Shown here in pieces: positions 1-51,660 of a DNA stretch of 51,660 nt. The translations under genes were made by a program, and so were the position numbers. Positions within the stretch are counted from its first letter, which is position 1, and each line of letters opens with the position of its first letter. This DNA comes from an uncultured Alphaproteobacteria bacterium (GTDB lineage Bacteria > Pseudomonadota > Alphaproteobacteria > Thalassobaculales > Thalassobaculaceae), in NCBI GenBank assembly GCA_902589475.1, contig CACITD010000013.1:1-51660 (forward strand). The letters run 5' to 3'. The notes under the pieces were generated by a model. That model was not told the origin of the DNA and did not search any database. It saw only the letters and a program-made list of their open reading frames with translations.

Positions 1-1212
1 AGTCTTCGGCAACAGTTGTTTGATAGCCGGGAAAAGCTAGTCGAGGCTAGAGGTCGACTCCAAAATATTGTAACTCAGACAACCGATCGCCAAATACGCC
101 TCTCTGCAATTAAGGAAGAACTTAAAGCGTGGATGGATCGAATTAGTCAGGCAGAGGTCAGAATGAGTGATCTCAATATTCGTCAGGACGCCGAGATAAA
201 TGAATTAGAGCGATTAAAAAATAGGCCAGATGAGGCTCAAATGCAGATGACAAGGCTATCAGAAACTAAAAGTGCTGCTGAGGAAGCGCGAAAAAATGCT
301 GCTGATAAACTTGCTGTTGCTGAAACAGAATTAGCGGAGGTAGAAAAACAATCGCGTGATGCGGATAAAAAATTGGGTCTGGAAAGAGAAGAGAGAGTAC
401 GCTGCGAAGCTGTCGTTGAGCAGGTGGCGCTTTATCAGTCAGAACTTGCTGAGCGAATAAAGGAAAAGTTGCAATGTCTTCCTGAAGAAATTTTAGATAA
501 AGCGGGATTAGATATAAATGATACGGGTCCTGAAATAGATGAAACTGAGGCTCGTATAGAACGGCTTGCCAGAGAGAGAGAACGTATAGGTCCTGTTAAT
601 TTGCGCGCAGAAATAGAAGTCGAAGAGCTAGAGCAAAAGATATCTGATATGGAAACGGAACGCGATGACCTTAATGGCGCCATCGACCGCTTGAGGCGAG
701 CGATTTCTTCCTTGAACAAAGAGGGGAGATCACGGCTTCTGCAGGCATTTGACGATGTGAATAGTCATTTTCAGAAGCTCTTTACCAGATTGTTTGGGGG
801 GGGTAGTGCTCACTTGAAACTTATAGAAGCCGAAGATCCTCTAGACGCGGGTATAGAAATCATGGCAAGCCCTCCTGGTAAAAAACTGCAAACAATGTCA
901 CTACTTTCCGGGGGCGAGCAGGCTTTGACAGCCCTTGCTTTAATATTCTCAGCGTTTCTGACAAATCCAGCACCTATTTGTGTTCTAGATGAGGTAGACG
1001 CACCTCTGGACGATAGTAATGTCGATCGTTTCTGTTCAACCCTGCGTGAATTATCAAATATAACGAATACACGCTTTTTGATCATAACTCATCATCGACT
1101 TACCATGGCGAGGATGGATAGATTATTTGGAGTAACGATGGCAGAACAGGGGGTAAGTCAACTCGTTTCTGTGAATTTAGAGGGTGCAGAAAAATTGAGG
1201 GAGACTGCTTAA
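1..1212 (+). CDS. smc: Chromosome segregation protein SMC, C-terminal part (5' end outside window)
   Basis: Open from the first base; the reading frame continues upstream, so the TTG at 16 is not a real start. The visible ~400 residues are the descending coiled coil of an SMC ATPase (long charged heptad region, about residues 1-240 of the visible part) followed by the C-terminal ATPase lobe. The lobe carries the ABC signature LSGGEQ and the Walker B/D-loop stretch VLDEVDAPLDD, both expected near the end of SMC, and an H-loop region (ITHH). SMC dimers with ScpA/ScpB organise and segregate the nucleoid. Nothing is broken in the visible part. It is followed by 180 bases before atpI, so it is probably the last gene of its transcription unit. 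Confidence 0.96.
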   Translation, partial: SLRQQLFDSREKLVEARGRLQNIVTQTTDRQIRLSAIKEELKAWMDRISQAEVRMSDLNIRQDAEINELERLKNRPDEAQMQMTRLSETKSAAEEARKNAADKLAVAETELAEVEKQSRDADKKLGLEREERVRCEAVVEQVALYQSELAERIKEKLQCLPEEILDKAGLDINDTGPEIDETEARIERLARERERIGPVNLRAEIEVEELEQKISDMETERDDLNGAIDRLRRAISSLNKEGRSRLLQAFDDVNSHFQKLFTRLFGGGSAHLKLIEAEDPLDAGIEIMASPPGKKLQTMSLLSGGEQALTALALIFSAFLTNPAPICVLDEVDAPLDDSNVDRFCSTLRELSNITNTRFLIITHHRLTMARMDRLFGVTMAEQGVSQLVSVNLEGAEKLRETA

Positions 1213-1296
1213 AACACTTTTTAAAATGATATTTCGTTAGCATACCATTACAAACTTGCTTGGCTTTTTTGGAGAAAACACTTGTCGCTTTCTGTC

Positions 1297-1326
1297 TTGA
1301 CAGTTGACAGAGTATTTACGTAATGT
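1297..1326 (+). promoter_or_regulatory. Candidate promoter of the atp (F0) operon with two overlapping-phase TTGACA boxes
   Basis: Two perfect TTGACA hexamers lie at 1297-1302 and 1304-1309 in the 180-base smc-atpI gap. Only a weak -10 (TAATGT, 1321-1326, 18-base spacing from the first box) fits, so the -35 part is seen directly but the promoter assignment is inference. No other feature was found in this gap. Confidence 0.35.
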
Positions 1327-1392
1327 GCGCACGTATTTTTGCGGTAATATCATTTGGTCTGGAATTTTTGAAATAGTTAAGAAAAAGAAAAG

Positions 1393-1737
1393 ATGAAGTC
1401 TGATAAATATCACCCAGACGCCACACAATTAGACGAATTAGATGCTAAAATTAGCTCTGCTAGAAAAGAAATTGCTGAAGGAGTGAAGTCTTCAACAAAG
1501 CCTGAGTTACCACAAAGTTTAGTTGGCTTAGCTATGAGAGCTGGGGTCGAGTTAGTTGCAGGAGTTGCGGTAGGAGCAGGAGTAGGGTACGGATTAGATT
1601 TATGGCTCGGTAGTAGCCCATGGCTCTTGATCTTATGCTTTATAGTAGGTGCAGCTGCTGGCATGCTAAATGTATACCGGGCAATTAATGGATTAGGAAT
1701 GGCAGTTGGATATAAAAATAACTTGGACGATAATTAA
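1393..1737 (+). CDS. atpI: ATP synthase accessory protein I (AtpI/AtpZ family)
   Basis: A 114-residue protein with a polar N-terminus (about 1-45) and two hydrophobic, glycine-rich membrane segments (about 50-72 and 76-98), the pattern of the AtpI/AtpZ (ATPase gene 1) family. It sits first in the F0 operon, immediately before atpB, as in most alphaproteobacteria. The family is thought to help c-ring assembly or Mg2+ supply for the F0F1 ATP synthase and is not part of the mature enzyme. The ATG follows an A-rich stretch with only a weak ribosome site, consistent with low expression of this non-stoichiometric component. Confidence 0.9.
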   Translation: MKSDKYHPDATQLDELDAKISSARKEIAEGVKSSTKPELPQSLVGLAMRAGVELVAGVAVGAGVGYGLDLWLGSSPWLLILCFIVGAAAGMLNVYRAINGLGMAVGYKNNLDDN

Positions 1738-1774
1738 GTAAGCTAACGTCTTTAGGGTTAAAAAGGAGTATTTC

Positions 1775-2497
1775 GTGGCATCACCGGTTGATCAATTTAA
1801 GCTAAAGACACTTGTACCATTTGAAGTGGGCGGTGTTGATCTCGCTTATACAACCTCGTCGCTTTGGATGACGATAACAGTCGTTGCCGTGACACTTTTT
1901 CTAACGCTAAGCATGAGGGGTGGGAGGCTTGTTCCTGGTCGTTGGCAATCGCTGGCTGAAATGTCTTATGAGTTCATAGCGAACATGATTCGAGAAAACG
2001 TTGGCACAGAGGGGCGCAAATACTTTCCGTTTATATTCACTTTATTTATGTTTATTTTGATGGGTAATCTGCTTGGAATGATCCCATATTCCTATACGTT
2101 TACCAGTCAAATTGTCGTAACATTTGCGATCGCCATTACAATTTTTTTGGGGGTAACGGTTATCGGCATTGTTTTGCATGGCTTTCACTTTTTCACCTTG
2201 TTTGTGCCACCAGGCATGCCAGTTGTGCTGGCTCCCCTTCTCATTCCGATTGAAGTAATTTCCTACTTCGTTAGGCCAGTGAGTTTATCAGTTAGGCTTT
2301 TTGCAAATATGATGGCAGGGCACACTATGATGAAGGTTTTTGCGGGCTTCACAGCTGCACTTGGTATTTTAGGCATCGCCCCAATCTTACTCTTGGTGGC
2401 GTTAACTGGTTTTGAGATCATGGTTGCTGTGTTGCAGGCATATGTTTTTACGGTACTAACGTGTTTGTATTTAAACGACGCCATTCATTTGCACTAA
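1775..2497 (+). CDS. atpB: F0F1 ATP synthase subunit a
   Basis: A 240-residue polytopic membrane protein, the normal length for alphaproteobacterial subunit a. It forms the two proton half-channels beside the c-ring. The essential arginine is visible in the conserved LSVRLFAN motif (Arg174), followed by the AGH motif in the same helix. The start is GTG, supported by an AAGGAG ribosome site about 8 bases upstream; no ATG alternative fits. It lies between atpI and atpE in the usual order. Confidence 0.97.
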   Translation: MASPVDQFKLKTLVPFEVGGVDLAYTTSSLWMTITVVAVTLFLTLSMRGGRLVPGRWQSLAEMSYEFIANMIRENVGTEGRKYFPFIFTLFMFILMGNLLGMIPYSYTFTSQIVVTFAIAITIFLGVTVIGIVLHGFHFFTLFVPPGMPVVLAPLLIPIEVISYFVRPVSLSVRLFANMMAGHTMMKVFAGFTAALGILGIAPILLLVALTGFEIMVAVLQAYVFTVLTCLYLNDAIHLH

Positions 2498-2498
2498 G

Positions 2499-2510
2499 GA
2501 TTGCGCAATC
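2499..2510. repeat. Perfect 12-bp palindrome between atpB and atpE
   Basis: GATTGCGCAATC reads identically on both strands and begins just after the atpB stop codon. It could be a protein-binding site or a small RNA stem; no T-run follows, so it is not an intrinsic terminator. Function unknown. Confidence 0.4.
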
Positions 2511-2551
2511 AAATTTATTAATTACTAACAAAAAAAAGAAGGAATAAAATT

Positions 2552-2779
2552 ATGGAAGCAGAAGCAGCAAAATTTATCGGAGCAGGTCTAGCCGTGATAG
2601 CATTGGCCGGTGTTGGAATAGGTATTGGGAATATCTTTTCGTCTTTGGTATCCTCTATAGCCAGAAACCCTGCAGCTCGCGGGGAGGTTTTTGGCATTGG
2701 CATCTTAGGTTTTGCCTTAACTGAAGCTATTGCTTTGTTCGCACTATTGATATCTTTTCTTTTGCTTTTTGCAGTATAG
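2552..2779 (+). CDS. atpE: F0F1 ATP synthase subunit c
   Basis: A 75-residue hairpin of two membrane helices, typical of the proton-translocating c subunit. The first helix has the glycine-repeat motif (AGVGIGIGN, residues 19-27), the polar loop carries RNP (38-40), and the second helix carries the ion-binding carboxylate Glu58 in ALTEAIALF. Multiple copies form the rotor ring. The upstream GAAGGAAT supplies a good ribosome site, in keeping with the high copy number of this subunit. Confidence 0.98.
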
Positions 2780-2812
2780 GTCTCTGCGGTTCCTAAGAAT
2801 TGGGAACTGGAG
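2780..2812 (+). repeat. Stem-loop directly after atpE
   Basis: TCTC (2780-2783) pairs with GAGA (2809-2812) and GTTCC (2788-2792) with GGAAC (2802-2806), giving a two-part stem beginning right at the atpE stop. There is no U-tract afterwards. Such a hairpin could protect the 3' end of the atpE message or limit read-through to the b' and b genes, which are needed in fewer copies; that role is inference. Confidence 0.45.
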
Positions 2813-2871
2813 ATTGAAAAAAGATAATAGTTAACTTCAAACTACTTTTAGCTGTCGACCAGGGTGTTTTT

Positions 2872-3492
2872 ATGAAACTAAGACGTGTATCAGGCGTTGC
2901 TATCAAAGCATTTCTAGCACTTGTTCTGTTAGGGCACGGAGCGACTGCTGCGACCTCCTCTTCTGGACCAAAGTTACCCCAATTGGACCTAACCACCTAC
3001 CCGTCACAAGTTTTTTGGCTAGTTATAAGCTTTGTCGTACTCTATTTTTTAGTGGCAAAACTAGCAATGCCTCGCATCGCGGAAGTTTTGGAAGAGCGCC
3101 AGGAGCGTATAGAAGATGATCTTGATAAGGCTGAAACACTAAAAAAGGAAGCTTACCAAGTTCGTATTGAGTACGAAAAAGCTCTTTCAGCTGCCAGGGA
3201 AAAGGCACAGGACGCGACCCGCCACGCCCAGGAAGAAATTGCGAAGCGGAGTGCAGAAGCCGAGTCGGCGGCGCAAGTAAAGGTTACGGTAATGTTAGAA
3301 GAGGCGGAAAAGCGCATTGCCGCATCAAAGACAGGTGCTGAGGGAACGTCAGGTGATCCAGTAAGCTCTTTAGAACGGTCGGTTGCGCAAGAAGTTGTGG
3401 CGAATGCGGTCCAGAAGTTAATAGGCGTGGATGTCACAGCGGCGGATATTGATGCAGCGATTGCTGCAACTTTGGAGGAGCGTCCACAATGA
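2872..3492 (+). CDS. atpF': F0F1 ATP synthase subunit b' (second peripheral-stalk subunit)
   Basis: A 206-residue protein: a hydrophobic leader-like N-terminus (about 7-27), one membrane helix (about 46-66) preceded by the FW motif typical of b-type subunits, then a long charged, heptad-rich helix to the C-terminus. Alphaproteobacteria carry b' and b as separate peripheral-stalk subunits, and this is the longer b' form with the N-terminal extension. Its stop codon overlaps the start of atpF by 4 bases (ATGA), implying translational coupling that would help equal production of the b'/b heterodimer. Confidence 0.93.
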   Translation: MKLRRVSGVAIKAFLALVLLGHGATAATSSSGPKLPQLDLTTYPSQVFWLVISFVVLYFLVAKLAMPRIAEVLEERQERIEDDLDKAETLKKEAYQVRIEYEKALSAAREKAQDATRHAQEEIAKRSAEAESAAQVKVTVMLEEAEKRIAASKTGAEGTSGDPVSSLERSVAQEVVANAVQKLIGVDVTAADIDAAIAATLEERPQ

Positions 3493-3974
3493 CGATTACG
3501 CCTGAAGTTTCTGTCGCGATTGCGTTTGCCATATTCGTAATTCTTGTTCTTTGGAAAGGTACGAGAAAAATTACAGAAGGACTCGATAAGCGTGCCGAGC
3601 GCATCCGTAGCCAGCTGGATGAAACTCAGAATTTGAGGGAAGAGGCACAAGCAGCGCTAGCTAGTTACCAGCGACAGCAACGCGACGCACTAGCAGAAGC
3701 CGAGCAAATAATAGCTCAGGCTGAAGCCGAGGCTGAAAGGCTCAAAGAACAAGCAGAAGAGGTAATGGCGGCGACAATAAAGCGGCGTGAAGAACAAGCT
3801 GTCCAGAGGATTGCTCAAGCTGAAGCCAGCGCTATCCAAGATGTTAGGGATCAGGCTGTTGAGTTGGCAATCGGGGTTGCGACAAAATTGATTGCTGAGA
3901 AAATGGATAAAAGTGTCCAGGGAAGCCTCATAGAGGCGTCTACTAACGATGTGATAAAATCCCTCAAAAGTTAG
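3489..3974 (+). CDS. atpF: F0F1 ATP synthase subunit b
   Basis: A 161-residue subunit with a short N-terminal membrane helix (about 5-22) and a long, Ala/Glu/Gln/Lys-rich amphipathic helix that forms the peripheral stalk linking subunit a to F1. It overlaps the upstream b' gene by ATGA and ends the F0 block. The F1 genes (atpHAGDC) are not in this window, which agrees with the split F0/F1 operon arrangement common in alphaproteobacteria. Confidence 0.95.
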   Translation: MTITPEVSVAIAFAIFVILVLWKGTRKITEGLDKRAERIRSQLDETQNLREEAQAALASYQRQQRDALAEAEQIIAQAEAEAERLKEQAEEVMAATIKRREEQAVQRIAQAEASAIQDVRDQAVELAIGVATKLIAEKMDKSVQGSLIEASTNDVIKSLKS

Positions 3975-4048
3975 ATTTAGCTTTCAAAACATTAATTTCC
4001 TTATAAATTTTTACGGTTAAGCCTTTTTGAGAAATGAGGAGAGCGTCA

Positions 4049-5215
4049 ATGACAGCATGTATAGTAGGGTGGTCCCATCTTGCCTTCGGTAGACGAGATC
4101 ACGATGACGTTGAAAGTATGATATGTTCCGCTGCCTCTGAGGCAATTAACGACTCAGGTTTTGGTCCAGCAGATATAGACGCCATTTATTTGGGGCATTT
4201 TGGCGGCGCGTTTTCCCCACAAGGTTTTACGTCAAGCCTGGTTTTTCAATCCTCGGATGCGTTGCGTTTCAAGCCTGCTACAAGGGTTGAAAATGCTTGT
4301 GCGACAGGTAGCGCTGCTGTGCATCAGGGCTTAGATTATATTGAAGCTCGACGCGGCAAAGTGGTTTTGGTAATCGGCGTAGAAAAAATGACAGATCTCC
4401 AGGGCGCGCAGGTTGGCGATGCACTACTTTCTGCGAGCTATCTAAAGGAAGAATCTGATATAGAAGATGGCTTTGCTGGGGTGTTTGGAAAAATAACGCA
4501 GGCATATTTCCAAAAGTACGGCGATAAAAGTGAGGCGCTTGCCGGGATAGCTGCAAAGAACCACAAGAATGGAGTTTCCAATCCTTATGCACAAATTCGG
4601 AAAGATCTGGGTTTTGATTTCTGTAATACGGTGTCTGAAAAAAATCCCATTGTAGCGTCACCTTTGAAGCGAACGGATTGCTCTCTTGTTTCCGATGGGG
4701 CAGCAGCTATTGTTTTGGCCGACACTGCAACAGCATTAGGTTGTCGCAAAGCCGTAGCGATACGATCACGTGCGCACATTAACGATTTTCTACCTATGTC
4801 CAAGCGCGATATTTTAAGTTTCGACGGGTGTGCTAAGGCATGGAATGACGCGCTGCAAATGGCAAGTGTTACCCTCAATGACTTATCGTTTGTTGAAACC
4901 CATGATTGCTTTACCACAGCAGAACTTCTTGAATATGAGGCAATGGGGCTCGCTGAGCCAGGAGAAGGTGCTCGCGTTGTATCCGAAGGACTGACGCAAA
5001 AGGATGGAAGGTTGCCAGTTAACCCGTCAGGTGGACTCAAAGCTAAAGGACATCCGATTGGCGCCACAGGTGTCTCCATGCATGTTCTCACTGCTATGCA
5101 GGTGAGGGGCGAAGCAGGTGAAATGCAGGTGAAGGATGCCAATCTTGGGGGTATCTTCAATATGGGAGGCGTAGTCGTAGCTAATTATGTTTCCATATTA
5201 GAGGCAATTCGCTAG
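4049..5215 (+). CDS. Thiolase-family protein (SCP-x/acetyl-CoA acetyltransferase-like)
   Basis: A 388-residue thiolase-fold protein. The acyl-accepting nucleophile is Cys84 in ENACATGSAA, and the C-terminal active-site histidine lies in the GHPIGATG motif. The last glycine-rich loop reads GGIFNMGG where classical biosynthetic thiolases have a second catalytic Cys, which places it with the SCP-x/sterol-carrier-like thiolases. Members condense or cleave acyl-CoAs; the substrate cannot be read from sequence. I start at the ATG at 4049 because a GAGGAGAG ribosome site lies 6-8 bases upstream; the in-frame ATG at 4034 would add five residues but has no ribosome site. It converges on apt with a 29-base gap. 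Confidence 0.85.
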   Translation: MTACIVGWSHLAFGRRDHDDVESMICSAASEAINDSGFGPADIDAIYLGHFGGAFSPQGFTSSLVFQSSDALRFKPATRVENACATGSAAVHQGLDYIEARRGKVVLVIGVEKMTDLQGAQVGDALLSASYLKEESDIEDGFAGVFGKITQAYFQKYGDKSEALAGIAAKNHKNGVSNPYAQIRKDLGFDFCNTVSEKNPIVASPLKRTDCSLVSDGAAAIVLADTATALGCRKAVAIRSRAHINDFLPMSKRDILSFDGCAKAWNDALQMASVTLNDLSFVETHDCFTTAELLEYEAMGLAEPGEGARVVSEGLTQKDGRLPVNPSGGLKAKGHPIGATGVSMHVLTAMQVRGEAGEMQVKDANLGGIFNMGGVVVANYVSILEAIR

Positions 5216-5244
5216 CTTTAAGCTTCTTAAAAAAAATATTACAT

Positions 5245-5772
5245 CTATTCAGTAACTTGAACCAGTGAAATGAAAGGCGCGTCAAGTTTGCTTTTTCCTT
5301 TCAGGAAAGCTAGTTCCAGAATACATGCAGAGCAAACTACAACAGACTCTTGCTTTCGGATTAGAGTGGTTGCCGCGCTTAGTGTGCCTCCTGTTGCAAA
5401 AATATCATCAATAATTGCAACGCGTTTACCACTTAAAGCAGAACTTTTCTGAATTTCTAGCGTATCATGGCCGTATTCTAGGTCGTAAGTGTGAGAGAGC
5501 GTTTCTCCAGGCAGTTTACCTTGTTTCCTTATCATTTGAACTCCAGCCGTTAATTCGATTGCCACGGGACTTGCCAGTAAAAATCCTCTAGACTCTATAC
5601 CTGCTATAATATCAGGCTTATATTGACCGATTTCATCTGCCAGCCTTCTGACGGTTGCTGCCCAAGCTTGCGTATTCATAAGCAGTGTCGAAATATCATA
5701 GAACAGGATTCCCGGTTTGGGGTAATCGGGAACTTTAGCAATTGTTCTCTCGAGTTCTATACTTTCCAGCAT
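5245..5772 (-). CDS. apt: Adenine phosphoribosyltransferase
   Basis: A 175-residue type I phosphoribosyltransferase. The PRPP-binding motif VAIIDDIFATGGT is intact, and the N-terminal PDYPKPGI…DIS segment and the GIESRGF motif are specific to Apt. It salvages adenine to AMP using PRPP. The ATG is preceded by GGAG at a 7-base spacing. It lies downstream of fumA on the same strand but 180 bases away, so it may have its own promoter in that gap; I did not find a convincing one. Confidence 0.96.
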   Translation of the reverse strand: MLESIELERTIAKVPDYPKPGILFYDISTLLMNTQAWAATVRRLADEIGQYKPDIIAGIESRGFLLASPVAIELTAGVQMIRKQGKLPGETLSHTYDLEYGHDTLEIQKSSALSGKRVAIIDDIFATGGTLSAATTLIRKQESVVVCSACILELAFLKGKSKLDAPFISLVQVTE

Positions 5773-5953
5773 TTTTTCACTCCAAGTTTTCTATAAGTTC
5801 TTTTATGGTTATCAAATTAATTTGCTTTATTCTGCGAGCAAATTTTCTTGCGCCAAAACTCGTGATAACGGTGGCGTTAAAAGCGTCTGTTGGGCTATCG
5901 CGGTATTAATTTATTGTTGTTTTTTCATTGTTTACTTAAAGAAAATTTTTGCA

Positions 5954-7555
5954 TTAAATGGAGTTAAAAAAGTCGTTTCCCTTGTCATCGACTACAATAA
6001 ATGCTGGAAAGTTTTCTACTTCAATACGCCATACAGCTTCCATGCCAAGTTCGGGGTATTCTTGAACCTCAACTTTTTTAATACTATTCAAGGCTAGGAT
6101 AGCCGCGGCTCCCCCTATTGAACCTAAATAAAATCCGCCGTGTTTTTTACAGGCTGCCCGCACCACTGGTGATCTATTACCCTTAGCTAGGGTGACAAAG
6201 CTAGCTCCAGCTGCCATGAAAGGGTCGACGTATGAGTCCATTCTCCCAGCTGTTGTGGGACCAAAAGATCCCGAGGCCAAACCTTCCGGCGTCTTTGCAG
6301 GTCCAGCGTAGTAAATTGGATGATTTTTCAAATAATCAGGTAGGCTATGCCCTGAATCTAAACGTTCTTTCAATTTAGCGTGAGCGATATCTCGAGCAAC
6401 AATCATAGGACCGCTTAGGGCTACTCTCGTCTTTATCGGATACTGGCTTAACTGTTTTCGTATTTGATCCATCGGTTGATTTAGATCCACGTTCACAACT
6501 TCGTCTGAAACATCAGTTTCTAAAGTGTCAGGGATATACTTTCCAGGATCGGTCTCTAGCCGCTCCAAAAACACCCCTTCTTTGTTGATCTTTGCAAAAG
6601 CTTGACGGTCGGCCGAACAAGAAACGCCAAGCCCAATAGGGCAAGAGGCTCCATGTCGAGGTAAGCGGATAACACGAACATCATGACAGTAATATTTGCC
6701 GCCAAACTGAGCACCTATCCCCATTTTCTGGGTCATCTCAAGTATTTTTGCTTCCCATTCTAAATCCCTAAACGCGTGACCGCTTTCGCTACCTTTTGTA
6801 GGTAAACCATCTAAATACTTTGTCGATGCTAATTTTACAGTTTTGAGATTAAACTCTGCGGACGTACCACCGATAACAATTGCTAAATGATAAGGTGGGC
6901 ATGCTGCGGTGCCTAAAGTTCGTATTTTTTCATCCAAAAACCTTTCAAGTGTGTTGGGATTTAATACGGCTTTTGTCTCCTGATAAAGGAAAGTTTTGTT
7001 TGCCGAACCTCCACCTTTCTGAATGAATGCAAACTTATATTCATCTCCAGGAGTTGCATAAATCTCTATCTGAGCAGGTAAATTACTGCCAGTATTTTTC
7101 TCTGCGAACATGTCTAATGGAGCTAATTGGCTATAGCGTAGATTATGATTTATGTAGGTATTATAGACGCCTTGCGACAACGCTTCTTCATCATTAACGC
7201 CTGTAAATATATTTTGCCCTTTTTTACCCATGATAATTGCTGTTCCTGTATCTTGACACATAGGAAGAACGCCTGCAGCGGCTATGTTGGCATTTTTCAA
7301 TAATTCCATCGCCACGAAGTGATCATTTTTTGAAGCGCTTTTGTCATCAAGAATTGCTCTCAATTGTGCTAAGTGGCTGGGCCGCAATAGGTGCGAAATG
7401 TCTCTGAAGGCGTGCTCTGCAAGAACTGTTAGCGCATCTGAAGAAACAATCAGGGTGTCTCTCCCATTAATCGAGCTAGAACTAACAAAGTCTCCATTTA
7501 TTTTTTTATAGTCAGTGTTGTCTTTCCCAAGAGGGAACATTTCTGAATAAAGCAT
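5954..7555 (-). CDS. fumA: Fumarate hydratase class I ([4Fe-4S] type)
   Basis: A 533-residue fused class I fumarase, closely following the E. coli FumA/FumB pattern along its whole length. It interconverts fumarate and malate in the TCA cycle using an oxygen-labile [4Fe-4S] cluster. The cluster cysteines fall in [11 protein letters not shown] (Cys100), GTAACPPYH and the HGASCP…GVSCSADR region; the C-terminal half has the KTPEG…[11 protein letters not shown] motif. I chose the ATG at 7555: the N-terminus then aligns with FumA and a CCGGAAAA ribosome site precedes it. A TTG at 7621 would extend it by 22 residues and overlap sspB by 47 bases, which is less likely. Confidence 0.95.
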
Positions 7556-7574
7556 TTTTCCGGCAATCTTTTTG

Positions 7575-8072
7575 TTAGTTGTTACGGTCAGTTTTTTTTC
7601 TAAATTGATCGAGTGAGACAACTTCCCCAGACTTTTCGTTTTTCTTGTTGACGTTGTTAGTCGGCGTCGCCGTTTTATTTAAGCTGATTTCCTTACTAAT
7701 TATTGGTTCGCTGCTTGTGATTTCGTCGAATTGGAGGCCGAATTTCACTGAGGGATCAGCAAACCCTGTTACTGCTCCAAAGGGAATCACAAGGTTTTCA
7801 CGTTTGTCATTGAAGCTCAACTCAACTTCAAAATATCTTTCATTTACCTGTAAATTCCAGAATTGATGTTGCAAAACAATAGTCATTTCGTCGGGATATT
7901 GTTGGTGCAGGAAATCTGGTAATTTCACATTTGGTGCTTGAGTTTTGAATGTAATGTAAAAATGGTGCTCGCCACGAAAACCATCTTTGCATACCTGCGC
8001 AAGTGATTGTCGAACAACGCTCCTCAGTGCTTCTTGTACCATCATGTCATATGGAAACTGTTGTTCTGCCAT
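7575..8072 (-). CDS. sspB: ClpXP adaptor SspB (alphaproteobacterial type)
   Basis: A 165-residue adaptor that tethers ssrA-tagged proteins to the ClpXP protease. The N-terminal ~110 residues form the substrate-binding SspB fold. After a flexible, Asn/Lys/Thr-rich linker (about 125-148) comes the ClpX-docking tail, [12 protein letters not shown], a conserved ending in alphaproteobacterial SspB. It lies directly downstream of the tmRNA gene, whose product adds the very tag this protein reads, and 19 bases upstream of fumA on the same strand. Confidence 0.9.
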
Positions 8073-8099
8073 CTTTACCCTTTTGCCCTCTCAAGTCTT

Positions 8100-8414
8100 A
8101 AAAAGTGAGGCGCTTCTGTTGCCAGGTGCACCCCGAACCCCGCCATGCGGTGCGAACCCCATGGAGTTTAGTTGGGCTTGCCCGACTGCTTAAGCAGCGA
8201 GGCGTGCCTCCGCATAGTTGTCGTTTGCAACTATTATAAAAGCCCGATAACGGCGGTACTATACCGAGCAAAAAAAACGTCTTTATTACGCGCGTCGATC
8301 CTGGTTCGCCCCCGAAGATAGACTTATTCGAGTGGTGGAGGCGCCGGGTACTGCCCCCGGGTCCGCTACGCTTATTCCACGCTTCGTTTATTGCTATAGT
8401 TGGCAAAAACCAAC
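8100..8414 (-). ncRNA. ssrA: tmRNA, circularly permuted two-piece gene
   Basis: On the minus strand the acceptor piece comes first: from about 8414 to the encoded CCA at 8335-8333. It contains a T-arm with stem CCGGG (8360-8356)/CCCGG (8348-8344), loop GGCAGTA, and the 3' acceptor strand CGCCTCC (8343-8337). A 19-base intervening segment (8332-8314) is followed by the coding piece, whose 5' acceptor strand GGGGGCG (8313-8307) pairs with CGCCTCC, then the D-loop-like AACCAGGATCGACG. The tag reading frame runs 8228-8190: resume codon GCA, peptide ANDNYAEARLAA, stop TAA. The order acceptor then coding is the alphaproteobacterial circular permutation; processing removes the intervening segment to leave two RNAs. 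The 3' end near 8100, before a T-run at 8104-8100, is approximate. tmRNA rescues stalled ribosomes and tags the product for proteolysis. Confidence 0.93.
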
Positions 8415-8420
8415 ACTACG

Positions 8421-8449
8421 ATTATACGCTATTAAAATATATTTGGAAG
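8421..8449 (-). promoter_or_regulatory. ssrA: Candidate ssrA promoter
   Basis: A perfect TATAAT (-10) lies at 8426-8421 on the minus strand; the best -35-like hexamer, 16-17 bases upstream (about 8443-8449), is weak. The predicted start at about 8414 leads straight into a small hairpin (TTGG, then T5G, then CCAA) and the acceptor piece. Confidence 0.6.
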
Positions 8450-8476
8450 TATGGATACTCTTGTTAGTTTTAAAAA

Positions 8477-9994
8477 TTATTCAGTTGAAATCCAATTATT
8501 TAGCTCGCTTCGTGCACTATTGAAAACCCATTCCCAGTCACCGGCATTTGGAGGAAATATTCTTCTGATGCATGGAAGAAAAGCATCCGAACCATTCACG
8601 GTTGGACACCATGTCCTGTTTTTTTCGATAATGATAGTCCTTTTTCCAACTGCCGCAGCCAGGTGCGCCACGGCGGTCGATGGTGCTATCACGCCTGTCA
8701 ATGCCGAACATATTGCCCCAAGTTTTTCAAAATCATTTTTTAGGTCAATGTCGGAAAGTTTTATCAAAGAAACATTAAATTGTTCTTTAAAAAACTTAAT
8801 GTCTTCAACGTCGTCATCGTATTGTAAGCTTAAAAAACAGATATTGGGTATGGTTAGAACTTGCCCCCATAGATGTAGGGGGGGATACCATTGACGACGG
8901 TCTATATTGTTTAAGCCACTCCTCCAAGATATTCCAACAATTGGTTTGCCACTAGAGATTTCCAAAAGATATTTCGACCAATAATCATGTGCATCTTTTG
9001 AAATTTTTAGATAACCAAATTCATTCAAAGGTTTCATCCCCTCTTCTATGAGGAAATGTGGTAAGCTTGCTAAGTCGATATAAAAGTTAGGGTAAATAGA
9101 CTTTGGTAGCCAGCCATAATTAAAAACTGGTTGTTCATATGCTAGTCTTCGTGAGTATGGGAAGACAGTTAATTCTTCAAGTGATTCTCTAAAAAGTTGC
9201 GTCAAACGTGGGTCAGTTTCGAGAATTACTTTTCCAGATATTTCAATTAGCCTTGGTAGGTAGGAAGAAAAATAAAGTTCGTCACCAACTCCTTGCTCAC
9301 TGCAGACTAGAATTGTTTTATTTTGTAGAGGTTGCCTGTTCCATCTAGGAACACGTAGGCGACGTCGAGGTGATGAAATGATATCATCGCCTAAGCGGCT
9401 TTCGTATTCAGCCCAACCCTCTTTGTATTTCTTCAGGGTCAAAAGCGTTATTGCTCGATTTAGTCTTACCTGGCTGCTGGTATCGTATTTTATCGCGATA
9501 TTTTGATGTACCAAGGATTTCTCATGATTATTTAACGCAGCGTATGCTTCCGCTATATTTGCATGACTTGTTGAATCATTGGGAAAAAGTAACAGAAGCC
9601 TAGAATTAAACTTTAGACTTTCTAAAGGGTGTTGATCGTCTAGACAAAAATTTGCATAGCTCTCTAAAAGCCCTTTGTCACAAGGAGAGCTTAATACCGC
9701 TATTTGTAGCACTTTTCTAGCCCGCGTGGTTTCCTCGTTTAAACGGAGTTTTTCTGCATAAGAAACAACGATGCTCGGTATATTTTTATCATATTCGTAG
9801 GCAATTTTGAGATAGTGCAAAGACCTAGCTATATTGTTTTTAAGAAAAAAAATCTCCCCAAGCGCCAAGTTAATTAACGGATGGTTAGACCATTTCTTAT
9901 ATTCGTCTAACAACAGGGTTTCAGCAGGGGCTAATTTTCTCTGCCGGATAAGGCTCTGAGCCGTTTTAAGGATAATTTCGAGTTCGACTGTCAT
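8477..9994 (-). CDS. TPR-repeat protein with C-terminal glycosyltransferase-family-9-like domain
   Basis: A 505-residue protein. Residues about 1-210 are helical TPR-type repeats (leading motifs such as ALGEIFFLKNN, ANIAEAYAALNNHEKS). From about 220 on it resembles the heptosyltransferase-like C-terminal domain seen behind TPRs in many bacteria: ILVCSEQGVGDEL, then KPIVGISWRSG, and the donor-site-like segment with APSTAVAHLAAAVGK. Such proteins are often linked to cell-surface glycan or protein glycosylation; catalytic activity and substrate are not shown here. The short linker before ssrA (8450-8476) contains only the ssrA promoter region. Confidence 0.75.
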   Translation of the reverse strand: MTVELEIILKTAQSLIRQRKLAPAETLLLDEYKKWSNHPLINLALGEIFFLKNNIARSLHYLKIAYEYDKNIPSIVVSYAEKLRLNEETTRARKVLQIAVLSSPCDKGLLESYANFCLDDQHPLESLKFNSRLLLLFPNDSTSHANIAEAYAALNNHEKSLVHQNIAIKYDTSSQVRLNRAITLLTLKKYKEGWAEYESRLGDDIISSPRRRLRVPRWNRQPLQNKTILVCSEQGVGDELYFSSYLPRLIEISGKVILETDPRLTQLFRESLEELTVFPYSRRLAYEQPVFNYGWLPKSIYPNFYIDLASLPHFLIEEGMKPLNEFGYLKISKDAHDYWSKYLLEISSGKPIVGISWRSGLNNIDRRQWYPPLHLWGQVLTIPNICFLSLQYDDDVEDIKFFKEQFNVSLIKLSDIDLKNDFEKLGAICSALTGVIAPSTAVAHLAAAVGKRTIIIEKNRTWCPTVNGSDAFLPCIRRIFPPNAGDWEWVFNSARSELNNWISTE

Positions 9995-10001
9995 TGCAGA
10001 G

Positions 10002-10072
10002 CTTTCAGTATGAAAGTACGAGAGATTTAATCGTTTACAAGGTGGATTTTAAATTTTTGATACTGTACTTTC
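10002..10072. repeat. Nested inverted repeats between the TPR gene and thyA
   Basis: CTTTCA-GTA-TGAAAG at 10002-10016 is a perfect 6-bp hairpin. Its right arm, extended as GAAAGTAC (10012-10019), also pairs perfectly with GTACTTTC at 10065-10072. The two pairings are mutually exclusive. The region lies between divergent genes and could hold an operator or a switching leader; no protein or RNA family is recognised. Confidence 0.35.
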
Positions 10073-10135
10073 TTCGTGAGGGAAGTCGAGGGATAACTCT
10101 TACAATTTTTGCAAGACAGAAAAAGTGGCGTTTCG

Positions 10136-10930
10136 ATGAAACAATATCTCGATCTAATGCGTCTAGTGTTGAACACAGGCTCAGAAAAAATTGATAGAAC
10201 AGGAGTTGGGACACTCTCTATATTTGGTCACCAAATGAGGTTCGACCTTCAAGACGGTTTCCCGATGCTGACAACAAAAAAACTGCATTTAAAGTCCATA
10301 ATCCATGAGTTAATTTGGTTCTTGAAAGGCGACACAAATATAACTTACCTAAATCAGCATGGTGTTCGCATTTGGAACGAATGGGCTGATGAAAATGGAG
10401 AATTAGGCCCTGTATATGGTGAACAATGGCGTTCTTGGCCCGCTGGTGATGGAGAAACTGTCGATCAAATAGTAAATCTCGTTGCAGGCCTTAAAGATAA
10501 TCCAGATTCACGAAGGCATTTGGTGACCGCATGGAACCCGTCGGTATTAAACGAAATGGCACTGCCGCCATGTCATTGTCTTTTTCAGTTTTATGTTGCA
10601 GATGGAAAACTTTCGTGTCAGCTATATCAGCGAAGCGCAGATATCTTTTTAGGTGTCCCTTTTAATATAGCATCGTATGCTCTCTTAACTTTGATGCTCG
10701 CGCAGGTGACAAATTATTCCCCCGGAGAGTTCATTCATACTATGGGTGATGCGCATATTTATAAGAACCATCTGACGCAGGTGAGGGAACAATTAGTTAG
10801 GAAGCCTAAATTGTTGCCAAGAATGCAATTGAACCCAAATGTTATGGATATTTTCGATTTTTCTTATGAAGATTTTACTCTTACAGACTATGATCCCGCC
10901 CCACACATAGCTGCCAAAGTAGCAGTTTAG
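10136..10930 (+). CDS. thyA: Thymidylate synthase
   Basis: With the ATG at 10136 the protein is 264 residues, the same length as E. coli ThyA, and begins MKQYLDLM like it. An in-frame TTG at 10109 would add nine residues and is rejected. It methylates dUMP to dTMP using methylene-tetrahydrofolate, which becomes dihydrofolate. The nucleophile is Cys146 in [11 protein letters not shown]; the folate/dUMP motifs [13 protein letters not shown] and HIYKNH are intact. It directly abuts folA, whose product recycles the dihydrofolate it makes. Confidence 0.97.
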
Positions 10931-11455
10931 ATGAATATCAGGGCAAACATAAAGCCTGATGTGGTGCTGGTTGTTGCCGTCGCTGCCAACGGAGTAATAG
11001 GAATGACGGGGGGACTTCCTTGGCATCTCCCTAAGGATCTCGCCAGAGTAAAGGCGCTTACCATGGGAAAGCCGTTGATTATGGGACGAAAAACCTATGA
11101 ATCTATCGGACGACCGCTCCCTGGCAGAAAAACCATAGTTATAACGAGGGCTAAAATATCGTTTCCCTCGGAAGTAAAAGTAGTGAAAAATTTCGGTTGC
11201 GCTCTAACATATGCAGAAGAGTATGCAAATGAGATGGGGGTAGACGAAATAGTTGCTTTTGGGGGTGCGCAAATTTATGAATCTGCTATCCCAATAGCAA
11301 AGAAAATTTATAAAACTGAAGTTAACTTGCATCCAAATGGTGACACATTTTTTCCTGAATATAAAAGGGATGAATGGCGTGAAGTTGCCAGATCAGATTT
11401 TGCTGCACAGAATAACTCTTTTGCCTACAGTTTCGTTCGACTGGATCGGATTTAA
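10931..11455 (+). CDS. folA: Dihydrofolate reductase
   Basis: A 174-residue DHFR. The substrate/cofactor motifs are clear: GVIGMTGGLPWHLPKD near the N-terminus, IMGRKTYESIGRPLPGR for NADPH, and a GGAQIYE motif in the second half. It reduces dihydrofolate to tetrahydrofolate. The start ATG follows the thyA stop with no gap (TAG then ATG), so thyA-folA are very probably cotranscribed and coupled. It converges on the mrp gene. Confidence 0.96.
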   Translation: MNIRANIKPDVVLVVAVAANGVIGMTGGLPWHLPKDLARVKALTMGKPLIMGRKTYESIGRPLPGRKTIVITRAKISFPSEVKVVKNFGCALTYAEEYANEMGVDEIVAFGGAQIYESAIPIAKKIYKTEVNLHPNGDTFFPEYKRDEWREVARSDFAAQNNSFAYSFVRLDRI

Positions 11456-11485
11456 CGACTAGTTAAAATGTATCGGGAAATGATT

Positions 11486-12613
11486 TTATTTAAGGCCTTT
11501 AATAACCGGAGGTGCTTTTCGTTGTTTGGAAACATTCTCCCATATCGCAGAAGCGATATTTCTATAAGATTTACTATGAATGCTGTCGGGAGATTCCAAC
11601 ACAATCGGGGTGCCGTCGTCGGACGTCGTTCTGATGTCTTTGTGTAGAGGTATTCCACCCAAGAATTCCACTCCAAGACGCAACGCTTCTTGCTCGGCGC
11701 CACCAGTTCCAAAAATGTCCGTAGGCTCACCGCACTTAGGGCAAATAAAAGTGCTCATATTCTCAACGATACCTAAAACTGGTACATTTACTTTCTTGAA
11801 CATATTTAAGCCCTTTCGCGCATCCAGAAGAGCTATATCCTGAGGGGTTGATACGATAACAGCTCCAGCCAGGGGTACGCGTTGTGACATTGTAAGTTGA
11901 GCGTCACCAGTTCCTGGGGGCATATCCACGACAAGGGCGTCTAGATTACCCCAAGCAACGTCCTTCAGCATCTGTTCTAATGCACTCATTACCATTGGAC
12001 CGCGCCAAATAGTGGGGGTGTCCTCTGGAACAAGAAAGCCTATCGACATGCATTTAAGACCGTATTTTTGGATTGGTTCGAGTGTTTTTCCATCTTTGCT
12101 TTGTGGTTTTTTATTCACGTCGATCATTCTCGGTAACGATGGGCCGTAAATATCTGCATCAAGGATTCCTACTTTTAAACCTTGAAGGCTAAGTGAAATA
12201 GCCACATTAAGAGCGGTTGTTGATTTTCCAACCCCACCCTTGCCTGATGCAACTGCAATAATATTTTTCACGCCTGGTGCCAGCTCGCGAGATTTTCCAT
12301 TCGTGGATGCAACGGGTTGTTGGGCCTTAGGCATTTTTGCGGTTTTTTCGTTCTTTTGTATTCCTCGATGCGCCGTAAGAACTGCGGATACAGAGAGAAC
12401 GCCAGGTATCTCTCTGACTATGTTTTCTGCCTCCTTACGAAGAGGTTCAAGGGACGGCCCTCGTTTTGGGTCAACCTCTATTGAAAAACCGACATTGCCA
12501 TTTTTGATAATTATATCGCTTATCATACCAAGGCTAACTAGGTCTTTTCCTAACTCAGGGTCTTTCACCGCTGCTAATTTTTCTAAAATATTTTCCTTAG
12601 AAATTGAAACCAT
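11486..12613 (-). CDS. apbC: Mrp/ApbC/NBP35-family Fe-S cluster carrier ATPase
   Basis: A 375-residue P-loop ATPase that transfers Fe-S clusters to target proteins. Residues about 5-85 form a MIP18/DUF59-type domain (…AAVKDPELGKDLVSLGM). The deviant Walker A motif ASGKGGVGKST is at 122-132, followed by DADIYGPS and PPGTGD, and the cluster-binding pair CPKC lies in the C-terminal half. I chose the ATG at 12613 because a GAGGAGA ribosome site precedes it; a start at 12664 would add 17 residues without one. The product could help mature the [4Fe-4S] fumarase encoded nearby; that link is inference. Confidence 0.94.
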   Translation of the reverse strand: MVSISKENILEKLAAVKDPELGKDLVSLGMISDIIIKNGNVGFSIEVDPKRGPSLEPLRKEAENIVREIPGVLSVSAVLTAHRGIQKNEKTAKMPKAQQPVASTNGKSRELAPGVKNIIAVASGKGGVGKSTTALNVAISLSLQGLKVGILDADIYGPSLPRMIDVNKKPQSKDGKTLEPIQKYGLKCMSIGFLVPEDTPTIWRGPMVMSALEQMLKDVAWGNLDALVVDMPPGTGDAQLTMSQRVPLAGAVIVSTPQDIALLDARKGLNMFKKVNVPVLGIVENMSTFICPKCGEPTDIFGTGGAEQEALRLGVEFLGGIPLHKDIRTTSDDGTPIVLESPDSIHSKSYRNIASAIWENVSKQRKAPPVIKGLK

Positions 12614-12650
12614 GCTTGAAATCTCCTCGAAAGCGACAATATGTGATAGT

Positions 12651-12675
12651 GTTGAACATATCAATGTCGTTCAAC
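12651..12675. promoter_or_regulatory. Operator-like dyad GTTGAAC-N11-GTTCAAC
   Basis: A perfect 7-bp inverted repeat (12651-12657 and 12669-12675) sits in the divergent gap between apbC and hflK, 38 bases before the apbC start codon. The size and symmetry suit a dimeric regulator. The alphaproteobacterial LexA box is a direct repeat, so this is not a match to it; no regulator can be named. Confidence 0.35.
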
Positions 12676-12762
12676 GGCTTCTGGTTTAGTTGTTCGTATA
12701 GTTTGCGTAAAGGGGCGTTAATCTGCTAAGAGCGGAGATAATGCAGCAAAGGGAGAAAAGCA

Positions 12763-13920
12763 ATGTCCTGGGATAATCAAGGCGGCGGGGGACCGTGGGG
12801 CAAGAATGGTGGTAGTGGTGGCTCAGGCTCTCCGTGGGGACGAGGATCAGGTGGCCAAGGCGGTGGGCAAACGCCTCCCGATATCGACGAGGTCATTCGC
12901 CGTGGCCAAGCAAAACTTAAAAGCTTGTTACCGAAAGGTTTCGGTGGTTGGAAGGCTGGCTTGCTCGTTGTTTTGGTCTTATTAGGTATATGGGCGGCCA
13001 ACGGCTTTTATAGAGTGCAGCCCAACCAAGAAGGTGTTCCAGTTCTTTTAGGAAGGTTTGTCGGAACTACGACAAACCCGGGCTTGCATTGGAATTGGCC
13101 TGCACCGATCGGTAAAGTCTATACTCCCGATGTTACAGCTGAAAATCGTATAGAAATCGGATTGCGAACGTCAGGGGAGTCATCGCGGAGAGGCGCCTCA
13201 GTGAGAGACATGCCAGAAGAAAGTCAAATGATCACTGGCGATGAAAACATTGTCGACATAGACTTTGTAGTTTTCTGGCGAATATCAGATGCCCCAAACT
13301 ATCTCTTCAATATTAGAAATCCCGATGAAACGGTCAAAATGGCAGCGGAATCTGTGATGCGGGCAATAATCGGTCAAACACCCATCCAAGAGGCATTGAC
13401 AAGTCGAAGAGAAGACATCGAAGCTCGCACTCTATCTTCACTTCAGAAACTTATGTCGGAGTATCAAGCAGGTATACAAGTAAGACAAGTTCAGCTACTT
13501 GCTGTTCTACCTCCAAAAAATGTGATCGATGCTTTTGATGAGGTCTCGCGAGCTAGGCAGGACATGGACAGGTTGAAAAATGAGGCGGAAGCCTTCAGGA
13601 ATGATATCGTGCCGCGAGCTAGAGGGGAGGCGCAGCAGCTGTTGCAGGGTGCGGAAGCATACAAACAGGAAGTTGTTAATAGAGCGCAAGGTGATGCTAA
13701 TAGGTTCAACTCGGTGTATAAGGCATACAGACAATCGAAAGACGTAACGACCACGCGTATATATCTTGAAACGCTCGAAAGCATTTTTTCCAGCGTTAAT
13801 AAGGTAATTATTGACAGTGAGGTTGGCAAGGCTGGAGGAGGTGTCGTTCCATACCTGCCCCTTCCGGAAATTAAAAAGAAGCAACAAAACAATTCATCGT
13901 CACAGGGAGCTAACAACTAA
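12763..13920 (+). CDS. hflK: FtsH-protease modulator HflK
   Basis: A 385-residue SPFH/band-7 protein. A Gly-rich N-terminal cytoplasmic tail (about 1-60) is followed by one membrane helix (about 65-83), the SPFH domain (about 90-270), then a coiled coil with repeated ARGEAQ-like stretches. HflK and HflC form a large membrane cage around FtsH and tune its proteolysis. The ATG has a GGGAGAAA ribosome site. Its stop overlaps the hflC start by one base (TAATG), giving tight coupling of the two partners. Confidence 0.95.
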   Translation: MSWDNQGGGGPWGKNGGSGGSGSPWGRGSGGQGGGQTPPDIDEVIRRGQAKLKSLLPKGFGGWKAGLLVVLVLLGIWAANGFYRVQPNQEGVPVLLGRFVGTTTNPGLHWNWPAPIGKVYTPDVTAENRIEIGLRTSGESSRRGASVRDMPEESQMITGDENIVDIDFVVFWRISDAPNYLFNIRNPDETVKMAAESVMRAIIGQTPIQEALTSRREDIEARTLSSLQKLMSEYQAGIQVRQVQLLAVLPPKNVIDAFDEVSRARQDMDRLKNEAEAFRNDIVPRARGEAQQLLQGAEAYKQEVVNRAQGDANRFNSVYKAYRQSKDVTTTRIYLETLESIFSSVNKVIIDSEVGKAGGGVVPYLPLPEIKKKQQNNSSSQGANN

Positions 13921-14798
13921 TGAATAAGTTATTAATTGGTTTAGGCGCAGTGATAGCTGTAGTGGTCATAATCGCAAGCAGCTCTCTGTTTATTGTTGAG
14001 CAGACGCAACAGGCTATAGTCCTCTTCTTCGGCAAGCCGCAGGAAACCATCAGGGAACCCGGGCTCTACGTGAAAGTGCCATTCGCGGAAGAGGTTGTTT
14101 ATTACGAAAAAAGGGTACTAGACCTTGACCCTCCAAAGGAGCGGATGATTTTGGCGGACCAGAAAAGGTTAGATGTGGACTCTTACGCGAGATATAGAAT
14201 TACCGATCCACTTCTATTTTACCAGACCACACGCCGTGTCAGTGAAGTCTCTGGTAAGTTAACACCCATAATCAACTCATCACTTCGCCGAGTATTGGGT
14301 AATGAAACACTTCTAGATATTTTATCAGGCAAGCGAGCCACGATCATGGTTGATATACAGAAGGCTGTTAACGATGCCGTGAAGCGGTTTGGCATGGAGA
14401 TCGTCGAAGTTCGGGTTCGTAGAGCTGATTATCCTGATGAGACAAGAAGTAATATTGAAAATAGAATGAAATCCGAACGGGAACGAGAGGCTAAAGAGTT
14501 TCGGGCGCGGGGTTTTGAAATGGCAGAGGGTATTAGAGCAGACGCAGGGAAACAAAAGATTGTTATCCTCGCCGAGGCGAATAAAAAAGCTGAGACAATG
14601 CGCGGTGAGGGCGATAGCGAAGCCATCCAGATCTACGCAGATGCTTTCAATCAAGATGCGGAATTCTTTTCTTTTTACAGATCTATGCAGGCCTATCGAA
14701 AGTCTATTGGGTCAGAAGATACAACACTTGTAATTTCACCAAATAGTGACTTTTTTAAATACTTTGGTGATATTACGGGCAAGCAACTTGCAAAATAA
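13920..14798 (+). CDS. hflC: FtsH-protease modulator HflC
   Basis: A 292-residue SPFH/band-7 protein with an N-terminal membrane anchor (about 5-25), the SPFH domain with the motif TQQAIVLFFGKP, and an HflC-type coiled coil (RMKSEREREAKEFRARG). It is the obligate partner of HflK in regulating FtsH. The start is at the one-base overlap with hflK. Together with the next two genes it forms the alphaproteobacterial hflK-hflC-DUF2065-degP envelope quality-control cluster. Confidence 0.95.
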   Translation: MNKLLIGLGAVIAVVVIIASSSLFIVEQTQQAIVLFFGKPQETIREPGLYVKVPFAEEVVYYEKRVLDLDPPKERMILADQKRLDVDSYARYRITDPLLFYQTTRRVSEVSGKLTPIINSSLRRVLGNETLLDILSGKRATIMVDIQKAVNDAVKRFGMEIVEVRVRRADYPDETRSNIENRMKSEREREAKEFRARGFEMAEGIRADAGKQKIVILAEANKKAETMRGEGDSEAIQIYADAFNQDAEFFSFYRSMQAYRKSIGSEDTTLVISPNSDFFKYFGDITGKQLAK

Positions 14799-14836
14799 GT
14801 ATGAAAGTTGGCTAGCAAACAAGCTGAGGGAAAATT

Positions 14837-15028
14837 TTGCACGATCTTTTTGTCGCTCTGGCGCTTGTATTCGTTATTGAGGGACTTCTTTACGCGGCGT
14901 TTCCGAGGCAAATGCGGAGGATAGTGGAGCAAATGACTCAGTATACAGACACAGCACTCAGGCAGACAGGCTTGCTTGCAGCCGCACTTGGAGTGGCGTT
15001 TGTTTGGATTATTAAGGAATTGTTTTAA
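14837..15028 (+). CDS. DUF2065 (YjeT-like) small membrane protein
   Basis: A 63-residue protein with two hydrophobic segments (about 3-20 and 43-60) around a short basic, polar loop (PRQMRRIVEQM), the DUF2065 pattern. The start is TTG with a GAGGG ribosome site six bases upstream; there is no ATG nearby. Family function is unknown. Its constant place between hflC and degP in alphaproteobacteria suggests a role in membrane-protein quality control. Confidence 0.85.
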   Translation: MHDLFVALALVFVIEGLLYAAFPRQMRRIVEQMTQYTDTALRQTGLLAAALGVAFVWIIKELF

Positions 15029-15130
15029 GTTTCTTCAGCCATTGCAACTTATAACCGCTAAAAAAACAACCTTTTGTCATAATCTGCAGTTTAAAATGAA
15101 GCGTAATTTTCTTCAAGAGGACAAAATTTA

Positions 15131-16663
15131 ATGAAAAAAAATTCCCAAACAGCCAGGTCTGTAGGATTTGTTGCTAACAAACCTCTTCGTCTTTTGCGCG
15201 ACGTTAAGCTGCTTCTTTTGGCACTCGTGCTATCGCTTTATCCTCTGTCGGCGGCGAATGCGTTGCCTGAAAGTTTCGCTGATTTGGCGGCAAAGTTACT
15301 GCCATCAGTCGTTAATATCTCTACAACTCAGATTGTGGAGCAAGGTGGTAACCCACGTCATAACTTTCCAGAATTTCCTCCAGGTTCGCCTTTTGAGGAA
15401 TTCTTCAAGGACTTTATGGAGCGGAACGGTCGAAAAGGTGAGATTCCAAACAATGGGAAGCCCCGACGGCGGGCGCGCTCTCTTGGTTCGGGTTTCATAA
15501 TCGACTCATCTGGTATAATCATTACTAATAATCACGTCATTGCCGATGCAGATGAGGTCAAAGTCAGGTTGCAAGATGAAACCGAATTCAAAGCAAAGAT
15601 CCTTGGCCGCGATCCCAAAACAGATTTAGCCGTTTTAAGTATAAATCCCGGTAAAAGAAAACTCTCGGCCGTAGCTTTTGGCGACTCAGATAAGTTACGG
15701 GTTGGGGACTGGGTTGTGGCAATAGGTAACCCTTTTGGCTTGGGTGGTACCGTTACGGCAGGGATCGTTTCTGCAAGAGGTCGAGATATAAATCAAGGAC
15801 CATATGATGATTTCATTCAGACAGACGCGTCCATCAACAAGGGCAACTCTGGAGGCCCCCTTTTTAATGTGAAAGGGGAAGTTATCGGTATAAATACTGC
15901 TATTTTTTCTCAAAGCGGTGGGTCCGTAGGAATAGGTTTCGCGGTAGCCTCGCGACTTGCTAAACCAGTCGTTGCCCAATTGAGGGACTTTGGACGCACT
16001 AAGAGAGGTTGGCTTGGTGTAAGAATTCAGATGGTAACAGATGAAATTGCAGATAGCTTTGGCCTTAAAGATACATCTGGTGCTTTAGTAGCCGAAGTTT
16101 CGCAAAATAGTCCCGCAAAAAAGGCTGGTATTAAACCAGGTGATGTCATTCTGACCTTTAACGGTAAAAAGGTTGAAGCCATGAGGCGGTTGCCCCGGAT
16201 TGTAGCTGAAACGCCTATCGGTAAAGATGTGCCCGTTGAGCTATGGCGGGGCGGCAAAAAAATGAAAATAATAGTCCGAATAGGCGAACTTGAAGAAGAT
16301 GCTGTGACTAAGGCATCGGGATCGGGTAAGGCCGAGGCTGAAAAAAAGCCCAAGTCAGTTAAGTTAGATCGATTGGGTTTATCGCTGGCGGATATGAACT
16401 CGAAGTTGAGAAAGAAATTTTCAATCGATGCAAACATTAAGGGCGTAGTTGTTACAAACTTAGATCCAACTGGTTTAGCTGCAGAGAAGGGCGTTCGCTT
16501 AGGCGATGTACTAGTCGAAGTTGATCAAACCAAGGTCCGAAGCGCTGTAGCTGTTAAAATGCTAATAACAAAAATTACCGAGGCAAAAAATAAAAAGTCA
16601 GTTCTTTTCACAATCAATCGGCAGGGATCTATAAGATTTCTTGGATTGCGCGTAACGGAATAA
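15131..16663 (+). CDS. degP: Periplasmic serine protease of the DegP/HtrA (Do) family
   Basis: A 510-residue HtrA protease/chaperone that degrades or refolds damaged envelope proteins. The basic N-terminus plus hydrophobic core (about 24-44) ending SAANA looks like a secretion signal. The catalytic triad is His135 (TNNHVI), Asp165 (PKTDLAV) and Ser240 (NKGNSGGP). Two PDZ domains follow (about 275-365 and 400-500), the second after a Lys/Glu-rich linker. An AAGAGG ribosome site lies upstream of the ATG. It closes the hflKC cluster and converges on serB. Confidence 0.95.
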   Translation: MKKNSQTARSVGFVANKPLRLLRDVKLLLLALVLSLYPLSAANALPESFADLAAKLLPSVVNISTTQIVEQGGNPRHNFPEFPPGSPFEEFFKDFMERNGRKGEIPNNGKPRRRARSLGSGFIIDSSGIIITNNHVIADADEVKVRLQDETEFKAKILGRDPKTDLAVLSINPGKRKLSAVAFGDSDKLRVGDWVVAIGNPFGLGGTVTAGIVSARGRDINQGPYDDFIQTDASINKGNSGGPLFNVKGEVIGINTAIFSQSGGSVGIGFAVASRLAKPVVAQLRDFGRTKRGWLGVRIQMVTDEIADSFGLKDTSGALVAEVSQNSPAKKAGIKPGDVILTFNGKKVEAMRRLPRIVAETPIGKDVPVELWRGGKKMKIIVRIGELEEDAVTKASGSGKAEAEKKPKSVKLDRLGLSLADMNSKLRKKFSIDANIKGVVVTNLDPTGLAAEKGVRLGDVLVEVDQTKVRSAVAVKMLITKITEAKNKKSVLFTINRQGSIRFLGLRVTE

Positions 16664-16704
16664 TTTGTCTTATAATGGCTGAATTGTCTCGATGAAATAT
16701 GGCA

Positions 16705-17604
16705 TTATGTAAGAAAATCGCTTTCCGTAAACCCCTGAAGGAACAAAGCCCCTCTAAGGTCGCAGTGCTCTATTATATTGGAAGCGTGTTTTCTTACTAC
16801 TGGTTTAGGTCTGAACCCGACTCCTAAACCGGCTTCTGCCAGCATGGGTATATCATTGGCACCGTCCCCAACGGCTAAAGTGTCGTCCTTCAATATTCCT
16901 AGTTTTTTGCATTCTTGATCAAGTATCGCTGCTTTTGCATCTCCATCGATTATAGGTGGTTTTAAATTACCTGTAACAACGGAAGAGTCGACAACCAAAG
17001 TGTTCCCATAACAAAGATCAAAATTAAGTTTTTCCCTAATGATTTCTGTGATTACTGTGAAACCACCTGATACTAAGGCTGTGGTCGCTCCATTGGCTTT
17101 CATTGTTTTTACTAATGTGCTAGCGCCTTGAGTTATCAAAAGTTTCTGCAGTGCAAATTCGGTTAATTGACTTATACTTAGGCCTGCTAATAATTTGACC
17201 CTATTTTTTAAAGCAGTTTCAAAGTCAATGTCTCCATTCATGGCTTTTTCAGTTATCTCAGCTATTTCGCGTGCTCTACCGATGGCATTACCAATTTCGT
17301 CAAGTGTTTCTATTTGTAAAATTGTAGAGTCCATATCAGCTAATAGCATCTTTTTGCGTCGATTTATGTTCTTTTGAATGTTTTTATCCACGGGTAGTCG
17401 GTCTAAAAATAATTCCACTGATTCAAGTGCGAGGTCGCCAGGGATACCATCAAAACTTATTTCCACTGCCATCCCTTGAGCCAACCAAAAATTGGAACAA
17501 TTAGTTGCACCTTTTGAAAATAACAATTGCTCCACCTGTTTAACTAATTCAGGATGTAACTTGTATATTGAGCGATCTGAAGTAAGTGTAAGAACGAGTG
17601 TCAT
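16705..17604 (-). CDS. serB: Phosphoserine phosphatase
   Basis: A 299-residue HAD-superfamily phosphatase that makes serine from O-phosphoserine, the last step of the phosphorylated serine pathway. The catalytic DMDST motif is at residues 90-94 (nucleophile Asp90, acid/base Asp92); the later HAD motifs SGGF and GDGANDIPML are intact. The N-terminal ~75 residues are an ACT-like regulatory region. I prefer the ATG at 17604; a TTG at 17622 would add six residues without a ribosome site. A TATAAT at 17632-17627 on this strand could be its -10 box. It is divergent from miaA. Confidence 0.93.
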   Translation of the reverse strand: MTLVLTLTSDRSIYKLHPELVKQVEQLLFSKGATNCSNFWLAQGMAVEISFDGIPGDLALESVELFLDRLPVDKNIQKNINRRKKMLLADMDSTILQIETLDEIGNAIGRAREIAEITEKAMNGDIDFETALKNRVKLLAGLSISQLTEFALQKLLITQGASTLVKTMKANGATTALVSGGFTVITEIIREKLNFDLCYGNTLVVDSSVVTGNLKPPIIDGDAKAAILDQECKKLGILKDDTLAVGDGANDIPMLAEAGLGVGFRPKPVVRKHASNIIEHCDLRGALFLQGFTESDFLT

Positions 17605-17664
17605 AGTTAATTTATGCCCCAATGTGATTATAAATGTCTATATTTCTTAATGGGTAATTAATAC

Positions 17665-18588
17665 ATGAAAGCAGTAATAATTTGCGGCCCGACAGGTGCT
17701 GGCAAGTCGAGTCTGGCGTTGAGGCTCGCTGAGAAATTTGAAGGTGTGATTATTAATGCTGACTCAGTACAAATATACCGTGAAATAAAAATTCTGTCGG
17801 GTAGACCAACCTCAGATGATTACCGACAGGCTCCGCATCGCCTATATGGGATAATTTCGATTTTTAAGCCTTGCACCCTTGGTGTTTGGAGGAAAATGGC
17901 ACTCAAAACAATCGAGGAATGCGAGCTTTCCGGGCATCTTCCTATCATATGTGGCGGAACAGGCCTTTATATAAAGTTTTTGCTAAACGATTTATCGGCC
18001 ATTCCAGATATACCACCATCAATAAAATTAGAGGCAAGAGAAAAAATGGAGGAATTAGGGAACGAGGATTTCAGAGAATTACTGTCAAAAAATGATCCTA
18101 TGTCCGCTTGTCGGATTAAATCAGGCGATACAAATCGCTTGTTACGAGCATGGGAAGTATTCACAGCAACAAGTAAACCTCTTTCGTATTGGCATGAACA
18201 GTCAATGAATACAGGAACTCAGCATAAGTTTTTCAAAGTTTGTTTAATGCCAAAAAGAGAGTCCCTTTATTCCAAGTGCGATAAAAGGTTTTTAGACTTT
18301 GTTGAACAAGGTGCCATAGAAGAAGCACGAGCGATTAATTCTATGAGCGTAAGCCCTGACCTGCCCGCATCGAAAACACTTGGCTTACTTGAGTTAATTA
18401 AATATACCAGAGGCGAACTCGAATTAAGTGATGCTATAGAGCAAGCTCAGCGAACAACTCGCCGATACGCAAAAAGGCAGTTAACTTGGTTTCGTCATCA
18501 ATTAGAAGAAGATTACTTGATTGAGAACCTGTGCTGTAAAAAAGCAGAGTCAGATTGTTGTGAAAAAATCGAGAATTTTCTTGCGTGA
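17665..18588 (+). CDS. miaA: tRNA dimethylallyltransferase
   Basis: A 307-residue enzyme that adds a dimethylallyl group to A37 of tRNAs reading UNN codons. The P-loop GPTGAGKSS is at residues 8-16, followed by the NADSVQIYREI substrate motif and the DPxxxxRI-like segment in the insert domain; the C-terminal part has KTLGLLEL and the RRYAKRQLTWFRH motif. Full length for the family. The 229 bases after it, up to ilvB, show no gene; one TTGACG hexamer (18716-18721) with a poor -10 at 18739 may be part of the ilvB promoter. Confidence 0.95.
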   Translation: MKAVIICGPTGAGKSSLALRLAEKFEGVIINADSVQIYREIKILSGRPTSDDYRQAPHRLYGIISIFKPCTLGVWRKMALKTIEECELSGHLPIICGGTGLYIKFLLNDLSAIPDIPPSIKLEAREKMEELGNEDFRELLSKNDPMSACRIKSGDTNRLLRAWEVFTATSKPLSYWHEQSMNTGTQHKFFKVCLMPKRESLYSKCDKRFLDFVEQGAIEEARAINSMSVSPDLPASKTLGLLELIKYTRGELELSDAIEQAQRTTRRYAKRQLTWFRHQLEEDYLIENLCCKKAESDCCEKIENFLA

Positions 18589-18817
18589 CGCCCAAGCGCG
18601 AAAGATATGGACAATTTTTGAAGCAAAATCTTTTCTACAAAGTTCTTTTTGAAGCTGTTTGCGCAATAATCGGAAAAAGCAACAATTAAAAACCTCGGAT
18701 TTACTCGATATTTGATTGACGCTGTTACTGGATTAAGGTAATGCTTCAGGCCACCAACACTTCAGACGAGTTGGTTATCAAAAATTCAACACGAAACCCA
18801 TAAAGAAAAAACGATAA

Positions 18818-20605
18818 ATGACAGGCGAATCAAATATTTCTAGAAAGCCAACAGAACATTTCTCGGGTGCCGAGGTAATTGTAAAAGCCCTACAGGATCA
18901 AGGCGTTGATGTCATTTTTGGTTATCCTGGAGGTGCAGTACTGCCTCTCTATGATGAACTTTTTAAAACTAATAATCTCCGACACATTTTAGTCCGCCAC
19001 GAGCAAGCGGCGGTGCATGCTGCAGAAGGGTACGCGCGATCAACTGGAAAAATAGGCGTAGTGCTTGTAACATCTGGACCCGGTGCTACCAATGCTGTAA
19101 CAGGATTAACGGATGCTCTTATGGATAGCATTCCTATAGTTTGCTTAACAGGTCAGGTTCCAACACACTTAATTGGCACAGATGCGTTCCAAGAGGCTGA
19201 TACAACAGGAATTACCAGAGCATGTACAAAGCATAATTATCTAGTAAAAAAATCTGAGGAATTATCAGATGTTATGCACGAAGCATTTTATGTGGCTGCA
19301 AATGGTCGGCCAGGACCAGTCGTAGTGGACTTGCCGAAAGATATATTATTTGCCGAGGCTCCTTATTTCGCTCCAAAAGATGTCAGGCCATGTGCCTATC
19401 AGCCTAAAAAGGACGGTGATTTAACGAAAATAGAGCAGGCAGCAGAGCTGCTTGCTAAAGCTCAACGGCCAATCATTTATGGTGGCGGTGGCCTTATAAA
19501 CTCAGGACCAGCAGCTTGTAAGCTGCTTCAGGAATTTGCGAAAATAACCGGGTTTCCTGTGACTCTAACATTGATGGGTTTAGGAGCTTTTCCTGCCTCC
19601 AATCCAAATTTCCTGGGGATGTTGGGAATGCACGGTACATACGAAGCAAATTTAGCAATGCATAATTGCGATGTAATGTTAAATATTGGTGCTCGATTTG
19701 ATGACCGAGTGACAGGAAGGATTGATGCGTTTTCTCCGCACGCAACCAAAATACATGTAGACATAGATCAATCGTCAATTAACAAAAATGTCTTAGCAGA
19801 TATCCCAATTGTTGGCGACGCAGAGCGTGTATTAGCGACAATAATTGATTATTGGAAAAAGAAAAAATTGTCGCCGAGAAAAGATAGTCTTAAATTGTGG
19901 TGGAGTGAAATCGCTTCTTGGAGAAGCAAGGAATGCCTAAAATTTGAACAAGATGGAAAAATTATTAAACCTCAGTTTGCTATAAAACGACTATTTGAAA
20001 AGACACAAAATAGAGACGTTTTCATTAGTACTGAAGTCGGTCAGCACCAAATGTGGGCTGCGCAATATTTTGGCTTTGATAGGCCAAATAGATGGATGAC
20101 TTCTGGAGGACTAGGAACAATGGGTTATGGGTTACCCGCAGCTATGGGAACTCAGATTGCTCATCCTGATGCGCTTGTCATAGATATAGCCGGGGATGCA
20201 TCGATATTAATGAATATGCAAGAGTTCTCTACGATCATTCAATATAGACTGCCAGTAAAAGTTTTCATTATTAATAATCAATGGATGGGTATGGTAAGGC
20301 AGTGGCAGGAACTAAATCACGGTAGCAGGTATTCCCAAAGCTATACCGACTCATTACCTGACTTCATTCAGTTGGCCCAATCTTTTGGGGGGACTGGTAT
20401 GGTTGCAGAGGCAGTTGACGATTTAGATAAGGTAATTGATGAAATGATTAAATCAGAGACGTTTTTTCTAGCCGATATCCGCGTTAACAAAGAAGAAAGT
20501 TGCTTCCCGATGATACCGTCTGGCGCGGCACACAACGAGATGATCTTGAGTGCTGAAGATACGGAGAACTCGAAAACCTCTGCCGCAGGAATGGCCCTAG
20601 TTTGA
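18818..20605 (+). CDS. ilvB: Acetolactate synthase, large (catalytic) subunit
   Basis: A 595-residue ThDP-dependent enzyme catalysing the first common step of Val/Leu/Ile synthesis (pyruvate to acetolactate or acetohydroxybutyrate). The ThDP-activating glutamate is in VRHEQAAVHAAEGYAR; the central FAD-domain segment and the C-terminal ThDP/Mg motif beginning IAGDASILMN and ending IINNQW are intact. Followed after 64 bases by the regulatory subunit gene. I see no obvious leader peptide with branched-chain codons upstream. Confidence 0.96.
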   Translation: MTGESNISRKPTEHFSGAEVIVKALQDQGVDVIFGYPGGAVLPLYDELFKTNNLRHILVRHEQAAVHAAEGYARSTGKIGVVLVTSGPGATNAVTGLTDALMDSIPIVCLTGQVPTHLIGTDAFQEADTTGITRACTKHNYLVKKSEELSDVMHEAFYVAANGRPGPVVVDLPKDILFAEAPYFAPKDVRPCAYQPKKDGDLTKIEQAAELLAKAQRPIIYGGGGLINSGPAACKLLQEFAKITGFPVTLTLMGLGAFPASNPNFLGMLGMHGTYEANLAMHNCDVMLNIGARFDDRVTGRIDAFSPHATKIHVDIDQSSINKNVLADIPIVGDAERVLATIIDYWKKKKLSPRKDSLKLWWSEIASWRSKECLKFEQDGKIIKPQFAIKRLFEKTQNRDVFISTEVGQHQMWAAQYFGFDRPNRWMTSGGLGTMGYGLPAAMGTQIAHPDALVIDIAGDASILMNMQEFSTIIQYRLPVKVFIINNQWMGMVRQWQELNHGSRYSQSYTDSLPDFIQLAQSFGGTGMVAEAVDDLDKVIDEMIKSETFFLADIRVNKEESCFPMIPSGAAHNEMILSAEDTENSKTSAAGMALV

Positions 20606-20669
20606 TCGTCAGTAACCAGTAGTTAGAACAGAGGGTAAAACGTCCTAATCGGTTAAAAGGAGCAGACCA

Positions 20670-21206
20670 TTGAGTTCACAGAAGCCCGACTCAGACCGAA
20701 GGCATACGATCGCAGTTCTAGTTGATAACGAACCTGGTGTGCTAGCAAGAGTGATAGGCCTTTTTGCTGGCCGAGGGTATAACATTGAAAGTTTAACAGT
20801 TTCTGAAGTAGACGCTGTTAGAGGATACTCTCGTATTACGATCGTTACTTCCGGTACTGATATGGTTATCGAGCAAATCAAAGCTCTTTTAGATCGTTTA
20901 GTTCCGGTTCACATGGTTGAAGACCTTACCGTTCAAGGTCCCTGTCTAGAGCGGGAGTTGGCTCTCGTTAAAGTTGTAAACGCCGGGGAAAGCCGTATTG
21001 AAGCGCTCCGCATAGCTGATATGTTTCGAGCACGTGCCATCGATAGTACACTAAACAGCTTTGTTTTTGAACTGACTGGAAGTCCAAAGAAATTAAATGC
21101 TTTTATAGAGTTAATGTCGGGGTTGGGAAAGACGGAAATCACCCGTGGAGGGGTAGTTGCAATGGCGCGCGGGAGCGGAATTGGTTTACAGAATGCCAAA
21201 AGTTAA
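20670..21206 (+). CDS. ilvH: Acetolactate synthase, small (regulatory) subunit
   Basis: A 178-residue regulatory subunit. The N-terminal ACT domain (HTIAVLVDNEPGVLARV, about 11-85) binds valine for feedback inhibition; the C-terminal domain activates the large subunit. The start is TTG at 20670 with an AAAGGAGC ribosome site at good spacing. Operon partner of ilvB. Confidence 0.95.
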   Translation: MSSQKPDSDRRHTIAVLVDNEPGVLARVIGLFAGRGYNIESLTVSEVDAVRGYSRITIVTSGTDMVIEQIKALLDRLVPVHMVEDLTVQGPCLERELALVKVVNAGESRIEALRIADMFRARAIDSTLNSFVFELTGSPKKLNAFIELMSGLGKTEITRGGVVAMARGSGIGLQNAKS

Positions 21207-21284
21207 ATAGCAATGGCGTTTTGTCCTTGGCGAGCATATATTACCCACTTTGGATTTTGGTTTATTAGCATTTCGTGATAACGT

Positions 21285-21348
21285 ACTAGGTTGAGATGTG
21301 AAATTACCCCTTTGGTTTCGAAATATGTATAGACGTCTGAAACCTAGT
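21285..21348 (+). repeat. Competing inverted repeats in the mreB leader
   Basis: ACTAGGTT (21285-21292) is the exact complement of AACCTAGT (21341-21348). The overlapping GAAACC (21339-21344) also pairs with GGTTTC (21314-21319). The two stems share bases and exclude each other. They lie in the 171-base ilvH-mreB gap, 30 bases before the mreB start; no convincing promoter hexamer pair was found there. A regulatory role is inference. Confidence 0.35.
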
Positions 21349-21377
21349 TGAAATATTTCATTAATGGACTGAGTTAA

Positions 21378-22418
<1,041 letters not shown>

Positions 22419-22452
22419 GCTAACTCAAAAGTTGGGATTCAGAGGTTATACA

Positions 22453-23322
22453 ATGGCTAGAAAACCAGTTCTATTTTCAAGTCTTGTCAAACCAATTAAA
22501 GCCTGGTGGCAAAGGATTTTCTTTTCTGTAGGTATAGTGGCCTGCACCCTTTTTTTATTAATGGACCGTGGAGAAGTAGGTTACGTTAGGGAAATTCGAT
22601 TAAGCTTAACAGACGCCCTTATGCCAATAACACAAACCATCTTTCATCCAATTAAATCTTTCTCTAAATTTGTCGATGACTTTAAAAGCTTGAGCCAAGC
22701 TCATGAGAAGGTGAGGGTTCTAGGGGTACAAGTGAGGGAGTTGCAGGCGGAACTTATTATGACCCGAGGCCTGTTAACTCAAAACAAAAGGTTGAAAGAG
22801 CAAACGAATTTTGTAGACTTTCCTGATACAAGAATAATTACTGGGCGTGTGGTTACTCATTCGGGAGGGCCTTTTGTAAAAAGTATGCTGATTAACATTG
22901 GCCAAAATAATGGTGCTCGCTTAGGACAGGCAGTTATGTCCGAATTTGGGCTTGTAGGTATTATTGTCGAAGTGGCAACCAGTTTCTCACGCGTTCTCCA
23001 GATTACAGATATTAACTCTCAAATACCGGTCGTAACGGAGAATACGCGTGATCCGGCTATCATGGCGGGTGACAATACCAAATTTCCCAAACTGAAATTT
23101 ATACCGAGTGATTCCCTCATAGCGGTTGGGGATAGGATCGTGACATCTGGGCATGGAGGGGTTTTACCACCGGATATCCCTATAGGCCATATAGCAGAGA
23201 TAAATGCTACAAGTGTGCATGTTAGCTCGTTAGTGGATTGGGACCGATTAGATTATATTAGAATTTTAGATTACCGTTTCGCGGACAATCTATCTCAGTA
23301 CTTAAATAATCCATTAGACTAG
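22453..23322 (+). CDS. mreC: Rod-shape-determining protein MreC
   Basis: A 289-residue bitopic protein: a short basic cytoplasmic N-terminus, one membrane helix (about 20-38), a coiled coil (about 70-115) and a beta-rich periplasmic MreC domain (HSGGPFVKSMLINIG onward). It links MreB to PBP2/RodA. The ATG at 22453 has an AGAGGT ribosome site; the in-frame TTG at 22405 overlaps mreB and is not preferred. Confidence 0.93.
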   Translation: MARKPVLFSSLVKPIKAWWQRIFFSVGIVACTLFLLMDRGEVGYVREIRLSLTDALMPITQTIFHPIKSFSKFVDDFKSLSQAHEKVRVLGVQVRELQAELIMTRGLLTQNKRLKEQTNFVDFPDTRIITGRVVTHSGGPFVKSMLINIGQNNGARLGQAVMSEFGLVGIIVEVATSFSRVLQITDINSQIPVVTENTRDPAIMAGDNTKFPKLKFIPSDSLIAVGDRIVTSGHGGVLPPDIPIGHIAEINATSVHVSSLVDWDRLDYIRILDYRFADNLSQYLNNPLD

Positions 23323-23326
23323 TCTA

Positions 23327-23836
23327 ATGCGTCTCGTCTTTTCTCAAGGTTTTTTTGAAGGTTTTAAAAAAATTGTCCCTGAGCTTTCGATCTTATTTCT
23401 AGCAATCTTAAGTGTACAACCTCAAAGTCTTTTGGGGAACTCGGTAATTTCACCATTTCTTTGTTTATCGGCAGTTTTTTATTGGTCACTTCATCGTCAA
23501 GGTCTCTTCTATGTCATAACACTGATTATTTTAGGCATTATTTCAGACATACTTACTGGTGCAAGCTTAGGCTTCACTCCAATTTTATTCCTCACAGTTT
23601 TTACTATTTCGTCTTGGCAGAGAAAAAACGTTCTTTTGAAACCTTTTCATCTAATCTGGGGAGCGTTTAGCTTGGTTTCTGGACTTACTTTTGTAATCGC
23701 TTGGGCAATAACTTCTATTGTTTCTTTTCAATATGCGGTCGTTGGACCGTTTGCCACACAGTATTTTATGACAGTGATAACCTTCCCCCTATTGGTTTGG
23801 CTATTATCCCATATCCAAAAAGCAGTATCGGTATAA
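23327..23836 (+). CDS. mreD: Rod-shape-determining protein MreD
   Basis: A 169-residue, highly hydrophobic protein with about five membrane segments and few charged residues, in the fixed position between mreC (4 bases away) and mrdA. The family has weak sequence conservation; identification rests on topology, length and position. It supports the elongasome at the inner membrane. Confidence 0.88.
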   Translation: MRLVFSQGFFEGFKKIVPELSILFLAILSVQPQSLLGNSVISPFLCLSAVFYWSLHRQGLFYVITLIILGIISDILTGASLGFTPILFLTVFTISSWQRKNVLLKPFHLIWGAFSLVSGLTFVIAWAITSIVSFQYAVVGPFATQYFMTVITFPLLVWLLSHIQKAVSV

Positions 23837-23850
23837 CCAAGGTCTTCAAA

Positions 23851-25806
23851 ATGAAGCAACGTGAACATAAGAAAATTCAAAAGCTTATAAGTAGACGAAC
23901 AGCTATTTTGGGCGGTGTAAAGTTCTCCCTTTTCGCTGCGCTTGCGGGTCGGTTATATTTTCTTCAAATTGAAGAGGCAGAGAAATATCGTACCTTATCG
24001 GAAAATAACCAATTTAATTTTGAGCTTTTGCCTCCCATTAGAGGGCGAATTCTTGATCGCAATAGCATCCCACTTGCCACTAATAAAGATAATTTTAGGC
24101 TTGAAATAGTGTCAGAGCAGACAAAAGATGTCGCTGAAACTTTAAGAATGCTCCAGGAAATTATCAAGGTCAGTCCAGACTCCGTGGAAAGAATATTAAG
24201 TGAAACAAAGAAAAAGCGTAGTTTTGTTCCGGTGCTAGTGTCTGAAAATTTGTCGCGTGAAGATGTAGCGAAGGTAGCAATTCAAACACCCTATTTGCCA
24301 GGTATAAAAATAGATATTGGCCAAACGCGTCATTATCCTTTTAGAGAGTTAGCGGTTCATCTTACGGGCTATGTTGCGACTATTTCACAGTCAGAAAAAA
24401 CGGGTGATCCAGTGCTTGAATTGCCTGGTTTTAAAATTGGTAAGAGCGGTATAGAGAAGTCGTTTGATTCAAAAATGCGGGGGAGAGCTGCGCAAAGGCA
24501 AGTTGAGGTAAATGCGTTGGGTAGGATAATACGAAAACTTCCTGGCGAAGAAATCCAAATGGGTCGTGATGTAAAACTGACGATTGATATCGGCTTACAA
24601 AGTTTTTCCACCAAGAGGTTAGCTCAGGGCAATTCAGTGTATATTCCAGTCGACGACCCTCGTGTTCAGCGGGCGTTGGATGAGGGTCGAAATTTACCAC
24701 TAGGAACGGATCCGGTGAATGGTTCTGTTAACATTGATGACAGAGGTAATGTGTTGGCACCAGAAAGCGGTGCTGCTGTTGTCATGGATGCATTTAATGG
24801 GGATGTTTTGGCACTAGTATCCACTCCTGGTTTTGATCCAAACTCATTTTCAAGTGGATTGAACGCGGCTGATTGGGAGAATTTACTTTCTAATCCAAGG
24901 TCACCGATGACAAATAAGGCAGTTTCTGGGCAATATTCACCTGGGTCTACTTTTAAAATGATCGTGTGTCTGGCTGCATTAGAAGCAGGTGTCGCACATC
25001 AAGAAACAAAAGTACAGTGCCCGGGAATGATTGAGTTTGGTGATGGTCGTTTTCATTGCTGGAAGAAGGATGGCCATGGTTGGTTAAATATGGTAGACGC
25101 CATTGAACAAAGCTGTGATATCTATCTATATGAGCTGGCAAAACGTGTCGGTATTAAACGTATAGGAGAAATGGCTGCGCGGTTTGGCTTTGGAGAAACT
25201 TTTAATTTTGGTCTACCTGGAGAAAGCCGTGGCCTTATACCTACACCCGCTTGGAAAAGGAAAACATTTGGTCAGGCCTGGCATGCAGGTGAAACACTGA
25301 TTACGAGTATTGGACAAGGTTTTATTCTTTGTACGCCATTGCAGTTGGCGGTAATGACTTGTCGCTTAGTAAATGGAGGGCGGCCTCTTTCGCCTAAATT
25401 GCTGCAAAATGAAAATGCAAAAACTCTAGAACCTAAATCTCTTCAATTAAACCCTCAACATCTTCGGACAGTACTAAAAGGTATGGATAAGGTGGTAAAT
25501 GGATCCCGAGGAACGGCGCGAAAAGTTGTTAATCAGAATATGAAGTTTCAGTTTGGTGGTAAGAGCGGCTCCGTGCAAGTTAAGAGAATATCTCTAGATG
25601 AGCGTGAAAGTGGTAAACTTAAAAATAAAGATAGGCCATGGCATGAGAGGGATCATGCTATGTTCGTCGCTTTTGCACCATTAAAAGCACCAAGGTATGT
25701 AGCTTCGGTGGTAGTCGAACATGGTGGAGGTGGTAGCACCATGGCGGCCCCCATAGCTCGAGACATATTAGCCGAGACATTAAGGTTAAATCCAAGCAAA
25801 TTATGA
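23851..25806 (+). CDS. mrdA: Penicillin-binding protein 2 (elongasome transpeptidase)
   Basis: A 651-residue class B PBP that cross-links peptidoglycan during elongation. A membrane anchor (about 17-38) precedes the pedestal domain (PPIRGRILDRN at 61-71) and the transpeptidase domain. Active-site motifs are SxxK at Ser366-Lys369 (SPGSTFK), a SCD motif (EQSCDIYLYEL) and the KSG box (GGKSGSVQ). The ATG at 23851 follows the mreD stop by 14 bases; longer in-frame starts inside mreD are rejected. Residues about 256-305 look like an extra ~40-residue stretch compared with E. coli PBP2, just before the conserved AAVVMDA strand. Confidence 0.95.
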   Translation: MKQREHKKIQKLISRRTAILGGVKFSLFAALAGRLYFLQIEEAEKYRTLSENNQFNFELLPPIRGRILDRNSIPLATNKDNFRLEIVSEQTKDVAETLRMLQEIIKVSPDSVERILSETKKKRSFVPVLVSENLSREDVAKVAIQTPYLPGIKIDIGQTRHYPFRELAVHLTGYVATISQSEKTGDPVLELPGFKIGKSGIEKSFDSKMRGRAAQRQVEVNALGRIIRKLPGEEIQMGRDVKLTIDIGLQSFSTKRLAQGNSVYIPVDDPRVQRALDEGRNLPLGTDPVNGSVNIDDRGNVLAPESGAAVVMDAFNGDVLALVSTPGFDPNSFSSGLNAADWENLLSNPRSPMTNKAVSGQYSPGSTFKMIVCLAALEAGVAHQETKVQCPGMIEFGDGRFHCWKKDGHGWLNMVDAIEQSCDIYLYELAKRVGIKRIGEMAARFGFGETFNFGLPGESRGLIPTPAWKRKTFGQAWHAGETLITSIGQGFILCTPLQLAVMTCRLVNGGRPLSPKLLQNENAKTLEPKSLQLNPQHLRTVLKGMDKVVNGSRGTARKVVNQNMKFQFGGKSGSVQVKRISLDERESGKLKNKDRPWHERDHAMFVAFAPLKAPRYVASVVVEHGGGGSTMAAPIARDILAETLRLNPSKL

Positions 25807-25849
25807 AATATGGATAGGCTCATAAAAGAGGTAATTGGTATAAGACTTA

Positions 25850-26995
25850 ATGAAAATAGCGCATTCAGAAACCACTAAACTCCCGCTTATGTATAAACTG
25901 AGGCGCATTAATTATAGCTTAATCATATTAGTTACTGCGTGCTGCGGTATTGGTTTTGCTATGCTTTACTCAGCGGCCGGTGGTAATATTGAGCCATGGG
26001 CGCAACGCCACCTAGTAAGGTATTTTGTTGGACTTTTAGTAATTATCATCCTTGGGGTAATCAACATAAGGTTCTTTTTCAAGGGAGCATATATCTTTTA
26101 TGCTATTTCAATAATGCTTTTGTTGTATGTTGAGCTCGCTGGGGAAATCGGCATGGGAGCTCAAAGATGGATCGACCTTGGACTTATAAGACTTCAACCT
26201 TCGGAGCTAATGAAGATTTCGGTAGTGATTGTATTAGCACGCTATTTTCATATTCGCTCCTACCATGAAATTGGCAACCCACTGCATCTAGCGATCCCCG
26301 TATTTTTAGTTTTATTACCAGTTGTATTAGTCATCAAACAGCCAGACTTAGGCACGGCTGTTATGATAGCGTTGAGTGGGCTCGTTATATTCTTCATCGC
26401 TGGGGTGCGGATTTGGAAGTTTCTATTGTCGTTCTTGGGCGGGATCGCTCTGGTACCTATTATTTGGCAATTTCTTTTGGAATATCAGAAAAAACGTATT
26501 CTCACATTCCTCTCCCCTGAAACTGATCCATTAGGGGCGGGATATCATTTAATTCAGTCAAAAATTGCTTTAGGTTCAGGGGGGCTTTATGGAAAAGGAT
26601 TTATCCAGGGGTCTCAGAGCCACTTAAACTTTCTGCCTGAAATACAAACGGACTTCGTATTTACTATGTTGGCTGAAGAATTTGGACTCTTAGGTGGACT
26701 CGTTGTCCTTTTGTTGTTTTTTCTTATAACCTGCTATGGGTTTATCCTTAGTTTTTTCATGGTAAATAAGTTTGCCAGATTACTTACGATCGGGCTGACA
26801 ACTACTTTATTCTTATACGTTTTCATTAATATTGGGATGGTTATGGGTTTGTTGCCAATTGTTGGTGTGCCTCTCCCCTTTATTTCTTATGGAGGTTCTG
26901 CTCTTTTGACATCTATGAGTGCTATTGGCTTAATTATCTCGTGCCATGTCCACCGAGACGTCATTATGGGTCGTTTTTCGGATGAAGAGACTTAA
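25850..26995 (+). CDS. rodA: Rod-shape-determining glycosyltransferase RodA (SEDS family)
   Basis: A 381-residue polytopic SEDS protein (about ten membrane helices). The family signature LLPIVGVPLPFISYGGS near the C-terminus is intact, as is the KQPDLGTA segment in the central loop. RodA polymerises lipid II into glycan strands in complex with PBP2, encoded just upstream. Last gene of the elongasome cluster. Confidence 0.96.
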   Translation: MKIAHSETTKLPLMYKLRRINYSLIILVTACCGIGFAMLYSAAGGNIEPWAQRHLVRYFVGLLVIIILGVINIRFFFKGAYIFYAISIMLLLYVELAGEIGMGAQRWIDLGLIRLQPSELMKISVVIVLARYFHIRSYHEIGNPLHLAIPVFLVLLPVVLVIKQPDLGTAVMIALSGLVIFFIAGVRIWKFLLSFLGGIALVPIIWQFLLEYQKKRILTFLSPETDPLGAGYHLIQSKIALGSGGLYGKGFIQGSQSHLNFLPEIQTDFVFTMLAEEFGLLGGLVVLLLFFLITCYGFILSFFMVNKFARLLTIGLTTTLFLYVFINIGMVMGLLPIVGVPLPFISYGGSALLTSMSAIGLIISCHVHRDVIMGRFSDEET

Positions 26996-27018
26996 TATGG
27001 GCTGTTAGGAAAGCTTCG

Positions 27019-27047
27019 TTGTAAAATATCGTTATACTTCCTATACT
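27019..27047 (+). promoter_or_regulatory. Sigma-70-type promoter of tRNA-Lys
   Basis: TTGTAA (27019-27024), a 17-base spacer and TATACT (27042-27047) lie 16 bases before the tRNA 5' end. This is the best-formed promoter in the window. An imperfect inverted repeat (GGGCTG 26999-27004 with CAGCCC 27048-27053) brackets it. Confidence 0.6.
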
Positions 27048-27063
27048 CAGCCCTTGCGAAATG

Positions 27064-27139
27064 GGGCGCATAGCTCAGTTGGTAGAGCAGCTGACTCTTA
27101 ATCAGCGCGTCCAAGGTTCGAGTCCTTGTACGCCCACCA
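27064..27139 (+). tRNA. tRNA-Lys (anticodon CTT)
   Basis: A 76-base cloverleaf with encoded CCA. The anticodon stem is GCTGA/TCAGC around loop CTCTTAA, with anticodon CTT at 27097-27099. The T-arm is CAAGG-TTCGAGT-CCTTG and the D-arm region is AGCTCAGTTGGTAGAGC. The acceptor stem GGGCGCA/TACGCCC has one C·A mismatch (C6 at 27069 with A67 at 27130); all other stem pairs are canonical. Confidence 0.95.
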
Positions 27140-27185
27140 TTTTCAGCAACTCAGGGCTTTTCGCTTCGTTAATTGCGGCGTCCTA

Positions 27186-28796
27186 CTATTTTTTCAAACT
27201 ATAAGAGATATCCTCTCTATCTAGAGTTTTGGGGGAAAGCCCACGTCTTCTTAGTTCATCTTTCTTTATTTTAGAGTTCGGCGTTTTGGGTAAGTCATTA
27301 AAAAACTCAACATACCTCGGGACACAAAAGTGTGGCATTCGGGCGGCGCAAAAATCCATAAGATCCACTAATTTTGGAATGGGATGGCCTTCCTTTAATA
27401 CTATGCACGCTAACACTTCGTCCTCACCTCCCTGATCAGCTTCCACTGCCACTGCTGCTGCTTCCACGATTGCTGAATGCTCAAGTAAGATAGCTTCAAC
27501 TTCGTAAGACGAAATATTTTCACCGCGTCTTCGAATTGTATCCTTGATACGGTCCACATACCAAACGAAACCATTGTTGTCTTTTCTTCCGGCGTCCCCC
27601 GTGTGGAACCACATGTTGCGCCAAGTCTCTATCGTTTTCTCTGGCATTTTATTATATGCCTGCATAAAGCAGAAAGCTTCCTTGGGTCGGACTAAAATTT
27701 CACCTACTTCCCCTACGGGTAATTCTTCGTCATTATTTGGGTCGGCTATTATTACCTCGAAATACTCTTCCCAAACTTTTCCGGAGCAACCTGCGATGTC
27801 AGGAGCATCAAATGGGCGACTTACGGGGATATTACATTCTGTCATCCCATAGGCTTCGAAAAATTTTGGTATCTTAAAACGTGTCCTGAGCTTATTAAGC
27901 GTTTGATCAGAAACAGGGAGCGCACATACCATTCTTAGTTGGTTCCTACCATCAGAGTCACAAGCTGGTTGTGCTAAAACGAAATCGTTCATTGCTCCTA
28001 ATAGATTAGTTAATGTTATCCCATAGTTCTTGATATCCTCGAGCCATTTTGATGCACGAAAAGTTTTTGTAAGAACAGCACTGGCCCCAGCTATCATTGT
28101 GCCATAGGTCATCATTGCGAGGCCCTGAGCATGAAATAATGGTAGGGTGATGTAATATTTATCTGATGTGGTTATCCTCATATGGGTATGCAGGCATTCT
28201 CCAAAAAGAAACAAATGAGCATGTGGCATTAGCACACCTTTGGACGGTCCTGTTGTGCCGGAGGTAAACATGATCGCTGCAATATCTCGGTAAGTTATCT
28301 CTATTGAAATATTGTTAGGTTGACCCGTCATTATATCTTGAAATGACTTTAGCCTGACGCGCTTAAATCGAACCTCCTTTGCAGCACCTATAACATAGAT
28401 TTCCTCGAGGGTTGGTAAGTCATCTTCTATATCCACAAGCCATTCCAAATATTTGTCTTCGAAAACGCCGACCCGACAGTTTGTGTTTGTCAGTACATGC
28501 TTTAAAAAGTTTCCTTTAAGTGCAGTATTTATTGCAACTGGTATAGCGCCAATTCTACTAAGTCCAATCCAGCACCATAGATATTCCAGGCAATTGTCGA
28601 GCATAAGCGCGACGTTCTCACCAAATGCTACGTCACGTTGGATGAATGCATTTCCAACACGATTACTTAATTCGTGGGCCTGTCTGTATGTATGCATTGG
28701 CCCGTCTTCAAATTGAATAAAGGGTAGATCGCCATTTCGTTCAGACTGCTTTTGTAGTACTTTTCCAAGCACCCAGTCCTGTTTTTCAAAAAGCAT
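27186..28796 (-). CDS. AMP-forming acyl-CoA synthetase/ligase (CaiC-like)
   Basis: A 536-residue ANL-superfamily enzyme that adenylates a carboxylic acid and passes it to CoA. The P-loop FTSGTTGPSKG, the A5 motif YGMTE, the A7/A8 motifs WFHTGDAG and VDRIKDTIRRRGENIS, and the A10 lysine region (TPNSKIKK) are all intact. Overall it most resembles the crotonobetaine/carnitine-CoA ligase-like group; the true substrate is unknown. It stands alone, downstream of a long AT-rich leader (28797-28904) that includes the palindrome TATAAATATTTATA (28814-28827). Confidence 0.88.
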   Translation of the reverse strand: MLFEKQDWVLGKVLQKQSERNGDLPFIQFEDGPMHTYRQAHELSNRVGNAFIQRDVAFGENVALMLDNCLEYLWCWIGLSRIGAIPVAINTALKGNFLKHVLTNTNCRVGVFEDKYLEWLVDIEDDLPTLEEIYVIGAAKEVRFKRVRLKSFQDIMTGQPNNISIEITYRDIAAIMFTSGTTGPSKGVLMPHAHLFLFGECLHTHMRITTSDKYYITLPLFHAQGLAMMTYGTMIAGASAVLTKTFRASKWLEDIKNYGITLTNLLGAMNDFVLAQPACDSDGRNQLRMVCALPVSDQTLNKLRTRFKIPKFFEAYGMTECNIPVSRPFDAPDIAGCSGKVWEEYFEVIIADPNNDEELPVGEVGEILVRPKEAFCFMQAYNKMPEKTIETWRNMWFHTGDAGRKDNNGFVWYVDRIKDTIRRRGENISSYEVEAILLEHSAIVEAAAVAVEADQGGEDEVLACIVLKEGHPIPKLVDLMDFCAARMPHFCVPRYVEFFNDLPKTPNSKIKKDELRRRGLSPKTLDREDISYSLKK

Positions 28797-28904
28797 TGGA
28801 AATAACTTTCTTCTATAAATATTTATAAGGCAAAATTAAACCTAATTAAATGTACACGGTCAAATGAACTGTTAATTGTTGTGAATAGTATTCCTAAATG
28901 GATA

Positions 28905-29438
28905 TTATCTCGGCTGTACCTTTTTCATATTTAGTTTCTCCCACTCTAGATTCTTGTCATCCTCCAAATCTTCTAAGGGGCCATCAAAAAACTCCTTCTC
29001 AAACCAGGTAACAAATTCAGGATCTCTTGCCTGTCGCCATATTCGCCACGTAGGCTCTCCCATTTTAGTTTTCATCAAGCCTGTCTTCAATAAAGTCACT
29101 CTCATTTGGAGATGTGTGCTGTCCACCAATTTTTGTCTGTGCTGGTCATACGTATCAAACAAATCTACCAAGATAGTGTTGATCCAAAGCGTGATCCGCC
29201 AATATTCGTAGTCTTCTAGATTAGCACCAGACCAGTCTTTAGAAAGAAATTTTGAGAACTCTTTATCTTTTGCAGATAAGAAATACCTTTCATACAGTCT
29301 TGATATCAAGCCATGACCAAATTGAGCACGGACGACTTTTGTTGTCTGAGACACCTCTCTTGCTAGATAAACAACCGATGAAATTACTGCGATGCCACTT
29401 AAAATTTGAACAATCCCTAAAATGTTTTCCAAAACCAT
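28905..29438 (-). CDS. Membrane-anchored protein of unknown function
   Basis: A 177-residue protein that I cannot assign. A single hydrophobic segment (about 4-24) at the N-terminus is followed by a soluble, helical, aromatic- and charge-rich domain with several Trp residues (e.g. KDWSG, EPTWRIWRQARD). The ATG at 29438 has an AGGGAA ribosome site; an upstream in-frame start at 29486 would add 16 residues. Short membrane-tethered proteins of this shape are common hypotheticals in marine proteobacteria. No operon partner. Confidence 0.65.
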   Translation of the reverse strand: MVLENILGIVQILSGIAVISSVVYLAREVSQTTKVVRAQFGHGLISRLYERYFLSAKDKEFSKFLSKDWSGANLEDYEYWRITLWINTILVDLFDTYDQHRQKLVDSTHLQMRVTLLKTGLMKTKMGEPTWRIWRQARDPEFVTWFEKEFFDGPLEDLEDDKNLEWEKLNMKKVQPR

Positions 29439-29618
29439 TTCCCTAATCCTCAGTAAGATACCACTTCTAAAATTGTAGAGGAGCAAATAGAATTCAGCAA
29501 AGGAAGTAATTTCTAAGCCATCACTAATGGAATAAAATTACTAATCTGTAGATATTTCAATTTAGTGAACGTATTTTCTTGTCTCGATCATGTAGATCAA
29601 ATTTCCTGGAGAAGATTG

Positions 29619-30884
29619 ATGGCCTACGAAACTCAAAAGATCTTGGATCAAAATAACGAAAACCACGTTTTTATCCCAAAGCCGGAATATACGAAAGGGC
29701 AACCTGCGCCGATAGCGGCAAATAATGGTCTATCTTTTATGTCCTTTGATATGAATAGTGACGGTGGAAGTACGGCTGCAACAGCGGCTGCCCTGGATCA
29801 AATCAGAGATTCAAAGAATGTAAACTCCGAGTTAGATATTACCCCTGACCCTAATGGAGGCATTAGAACCAAGTGGGGATTGGGATTCATGGAATATGAT
29901 CAATGCGTTGCTTATATTAATAAGAATAAATTTGATGTTCCAGAAGGCGGTGTTGCATTACCTCTTCGCTACAGTATTAATGAACAACCGTCATATTCTA
30001 TAGTTCCGTCGAATGCGCTTTGGAAAGACCCTAATAGAGCTGAAGATGCAAAAGCCTTGCGTCAAGAGGAGGAAAAGAATAAATCGCTAGCACTATATTT
30101 TCCGAAAGTTCTGAAGGATGCCAGACGGATTTCTGAGTATTATCCAGGATTATCTCCGACTACGCCGGAATGTATGGATAAATTAGGCGTCTCCCTAGCG
30201 CATTGCCAATCGGAATGTAAAAACTTCTATGATGCTCATGAGGTCGAAAAGGTATTTTATCCAGAAATAGAACGACTGCTTTTAGAGTTCTTTCCCGATG
30301 CAACTGACGCGCTCGTTTATAATCATGACGTTTTTGACAAGGACTACCAGGGGGACCGAACAGAGGATCAAGATAATAAAAATCCAGGAATAAATGCAAA
30401 TTACGTTAACCTTGTTCACAACGATTTGAATGACAATAGTGGACGTCTTCGCTGTCAGGAGCTACTAACCAAAAATCTTAGAAACTTTGGGCGTGAACAA
30501 AACTATTCGGTATCTGAGGCTGAAGAGAAAATGTCTCGGCGTTATATGTCAATTAATTTGGCGAAGCCGATGGAAACTGTTGAGCAATATCCGTTTGTTT
30601 TATGTGCCTGGCCATCTTTTGCAGACCAGCCATACATAACTAACTATAGAGTCTATGACGACAGAGTGGGTGAGACAACGAGGTTCACTCACAGAGATGA
30701 CCATGAGTGGTATTGGTTTCCAAGGCAAACATCGACAGAAGTTTCAATGTTGAAATGTTATGACTCCGTAACGGACGGATCAGTGTCAAGGTGGTCTTTC
30801 CATAGTGCGTGTATTGATCCAACTGCTGCAAAAGATGCTGCTTGCAGGAAAAACGTGGTCGTACGTTCCTACGTCTTCTTTTAG
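29619..30884 (+). CDS. CmcJ/NvfI-family protein (putative oxygenase)
   Basis: A 421-residue protein resembling the CmcJ/NvfI/AsaB-like family best known from fungal and cephamycin biosynthesis. Visible family features are the VHNDLNDNSG segment, RRYMSINLAKPM, a HEWYWFPRQTSTEV-type segment followed by KCYDS, a late SFHSACIDP and the ending VVVRSYVFF. Some members are Fe(II)/2-oxoglutarate-type oxygenases; whether metal ligands are complete here cannot be judged by eye. This copy has a longer N-terminal half than I expect. The ATG at 29619 follows GGAGAAG; a GTG at 29565 is a less likely start. Confidence 0.65.
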   Translation: MAYETQKILDQNNENHVFIPKPEYTKGQPAPIAANNGLSFMSFDMNSDGGSTAATAAALDQIRDSKNVNSELDITPDPNGGIRTKWGLGFMEYDQCVAYINKNKFDVPEGGVALPLRYSINEQPSYSIVPSNALWKDPNRAEDAKALRQEEEKNKSLALYFPKVLKDARRISEYYPGLSPTTPECMDKLGVSLAHCQSECKNFYDAHEVEKVFYPEIERLLLEFFPDATDALVYNHDVFDKDYQGDRTEDQDNKNPGINANYVNLVHNDLNDNSGRLRCQELLTKNLRNFGREQNYSVSEAEEKMSRRYMSINLAKPMETVEQYPFVLCAWPSFADQPYITNYRVYDDRVGETTRFTHRDDHEWYWFPRQTSTEVSMLKCYDSVTDGSVSRWSFHSACIDPTAAKDAACRKNVVVRSYVFF

Positions 30885-30959
30885 AGCGGCCGGAAACATT
30901 AGAGTTTTAATAAAATGTCTGGCGAACTGGCAGGCCTTAATTTAGGAGTTTATTAAGTT

Positions 30960-32126
30960 ATGACAAATGCTGTTGTCGAGTGGTTGAATGAACAACAAAC
31001 AGGCATGGTAGAGTTGCTGTCAGATATCGTAAATATTGACAGTAATAGCTTTGATAAGGCTGGAGTTGACAAAGTAGCTGATCGACTGCGTTTGTTTTTT
31101 GATGATCATGGCATCCAGCATGATACTATTTCTGTGGAAAAACACGGTGATGCGCTGCGAGCAGTGGTAGCAGGAGGAAATGGTAACCAGCCAATACTTC
31201 TTTGCGGGCACCGCGATACTGTTTTTGCTGACGGAGAAGCCGTAACACGTCCTTTTGAAGTCCGTGACGGCCGAGCGTATGGTCCAGGGGTTGCTGACAT
31301 GAAACCCGGACTTGTGATTAATGCTTTTATACTAGCAGCCTTTGCTAAATTTGGAGGTCACCCTAATCCAATTGTGGGATTGTTCACTGGAGATGAGGAA
31401 ATAGGATCACCAAGTTCTCAGGAGATTATTATATCAGAGGCGAAAAAAGCGCGTTTGGCTTTCAATAGTGAACCGGGCAGGCCAAGTGGGAATATTGTTA
31501 CCAGACGCAAAGGTGGTATTTTTTGTCACTGCGATGTTAAGGGGGTTGCTGCTCATTCAGGTGGTTTTTATGAAGATGGTCGAAGTGCCATTGAGGAATT
31601 GGCGCGTAAAATACAGAGTTTGCATGCCCTGACAGATCTGGATCGAGGAATAACAATTAATGTTGGCTTAATTTCTGGCGGTCAATCTGTGAATACGGTT
31701 GCTGCTGATGCAAGCTGTGACATAGATATCCGATACCGAGCTGATGCGGATAGAGCCTACATATTGGAAGAAGTTGAAAAAATTTGCAGTAATACAAGCG
31801 TTGAGGGGACAAGTTCAGAAATGTTGGTAAAAGGCGAATTTCATCCACTAAACCCCTCGCCACAATCTAATGAACTTTTTGACATTTATTGTGATGTTGC
31901 CAAGTCAGAAGGTGTAAATATTGAAGGGGAGCATTCGGGAGGCTGCGCTGATAGTGGTTTTATAGCTGCGGCTGGTACTCCGGTGATTTGCGGCGTTGGC
32001 CCAGTGGGTGGAAATTATCATCGGCCAGATGAATGGATGCAAGTGAGCAGTCTCTCCGAACGTGCTCGCTTCATAGCAAAAACCATCCAGAAATTAGCGG
32101 AAAAAACAACCACTACCAATTTGTAA
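30960..32126 (+). CDS. M20-family metallopeptidase (CPG2/ArgE-like)
   Basis: A 388-residue zinc-dependent hydrolase. The metal-site motifs are in order: GHRDTVF (His and Asp), GPGVADMKPG (bridging Asp), FTGDEEIGSPSS (general base Glu and zinc-ligand Glu), NSEPGR, and the late NYHRPDEW histidine. Residues about 185-295 form the dimerisation insert. Such enzymes cut amino-acid amides, glutamyl-folate-type bonds or N-acyl amino acids. An AGGAG lies 11 bases before the ATG. It stands 75 bases after the CmcJ-like gene and may share its transcript. Confidence 0.88.
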   Translation: MTNAVVEWLNEQQTGMVELLSDIVNIDSNSFDKAGVDKVADRLRLFFDDHGIQHDTISVEKHGDALRAVVAGGNGNQPILLCGHRDTVFADGEAVTRPFEVRDGRAYGPGVADMKPGLVINAFILAAFAKFGGHPNPIVGLFTGDEEIGSPSSQEIIISEAKKARLAFNSEPGRPSGNIVTRRKGGIFCHCDVKGVAAHSGGFYEDGRSAIEELARKIQSLHALTDLDRGITINVGLISGGQSVNTVAADASCDIDIRYRADADRAYILEEVEKICSNTSVEGTSSEMLVKGEFHPLNPSPQSNELFDIYCDVAKSEGVNIEGEHSGGCADSGFIAAAGTPVICGVGPVGGNYHRPDEWMQVSSLSERARFIAKTIQKLAEKTTTTNL

Positions 32127-32188
32127 AACCGTCAAATTCATGCAGCTATTTGCCTTGAGTCATATTTCTTAAAAAAATACAGTAAGTG

Positions 32189-32977
32189 TTATTTAGAAGC
32201 GTTGCCCTTTATAGCATTAGCAAAGGCTGTGTAAGTTATCGATCCATCTGCATTCGATGGTAAATCGTTCTGAACTGCCTCCCTTACATCAGCTAAAAGA
32301 GTGGTAGGTAAGTTTGACAATGCTGCCTTGATACTGGCTGAATTTGTTGTAATCGACCAGAAATCATCGAAATTATTAAAACGTCGAGAAACCTTTATCA
32401 CTTCAGTTTCAATATCTGACAATTGAAACTCTGTCCACAGAGAGCGTAATTTAGCCATTTTGGAAATATCTGAGCTAGGTGGAAGTGGGAGTTCAGCCCC
32501 CATTTTTTGCAGTTGAGCTTTAATAGGCTCGGGAGGAAACCCACCATTATGAATATCCCATACATAAGCAGAGATGCTGGCGCCTGGTCGTGTTACCCGG
32601 AGCATTTCAGCAACACCTCTTCGCGGCTCAGGAACAAAGAATAGTACTAATGCCATCGTTGCCGCATCAAATTCATTTTCTCCAAACGGTAGTTCCATAG
32701 CATCAGCTTTTCTAAATTCTGCTGTTTTAAGGGAAGACCGTTGCTGCGCAAATGCCAGTTGGTCCTCTGACGGATCAACACCGGCGAGGTAACTTGGCGC
32801 ACAACTCAACATAAGCTGTTCTGTAAAAGCTCCTCCTCCACAACCTATATCAAGCCATCTTTGTCCTTTCTTAGGGGCCAACCACTTTAAAAATTTGTCT
32901 CCCACAAGCTGGCTCCAAAAACCCATCATCTGATCATATCCGGAAGCATCTTCGAATTTTATTTTTCCTTGACTCAT
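32189..32977 (-). CDS. SAM-dependent class I methyltransferase
   Basis: A 262-residue methyltransferase with the SAM-binding motif I WLDIGCGGGAFTE, the acidic motif II region (LAGVDPSEDQL) and the ALVLFFVPEP/ML motif typical of the UbiE/Methyltransf_11 group. The acceptor is unknown. I use the ATG at 32977; a TTG at 33025 would add 16 residues. It is the last gene after the TRAP-transporter run on this strand, separated from the MetE-like gene by 124 bases. Confidence 0.82.
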   Translation of the reverse strand: MSQGKIKFEDASGYDQMMGFWSQLVGDKFLKWLAPKKGQRWLDIGCGGGAFTEQLMLSCAPSYLAGVDPSEDQLAFAQQRSSLKTAEFRKADAMELPFGENEFDAATMALVLFFVPEPRRGVAEMLRVTRPGASISAYVWDIHNGGFPPEPIKAQLQKMGAELPLPPSSDISKMAKLRSLWTEFQLSDIETEVIKVSRRFNNFDDFWSITTNSASIKAALSNLPTTLLADVREAVQNDLPSNADGSITYTAFANAIKGNASK

Positions 32978-33101
32978 TAATTGGTCTTTCTGGTAAGTGG
33001 CAGATTGGCTGAATTCGGACTTCAACCTTATCCGCTGATTTTAGGTCGGTTTCTGAAATCTAGCAAAAACTTCTGAGTATTAGGATCAAACTTTTGTTTC
33101 T

Positions 33102-34136
33102 TTATATTTGTTGACGGGCGAGTTTGGCGGCATCAACGAGAATATTTAATTTTTTAAGAGCATCTGCATCATTCATCATTACTAAACCACAATCTGGTGC
33201 GGCTTGGAGCCTAAATGGGTCAATATATTCGCTTGCCTTTAGCAATTGAGCTGCCACCTCTTTCGGATCTTCCATAACCTCAGCGCTATTAAAAACACAG
33301 CCAAAAATCACGGTTTTAGAAGGGCAATTTTTCAAATAGCTCGGGTCAAGATTTGCTCCTGCAAACTCAAGTGCTAATTGATCAACATTCGATTTCTCGA
33401 GGAGGGAAATAATTGTCTCATAGCTATTATTAATTGGCCGTGAAAGTCCTGGTTGGGGATATCCGTAACAGACATGTACGGCAGTCTTGCATTGAATTCC
33501 TCTCACGCAGATATTAAGAGCCTCTATCCCCCATTCTTCAACTTTATTTGGCAACCGGCTAAACCGGGGTTCGTCGAATTGAATAACTTCTGGTTTTAAT
33601 TTATCTAAAAGTTTTGCTTCCTGATTTATTGCACGGGCCCATGCAAACGCCATCTCACGTTCATTTCCATAAAATTCATCAACGGTAGAATCAACAACCG
33701 TCATTGGTCCCGGAAGCGTAATTTTTACGGGTTTTTCTGTTTTTTGAAGCGTAAATTCTAGGTCTTTGACTATTAGTGAATTTTGATGAGTTATCGGTCC
33801 AACGCAGCGACCAGCTAAAAGTGTCCTGCGCCCGCCTGCCATCTCTTTTGGTTTAAGTTCCTCGTAATCAAAACCGTTCATATTTGAGGTTAGGTATGTA
33901 ACATAATTTTTTCGTCTCTGTTCCCCGTCTGTAATGATGTCCAACCCAGCCTTTTCTTGGAGATTGATTGCAATAATAGTTGCATCGTCTTGCGCCGCAG
34001 ACAAAAGTTTCTCTGGGAGCATCCAGGTCCCGCCTTTCCCATAATGGTCGTGCTTTCCATCCAGGCCAGCCTGGTTGCTAAACAACCATGATCGTCTCGG
34101 CATACTGCCAATACCTGTAGTGAGAAAGGCTGTCAT
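33102..34136 (-). CDS. MetE C-terminal-like (cobalamin-independent methionine synthase family) protein
   Basis: A 344-residue single-barrel homologue of the catalytic half of MetE. The expected zinc ligands can be traced: His and Cys in VHVCYG, a glutamate in LALEFAG, and the last Cys in APDCGL; the N-terminal TGIGSMPR loop and FDEPRF are also conserved. Full MetE is over 750 residues, so this is a stand-alone core enzyme that may transfer methyl groups between thiols or other donors. It lies 47 bases after dctM on the same strand, so it is probably cotranscribed with the transporter and may act on the imported compound. Confidence 0.8.
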   Translation of the reverse strand: MTAFLTTGIGSMPRRSWLFSNQAGLDGKHDHYGKGGTWMLPEKLLSAAQDDATIIAINLQEKAGLDIITDGEQRRKNYVTYLTSNMNGFDYEELKPKEMAGGRRTLLAGRCVGPITHQNSLIVKDLEFTLQKTEKPVKITLPGPMTVVDSTVDEFYGNEREMAFAWARAINQEAKLLDKLKPEVIQFDEPRFSRLPNKVEEWGIEALNICVRGIQCKTAVHVCYGYPQPGLSRPINNSYETIISLLEKSNVDQLALEFAGANLDPSYLKNCPSKTVIFGCVFNSAEVMEDPKEVAAQLLKASEYIDPFRLQAAPDCGLVMMNDADALKKLNILVDAAKLARQQI

Positions 34137-34183
34137 ATACTACCTATCAGAATTAATATTAAAATGTTTGTGCTTCTCTATTG

Positions 34184-35470
34184 TTACCCAAAAGGGTTTT
34201 TTGATAAAGCAGTTGGAAGCCACGTCGATAATTCAGGAAACAGCACAACTAATCCAGTTACGATTAGGTCTGATATGAAAAAAATCATTGCCCCCCTCAG
34301 AACTGTTTGGATTGGTATCTTTGCTATCCCACTCACTGCATAGAGGTTAAATCCTACTGGGGGCGTTATAACGCTGAGTTCTACGCCCATGGTAACAACA
34401 ATACCTAAATGGATCGGATCGATGCCAAGTGCATTAGAAACAGGAAAGATCACAGGCACAGTCAGAAGGATCATTGCAATCCCATCCAAAAACATTCCTA
34501 AGACTATCAGAAGAGCAAGATAACTGAAGAGAAATGGTAGTGGTTTAAGGTTCATCTCAATGACCATTTCGGCTAGGTCTTGAGGCCACGCCATATTTGC
34601 TGCGACGAATTGGAATACTCCTACACTGCCGACGAGAAAAAAGACAACAGCTGTTAAATTCATTGATCGTGCTGCTACTGGTAGTAACTCTTTAAGAAAT
34701 TCACGGCGCTTCGATATGAAACCGTATGCCAGTGCATAACCGCATGCCGCGGCGGCCGCCTCTGTTGGGGTAAAAAGTCCACCATAGAGTCCGCCCAAAA
34801 CTAATACTGGCATTCCTAGGCCAGGTATAGCCGCCACGGTGCTGGTTACCAATATACTGACGTCAAACTTCCCTCTTACTAGCGAGGGCACGCGTGATGC
34901 TGCGATGATTATTATTATATACATCCCGAGCGCCAGCAGTAGTCCGGGAATAACGCCCGCCATAAAAAGTCGAACTATAGATGTCTCCGTTGCAACACCA
35001 TAAATGATTAGCGAGAGGCTAGGCGGAATGAGAAGACCAATGCCGCCCCCTGATGCTACAATGCCTGCTGACATCCAATCTGGATATTTTCGTTTTCGCA
35101 TTTCGGGTATTGCTATTAAGCTCATGGCGGATGCAACGGCAACACTCGAGCCGGATATCGCACTGAACATGACGCAGGTAGTAACCGTCGCTAATCCAAA
35201 ACCACCCCGTATCCAGCTTACTAAAGCCTCAGCAAATTGAAAGAGTTGTCTAACCATGCCGGTTCGTTCCATCAGGAACCCTGCAAATATAAAAAGTGGC
35301 ACTGCCATCAGGCTGTAGCTTTGGAGGAAATTAAAGAAACTAAGCCCAACCGTTTCAACATTTAACATCGGATCTAACATAATAAAGATCATGCTACCCG
35401 CGCATAATGCGATGCCGATGGTAACGCCAGAACCTAATAACCCAAGTAGACTAAATAGAAATGTACCCAT
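34184..35470 (-). CDS. dctM: TRAP transporter, large membrane subunit (DctM family)
   Basis: A 428-residue polytopic protein with about 12 membrane segments, the transport channel of a tripartite ATP-independent periplasmic system. The N-terminal half has the motif PLFIFAGFLMERTG, and the C-terminal half has GMFLDGIAMILLTVP, both typical of DctM. It uses the Na+ gradient to bring in the solute delivered by DctP. Typical length for the family. Gene order dctP-dctQ-dctM is standard. Confidence 0.94.
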   Translation of the reverse strand: MGTFLFSLLGLLGSGVTIGIALCAGSMIFIMLDPMLNVETVGLSFFNFLQSYSLMAVPLFIFAGFLMERTGMVRQLFQFAEALVSWIRGGFGLATVTTCVMFSAISGSSVAVASAMSLIAIPEMRKRKYPDWMSAGIVASGGGIGLLIPPSLSLIIYGVATETSIVRLFMAGVIPGLLLALGMYIIIIIAASRVPSLVRGKFDVSILVTSTVAAIPGLGMPVLVLGGLYGGLFTPTEAAAAACGYALAYGFISKRREFLKELLPVAARSMNLTAVVFFLVGSVGVFQFVAANMAWPQDLAEMVIEMNLKPLPFLFSYLALLIVLGMFLDGIAMILLTVPVIFPVSNALGIDPIHLGIVVTMGVELSVITPPVGFNLYAVSGIAKIPIQTVLRGAMIFFISDLIVTGLVVLFPELSTWLPTALSKNPFG

Positions 35471-35509
35471 CTTGTACTCGAATCTGATCTATTAATTGAA
35501 AAATATTAT

Positions 35510-36073
35510 TTAAAGAATTGGACCTGAGTCCTCCTCTTCTTTTTGCATGCTAGGTAACCCAGGCAATCCAGCTAATAGTTTAACCTCATTCCATAATTGA
35601 AAAAGGAAACTAATACCAAGAAAGCCTATGCTTATTAAAAAAGTGAGGAAAAATGGCCACATAAGGAAATAAAGGCTCTCGGTTTTTCGCTCTTCGTTTA
35701 TCAAGTAAATTAAATGCTCGCTGCTTGTCCATACAATATAAGCACATATCCAAACAGCGAGAACCTGTCCGAATATTTCAGCAAGGCTCGCAACCAGTCT
35801 TCCAGTTTTTCCACCCTTTTCCCTTAGTAATAAAAGTAATGCGCTTACTCTAAGATGAGCTCTGCGAGCTTGAGTGATCCCAAAAAAAAGAAAAATGCCA
35901 GATAGTATGCCAAAGGTGACGAGATCTTGTTGCCATTCAAAAGAGACACCCAAAACATACCGCCTTACTACCTCTAGAATAGCAAGTAATGTTAGGCTTA
36001 GAAGAAGTATAGCTGATAGATATTGTAAAAAATTGTCCTGAAAGAGGCGCCATAAGTCGTATAATTTGTTCAT
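35510..36073 (-). CDS. dctQ: TRAP transporter, small membrane subunit (DctQ family)
   Basis: A 187-residue protein with four membrane segments and the family pattern around GISFEWQQDLVTFGI…AHLRVS. It pairs with DctM to form the membrane complex. It lies between dctP and dctM in the standard order; an AGG-type ribosome site precedes the ATG. Confidence 0.9.
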   Translation of the reverse strand: MNKLYDLWRLFQDNFLQYLSAILLLSLTLLAILEVVRRYVLGVSFEWQQDLVTFGILSGIFLFFGITQARRAHLRVSALLLLLREKGGKTGRLVASLAEIFGQVLAVWICAYIVWTSSEHLIYLINEERKTESLYFLMWPFFLTFLISIGFLGISFLFQLWNEVKLLAGLPGLPSMQKEEEDSGPIL

Positions 36074-36092
36074 AAAACAACCTAAAAGTAAT

Positions 36093-36115
36093 AGCTGGGC
36101 CTAGACGGCCCAGCT
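36093..36115 (-). terminator. Strong intercistronic hairpin between dctP and dctQ
   Basis: AGCTGGGCC (36093-36101) and GGCCCAGCT (36107-36115) form a perfect 9-bp GC-rich stem with a 5-base loop in the dctP-dctQ gap. On the minus strand it is followed only by a broken T stretch (ATTACTTTTAGG), so it is more likely a partial terminator or mRNA-stabilising element than a full stop. This would favour excess of the binding protein over the membrane subunits. Confidence 0.7.
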
Positions 36116-36134
36116 TAAATTTTCACTTTTGTTA

Positions 36135-37268
36135 TTATTTTTTCTTTTTACTTAATAGGTCCTTATACTTCGAACAGTCCAGTTTGTAGACAGGATCTGT
36201 GCCAGGACCAAATTTTACTGACGCGGCTTTTCCATCTTTTAGAAATCGGTCTACCCAAGCGTCTGCATCGTCGGGTAGTTTCTCTTTCAAAAAGTCGGCT
36301 ACGTTAGTTCCAATTGCTTTCTGGAGAGGAGCGGCCTCAGCAGCGGTTGCTTGATAAATACCCGGTTTAGATGGATCTGTAGTTTTGTATTTATTTATAG
36401 CAAACTGATCATTACACCAATTGAGCTTATTTTGATATACAATGGTTTCATTGATGAGAGAACGTATTTTATCCTGCGTTGTTTTGTTCAGTTTACTCAT
36501 CCATTTTGAACTTGCTCCAACCCAATAAGTATCAAAAGCTACTGTAGATATTCCAGCTATGGTGTAGAACGGCGTTTGTTCCGTTATAGCACGCCAACCA
36601 CCAATCGACGTAATGACGCCATCGATAACACCGGACTCGAGCGCACTAGGCACGTCACCAAATGACATCACCACCGGAGATGCCCCCCAAGAGGATACTG
36701 TAGGATTAACACCAGCCGCAAACGTGCGGATTTTTCTATCTTTCATTGTATCGAGAGTTAAGAGGCGCTTCTTACCTGCCATGCCTAAAGCGAAGGAAAT
36801 ATCTGCAAATCCAAACATTTCAATGTTGTGTTTGTCTTTTAGGCGTTTTTGCAGCATTTTACCAGTTGGTTGATTGATAAGGTCGTGGACTGCACCTGCT
36901 GTGGTTAGTACCCCAGGTTGTCCAACTATACTTAACCAAATATCAGTCGCAGCTGTTTTACCAGATACCAGCCAACCCATTTCCAAATTACCTTGGCTCA
37001 TCGCAGTCATGGCATCAGGGTCCTTATAAAGTGCGCCAGCGTAATAGATGCGAACTTTACTTCCACTTGGAAATTCCGTTTCTACCTTCTTCTTGAACCA
37101 CTCCATGGCCACTGAAGTAGGCATCGGTGGTGGTGGAATGTCCGCCGATATTCTGATAGTAACCTTTTGAAGGCCCTCTGCCTTGGCGATATTTTTTTCA
37201 AACCCGAGGGTTATCGCAAATAAACTAATTAGGCCAAGGACACTAATTTTGTTCATTATAAACTTCAT
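36135..37268 (-). CDS. dctP: TRAP transporter solute-binding protein (DctP family)
   Basis: A 377-residue periplasmic binding protein with a secretion signal (basic start, hydrophobic core about 8-22, ending near AKAEG). The TRAP-type periplasmic-domain features include the repeated LESGVIDGVITS segment after VMSFGDVPSA. It captures an organic anion, most often a carboxylate, and hands it to DctQM. An AGGGAAGGAAT ribosome site at good spacing supports the first ATG. The ligand cannot be inferred; the neighbouring amidases suggest an amide or its acid product. Confidence 0.9.
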   Translation of the reverse strand: MKFIMNKISVLGLISLFAITLGFEKNIAKAEGLQKVTIRISADIPPPPMPTSVAMEWFKKKVETEFPSGSKVRIYYAGALYKDPDAMTAMSQGNLEMGWLVSGKTAATDIWLSIVGQPGVLTTAGAVHDLINQPTGKMLQKRLKDKHNIEMFGFADISFALGMAGKKRLLTLDTMKDRKIRTFAAGVNPTVSSWGASPVVMSFGDVPSALESGVIDGVITSIGGWRAITEQTPFYTIAGISTVAFDTYWVGASSKWMSKLNKTTQDKIRSLINETIVYQNKLNWCNDQFAINKYKTTDPSKPGIYQATAAEAAPLQKAIGTNVADFLKEKLPDDADAWVDRFLKDGKAASVKFGPGTDPVYKLDCSKYKDLLSKKKK

Positions 37269-37334
37269 GGAATCATTCCTTCCCTGTAAACTTTAGAAAG
37301 CCATTTAATCAGCGAATGGGCGAAAAGAACAAGT

Positions 37335-37340
37335 TATAAT
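37335..37340 (+). promoter_or_regulatory. TATAAT box upstream of the first amidase
   Basis: A perfect -10 hexamer lies 45 bases before the amidase start in the divergent dctP-amidase gap, but no acceptable -35 is found 16-18 bases upstream. If real, it may depend on an activator. Confidence 0.3.
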
Positions 37341-37385
37341 AAATTTCACCCGATACGTGCTAGGAATTTTGGTTTAGGGCTCAAT

Positions 37386-38714
37386 ATGGAAATAAAATTG
37401 TCGAATTTGACAGAAATTAATGGGTTAACTAAGCCTACTGGTACTAGCGCTTTAGGAATGAAGTTGGCTTTGTCCTCAGGAAAAATGAAGCCGAGTGAAG
37501 TTTTGGAAGAGTGCATTGCAAATATAGATTTGTATGAAGAACATTTAGGAGCTTGGGCATACATTAATATTGATGGCGCGCGCGAAGTCGCCCGAGAGTT
37601 GGATAACAAAAAGCCTAGTGGGGCTCTTTTTGGGATACCTTTTGCGATCAAAGATAATATTGATACGTTTGATATGCTGACAGAATATGGCACAGACATA
37701 TATCTGGGATATCAGCCCGGCCGTGATGCTGCATGTGTTGCAGGGATGCGTTCATCGAACGGCGTGGCTCTAGGGAAAACGATATGTACTGAATTTGCTC
37801 ACCGTCACCCTGGCAAAACAGCTAACCCATGGAATATTGAGCACACTCCAGGAGGGTCCTCTAGCGGATCGGCTGCAGCAGTTGCGAGTGGAATGGTTCC
37901 AATAGCTATTGGAACTCAAACGACAGGCTCTGTTATAAGGCCGGCAGCCTATTGCGGAGTGATAGGGTATAAACCCACTTATGGGGATTTTAATATATCC
38001 GGTGTTTTAGCGAATACGCCAAGTTTTGATACGTTAGGTTTTTTTACAAATTGCGTTGATGACTTGGTGCTTATCCGAAAAGCCTTGCTTGATGAGAGTA
38101 TACCAGAAATAAAAAAACTTTCCCTTAAAGGCGCAAGAGTTGCAATTGCTGCGAAGCCTTATTGGGAAGAGGCATGCGCCTCTAGCCAGCAGATGATAGA
38201 AGAGGCAGCCAAGGTCTTAAAAGATGCTGGTGCAGACGTCTTTGCTTTAGAAGACCAAGGAGTATTTGAAAATTTAAGTGAATGGAATATAGAAGTTTCC
38301 GGCTATGAATTTGCAAGAACGCTTGCTCATGAGCGTCGGTTAGCTTTTAACAAACTTAGCAAGATACTGCGGGATGGGCGGATGGCGGATGGTTTTCGGG
38401 TTGCGTTTTCCTCGTATCAAGCAGCAAAGAAAAACTTAGAACTACTTAGAATTAAATTTGATGGGGTGCTGAATGAGATTGATTTTATAATTTGTCCTTC
38501 TGCCCAAAGTGCTGCCCCAAAAGGGTTAGATAGTACTGGGAGTGCAGACTTTAATATGGCGTGGACGTCTCTTCATTGTCCCGTAATAAGTTTGCCGGTA
38601 GCTTTGGAGAAAAATACAGGGTTACCTTTAGGGCTTCAAGTTGTTGGTGCGCGGAATAGCGATGATCGTTTAATCAAATTTGCAGAGGCTGTTTTTAAGT
38701 GCCTAACAAGTTAA
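37386..38714 (+). CDS. Amidase-signature-family enzyme 1
   Basis: A 442-residue amidohydrolase with the complete Ser-cisSer-Lys machinery: the lysine in FAIKDNID, the cis-serine in TPGGSSSGSAAA, and the nucleophile serine in TQTTGSVIRP. It hydrolyses a carboxamide; the family covers GatA-like, aliphatic and aryl amidases, and specificity cannot be read here. First gene of a three-gene run with the small protein and the second amidase. The ATG has only a weak ribosome site. Confidence 0.88.
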   Translation: MEIKLSNLTEINGLTKPTGTSALGMKLALSSGKMKPSEVLEECIANIDLYEEHLGAWAYINIDGAREVARELDNKKPSGALFGIPFAIKDNIDTFDMLTEYGTDIYLGYQPGRDAACVAGMRSSNGVALGKTICTEFAHRHPGKTANPWNIEHTPGGSSSGSAAAVASGMVPIAIGTQTTGSVIRPAAYCGVIGYKPTYGDFNISGVLANTPSFDTLGFFTNCVDDLVLIRKALLDESIPEIKKLSLKGARVAIAAKPYWEEACASSQQMIEEAAKVLKDAGADVFALEDQGVFENLSEWNIEVSGYEFARTLAHERRLAFNKLSKILRDGRMADGFRVAFSSYQAAKKNLELLRIKFDGVLNEIDFIICPSAQSAAPKGLDSTGSADFNMAWTSLHCPVISLPVALEKNTGLPLGLQVVGARNSDDRLIKFAEAVFKCLTS

Positions 38715-38755
38715 ACTGCTAATCACAATAATAAAGTATAGGGAGGGGGGTGATT

Positions 38756-38968
38756 ATGAGCCGAATAACATCAGAATTTGTTAAAACAATAGCAAGTATT
38801 TGGCATCGATTTTCTCTGGGAAATGAAGAGGCAAAAACATTGACCAACATGCTTGCTCCTATGGACGATGCAGGTGAAGAAGTATCTTCGAGTATTAAGT
38901 TTGATCTAGAGCCATCAGACTATAACCGGGCACTTGAAGAACTTGGTGATGAGGAGGGCGTTGGGTAA
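38756..38968 (+). CDS. Small AtzG/GatC-like amidase partner (DUF4089-like)
   Basis: A 70-residue acidic protein between two amidase genes. A helical N-terminal region (FVKTIASIWHRF) and a C-terminal acidic, extended tail (SIKFDLEPSDYN) recall the small GatC-like partners such as AtzG that wrap around an amidase subunit. The stop overlaps the start of the second amidase by one base (TAATG), as expected for complex partners. I use the ATG at 38756, placed after a GGGAGGGGGG ribosome site; a GTG two codons earlier is too close to it. Similarity is weak, so the family call is inference. Confidence 0.55.
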   Translation: MSRITSEFVKTIASIWHRFSLGNEEAKTLTNMLAPMDDAGEEVSSSIKFDLEPSDYNRALEELGDEEGVG

Positions 38969-40383
38969 TGACGGACTTCCTAAATTTTGACCTTTGTAAA
39001 ACCTCTGAACTAGTTTCATCAGGTGAATTATCCGCGGCAGAGTTAACAAAAGCGTCAATAGATCGCGCAGAGGCGTTTCAACCAAAACTCAATTCATTTA
39101 TAAGCTTAGAAAAAGATGAAGTGCTGGAAGCGGCAGAAAGTATCGATAAGAGGCTTCGACAGGGCGAGAGTGTCGGTTCTTTGGCAGGTATACCTCTGGC
39201 CCATAAAGACATGTTTTATCGACTTGGAAAAATAACAACGTGCGGATCGAAAATCAGATCAAAATTTAAAGGCGATAGAACTTCAACAGTACTCAGCCGA
39301 CTTGAAAAAGCAGGAGCTCTATATCTTGGTGGATTGAACATGTCTGAGTTCGCGGTAGGTCCAATAGGAAATAATGTCCACTACGGCGATTGTTTAAATC
39401 CTTGGAACCAAGAACACACTCCAGGTGGCTCCTCGAGTGGATCGGGTGCCGCTGTGGCGTCGCGCACTGTTTATGGAGCGCTAGGTTCCGATACCGGCGG
39501 CTCAATAAGAATACCCTCAGCAATGTGTGGTGTGGTCGGGATCAAACCTACCCAGACACGGGTTAGTCGTTTTGGTCTAATGCCACTTTCATTTTCCTTT
39601 GACTGCAGTGGGCCGCTAACACGTACAGTTCGAGACGCAGCAAGAATCCTGCACATAATTGCTGGGCATGATCCTAAAGATTCGACTTCGAGCCGACGTA
39701 AAGTTCCAGATTACGAGACTGAGTGCGATAAAGAGGTTGCCTCGATGCGGTTGGGAATTCCTTCTAACTATTTTTATGATGGTCTGGACGCTGATATTGA
39801 CCGTTTGCTGAGAGATACTAGGAAAATATTTGAAGGTTTAAAGGTGGAAATTGTCTCCGTTGACGTTCCAAGTCATGATCATATAAATTTAATATGGGCA
39901 GCAGCTCTTGCTGCTGAAGCATCGACAATCCATAGAAAATGGTTGCGAGACAGACCCGACGATTATGGCCCCATGGTCAAGAGGCGTATAGAATTTGGAT
40001 TATATCAACCGGCTACACGGTATCTGGAGGCGTTAACTCTCAGAGAAAAGTACTTGAGAGACTACTGTGACGCCGTTTTTTCTAAGTGTGACGCGTTACT
40101 AACGCCAACTATGCCTGTTGTGGCCCCCCGTTATAAGGATTTAGATGTTGGCGGGGGCGAGAGTATGCCTGAACTTGTTTTAATGTTATCTCGTAATACA
40201 CGCCCTATCAGCTACCTCGGTTTGCCGGCGCTTAGCGTCCCTTGTGGTTTTGGTGCAAAAGGCTTACCTGCTGCTTTTCAGTTGATTGGGCGCCCTTTTT
40301 CCGAAGGAAAACTTTTTAGATTAGGAAATGCGTACCAAGAAGTGACAGATTGGCACAACACGATCCCAGAAATTGTTGAATAG
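38968..40383 (+). CDS. Amidase-signature-family enzyme 2 (AtzE/GatA-like)
   Basis: A 471-residue amidase with the catalytic Lys in PLAHKDMF, the cis-Ser in TPGGSSSGSGAA and the nucleophile Ser in DTGGSIRIP. Length and motif spacing are closer to the GatA/AtzE group than those of the first amidase. It is coupled by overlap to the small AtzG/GatC-like protein, suggesting that the two form one enzyme. It is not the aspartyl/glutamyl-tRNA amidotransferase subunit on present evidence, since no gatB is adjacent. It converges on the next gene with a 20-base gap. Confidence 0.88.
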   Translation: MTDFLNFDLCKTSELVSSGELSAAELTKASIDRAEAFQPKLNSFISLEKDEVLEAAESIDKRLRQGESVGSLAGIPLAHKDMFYRLGKITTCGSKIRSKFKGDRTSTVLSRLEKAGALYLGGLNMSEFAVGPIGNNVHYGDCLNPWNQEHTPGGSSSGSGAAVASRTVYGALGSDTGGSIRIPSAMCGVVGIKPTQTRVSRFGLMPLSFSFDCSGPLTRTVRDAARILHIIAGHDPKDSTSSRRKVPDYETECDKEVASMRLGIPSNYFYDGLDADIDRLLRDTRKIFEGLKVEIVSVDVPSHDHINLIWAAALAAEASTIHRKWLRDRPDDYGPMVKRRIEFGLYQPATRYLEALTLREKYLRDYCDAVFSKCDALLTPTMPVVAPRYKDLDVGGGESMPELVLMLSRNTRPISYLGLPALSVPCGFGAKGLPAAFQLIGRPFSEGKLFRLGNAYQEVTDWHNTIPEIVE

Positions 40384-40403
40384 TGTGGGGCGGGTTCTTT
40401 AGA

Positions 40404-41543
40404 TTATATAATACGGGTACCAAACTTTTTTAATGCTGCTTCGGAGAGCTTGAGGCCCAACCCAGGCGTATCACTCAGAGTTAGATAGCCATCCTCAATT
40501 TTTGGCGGGTTTTCGTAAAGTTCGGCTTGCAATGGATCTCGTTCAGGGTCTGTGAAGGACTCGACTATTCTGCCAGCTGGACTACCCGCAACCAGCGGTG
40601 CGTGGATGAAGCAGTCGTGGTGTGGCGCCACGTCTACGTGGTTCAATTCGCACAATGCTGCTAGCTTTCTACCTTCGGTAAATCCACCGAACATCGTGCA
40701 ATCAAATTGAAGAATTTGAATCGCCTGTTCCTCTATCATCGAACGACAGCCGTAGCTCGTAATTTCACTCTCTCCGCCCGATAAAGGTATTGTAGTCTTC
40801 TGCGATAGTAACTTTAACTCTCGCCGATCGTCGGTCCATCTAACAGGTTCCTCTAACCAAGTTGGTTTAAGCGCTTCAAGTGCCTTAGCGCCTTCAATGG
40901 CGGTTTTTAGGTCCCACGCCCTATTAACGTCGATCATCAAATTGTTTTCTTCGCCGATTACATCACGAACAATCTCCATTCTGGCAATATCTTCGCTCAA
41001 GGAGAGACCACCAACTTTTCCTTTAAAACCTCTGTGTCCTTGCTCAACAAGCATTTGGATTTCTTCTCGTAGTTCCGAGTTGTCCTTTCCTTCGCGATAA
41101 TAAGCACAGGTAACATAACAGGGGACCTTATCGCTGTAGCCGCCAAATATCTTATATAGCGGTAGGTGTCCGACATGCCCTAGAACATCCCAACAAGCGA
41201 TGTCAACGGCTGAGGATATCCGGATTAAAGCTTCTTTCCCCCAACCATTTTCCGACGCAATTCTGCTGGATGTAAAGCCGAATAATTTCTCGTAAACAAG
41301 CTCAGGTGCAAGCGCGTCCATACCAATGATTTCATCGAGTAACCCCGACTTAACAACATTAACAATAGGTGAAATGTCCGTATAGCTGGTAGCTAAACCA
41401 AAACCCTCGGCCCCCGATTTGGTTTTTACGCGGATAAGTAGTTCATTGGCACTGGGAACTTTGAAAAGGCTTACCCAATGGGGACGCTTCTCATTGGGGA
41501 CGGTTAATATATATGCCTCTACATTATCGATGATATCATCCAT
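40404..41543 (-). CDS. Mandelate racemase/muconate-lactonizing-family enzyme
   Basis: A 379-residue enolase-superfamily enzyme. The KxK catalytic motif is in FKGKVG, the Mg ligands are Asp in MIDVNRAW, Glu in WLEEPV and Glu in SGGESE, and the His-Asp dyad is suggested by PHHD and QFD, as in mandelate racemase-type acid-sugar dehydratases. It abstracts a proton alpha to a carboxylate. I start at the ATG at 41543, which has a GGAG ribosome site. The substrate is unknown. Divergent from the monooxygenase, with 202 bases between the start codons that show no clear promoter. Confidence 0.87.
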   Translation of the reverse strand: MDDIIDNVEAYILTVPNEKRPHWVSLFKVPSANELLIRVKTKSGAEGFGLATSYTDISPIVNVVKSGLLDEIIGMDALAPELVYEKLFGFTSSRIASENGWGKEALIRISSAVDIACWDVLGHVGHLPLYKIFGGYSDKVPCYVTCAYYREGKDNSELREEIQMLVEQGHRGFKGKVGGLSLSEDIARMEIVRDVIGEENNLMIDVNRAWDLKTAIEGAKALEALKPTWLEEPVRWTDDRRELKLLSQKTTIPLSGGESEITSYGCRSMIEEQAIQILQFDCTMFGGFTEGRKLAALCELNHVDVAPHHDCFIHAPLVAGSPAGRIVESFTDPERDPLQAELYENPPKIEDGYLTLSDTPGLGLKLSEAALKKFGTRII

Positions 41544-41745
41544 GCGGTTACTCCAAATTAACATCTAATCGTTTTTTAACTTCGTTTGCTGGTGGCAGGG
41601 TGCTTTCGTTGATCATTGCTCTTTAGGAAAGATATATTATCAAAGTGAGTGTTTTTTGAAGAGCAAATTTAGGTTATTATATTTCCTTTTAATCGATCTT
41701 GCTTTATGTAATCGGAAATAAAACGACATTTTAAGAGTTGGTATA

Positions 41746-43353
41746 GTGTCTGAGAATAATTCACAGTATGATGTGATTGTGATAGGAGCAGGTGTTGCGG
41801 GCCTCTATCAACTTTTCAAGTTACGACAACTTAAGCTAAAAGCGCTAGTAATCGAAGCAGGCGATAATGTTGGCGGTACATGGTATTGGAATCGTTACCC
41901 AGGTGCCCGATTTGACTCAGAAAGTTGGTCCTACGGGTATTCTTTCTCCAAGGAACTCTTTGAGGAATGGGATTGGCCGGAACATTTTGCCGCACAACCT
42001 GATACGTTAAGGTATCTTAATTATGTCGCCGATAAGTTTGATTTTCGACGAGATATTAAGTTCGATAGAAGAGTAGAAGCATGCGTTTTTGATCAACATA
42101 ATAATTTGTGGACTGTAAGGACAAACACGAAGGAAGAATATGTAGCGCGTTTCTTGATCACAGCATTAGGGCCATTATCAGCATTTACCCTACCAAACAT
42201 TGAGGGTAGAGAGACTTTTAAAGGACCAGCATATCACACTGCAAGATGGCCTCACGAGGAGGTAGACTTCTCAGGGAAGCGGGTTGGAATCATAGGGACG
42301 GGTGCATGTGCAATTCAAACAATACAAACTATAGCGAAGGATGTTGCTCACCTCACGGTTTTTCAGCGTAGTCCAAATTGGGCCGCGCCTCTTAATAATA
42401 GTGTAATTACAGAAGACGAACAGAAACAAATCAAGCAGGATTTTGAAAAAATTTTTGAGCAATGTAGAAAAACGATTGCATGTTTTATTCACGACCCAGA
42501 TCCCAGGAGCACGACCGATTTGACGCCAGATGAGAGGGAAGCATTTTGGGAAAAACTTTATAAAGAACCTGGGTTTGGAATTTGGATTGGCAACCTAAAA
42601 GACATCTTAGTTGATGAGCAAGCTAATAAACTGATGACAGAGTTCGCCGCAAAAAAAATCCGTGAACGCGTAAAAGATCCTAAAATTGCAAAATTACTCA
42701 CACCAAAGAACCATGGGTTTGGAACTCGAAGGCTACCTTTGGAAAGTGGTTACTACGAGGTTTATAATCAGGAAAACGTTTTGCTAGTAGATCTTAACGA
42801 GACCCCGATCACGCGTATAACAGAAAACGGCATAAAAACGTCTAATCAATTGTATGAATTTGACCTTATTATATACGCCACCGGTTTTGATGGCGTAACA
42901 GGCCCTTATGATCGGATTGATATCCGAACGTCAACGGGTCGTTGTCTTAAAGACGACTGGAGCGATTTCCCAAGAACCTTGTTTGGTATGCAGGCAGAAG
43001 GTTTTCCAAATATGTTTATGATTTTAGGGCCGCATACTTCGCGAGGTAATATACCGAGAAATATTGAAGAGGTGGTAGATTGGCAAACCAATCTTTTGGA
43101 ATATACAATGAGCAATGGATTTACCAGGGTGGAGCCTAAGTCAAAGTCAGTAGACAAGTGGGAGGCCCAAGTGAAAAAAGCATCTGAAGGCCTTTTAATG
43201 AGTGGTGTTGGCTCTTGGCAAACAGGCGTAAACAGTAATGTAGCTGGTAGAGATAAACCAAGGGTTTTGGCTTATAATGGCGGAGCCGTTAAATACAGAA
43301 CAGTTATTCAAAAAGTCGAGGCAAATAATTACGCGGAATTCTTTTTCGCTTAA
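41746..43353 (+). CDS. Baeyer-Villiger-type flavin monooxygenase
   Basis: A 535-residue FAD/NADPH enzyme of the cyclohexanone-monooxygenase type. The FAD Rossmann motif GAGVAG is at the N-terminus, the Baeyer-Villiger fingerprint FKGPAYHTARWP (F-x-G-x3-H-x3-W-P) is complete, and the NADPH motif GIIGTGACAIQ follows directly. It inserts oxygen beside a ketone carbonyl to give an ester or lactone. The start is GTG with a weak AAGAG ribosome site. The next gene converges on it. Confidence 0.92.
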   Translation: MSENNSQYDVIVIGAGVAGLYQLFKLRQLKLKALVIEAGDNVGGTWYWNRYPGARFDSESWSYGYSFSKELFEEWDWPEHFAAQPDTLRYLNYVADKFDFRRDIKFDRRVEACVFDQHNNLWTVRTNTKEEYVARFLITALGPLSAFTLPNIEGRETFKGPAYHTARWPHEEVDFSGKRVGIIGTGACAIQTIQTIAKDVAHLTVFQRSPNWAAPLNNSVITEDEQKQIKQDFEKIFEQCRKTIACFIHDPDPRSTTDLTPDEREAFWEKLYKEPGFGIWIGNLKDILVDEQANKLMTEFAAKKIRERVKDPKIAKLLTPKNHGFGTRRLPLESGYYEVYNQENVLLVDLNETPITRITENGIKTSNQLYEFDLIIYATGFDGVTGPYDRIDIRTSTGRCLKDDWSDFPRTLFGMQAEGFPNMFMILGPHTSRGNIPRNIEEVVDWQTNLLEYTMSNGFTRVEPKSKSVDKWEAQVKKASEGLLMSGVGSWQTGVNSNVAGRDKPRVLAYNGGAVKYRTVIQKVEANNYAEFFFA

Positions 43354-43402
43354 GGCTCAAGTTTTGTATTTCGAAGTTTTATATTTGTAAGCTAAGTACG
43401 CT

Positions 43403-46400
43403 TTATTTGACTTGCTTGGCTATTTTTTGATCGACTTCGTCTCTCACGTAGTAAGGCTTCCCATATGGATCAAGATAGAGCTTTTTCATTTCATTGACAT
43501 TAAATGGCCGTGAGCCAAGTCGTCCGAATACTGCGATCTGACCACCGGTTTCATCAACGCCTCTATCTCTATCTAATCCCTTTGACAATGCAAGGGCAGG
43601 ATATTTTGTCTTTTTCCAAGCAATTAGTTCTGGTTTTGGTTCAGGACTGTATCCGTAAAAACGAGGCTGGGAGTCAGGTGAGGTAAGCTGAATAACTTTC
43701 AGACCGTTTTTCCCATCTGCTACATATGCGAAAAGGGACGCGTTAGTTGTGCCTACAATGACATCTCTTGCATCATTGATCTTTCCGTTAGCGTTGAAGA
43801 GTTTATAGAGTTTTGGCTGCTCTGGGTTTTTTACATTTATAATCGCAAGTCCCTCACTTCCTGCTGCTACGTAAGCATATGTGCGTGCAACGTAAAGTTT
43901 TTTGGGGTTTTTAAGAGCAATATGAGCTCCTAAAACAGGTTTGATGTTCTTTGGTTGTGTCGCATCAAATACTTTTAAGCCTTCAGCATCAGTGACGAAC
44001 AAATAGCGGAACTGAAGCGCTGAGGCTCTTGGATCTTCCATTTCTATTTTCTGAACAAGCTTAGGTTTTAGCGGGTCATCAAGGTCTAGCACGACTAGCG
44101 AACTTGGCGTCGTGATATAGACAATATGGCCCGCCATAGTGATATGTCGCGCGCCCGTCAAAATGTTGTCTGGATTCCAGGTTAATGCTCGCTTTAAAAA
44201 GTTATTACGAGGAAGGCCGTCGGCTAAAGTGTTTACATTTACAACAATTAGACCCTCTTCCGAATCCGTTACAAACGCGTAATTGTAAATGGGGTGGAAT
44301 GGTTGCTCTTGGTTTATTTTCCTCATTAAGTCACCTGTGTTTCGCTCGGGAGCGATGGCCTGATTAGTTGGGAGGGCCATGCAGGTGGCATTTTTTGATT
44401 CAACTCTGGTATCGTGGCCCAGAGGAGAAAATGGCGCCGTAATTACCCGTTGACTAAAGCCTTTGTTTGAGATCGATGCTACATCATAGACATGAAAGCC
44501 TTCGGCACCACTTGCAGTGAAAAGGTATTCACCTCTTAATGTCACACAATTAACAGCACCGTCTGCGTTGTGCGTACGACTTACTGGCAGTTCCTTATTC
44601 CGCTTTTGGTGCTCATCATACCAATCTGGATAGGCATATTTTTGTAAATAGCTCCCAATTACAGCTTGCGGCTCATCCCATTCAGTTACCTGTACTGCCT
44701 CAACGCCTCCTTCACCACCAATCCAAGCATTGTAACCAACAAAATTTACAAAATTTGTACCCTGCAATAGGAGTTGAGCCATTCTTGCATTATTGTCATT
44801 AGCAGCAGATAGATGGCAGTCGGAACAATTTTTGGTCTCTTCTTTCCTAACTGTATGTGCGAAGTGAGGCGCGAATGCTTGGCTAGAATATCCACTAGAT
44901 GCGATCGGCGGTTGTTGTATGTAAAGTTTCTCGCGATTAATGTTTGTTGAGGACAGTACTAAAGCCGATGTCGACCGTATGGGGGCAATTGTATTACCTT
45001 TTGCAGTACTGTGGATTCCTAATTGAAACATTTGGTCACGAGCAACCTGTGGGTTGTAGGTCGCATAATTGCGAGTTTCTCCACCTTCATAATGATGCCG
45101 CTCTGTCTTCCAGTTGGCTTCAATTGGTAGATGGCATCCACCACAGCTCGTTGTCCATGAAAGGTGACACGTGAAACATTCCATTTCGTCTGGTTTGTGT
45201 GCTCGTTTGTCAGCGGGAACGTTCAGGCCCCAATCCATATTGTTAGGGTCTGCTTTCATAAGTTTTGCTCGCGCCGATTTAGCGTTGTAATCTTTGTGGC
45301 CGGGGTTAACGCTATCTTTAACCAATGAAACTTCCCACTCTAATCCAGGCCAAAGCGCTGATCGTTGGTAAAGCACCCCTTCTCTCCACTCAAAGCGCTT
45401 TGAGCCATCTGAGTTTCTCGTTACCCCAACATCATTGCCCCCTTCAGGCGCAGCAGGACCAGAGGTTAAAAGTGTGGGGTATTTGTCAGCGGTGCCGTGG
45501 CAGTCCTGGCAGGTTATCTCAATTGCGCTGGCCACTTCGCCATAAAGGTGGCCATTCCCATGCGTATCTTGTTCGAAATGGCAATCTACACAATGCATTC
45601 CCGCATCAAGATGTATTGACGACATATGTACGGCCTTTTCAAATTTATCAGGGTCTTCATGTGATACGATATTCCCATCCTTATCTAATAAATTTCCAGC
45701 CTCGTCCTTCTTGAAGATTGCACGGAAATTCCAGCCATGTCCGTGATAGTCAGCAAATTGAGTATTCTCTAACTTCGGATTAAGTTTTGATACTTCTTTC
45801 AAAAATTCAGGATCTGACCAAAGGCCACGAACAGCTGCCCCTTCAGGGTTCCTTTCAAGAATTTCGTGCATTTCTGCATTGCTTGGGTATCTTTGTTCTT
45901 TAGGCCACATATGTGGAGCATCCGATTCATAATCCCACATCGTGTAACCAAGAAACGAATTCACAAAAATATTAGGTTGATGCATATGACAAATCATACA
46001 TTGACTTGTCGGAATGGCGCTTGTGAATTCATGTTTCAGGGGGTGACCTTCTTCTCCTTTCGGTATCGTTGGGTCGCTTGTCTGGCTCATGCCGGTATGG
46101 CCATATTTTGCATATGGGCCTGAATGCCTAGGGTCCCTGTCATTTGCATAAACAACGTGACAAGCAGCGCATCCCGAAGAACGATAGTCACCAGGTTGCT
46201 CGTTGGTGCCGAGGAACCATGTAAAGGGATCATTCAAACGTGTTTTTGTAATATTGATGACCGGAACCGAAATTCGAAGTCCTGTTCCTGGGCCCCGGTT
46301 TGACTGTTTTAGGTCTGGTCTTCCGGGTTCCTCTAACCTTTGTATTTGGCCTAGTGAATTTGGCAGCCCGATTTCGGGAAATAAGTTAACGATATTTCTT

Positions 46401-47149
46401 CCACCTCTTTCGAAGACCCTAAAAATATCTCCAGGCGGAATTGTTTCCCAAGCTGGAAGAGGTGCAAGTGATTCTAAAATGCCAGCAGCCTTCATCTCCT
46501 CTGTGACTGGCGTCGGGTTTTTCAGTAAAGCCCCCGTTCCATCCCTTGTGTACCCTTCGCCTAGAATATAGTTTTTAAATGGCAGGATGCCATTGTTATA
46601 TGCGGCACCACCCCAAAGCATTGCGCCCGTCGCCATGAGACTGTTTTTTGCTGCTCGGATCGCTCCTGCATGGCAGGAGCCGCAAGCTTCTTCGACAATC
46701 CTATAATCACTAGGATTTACGAAACGGACATATTCTGGACTTTCTTTATTTAATAATGTGTATGACGCCACAGGGTTTGCGCTGCTTGGATAATTCCAAG
46801 TCTGCGGATATCTCGGTTGAACATGGGCTTGGTCCATTGCCGTTCGGTATGCTTTCTTGGATGGTGCACCTGAAGCTGGTTTCATAATTGATGAATTGCC
46901 GCCATGACAGTCTGTGCAACCTAGGGGTACGCCACTGTTGCGATGCATGCTTGGCTCATCCGTTGTTGTATGGCAACTGATGCAACCCTGGCTTTTAATA
47001 TTGATTTGCTCAACTGGTTGCCATTTTGGGGCAGGGGGTGTGTTTACATAGGTGATATCCCGTGGTTTTTCACCGGATGCCGCAAAGCTGTGTGTAGCTG
47101 CCAAAAGGACCAAACTGATAACTGAAATTATGTAACGTAAATAAACCAA
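43403..47149 (-). CDS. Secreted decahaem cytochrome c with C-terminal LVIVD beta-propeller
   Basis: A 1248-residue protein with a signal peptide (about 1-24, ending SFAAS). Exactly ten CXXCH haem sites are present: residues 56, 78, 156, 327, 384, 520, 547, 658, 669 and 775. Residues about 860-1175 have LVIVD-type propeller repeats (SSLVVLDLDDPLKPK, EGLKVFDATQPKNIK, EGLAIINVKNPEQPK, NGLKVIQL). It should sit in the periplasm or at the cell surface and move electrons over ten haems; the propeller may bind a partner or substrate. The start is TTG with an AGGCAAAG ribosome site, 9 bases after the barrel gene's stop. Last gene of the cytochrome/porin operon. No catalytic cytochrome family I know fits this layout. 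Confidence 0.9.
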   Translation of the reverse strand: MVYLRYIISVISLVLLAATHSFAASGEKPRDITYVNTPPAPKWQPVEQINIKSQGCISCHTTTDEPSMHRNSGVPLGCTDCHGGNSSIMKPASGAPSKKAYRTAMDQAHVQPRYPQTWNYPSSANPVASYTLLNKESPEYVRFVNPSDYRIVEEACGSCHAGAIRAAKNSLMATGAMLWGGAAYNNGILPFKNYILGEGYTRDGTGALLKNPTPVTEEMKAAGILESLAPLPAWETIPPGDIFRVFERGGRNIVNLFPEIGLPNSLGQIQRLEEPGRPDLKQSNRGPGTGLRISVPVINITKTRLNDPFTWFLGTNEQPGDYRSSGCAACHVVYANDRDPRHSGPYAKYGHTGMSQTSDPTIPKGEEGHPLKHEFTSAIPTSQCMICHMHQPNIFVNSFLGYTMWDYESDAPHMWPKEQRYPSNAEMHEILERNPEGAAVRGLWSDPEFLKEVSKLNPKLENTQFADYHGHGWNFRAIFKKDEAGNLLDKDGNIVSHEDPDKFEKAVHMSSIHLDAGMHCVDCHFEQDTHGNGHLYGEVASAIEITCQDCHGTADKYPTLLTSGPAAPEGGNDVGVTRNSDGSKRFEWREGVLYQRSALWPGLEWEVSLVKDSVNPGHKDYNAKSARAKLMKADPNNMDWGLNVPADKRAHKPDEMECFTCHLSWTTSCGGCHLPIEANWKTERHHYEGGETRNYATYNPQVARDQMFQLGIHSTAKGNTIAPIRSTSALVLSSTNINREKLYIQQPPIASSGYSSQAFAPHFAHTVRKEETKNCSDCHLSAANDNNARMAQLLLQGTNFVNFVGYNAWIGGEGGVEAVQVTEWDEPQAVIGSYLQKYAYPDWYDEHQKRNKELPVSRTHNADGAVNCVTLRGEYLFTASGAEGFHVYDVASISNKGFSQRVITAPFSPLGHDTRVESKNATCMALPTNQAIAPERNTGDLMRKINQEQPFHPIYNYAFVTDSEEGLIVVNVNTLADGLPRNNFLKRALTWNPDNILTGARHITMAGHIVYITTPSSLVVLDLDDPLKPKLVQKIEMEDPRASALQFRYLFVTDAEGLKVFDATQPKNIKPVLGAHIALKNPKKLYVARTYAYVAAGSEGLAIINVKNPEQPKLYKLFNANGKINDARDVIVGTTNASLFAYVADGKNGLKVIQLTSPDSQPRFYGYSPEPKPELIAWKKTKYPALALSKGLDRDRGVDETGGQIAVFGRLGSRPFNVNEMKKLYLDPYGKPYYVRDEVDQKIAKQVK

Positions 47150-47158
47150 CTGCTTTGC

Positions 47159-48961
47159 CTAATATGTAAGAATAAGGTTTGCTTGAACGGAAAAAAACGT
47201 ATCATCTTGATCGCGTTGCTCACCATACAAGTCTGTGAATCCACTACCCGGAAATAAAGCTGCACCAGACAATCTAAACACGACGTTCTGAGTAAAAAAT
47301 GGTCGATATATCGCAGCAACCGAGACGTCTAAACCAATTTCCTGTGCGATTTCTTGTTGGTTGCGTGCGACTTCAAGCACAGATGTATCATCAAATTCCA
47401 TATAATTTACATTAGTCGAAACGCGTAATTCTGGAAGTATGTCGAAATCGGCTCCAACGCCGATCAAGCGAAGGCCAGGATTGTTGAAATTAGATTGTCC
47501 ATGTTCTTTTGAAGTTCTAAGAGCCGGAAGCATAGCGTTTCTGGCAGTAGTTACTATACCGCCGCCACCAATTAAAGGGATGGTTTGCCTTATCCAAAAG
47601 TTCGTATCCGATCCGGCAATTTGTGGGTTTTCAAAAATCGCATCAAAACCCGTTTCTGTATTATCAAAAGGATCGCTGTCGCCGCTTGCATAGACTAATG
47701 AGCCGCGAAGTCGGATCCAGTCAAAATCAATTCCCGGCTCTGCCGCAAAGAAAAAGGATCTAATGTTAGCTGTTTCGTCGCTGAACGCGCTTTCGCGATT
47801 TGTACCCAGTGCTGTGTAGAATGAAGTTGTTAAATTTAGTCGGCCAAAATGACCATCGCCATTAAATCCAAGATAGCCTACGTCATAGTTGCGACCGCGC
47901 TCACTTCCAAAAGATGCCGGTCTTTCAATAAATTCGTTATCATTAAAATAGAAATCGCCACCTTCAGTATTCCGATTATAGACAGCAGTTACCTGACTTT
48001 GAAAACCCAATATAGGAAAATCTTGCCAGTAAAGGTTTGCGATAAAGATATCATCGTCCCTTATTTTTCTATTAATGTGGTTTAAAAGACTATTGGTATC
48101 TTTTTCGAGACGCCTGAACCACGCTAAATTGTATTGAAAGATATTGTTATCTCTGTCGCCAAAAAGCCTTACTCCTAGTTGGCTATCCTGGAATAAAAAC
48201 CCTCTAAAGTCTGTAGAAAAAGGCTGTATGCCAATACGAATTGAGTCGAAATCGTACCTGTCTGAAACATTACGAATGTGGTAATCGAAAAAGGCTTCTT
48301 GCAACGCAATATGCCTGTCAGAACGTTCCGTTCCTAACCTTGGATCGGCTTTCAGAACTCTCACTTCTTCCACTTCAACGTGATTAAAGTTGAAAACGGG
48401 AGTTAAGCGAAACTCATAATCAGGTGGTTTGAATGCGGTATCGCCTTTTATTAGGGAGAGGCTAACAATTAAATTCTCATTAAAAACCCAGCTATCGGCC
48501 CCGCCAAAAAGATCAACGTCGTTTGCATCGCGGGTGGCTTGCACGCCTACTGGCACTGGAAAACTTCGAGGTTCAAAAACTGTGTCAGAGATGACCGCTA
48601 GATTAATAAACCAATCCTTGCCAAATAGCGGTCGATCACCCTTAAGGGGATTGCGATTATAAGGGTCGAGTACACTCTCTTTAACACCAACGCTTTCTAT
48701 GATCCGCCAGCGATCTGGTACAGGTAGGAAATTTGAAGGGTCGTCGCGTTTAAGAATCGGCGGACGTTTCTTGACCGCTGATGGTAAAGGCTTCAGCTCT
48801 TTGTTTTTATCATATTCAGAAGAACCCGGCCTCTTCCTTTCAAGCGCTTGCGCAAGTTCTGTGCAAAGGCCAGCGGTTGTTGCTGAAAAAAGCAAGGTCG
48901 TTGCCGCCGCAACTGGCACCATTAGTTTTATTGTATCTTTAAAAATTACTTTCCTGAACAT
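47159..48961 (-). CDS. Outer-membrane beta-barrel (porin-like) protein
   Basis: A 600-residue protein: signal peptide (about 1-31, basic start then VPVAAATTLLFSATTAG), a soluble N-terminal stretch rich in Pro and charges (about 32-75), then alternating polar/hydrophobic amphipathic strands with many aromatic girdle residues. It ends in an aromatic residue (LILTY), as Bam-inserted barrels do. No CXXC lies at the mature N-terminus, so it lacks that MtrB feature. The start overlaps the upstream stop codon by 16 bases. With cytochromes on both sides it is a good candidate for the sheath of an electron conduit, but a plain porin or substrate channel is also possible. Confidence 0.82.
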   Translation of the reverse strand: MFRKVIFKDTIKLMVPVAAATTLLFSATTAGLCTELAQALERKRPGSSEYDKNKELKPLPSAVKKRPPILKRDDPSNFLPVPDRWRIIESVGVKESVLDPYNRNPLKGDRPLFGKDWFINLAVISDTVFEPRSFPVPVGVQATRDANDVDLFGGADSWVFNENLIVSLSLIKGDTAFKPPDYEFRLTPVFNFNHVEVEEVRVLKADPRLGTERSDRHIALQEAFFDYHIRNVSDRYDFDSIRIGIQPFSTDFRGFLFQDSQLGVRLFGDRDNNIFQYNLAWFRRLEKDTNSLLNHINRKIRDDDIFIANLYWQDFPILGFQSQVTAVYNRNTEGGDFYFNDNEFIERPASFGSERGRNYDVGYLGFNGDGHFGRLNLTTSFYTALGTNRESAFSDETANIRSFFFAAEPGIDFDWIRLRGSLVYASGDSDPFDNTETGFDAIFENPQIAGSDTNFWIRQTIPLIGGGGIVTTARNAMLPALRTSKEHGQSNFNNPGLRLIGVGADFDILPELRVSTNVNYMEFDDTSVLEVARNQQEIAQEIGLDVSVAAIYRPFFTQNVVFRLSGAALFPGSGFTDLYGEQRDQDDTFFSVQANLILTY

Positions 48962-50904
48962 GGCGTTTGATCGGCTGAGTCTAAAAATGGTGCAAATGGA
49001 CAACTTACATATCTTAGGCGTGTTCCATTTGCGAAGAGAAGGTCCGCACGGATACCACGGGGGGCATTACCTATCCCAGTCCCTAATTCCAATCCAGCGT
49101 TGTGTAACCCCAGGAATGAAATCATATCATCTTGATCTATACCATCCCCGGAAACGCCAAGTCCGCCAACTAAAACATTGTTCCGATAAATTGGAACACT
49201 GCCGGGAAAGATTTGAATCCCATTTGGTATCCTTGATTTGGCTGTCTCCGGTCTAAGGGGGAGTGAGGTACAACCTGATGCCGTGTCCACGCTTGAAAGC
49301 CCCAGAAGGAAAGAGCGATGGGCCACCAAATTTGCCGCTACTAAATCCAGTTGCAATCCAGTATTGAAAATACTCCATTCCGCGATAGGCTTGCTGAAAG
49401 GTCCAGGTGGTGCATTGGTCACACCGTCCGGTAAATACGGTCTTGATAAGTTTCCTCCTGATCGGTCCGCGAACGCGATGCCGTCGCCTAGCGCAGTTGG
49501 TCCTAACACCGACCTTACCTGCAACACATAGTTTCCCAAATTTCCAGCTATTAATTCATTACCTGCATTGCGATTAGAAAAAAAAGCCGCTGTTCTAGCC
49601 TTTTGTAAAGATACATCGGTCCCAAAAACCGGTCCGTCCGGGGTTCGTGCTAACCCAACAATAGCGCCATTAGTATCAACCACCGATACAGTGACATGTG
49701 CGTGATCTCCTAAAGGACGCCTAATTTGACCGCGGGCCCTAAAAGCGATTGTAAGTGCGTGTCGAATAATCGTTCTAACTTCGTTGGCCGTCATCGCTTC
49801 CGGCGTTCCTTCGGTTCCATCTCTTGGAGAGAACCTTGGTTGGTTATTGCCATCTACAAGAATGAATGCATTTAACGGGCCGTACTCTCCTGTCGTATTT
49901 GCTCTGTAACCGGAAGCGGGTGTTCCAAAGGCTGTGCCGGATCTGATTGTTCCAGCAAAATAGGTGCCTATTGCGGTAAGTCCGCCCACTGATCTATCTA
50001 GCTGGTCAAAGGGAACCGCCTCCGAAGCTTTAGATCTTAATGCGCGATAACCTCTGTCAGTAAAACGAAACGTTTTACCTTCTACGGTAATCCGATTACC
50101 CCTTATATCTACTGGAGCTTCGAAACCAACCGTACCCGCAAGAGCGATTAATTCGTCCAGGTCATTATCAAAATCGCCGATGTTTGGATCGAGACTATAT
50201 AAACCGTCAGATATCACTCCAATTGCTCCAACGACCTGGTTATTTTTATATAGAGGAATGCCACCAGGATCAGCAGCTAGTCCGAGGGGAGAGCGTTTTG
50301 GACCTATTGTGACAGCGGAGCTATTTTCGGCAATAACCAAATCAGAACATGGCAGTTGACTGAACTGAACCCCAAAAAGAGGGCCGCTAGGCGAAAAGCG
50401 TTCCTTTGGATTGAAGTGTTCTTGAACGATTTGACTAGCTGTGCGTGTTGTGAACGCGTTGCCGCTGGATGACAGATAAGCCCCAGTTATTGCCTTGGCT
50501 ATTGCGGCCACCGGGCCTGGAACATCTAAACGTTCTAGTCCGCCTTTTCCAGGTACCCCGTTAGGTTGTTTTGGGTCTGAAGTCACAACCACACATCCAA
50601 CAGGTATATTGCTTAGGCCAACTGTGCAGTCAACACCCGCCGCATTGAATTGCCTATTCGCGCCGATCATATTGTATACGGCTAGAATGTTGCCGGTTCT
50701 ATCTGATACCGCTATAGCCGCTCCAACACCTCTTGTGCGGGCTTCATGAATAGCCTGAGCTAAAACGCGCTTTACTTCATTTATCGATAGGCTTTCTTGA
50801 ACCCATGCAGTGGATATTTGCAGTAAGGAGACGGTTGTGGTGACTGCAACGAGTAGTAGAAGATGAAAACAACTCTTCTTGAGGTTTAAAAGAAGTAGTC
50901 TCAT
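48946..50904 (-). CDS. Secreted protein with two GlcG/HbpS-like (DUF336) domains
   Basis: A 652-residue protein with a signal peptide (hydrophobic core about 14-32). Two copies of the GlcG/HbpS fold are visible: about 37-240 (AAIAVSDRTGNILAVYNM, later PLYKNNQVVGAIGVISDG) and about 370-610 (VTVSVVDTNGAIVGLART, later PIYRNNVLVGGLGVSGDG). A ~120-residue linker separates them. The family includes haem-binding HbpS and GlcG; some members sense or store haem. It has several cysteines but no CXXCH. The start codon overlaps the previous gene by ATGA. Its place in a haem-protein operon suggests haem handling or a scaffold role (inference). Confidence 0.85.
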   Translation of the reverse strand: MRLLLLNLKKSCFHLLLLVAVTTTVSLLQISTAWVQESLSINEVKRVLAQAIHEARTRGVGAAIAVSDRTGNILAVYNMIGANRQFNAAGVDCTVGLSNIPVGCVVVTSDPKQPNGVPGKGGLERLDVPGPVAAIAKAITGAYLSSSGNAFTTRTASQIVQEHFNPKERFSPSGPLFGVQFSQLPCSDLVIAENSSAVTIGPKRSPLGLAADPGGIPLYKNNQVVGAIGVISDGLYSLDPNIGDFDNDLDELIALAGTVGFEAPVDIRGNRITVEGKTFRFTDRGYRALRSKASEAVPFDQLDRSVGGLTAIGTYFAGTIRSGTAFGTPASGYRANTTGEYGPLNAFILVDGNNQPRFSPRDGTEGTPEAMTANEVRTIIRHALTIAFRARGQIRRPLGDHAHVTVSVVDTNGAIVGLARTPDGPVFGTDVSLQKARTAAFFSNRNAGNELIAGNLGNYVLQVRSVLGPTALGDGIAFADRSGGNLSRPYLPDGVTNAPPGPFSKPIAEWSIFNTGLQLDLVAANLVAHRSFLLGLSSVDTASGCTSLPLRPETAKSRIPNGIQIFPGSVPIYRNNVLVGGLGVSGDGIDQDDMISFLGLHNAGLELGTGIGNAPRGIRADLLFANGTRLRYVSCPFAPFLDSADQTPCSGK

Positions 50905-51350
50905 GGTGTTCTTCTGCCGGATAAATCAAAAACGCCAAATTTCAATTCTGTTGCAGTACGATATGCAACCATAATTTTAATTGGAAAAAGCTCTTCGCTC
51001 AAATCATCATCTTTAAAGATTTTAAAATTAATTGCGTTGCTGCTCTTTGGACTGAATGTATCCATCAAATCGTCTAATTTGCCAGACCATGGCACCCAAT
51101 ATCCGAGATTAGTCCGTTGTAGCATATTTCCTGTTGGCGTGTGCGCAGTTATATGAGTTTTCAGTGGAACATCATCTCCAATTTTCACCTGTACGTTCAA
51201 ACTTGCGCGGTTCGTATCAATCGTTGCGTTGGGTAAAACTGAACCCCAAGTTACGAGCTCTAGCTTCTCTGAAGCTGAACTGATCGTGGCGCCAGTTACC
51301 GAAAGGAGCAAAAAAAGAATTGATGCGACAATAGTTGTAAGTTTCAGCAT
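50901..51350 (-). CDS. Small secreted protein of unknown function in the cytochrome operon
   Basis: A 149-residue protein with a clear signal peptide (MLKLTTIVASILFLLLSVTG…SASE, about 1-26) and a beta-rich, cysteine-free mature part. No family is recognised. The ATG at 51350 is 2 bases after the upstream cytochrome's stop codon and the gene overlaps the next start by ATGA, so it is embedded in a coupled series. An in-frame start 24 codons upstream would overlap the cytochrome gene and lack the signal at its N-terminus, so I reject it. A periplasmic accessory factor is plausible. Confidence 0.7.
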   Translation of the reverse strand: MLKLTTIVASILFLLLSVTGATISSASEKLELVTWGSVLPNATIDTNRASLNVQVKIGDDVPLKTHITAHTPTGNMLQRTNLGYWVPWSGKLDDLMDTFSPKSSNAINFKIFKDDDLSEELFPIKIMVAYRTATELKFGVFDLSGRRTP

Positions 51351-51352
51351 CC

Positions 51353-51660
51353 TTATTTTTGTCCCGTCGTTGGTGACATCAGCGCAAGCTTGTCGTTGTG
51401 GAAGACATGACAACTTATGCATGTGCTAGGTATTTTATCAGAGGTTAGCTGTCCTCCGTGACAATCGCGGCAGCTTTCAATTTTTGGTAAAAGAACGTCA
51501 GAACTTGTGGAAGATTGCTCCGCGGCGTGACAGCTTTCACAGGATGCGTCCGCATGCGCTTCATGATTGAATACGGAAAGAGGTTGCCAAATATTAGTTA
51601 CTCTGACGGGTTCCACTTTATAATCTGCCGTCTTATCTGACTTCCTTTGCAACTGGTGGC
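51353..51660 (-). CDS. Multihaem c-type cytochrome, C-terminal part (5' end outside window)
   Basis: Open at the right window edge; the TTG at 51652 is not needed as a start because the frame continues upstream. The visible ~102 residues contain three CXXCH sites (CESCH, CRDCH, CISCH) with extra histidines (FNHEAHAD, CHVFHND) that could be distal ligands. The spacing and the short soluble tail resemble c3/c7-like or multihaem cytochrome C-termini. The stop is two bases before the next gene's ATG. It shows that the operon extends upstream. Confidence 0.85.
   Translation of the reverse strand, partial: HQLQRKSDKTADYKVEPVRVTNIWQPLSVFNHEAHADASCESCHAAEQSSTSSDVLLPKIESCRDCHGGQLTSDKIPSTCISCHVFHNDKLALMSPTTGQK

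Follow-up and report, generated by a model that had tools for sequence, protein, structure and literature searches.

Outer-membrane electron conduits have mostly been studied in metal-respiring or iron-oxidising specialists. The locus described here shares with the MtrCAB, MtoAB and PioAB systems an outer-membrane barrel that is encoded together with multihaem c-type cytochromes, and a membrane-anchored cytochrome as electron supplier. Unlike these systems, it has i) a barrel with 18 instead of 26 strands in the model and no cytochrome at the DmsE/MtrA cut-off, and ii) a flavoprotein of the NAD(P)H type as entry point, cyclic-nucleotide-binding (cNMP) and FHA-like domains, a GlcG protein and a propeller. 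A barrel, a large multihaem protein and NHL-repeat proteins, which are of the propeller type, also come together in the Uet complex. With the undecahaem UetJ, the tetrahaem UetA, the trihaems UetDEG, the barrel UetC and the NHL proteins UetHI, this complex of Tenderiales differs in haem numbers and gene set according to the accessible part of its description (PMC10734462). The PCC3 of iron oxidisers likewise clusters a periplasmic and an outer multihaem protein with a porin and an inner-membrane protein; its multihaem proteins carry 21-27 and 10-35 haems, and neither flavoprotein nor FHA or GlcG appears in the available excerpt of its description (PMC10734462). We also considered the Tenderia, Methylobacter and Gallionellaceae conduits as the same system and rejected them, as the excerpts at hand describe other gene sets. 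The Geobacter cluster extHIJKLMNOPQS (selenite/tellurite; porin ExtI, cytochromes ExtKL, ExtM, ExtN and ExtS) shares a barrel, several multihaem proteins, a b-type cytochrome and an Fe-S protein. According to the accessible part of the source, it includes a Rieske protein and a rhodanese-like protein (PMC5877670), in place of which the present unit has a flavo-Fe-S-cNMP protein and a GlcG protein. Finally, the alginate exporter AlgE and the OprD-type 18-strand porins have the fold predicted for the barrel of our locus, which is set in an electron-transfer gene context. A search of the freely accessible journal literature found no published description or test of this gene set, in agreement with the initial annotation, which had considered the system possibly undescribed.

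The window, i.e. the whole analysed stretch of 51,660 nucleotides, contains the outer genes of a conserved unit, which the contig end truncates (Table 1). We propose, with a probability of roughly 0.55, that this unit works as an NAD(P)H-driven chain that is gated by signals, exports electrons and ends at the outer membrane.

Table 1. Features of the unit within the window
Feature	Position	Strand	Description
c0	43403..47149	-	1248 aa decahaem protein with C-terminal propeller (LVIVD/YVTN type); N-terminal signal by eye
Haem-binding part of c0	44813..46984	-	residues 56-779; spans the ten CXXCH from the first Cys to the last His
Beta-propeller of c0	43568..44743	-	residues ~803-1194
c1	47159..48961	-	outer-membrane barrel, 600 aa from ATG at 48961; AlgE/OprD-like
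c2	48946..50904	-	652 aa; two GlcG/HbpS domains
c15	50901..51350	-	149 aa, function unassigned; N-terminal signal by eye; accessory
c4, C-terminal fragment	51353..51660	-	open-ended; residues 469-568 of 568; 3 of 10 haems

The five genes share the minus strand and overlap or lie at most 9 bases apart, just as first annotated; an alternative TTG start at 49003 would extend c1 by 14 residues to 614 aa. Secretion of the window proteins was judged by eye from their N-termini, and a scan for promoters and terminators gave no excess over shuffled sequence. The cytochrome at the contig end, initially described as having at least three haems, does contain three CXXCH motifs, but it represents just the C-terminal 100 residues of a decahaem protein of 568 residues. 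A look beyond base 51660, as the initial annotation had advised, located the rest of the unit in relatives and on another contig of the same genome (C66), which carries c4 residues 1-329 at its end together with c3 (residues 116-796) and c6. The initial annotation thus had no view of c3, c6, c5 and the FHA-like domain of c4.

Genes, gene order, ligand residues, domains and co-occurrence can be read directly from the sequences. The profile sets held 77 (c0), 45 (c1), 53 (c2), 56 (c3), 52 (c4), 47 (c5), 47 (c6) and 7 (c15) rows within the set lengths. For the alignments, near-copies and loci from the plasmid collection were left out, so that they comprised the window protein plus 54 of 73 eligible relatives for c0, 44 of 48 for c1 and 26 of 50 for c2, as well as 50 of 52 rows for c4 and 45 of 47 for c6.

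Genes scattered in related genomes had been named as an outcome that would speak against a unit; instead, the order is conserved. Counting those of the 80 loci with enough upstream sequence, c1 lies directly upstream of c0 in 69 of 69 (>2000 bases upstream), the order c2-c1-c0 is kept in 59 of 60, and c6-c4-(c15)-c2-c1-c0 is contiguous in 57 of 59. The gene for c3 is found within the locus in 57 of 59 cases, and the two exceptions (L042, L046) hold less than 900 bases downstream. Among 289 class genomes, c0 (strong matches) occurs in 20, c3 (E below 1e-200) in 26 and c5 in 26, and all 20 c0 genomes also carry c3 and c5. Six genomes have c3 and lack c0: five of them carry another outer module, and in the sixth a contig end interrupts the sequence. 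One genome (G046, 77% complete) contains c5 with neither c0 nor a strong c3, and another (G154) has c3 and, at 1e-40, lacks c5, with a more distantly related c5-like protein instead. An apparent absence of c5 from the window's clade (missing in 14 of 56 loci with >5 kb downstream) proved wrong for this clade and was due to fetched stretches that were too short: the gene turned up in every one of 12 genomes with c0 that were checked. In G004, it sits some 1.5 kb upstream of c3 and is encoded on the opposite strand. Some loci have signalling neighbours (CHASE2-cyclase, PP2C and FHA proteins). The clusters c7, c12 and c16 look like opposite-strand open frames over real genes in GC-rich genomes and were ignored. 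Alpha-, beta- and gammaproteobacteria share the gene set at high identity, and a single genome collection contains 588 or more related stretches. On a Sphingobium plasmid, the RefSeq names are 'cytochrome c family protein', 'heme-binding protein', 'hypothetical protein', 'multiheme c-type cytochrome', 'cytochrome c3 family protein' and 'cyclic nucleotide-binding domain-containing protein'. The coherent electron-transfer unit proposed at the outset, including barrel and GlcG protein, is deeply conserved in gene order and co-occurrence, and its role in electron transfer is predicted.

At the cytoplasmic end, c3 is an FAD/NAD(P) oxidoreductase (Pyr_redox_3, 4.5e-28) with two cNMP domains (4.1e-39) and a ferredoxin part (Fer4_7, 6.9e-14), whose 16 [4Fe-4S] cysteines are conserved at ≥95%. 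Since there is no conserved cysteine elsewhere, c3 lacks a dithiol site, and a function as disulphide reductase, considered because of matches to YpdA/TrxR models, was rejected. The membrane protein c6 is b561-like, with the Pfam b561 model reached in only 13 of 45 members; five histidines conserved at ≥95% of 47 sequences are candidate ligands for two b haems. The full-length c4 combines an FHA-like domain, one membrane helix (by eye) and ten haems, for which ten CXXCH and exactly ten further histidines are conserved at ≥95%. The FHA match is found in 23 of 50 members and is sub-threshold in the near relative of the window, and the DmsE/MtrA model is not reached (23.3 bits, cut-off 192.2). 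A pentahaem c554-like protein, c5, is encoded close to the other genes and conserves, at ≥95%, four CXXCH, one CX4CH and exactly five further histidines.

The annotation of c0 as a decahaem-propeller protein of 1248 residues holds: it contains exactly ten CXXCH, against a mean of 0.012 and a maximum of 2 in 2000 shuffles, as well as a propeller of the LVIVD type (E 2.6e-11 in Pfam). All ten motifs are kept in 55 of 55 aligned rows together with 13 further invariant histidines; in the wider sets, ten CXXCH occur in 76 of 77 c0 and 51 of 52 c4 sequences, with nine in one sequence of each. The propeller (model residues 780-1171) is modelled mostly with high confidence, and the surface-layer YVTN propeller 1l0q is among its best structural matches (Z 28.6, rmsd 2.4, 273 aligned), while the haem part models poorly (mean pLDDT of the whole model 67.0). 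Sequence searches of solved structures gave one chance-level match with the c0 family and none with the window protein alone. The DmsE/MtrA model was not among the matches listed for c0 at E up to 1, and the likeness to ExtM is distant, with E 4.7e-22 and 78 bits against an equivalogue cut-off of 800. With a plain Sec signal (by eye) and, as a rule, no lipoprotein site, c0 may stay in the periplasm.

For the barrel c1, the resemblance to the MtrAB/PioAB conduits that had been drawn initially is not supported. Its AlphaFold model has 18 long strands, in the manner of the AlgE/OprD barrel superfamily, and finds its nearest folds there (AlgE 3rbh_D: Z 27.7, rmsd 2.8, 361 aligned; 8-13% identity among the matches listed), as compared to 26 strands in MtrB according to the accessible part of the source (PMC7198977). 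MtrB and PioB models match none of 45 barrel sequences (Pfam E up to 0.1; NCBIfam E up to 1), so we rejected membership in the MtrAB-type conduits. A second structural comparison returned AlgE, OprD/Occ and other porins and no MtrB among the 50 matches listed, which alone excludes nothing; a sequence search of solved structures with c1 found no match. The noted lack of an N-terminal CXXC was confirmed, as c1 holds no CXXC at all, and a conserved stretch of 71 residues (model residues 426-496) is free of strands of three or more residues. Based on this model, c1 is probably too narrow for an MtrA-like wire, and a continuous haem path across the outer membrane therefore cannot be claimed. With 18 strands, the barrel more likely holds or positions c0, or admits a small substrate to it. 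In another explanation, which we consider less likely than export, c1 would be a substrate channel for a small acceptor, for instance an oxyanion or an organic anion, which c0 reduces in the periplasm with NAD(P)H electrons delivered via c3, c6, c4 and c5, and no electrons would cross the outer membrane. Such a porin-fed reductase would be in line with the fold of c1, with weak matches to DESULF_POR1 in 22 of 45 members and to Alginate_exp in 5 of 45 (Pfam, E up to 0.1; best 1.4e-6, window protein not among them), and with the distant likeness of c0 to ExtM of the selenite/tellurite cluster. There is also a precedent in Cyc2, where dissolved Fe(II) is thought, in the accessible part of the source, to enter a narrow 16-strand barrel (PMC8406198). 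However, the surface-type propeller of c0 fits a position at the surface, and the constant adjacency of c1 and c0 together with the high conservation of the barrel (identity of 45-60% with the window protein in 39 of 44 relatives, across classes) points to a constant protein partner and not to a substrate that varies. The initial annotation had named a small-pore substrate porin without cytochrome contact as the finding that would count against it, and the AlgE/OprD-like fold goes half of this way.

The double-GlcG assignment of c2 was confirmed by four stretches matching the HbpS/GlcG Pfam family (77.7 bits, cut-off 25). A lipoprotein-type cysteine is present in most relatives and absent from the window protein. 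L076 has no c2 and L099 has none between c4 and c1, so that this protein is not essential. Solved GlcG/HbpS structures matched by c2 carry names such as extracellular haem-binding protein or glycolate utilization protein/EfgA, the latter being a formaldehyde sensor. These names fit a redox maturation or stress system, in which the electrons would go to haem, disulphides or peroxides in proteins of the periplasm or the surface, reducing them, and the GlcG/HbpS domains would handle haem or a small molecule. We regard this as very improbable: no histidine is invariant in 27 c2 rows (the best three columns have His in 35 to 39 of 53 sequences), so that haem binding via a conserved histidine is not supported, c3 offers no dithiol site, and 25 c-type haems would be an unlikely investment. 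The 149-residue protein c15, annotated as a secreted unknown, has an N-terminal signal by eye, but it occurs in only 10 of 80 loci, all within the alphaproteobacterial branch of the c0 tree, and was rejected as a core part.

In the export chain that we favour, reducing power from the cytoplasm would be carried out across the envelope, and the window genes would encode the outer part of this route. Electrons would enter from NAD(P)H via FAD and the four [4Fe-4S] clusters of c3, continue to the b haems of c6 and to c4, which is predicted to be anchored in the inner membrane with its ten haems reaching into the periplasm, and then pass through the pentahaem c5 to c0. At the outer membrane, c0 would sit in a complex together with barrel c1 and GlcG protein c2 and hand the electrons over to a substrate at the surface or outside the cell, with its propeller and c2 probably serving in docking or substrate binding. 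Besides, the two cNMP domains of c3 and the FHA-like domain of c4 suggest that cyclic nucleotides and protein phosphorylation gate the chain. We infer the order of the path, its outward direction, the position of c0, the substrate and the gating. The direction might also be reversed, with c0 taking electrons from an extracellular donor (metal, sulfur compound or electrode) and c3 reducing NAD(P)+, as PioAB takes up electrons according to the available part of the source (PMC6831781). By record title, the hosts include Nitrosomonas, Limnobacter, Sulfuriflexus and a Haliea MAG named 'Biocath', read as biocathode. Nevertheless, inward flow appears improbable, because forming NAD(P)H from typical extracellular donors would be uphill with no proton-gradient coupling seen in the unit, and many hosts seem, by name, to be ordinary heterotrophs.

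The export chain may also be one version of a more general design. In each type read, the core comprises a cNMP/[4Fe-4S] protein, a b561-like protein, a membrane-anchored decahaem protein and a c554-like cytochrome, with details that vary between types. The outer module is either decahaem-propeller protein, AlgE-like barrel and GlcG protein, or a 5-haem protein, which distantly resembles ExtKL (E 5.1e-10), with a second, barrel-like family. We tentatively suggest, at somewhat less than even odds, that these loci form an undescribed superfamily of signal-gated electron exporters of aerobic Proteobacteria (by host names), whose core with interchangeable outer-membrane modules would enable ordinary heterotrophs to send reducing power to the surface in response to cyclic nucleotides and protein phosphorylation. 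One gene set here unites 25 c-type haem sites, a cytoplasmic entry of the NAD(P)H type and two likely regulatory inputs; if electrons are exported, many ordinary heterotrophs would have a regulated surface reductase.

Five minus-strand frames, with overlaps or gaps of no more than 9 bases between neighbours, occupy the final 8.3 kb of the contig up to its end at base 51660, in agreement with the coordinates (43403-51660) and the tight same-strand packing described in the initial annotation. Three further assignments made there also stand: a decahaem-propeller protein (c0, P0001) with ten CXXCH motifs, far above chance, and an LVIVD propeller; a double-GlcG protein (c2, P0003) with four HbpS/GlcG stretches in two halves; and an outer-membrane barrel (c1, P0002), predicted from a structure model. 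The 149-residue accessory protein (c15, P0004) had no convincing family match in the domain search. The frame at the contig end (P0005), which had been described as a multihaem cytochrome with at least three haems, is multihaem but represents an end fragment of the decahaem protein c4, as a relative whose c0 is 96% identical (L023) encodes a 568-residue c4 with P0005 as its terminal part. Another contig of the same genome (C66) carries residues 116-796 of the oxidoreductase c3, the b561-like membrane protein c6 and residues 1-329 of c4, reaching the contig end, and therefore the operon is most simply divided by an assembly gap between the two contigs. The source genome is incomplete (2.08 Mb, 93 contigs, 59% complete), and the closest named relatives in the c0 search and tree are alphaproteobacterial MAGs. 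Beside c0 lie two frames that we take, by eye, to be enolase-superfamily-like and FAD-monooxygenase-like; the pair also accompanies c0 in L024 and L025.

A genome-collection scan returned at least 588 stretches encoding c0 relatives, of which the best 80 were taken for locus comparison; neighbours were found by similarity clustering of open frames and then verified with profiles. Among these best 80, the gene order, whose conservation the initial annotation had proposed to examine, is kept as c3-c6-c4-(c15)-c2-c1-c0 with the pentahaem cytochrome c5 adjoining. The barrel gene lies immediately upstream of c0 in 69/69 loci with more than 2000 bases upstream, c2-c1-c0 is found in 59 of 60 loci (exception L076, record title Nitrosomonas) and 57 of 59 loci run without interruption from c6 to c0; L076 again departs from this, as does L095, where c3-c6-c4 is divergent. 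L099, a stretch too short to enter these counts, has no c2 between c4 and c1, and some betaproteobacterial and other loci place c3 after c5 at the far end. c5 itself falls within 42 of the 56 loci with more than 5 kb downstream, just beyond the edge of the fetched stretch in G004, and occurred in all 12 c0-bearing genomes tried (11 of the window's family, its own genome included, and one other).

For the inner part, c3 (P0006) combines Pyr_redox_3 (4.5e-28), two cNMP stretches (4.1e-39) and Fer4 in Pfam, and 16 cysteines, every one in the ferredoxin part, are kept at ≥95% across 56 sequences. c6 (P0007) is b561-like in 13/45 members by Pfam, with five histidines conserved in 47 sequences. In c4 (P0008), an FHA-like domain (FHA match in 23/50 members, the related YscD domain in 26/50) is followed by a membrane helix and ten CXXCH; helices and signal peptides were called by eye, without a prediction program. 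Exactly ten further histidines are conserved in c4, as expected if each haem has two histidine ligands. c5 matches Cytochrome_C554 and has four CXXCH and one CX4CH in 47/47 sequences plus five additional conserved histidines; c0 holds ten CXXCH in 55/55 aligned rows and 13 other invariant histidines, bringing the c-type haem sites of c0, c4 and c5 to 25. A flavoprotein/Fe-S protein with a b-type membrane protein and an anchored multihaem protein is a familiar route from cytoplasm to periplasm; c3, an NAD(P)H-type flavoprotein with four [4Fe-4S] motifs, c6 and anchored c4 probably form such a passage, c5 looks like an electron carrier, and c0 with c1 and c2 would be the outer end. A lipoprotein-type cysteine is present in c2 of most relatives (39/53 sequences at that column) and missing in the window's c2. 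We infer an outward direction of electron flow, as one end of the chain is of NAD(P)H type and no energy coupling is visible.

The c1 model (600 residues, mean pLDDT 76.7) has 18 long strands and a conserved 71-residue stretch without them. The top 16 Foldseek rows are all AlgE, and a second structural comparison gave AlgE 3rbh_D (Z 27.7, rmsd 2.8, 361 aligned), and OprD/Occ porins scored little lower; member by member, Alginate_exp matched 5/45 and a Desulfovibrio-type porin model 22/45. The strongest rival to a trans-envelope chain is a porin-fed periplasmic reductase. The likeness to MtrAB/PioAB seen initially does not amount to membership in the Mtr/Pio family, as the MtrB/PioB models of Pfam and NCBIfam matched 0/45 c1 members. 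Compared with 26 strands for MtrB and a predicted 16 for the single-haem Cyc2, as given in PMC7198977 and PMC8406198, the 18 modelled strands suggest a narrow type of barrel, in which an MtrA-like wire is unlikely. Identity with the ExtM equivalogue was excluded by a test against the ExtM family model. The c0 model (mean pLDDT 67.0) is reliable in the propeller and unreliable in the haem part; its match list is led by the surface-layer YVTN propeller 1l0q (Z 28.6), level with several others, a common fold that by itself is no guide to function.

Among 289 class genomes, strong c0 matches occur in 20 (22 at E ≤1e-10, two of these weak 28% matches), c3 is present in 26 at E below 1e-200 (40 at 1e-30), and c5 in 26 at 1e-40; all 20 c0 genomes hold c3 and c5, and of the three proteins G046 (77% complete) has just c5. 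c0 is absent from six of the c3 genomes. In G060 the contig breaks off inside c2, and the other five (G087, G095, G140, G154, G291) each encode, at some place in the genome, a different outer pair, made up of a 5-haem protein (~590-700 residues) and a ~515-585-residue protein with a terminal Phe, as in many barrels. G194 has both outer modules. Over the class, the 5-haem protein occurs in 23/289 genomes at E ≤1e-20. Besides the genomes just named, nine without full c3 have it at 61-65% identity, and in 9/9 the same contig encodes, at a distance of ~3 kb, a shorter c3 relative that matches the cNMP and Fe-S part of c3. In the two regions read, this relative (for which Pfam, in L164, reports cNMP and Fe-S domains and none for FAD) precedes a series of c6-like, c4-like (10 haems), 5-haem and barrel-like genes, and the run also includes a c554-like cytochrome; an NAD-binding/2Fe-2S reductase comes next in L164. 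The barrel-like protein matched no Pfam family at 1e-3, and therefore "barrel" is a guess from its C-terminal end and gene position. Since two unlike outer pairs accompany similar inner parts, the data support a division into supply and output modules.

Features located in the window and in related loci (L, fetched genomic stretches)
Feature	Location	Remarks
tmRNA gene	window 8099-8425	ARAGORN, marked *
tRNA-Lys(ctt)	window 27064-27139	ARAGORN
Frames flanking c0	window 40404-43353	386 residues, minus strand; 535 residues, plus strand
Second related system	L164:266-9229; L165:3607-12860	gene run, same class as window
Hybrid arrangement	L166:1397-8732	window-type c6 and c4 beside 5-haem and barrel-like output pair; c3 on separate contig
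PP2C/FHA domains	L061:14913-17056	
Genes beside unit	L040:14190-22685	CHASE2-adenylate/guanylate cyclase, PilZ, FecR, cadherin-repeat proteins
Genes beside unit	L045:17654-21431	CHASE2-adenylate/guanylate cyclase, FecR
Unit on plasmid pMSHV	L103:559-31043	Sphingobium herbicidovorans; 959 kb, typed conjugative

A phylum search found c0 in 11 of 398 genomes. The c0 tree (78 rows, 70 class-labelled) mostly tracks class, with 6 changes against a least possible 2, which argues for an old unit passed on mainly by descent, although some transfers are possible. Plasmids of Sphingobium and Sphingopyxis carry it as well (13 records covering ≥80% of the query); on pMSHV it adjoins genes for CHAT and CHASE2 proteins, for hemolysin secretion (ShlB/FhaC/HecB) and for a hypothetical protein of 2093 residues. 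The tree groups L077 and L093, MAG records that bear the title Bordetella parapertussis, with a betaproteobacterium, and these titles are probably misattributed.

In some gammaproteobacteria, a PP2C phosphatase cluster (10 loci) and a double-FHA cluster (11 loci) adjoin c5, hinting at control by protein phosphorylation; the domains were confirmed in L061 only. The chain may be gated, to judge from the cNMP domains in c3, the FHA-like domain in c4 and, at some loci, the adjacent CHASE2-cyclase, PP2C and FHA genes. We found no description of this gene set in the open-licence PubMed Central literature, and within that limit it appears to be a previously undescribed variant among trans-envelope multihaem systems, one that, by analogy, would work like a multihaem electron system spanning the envelope.
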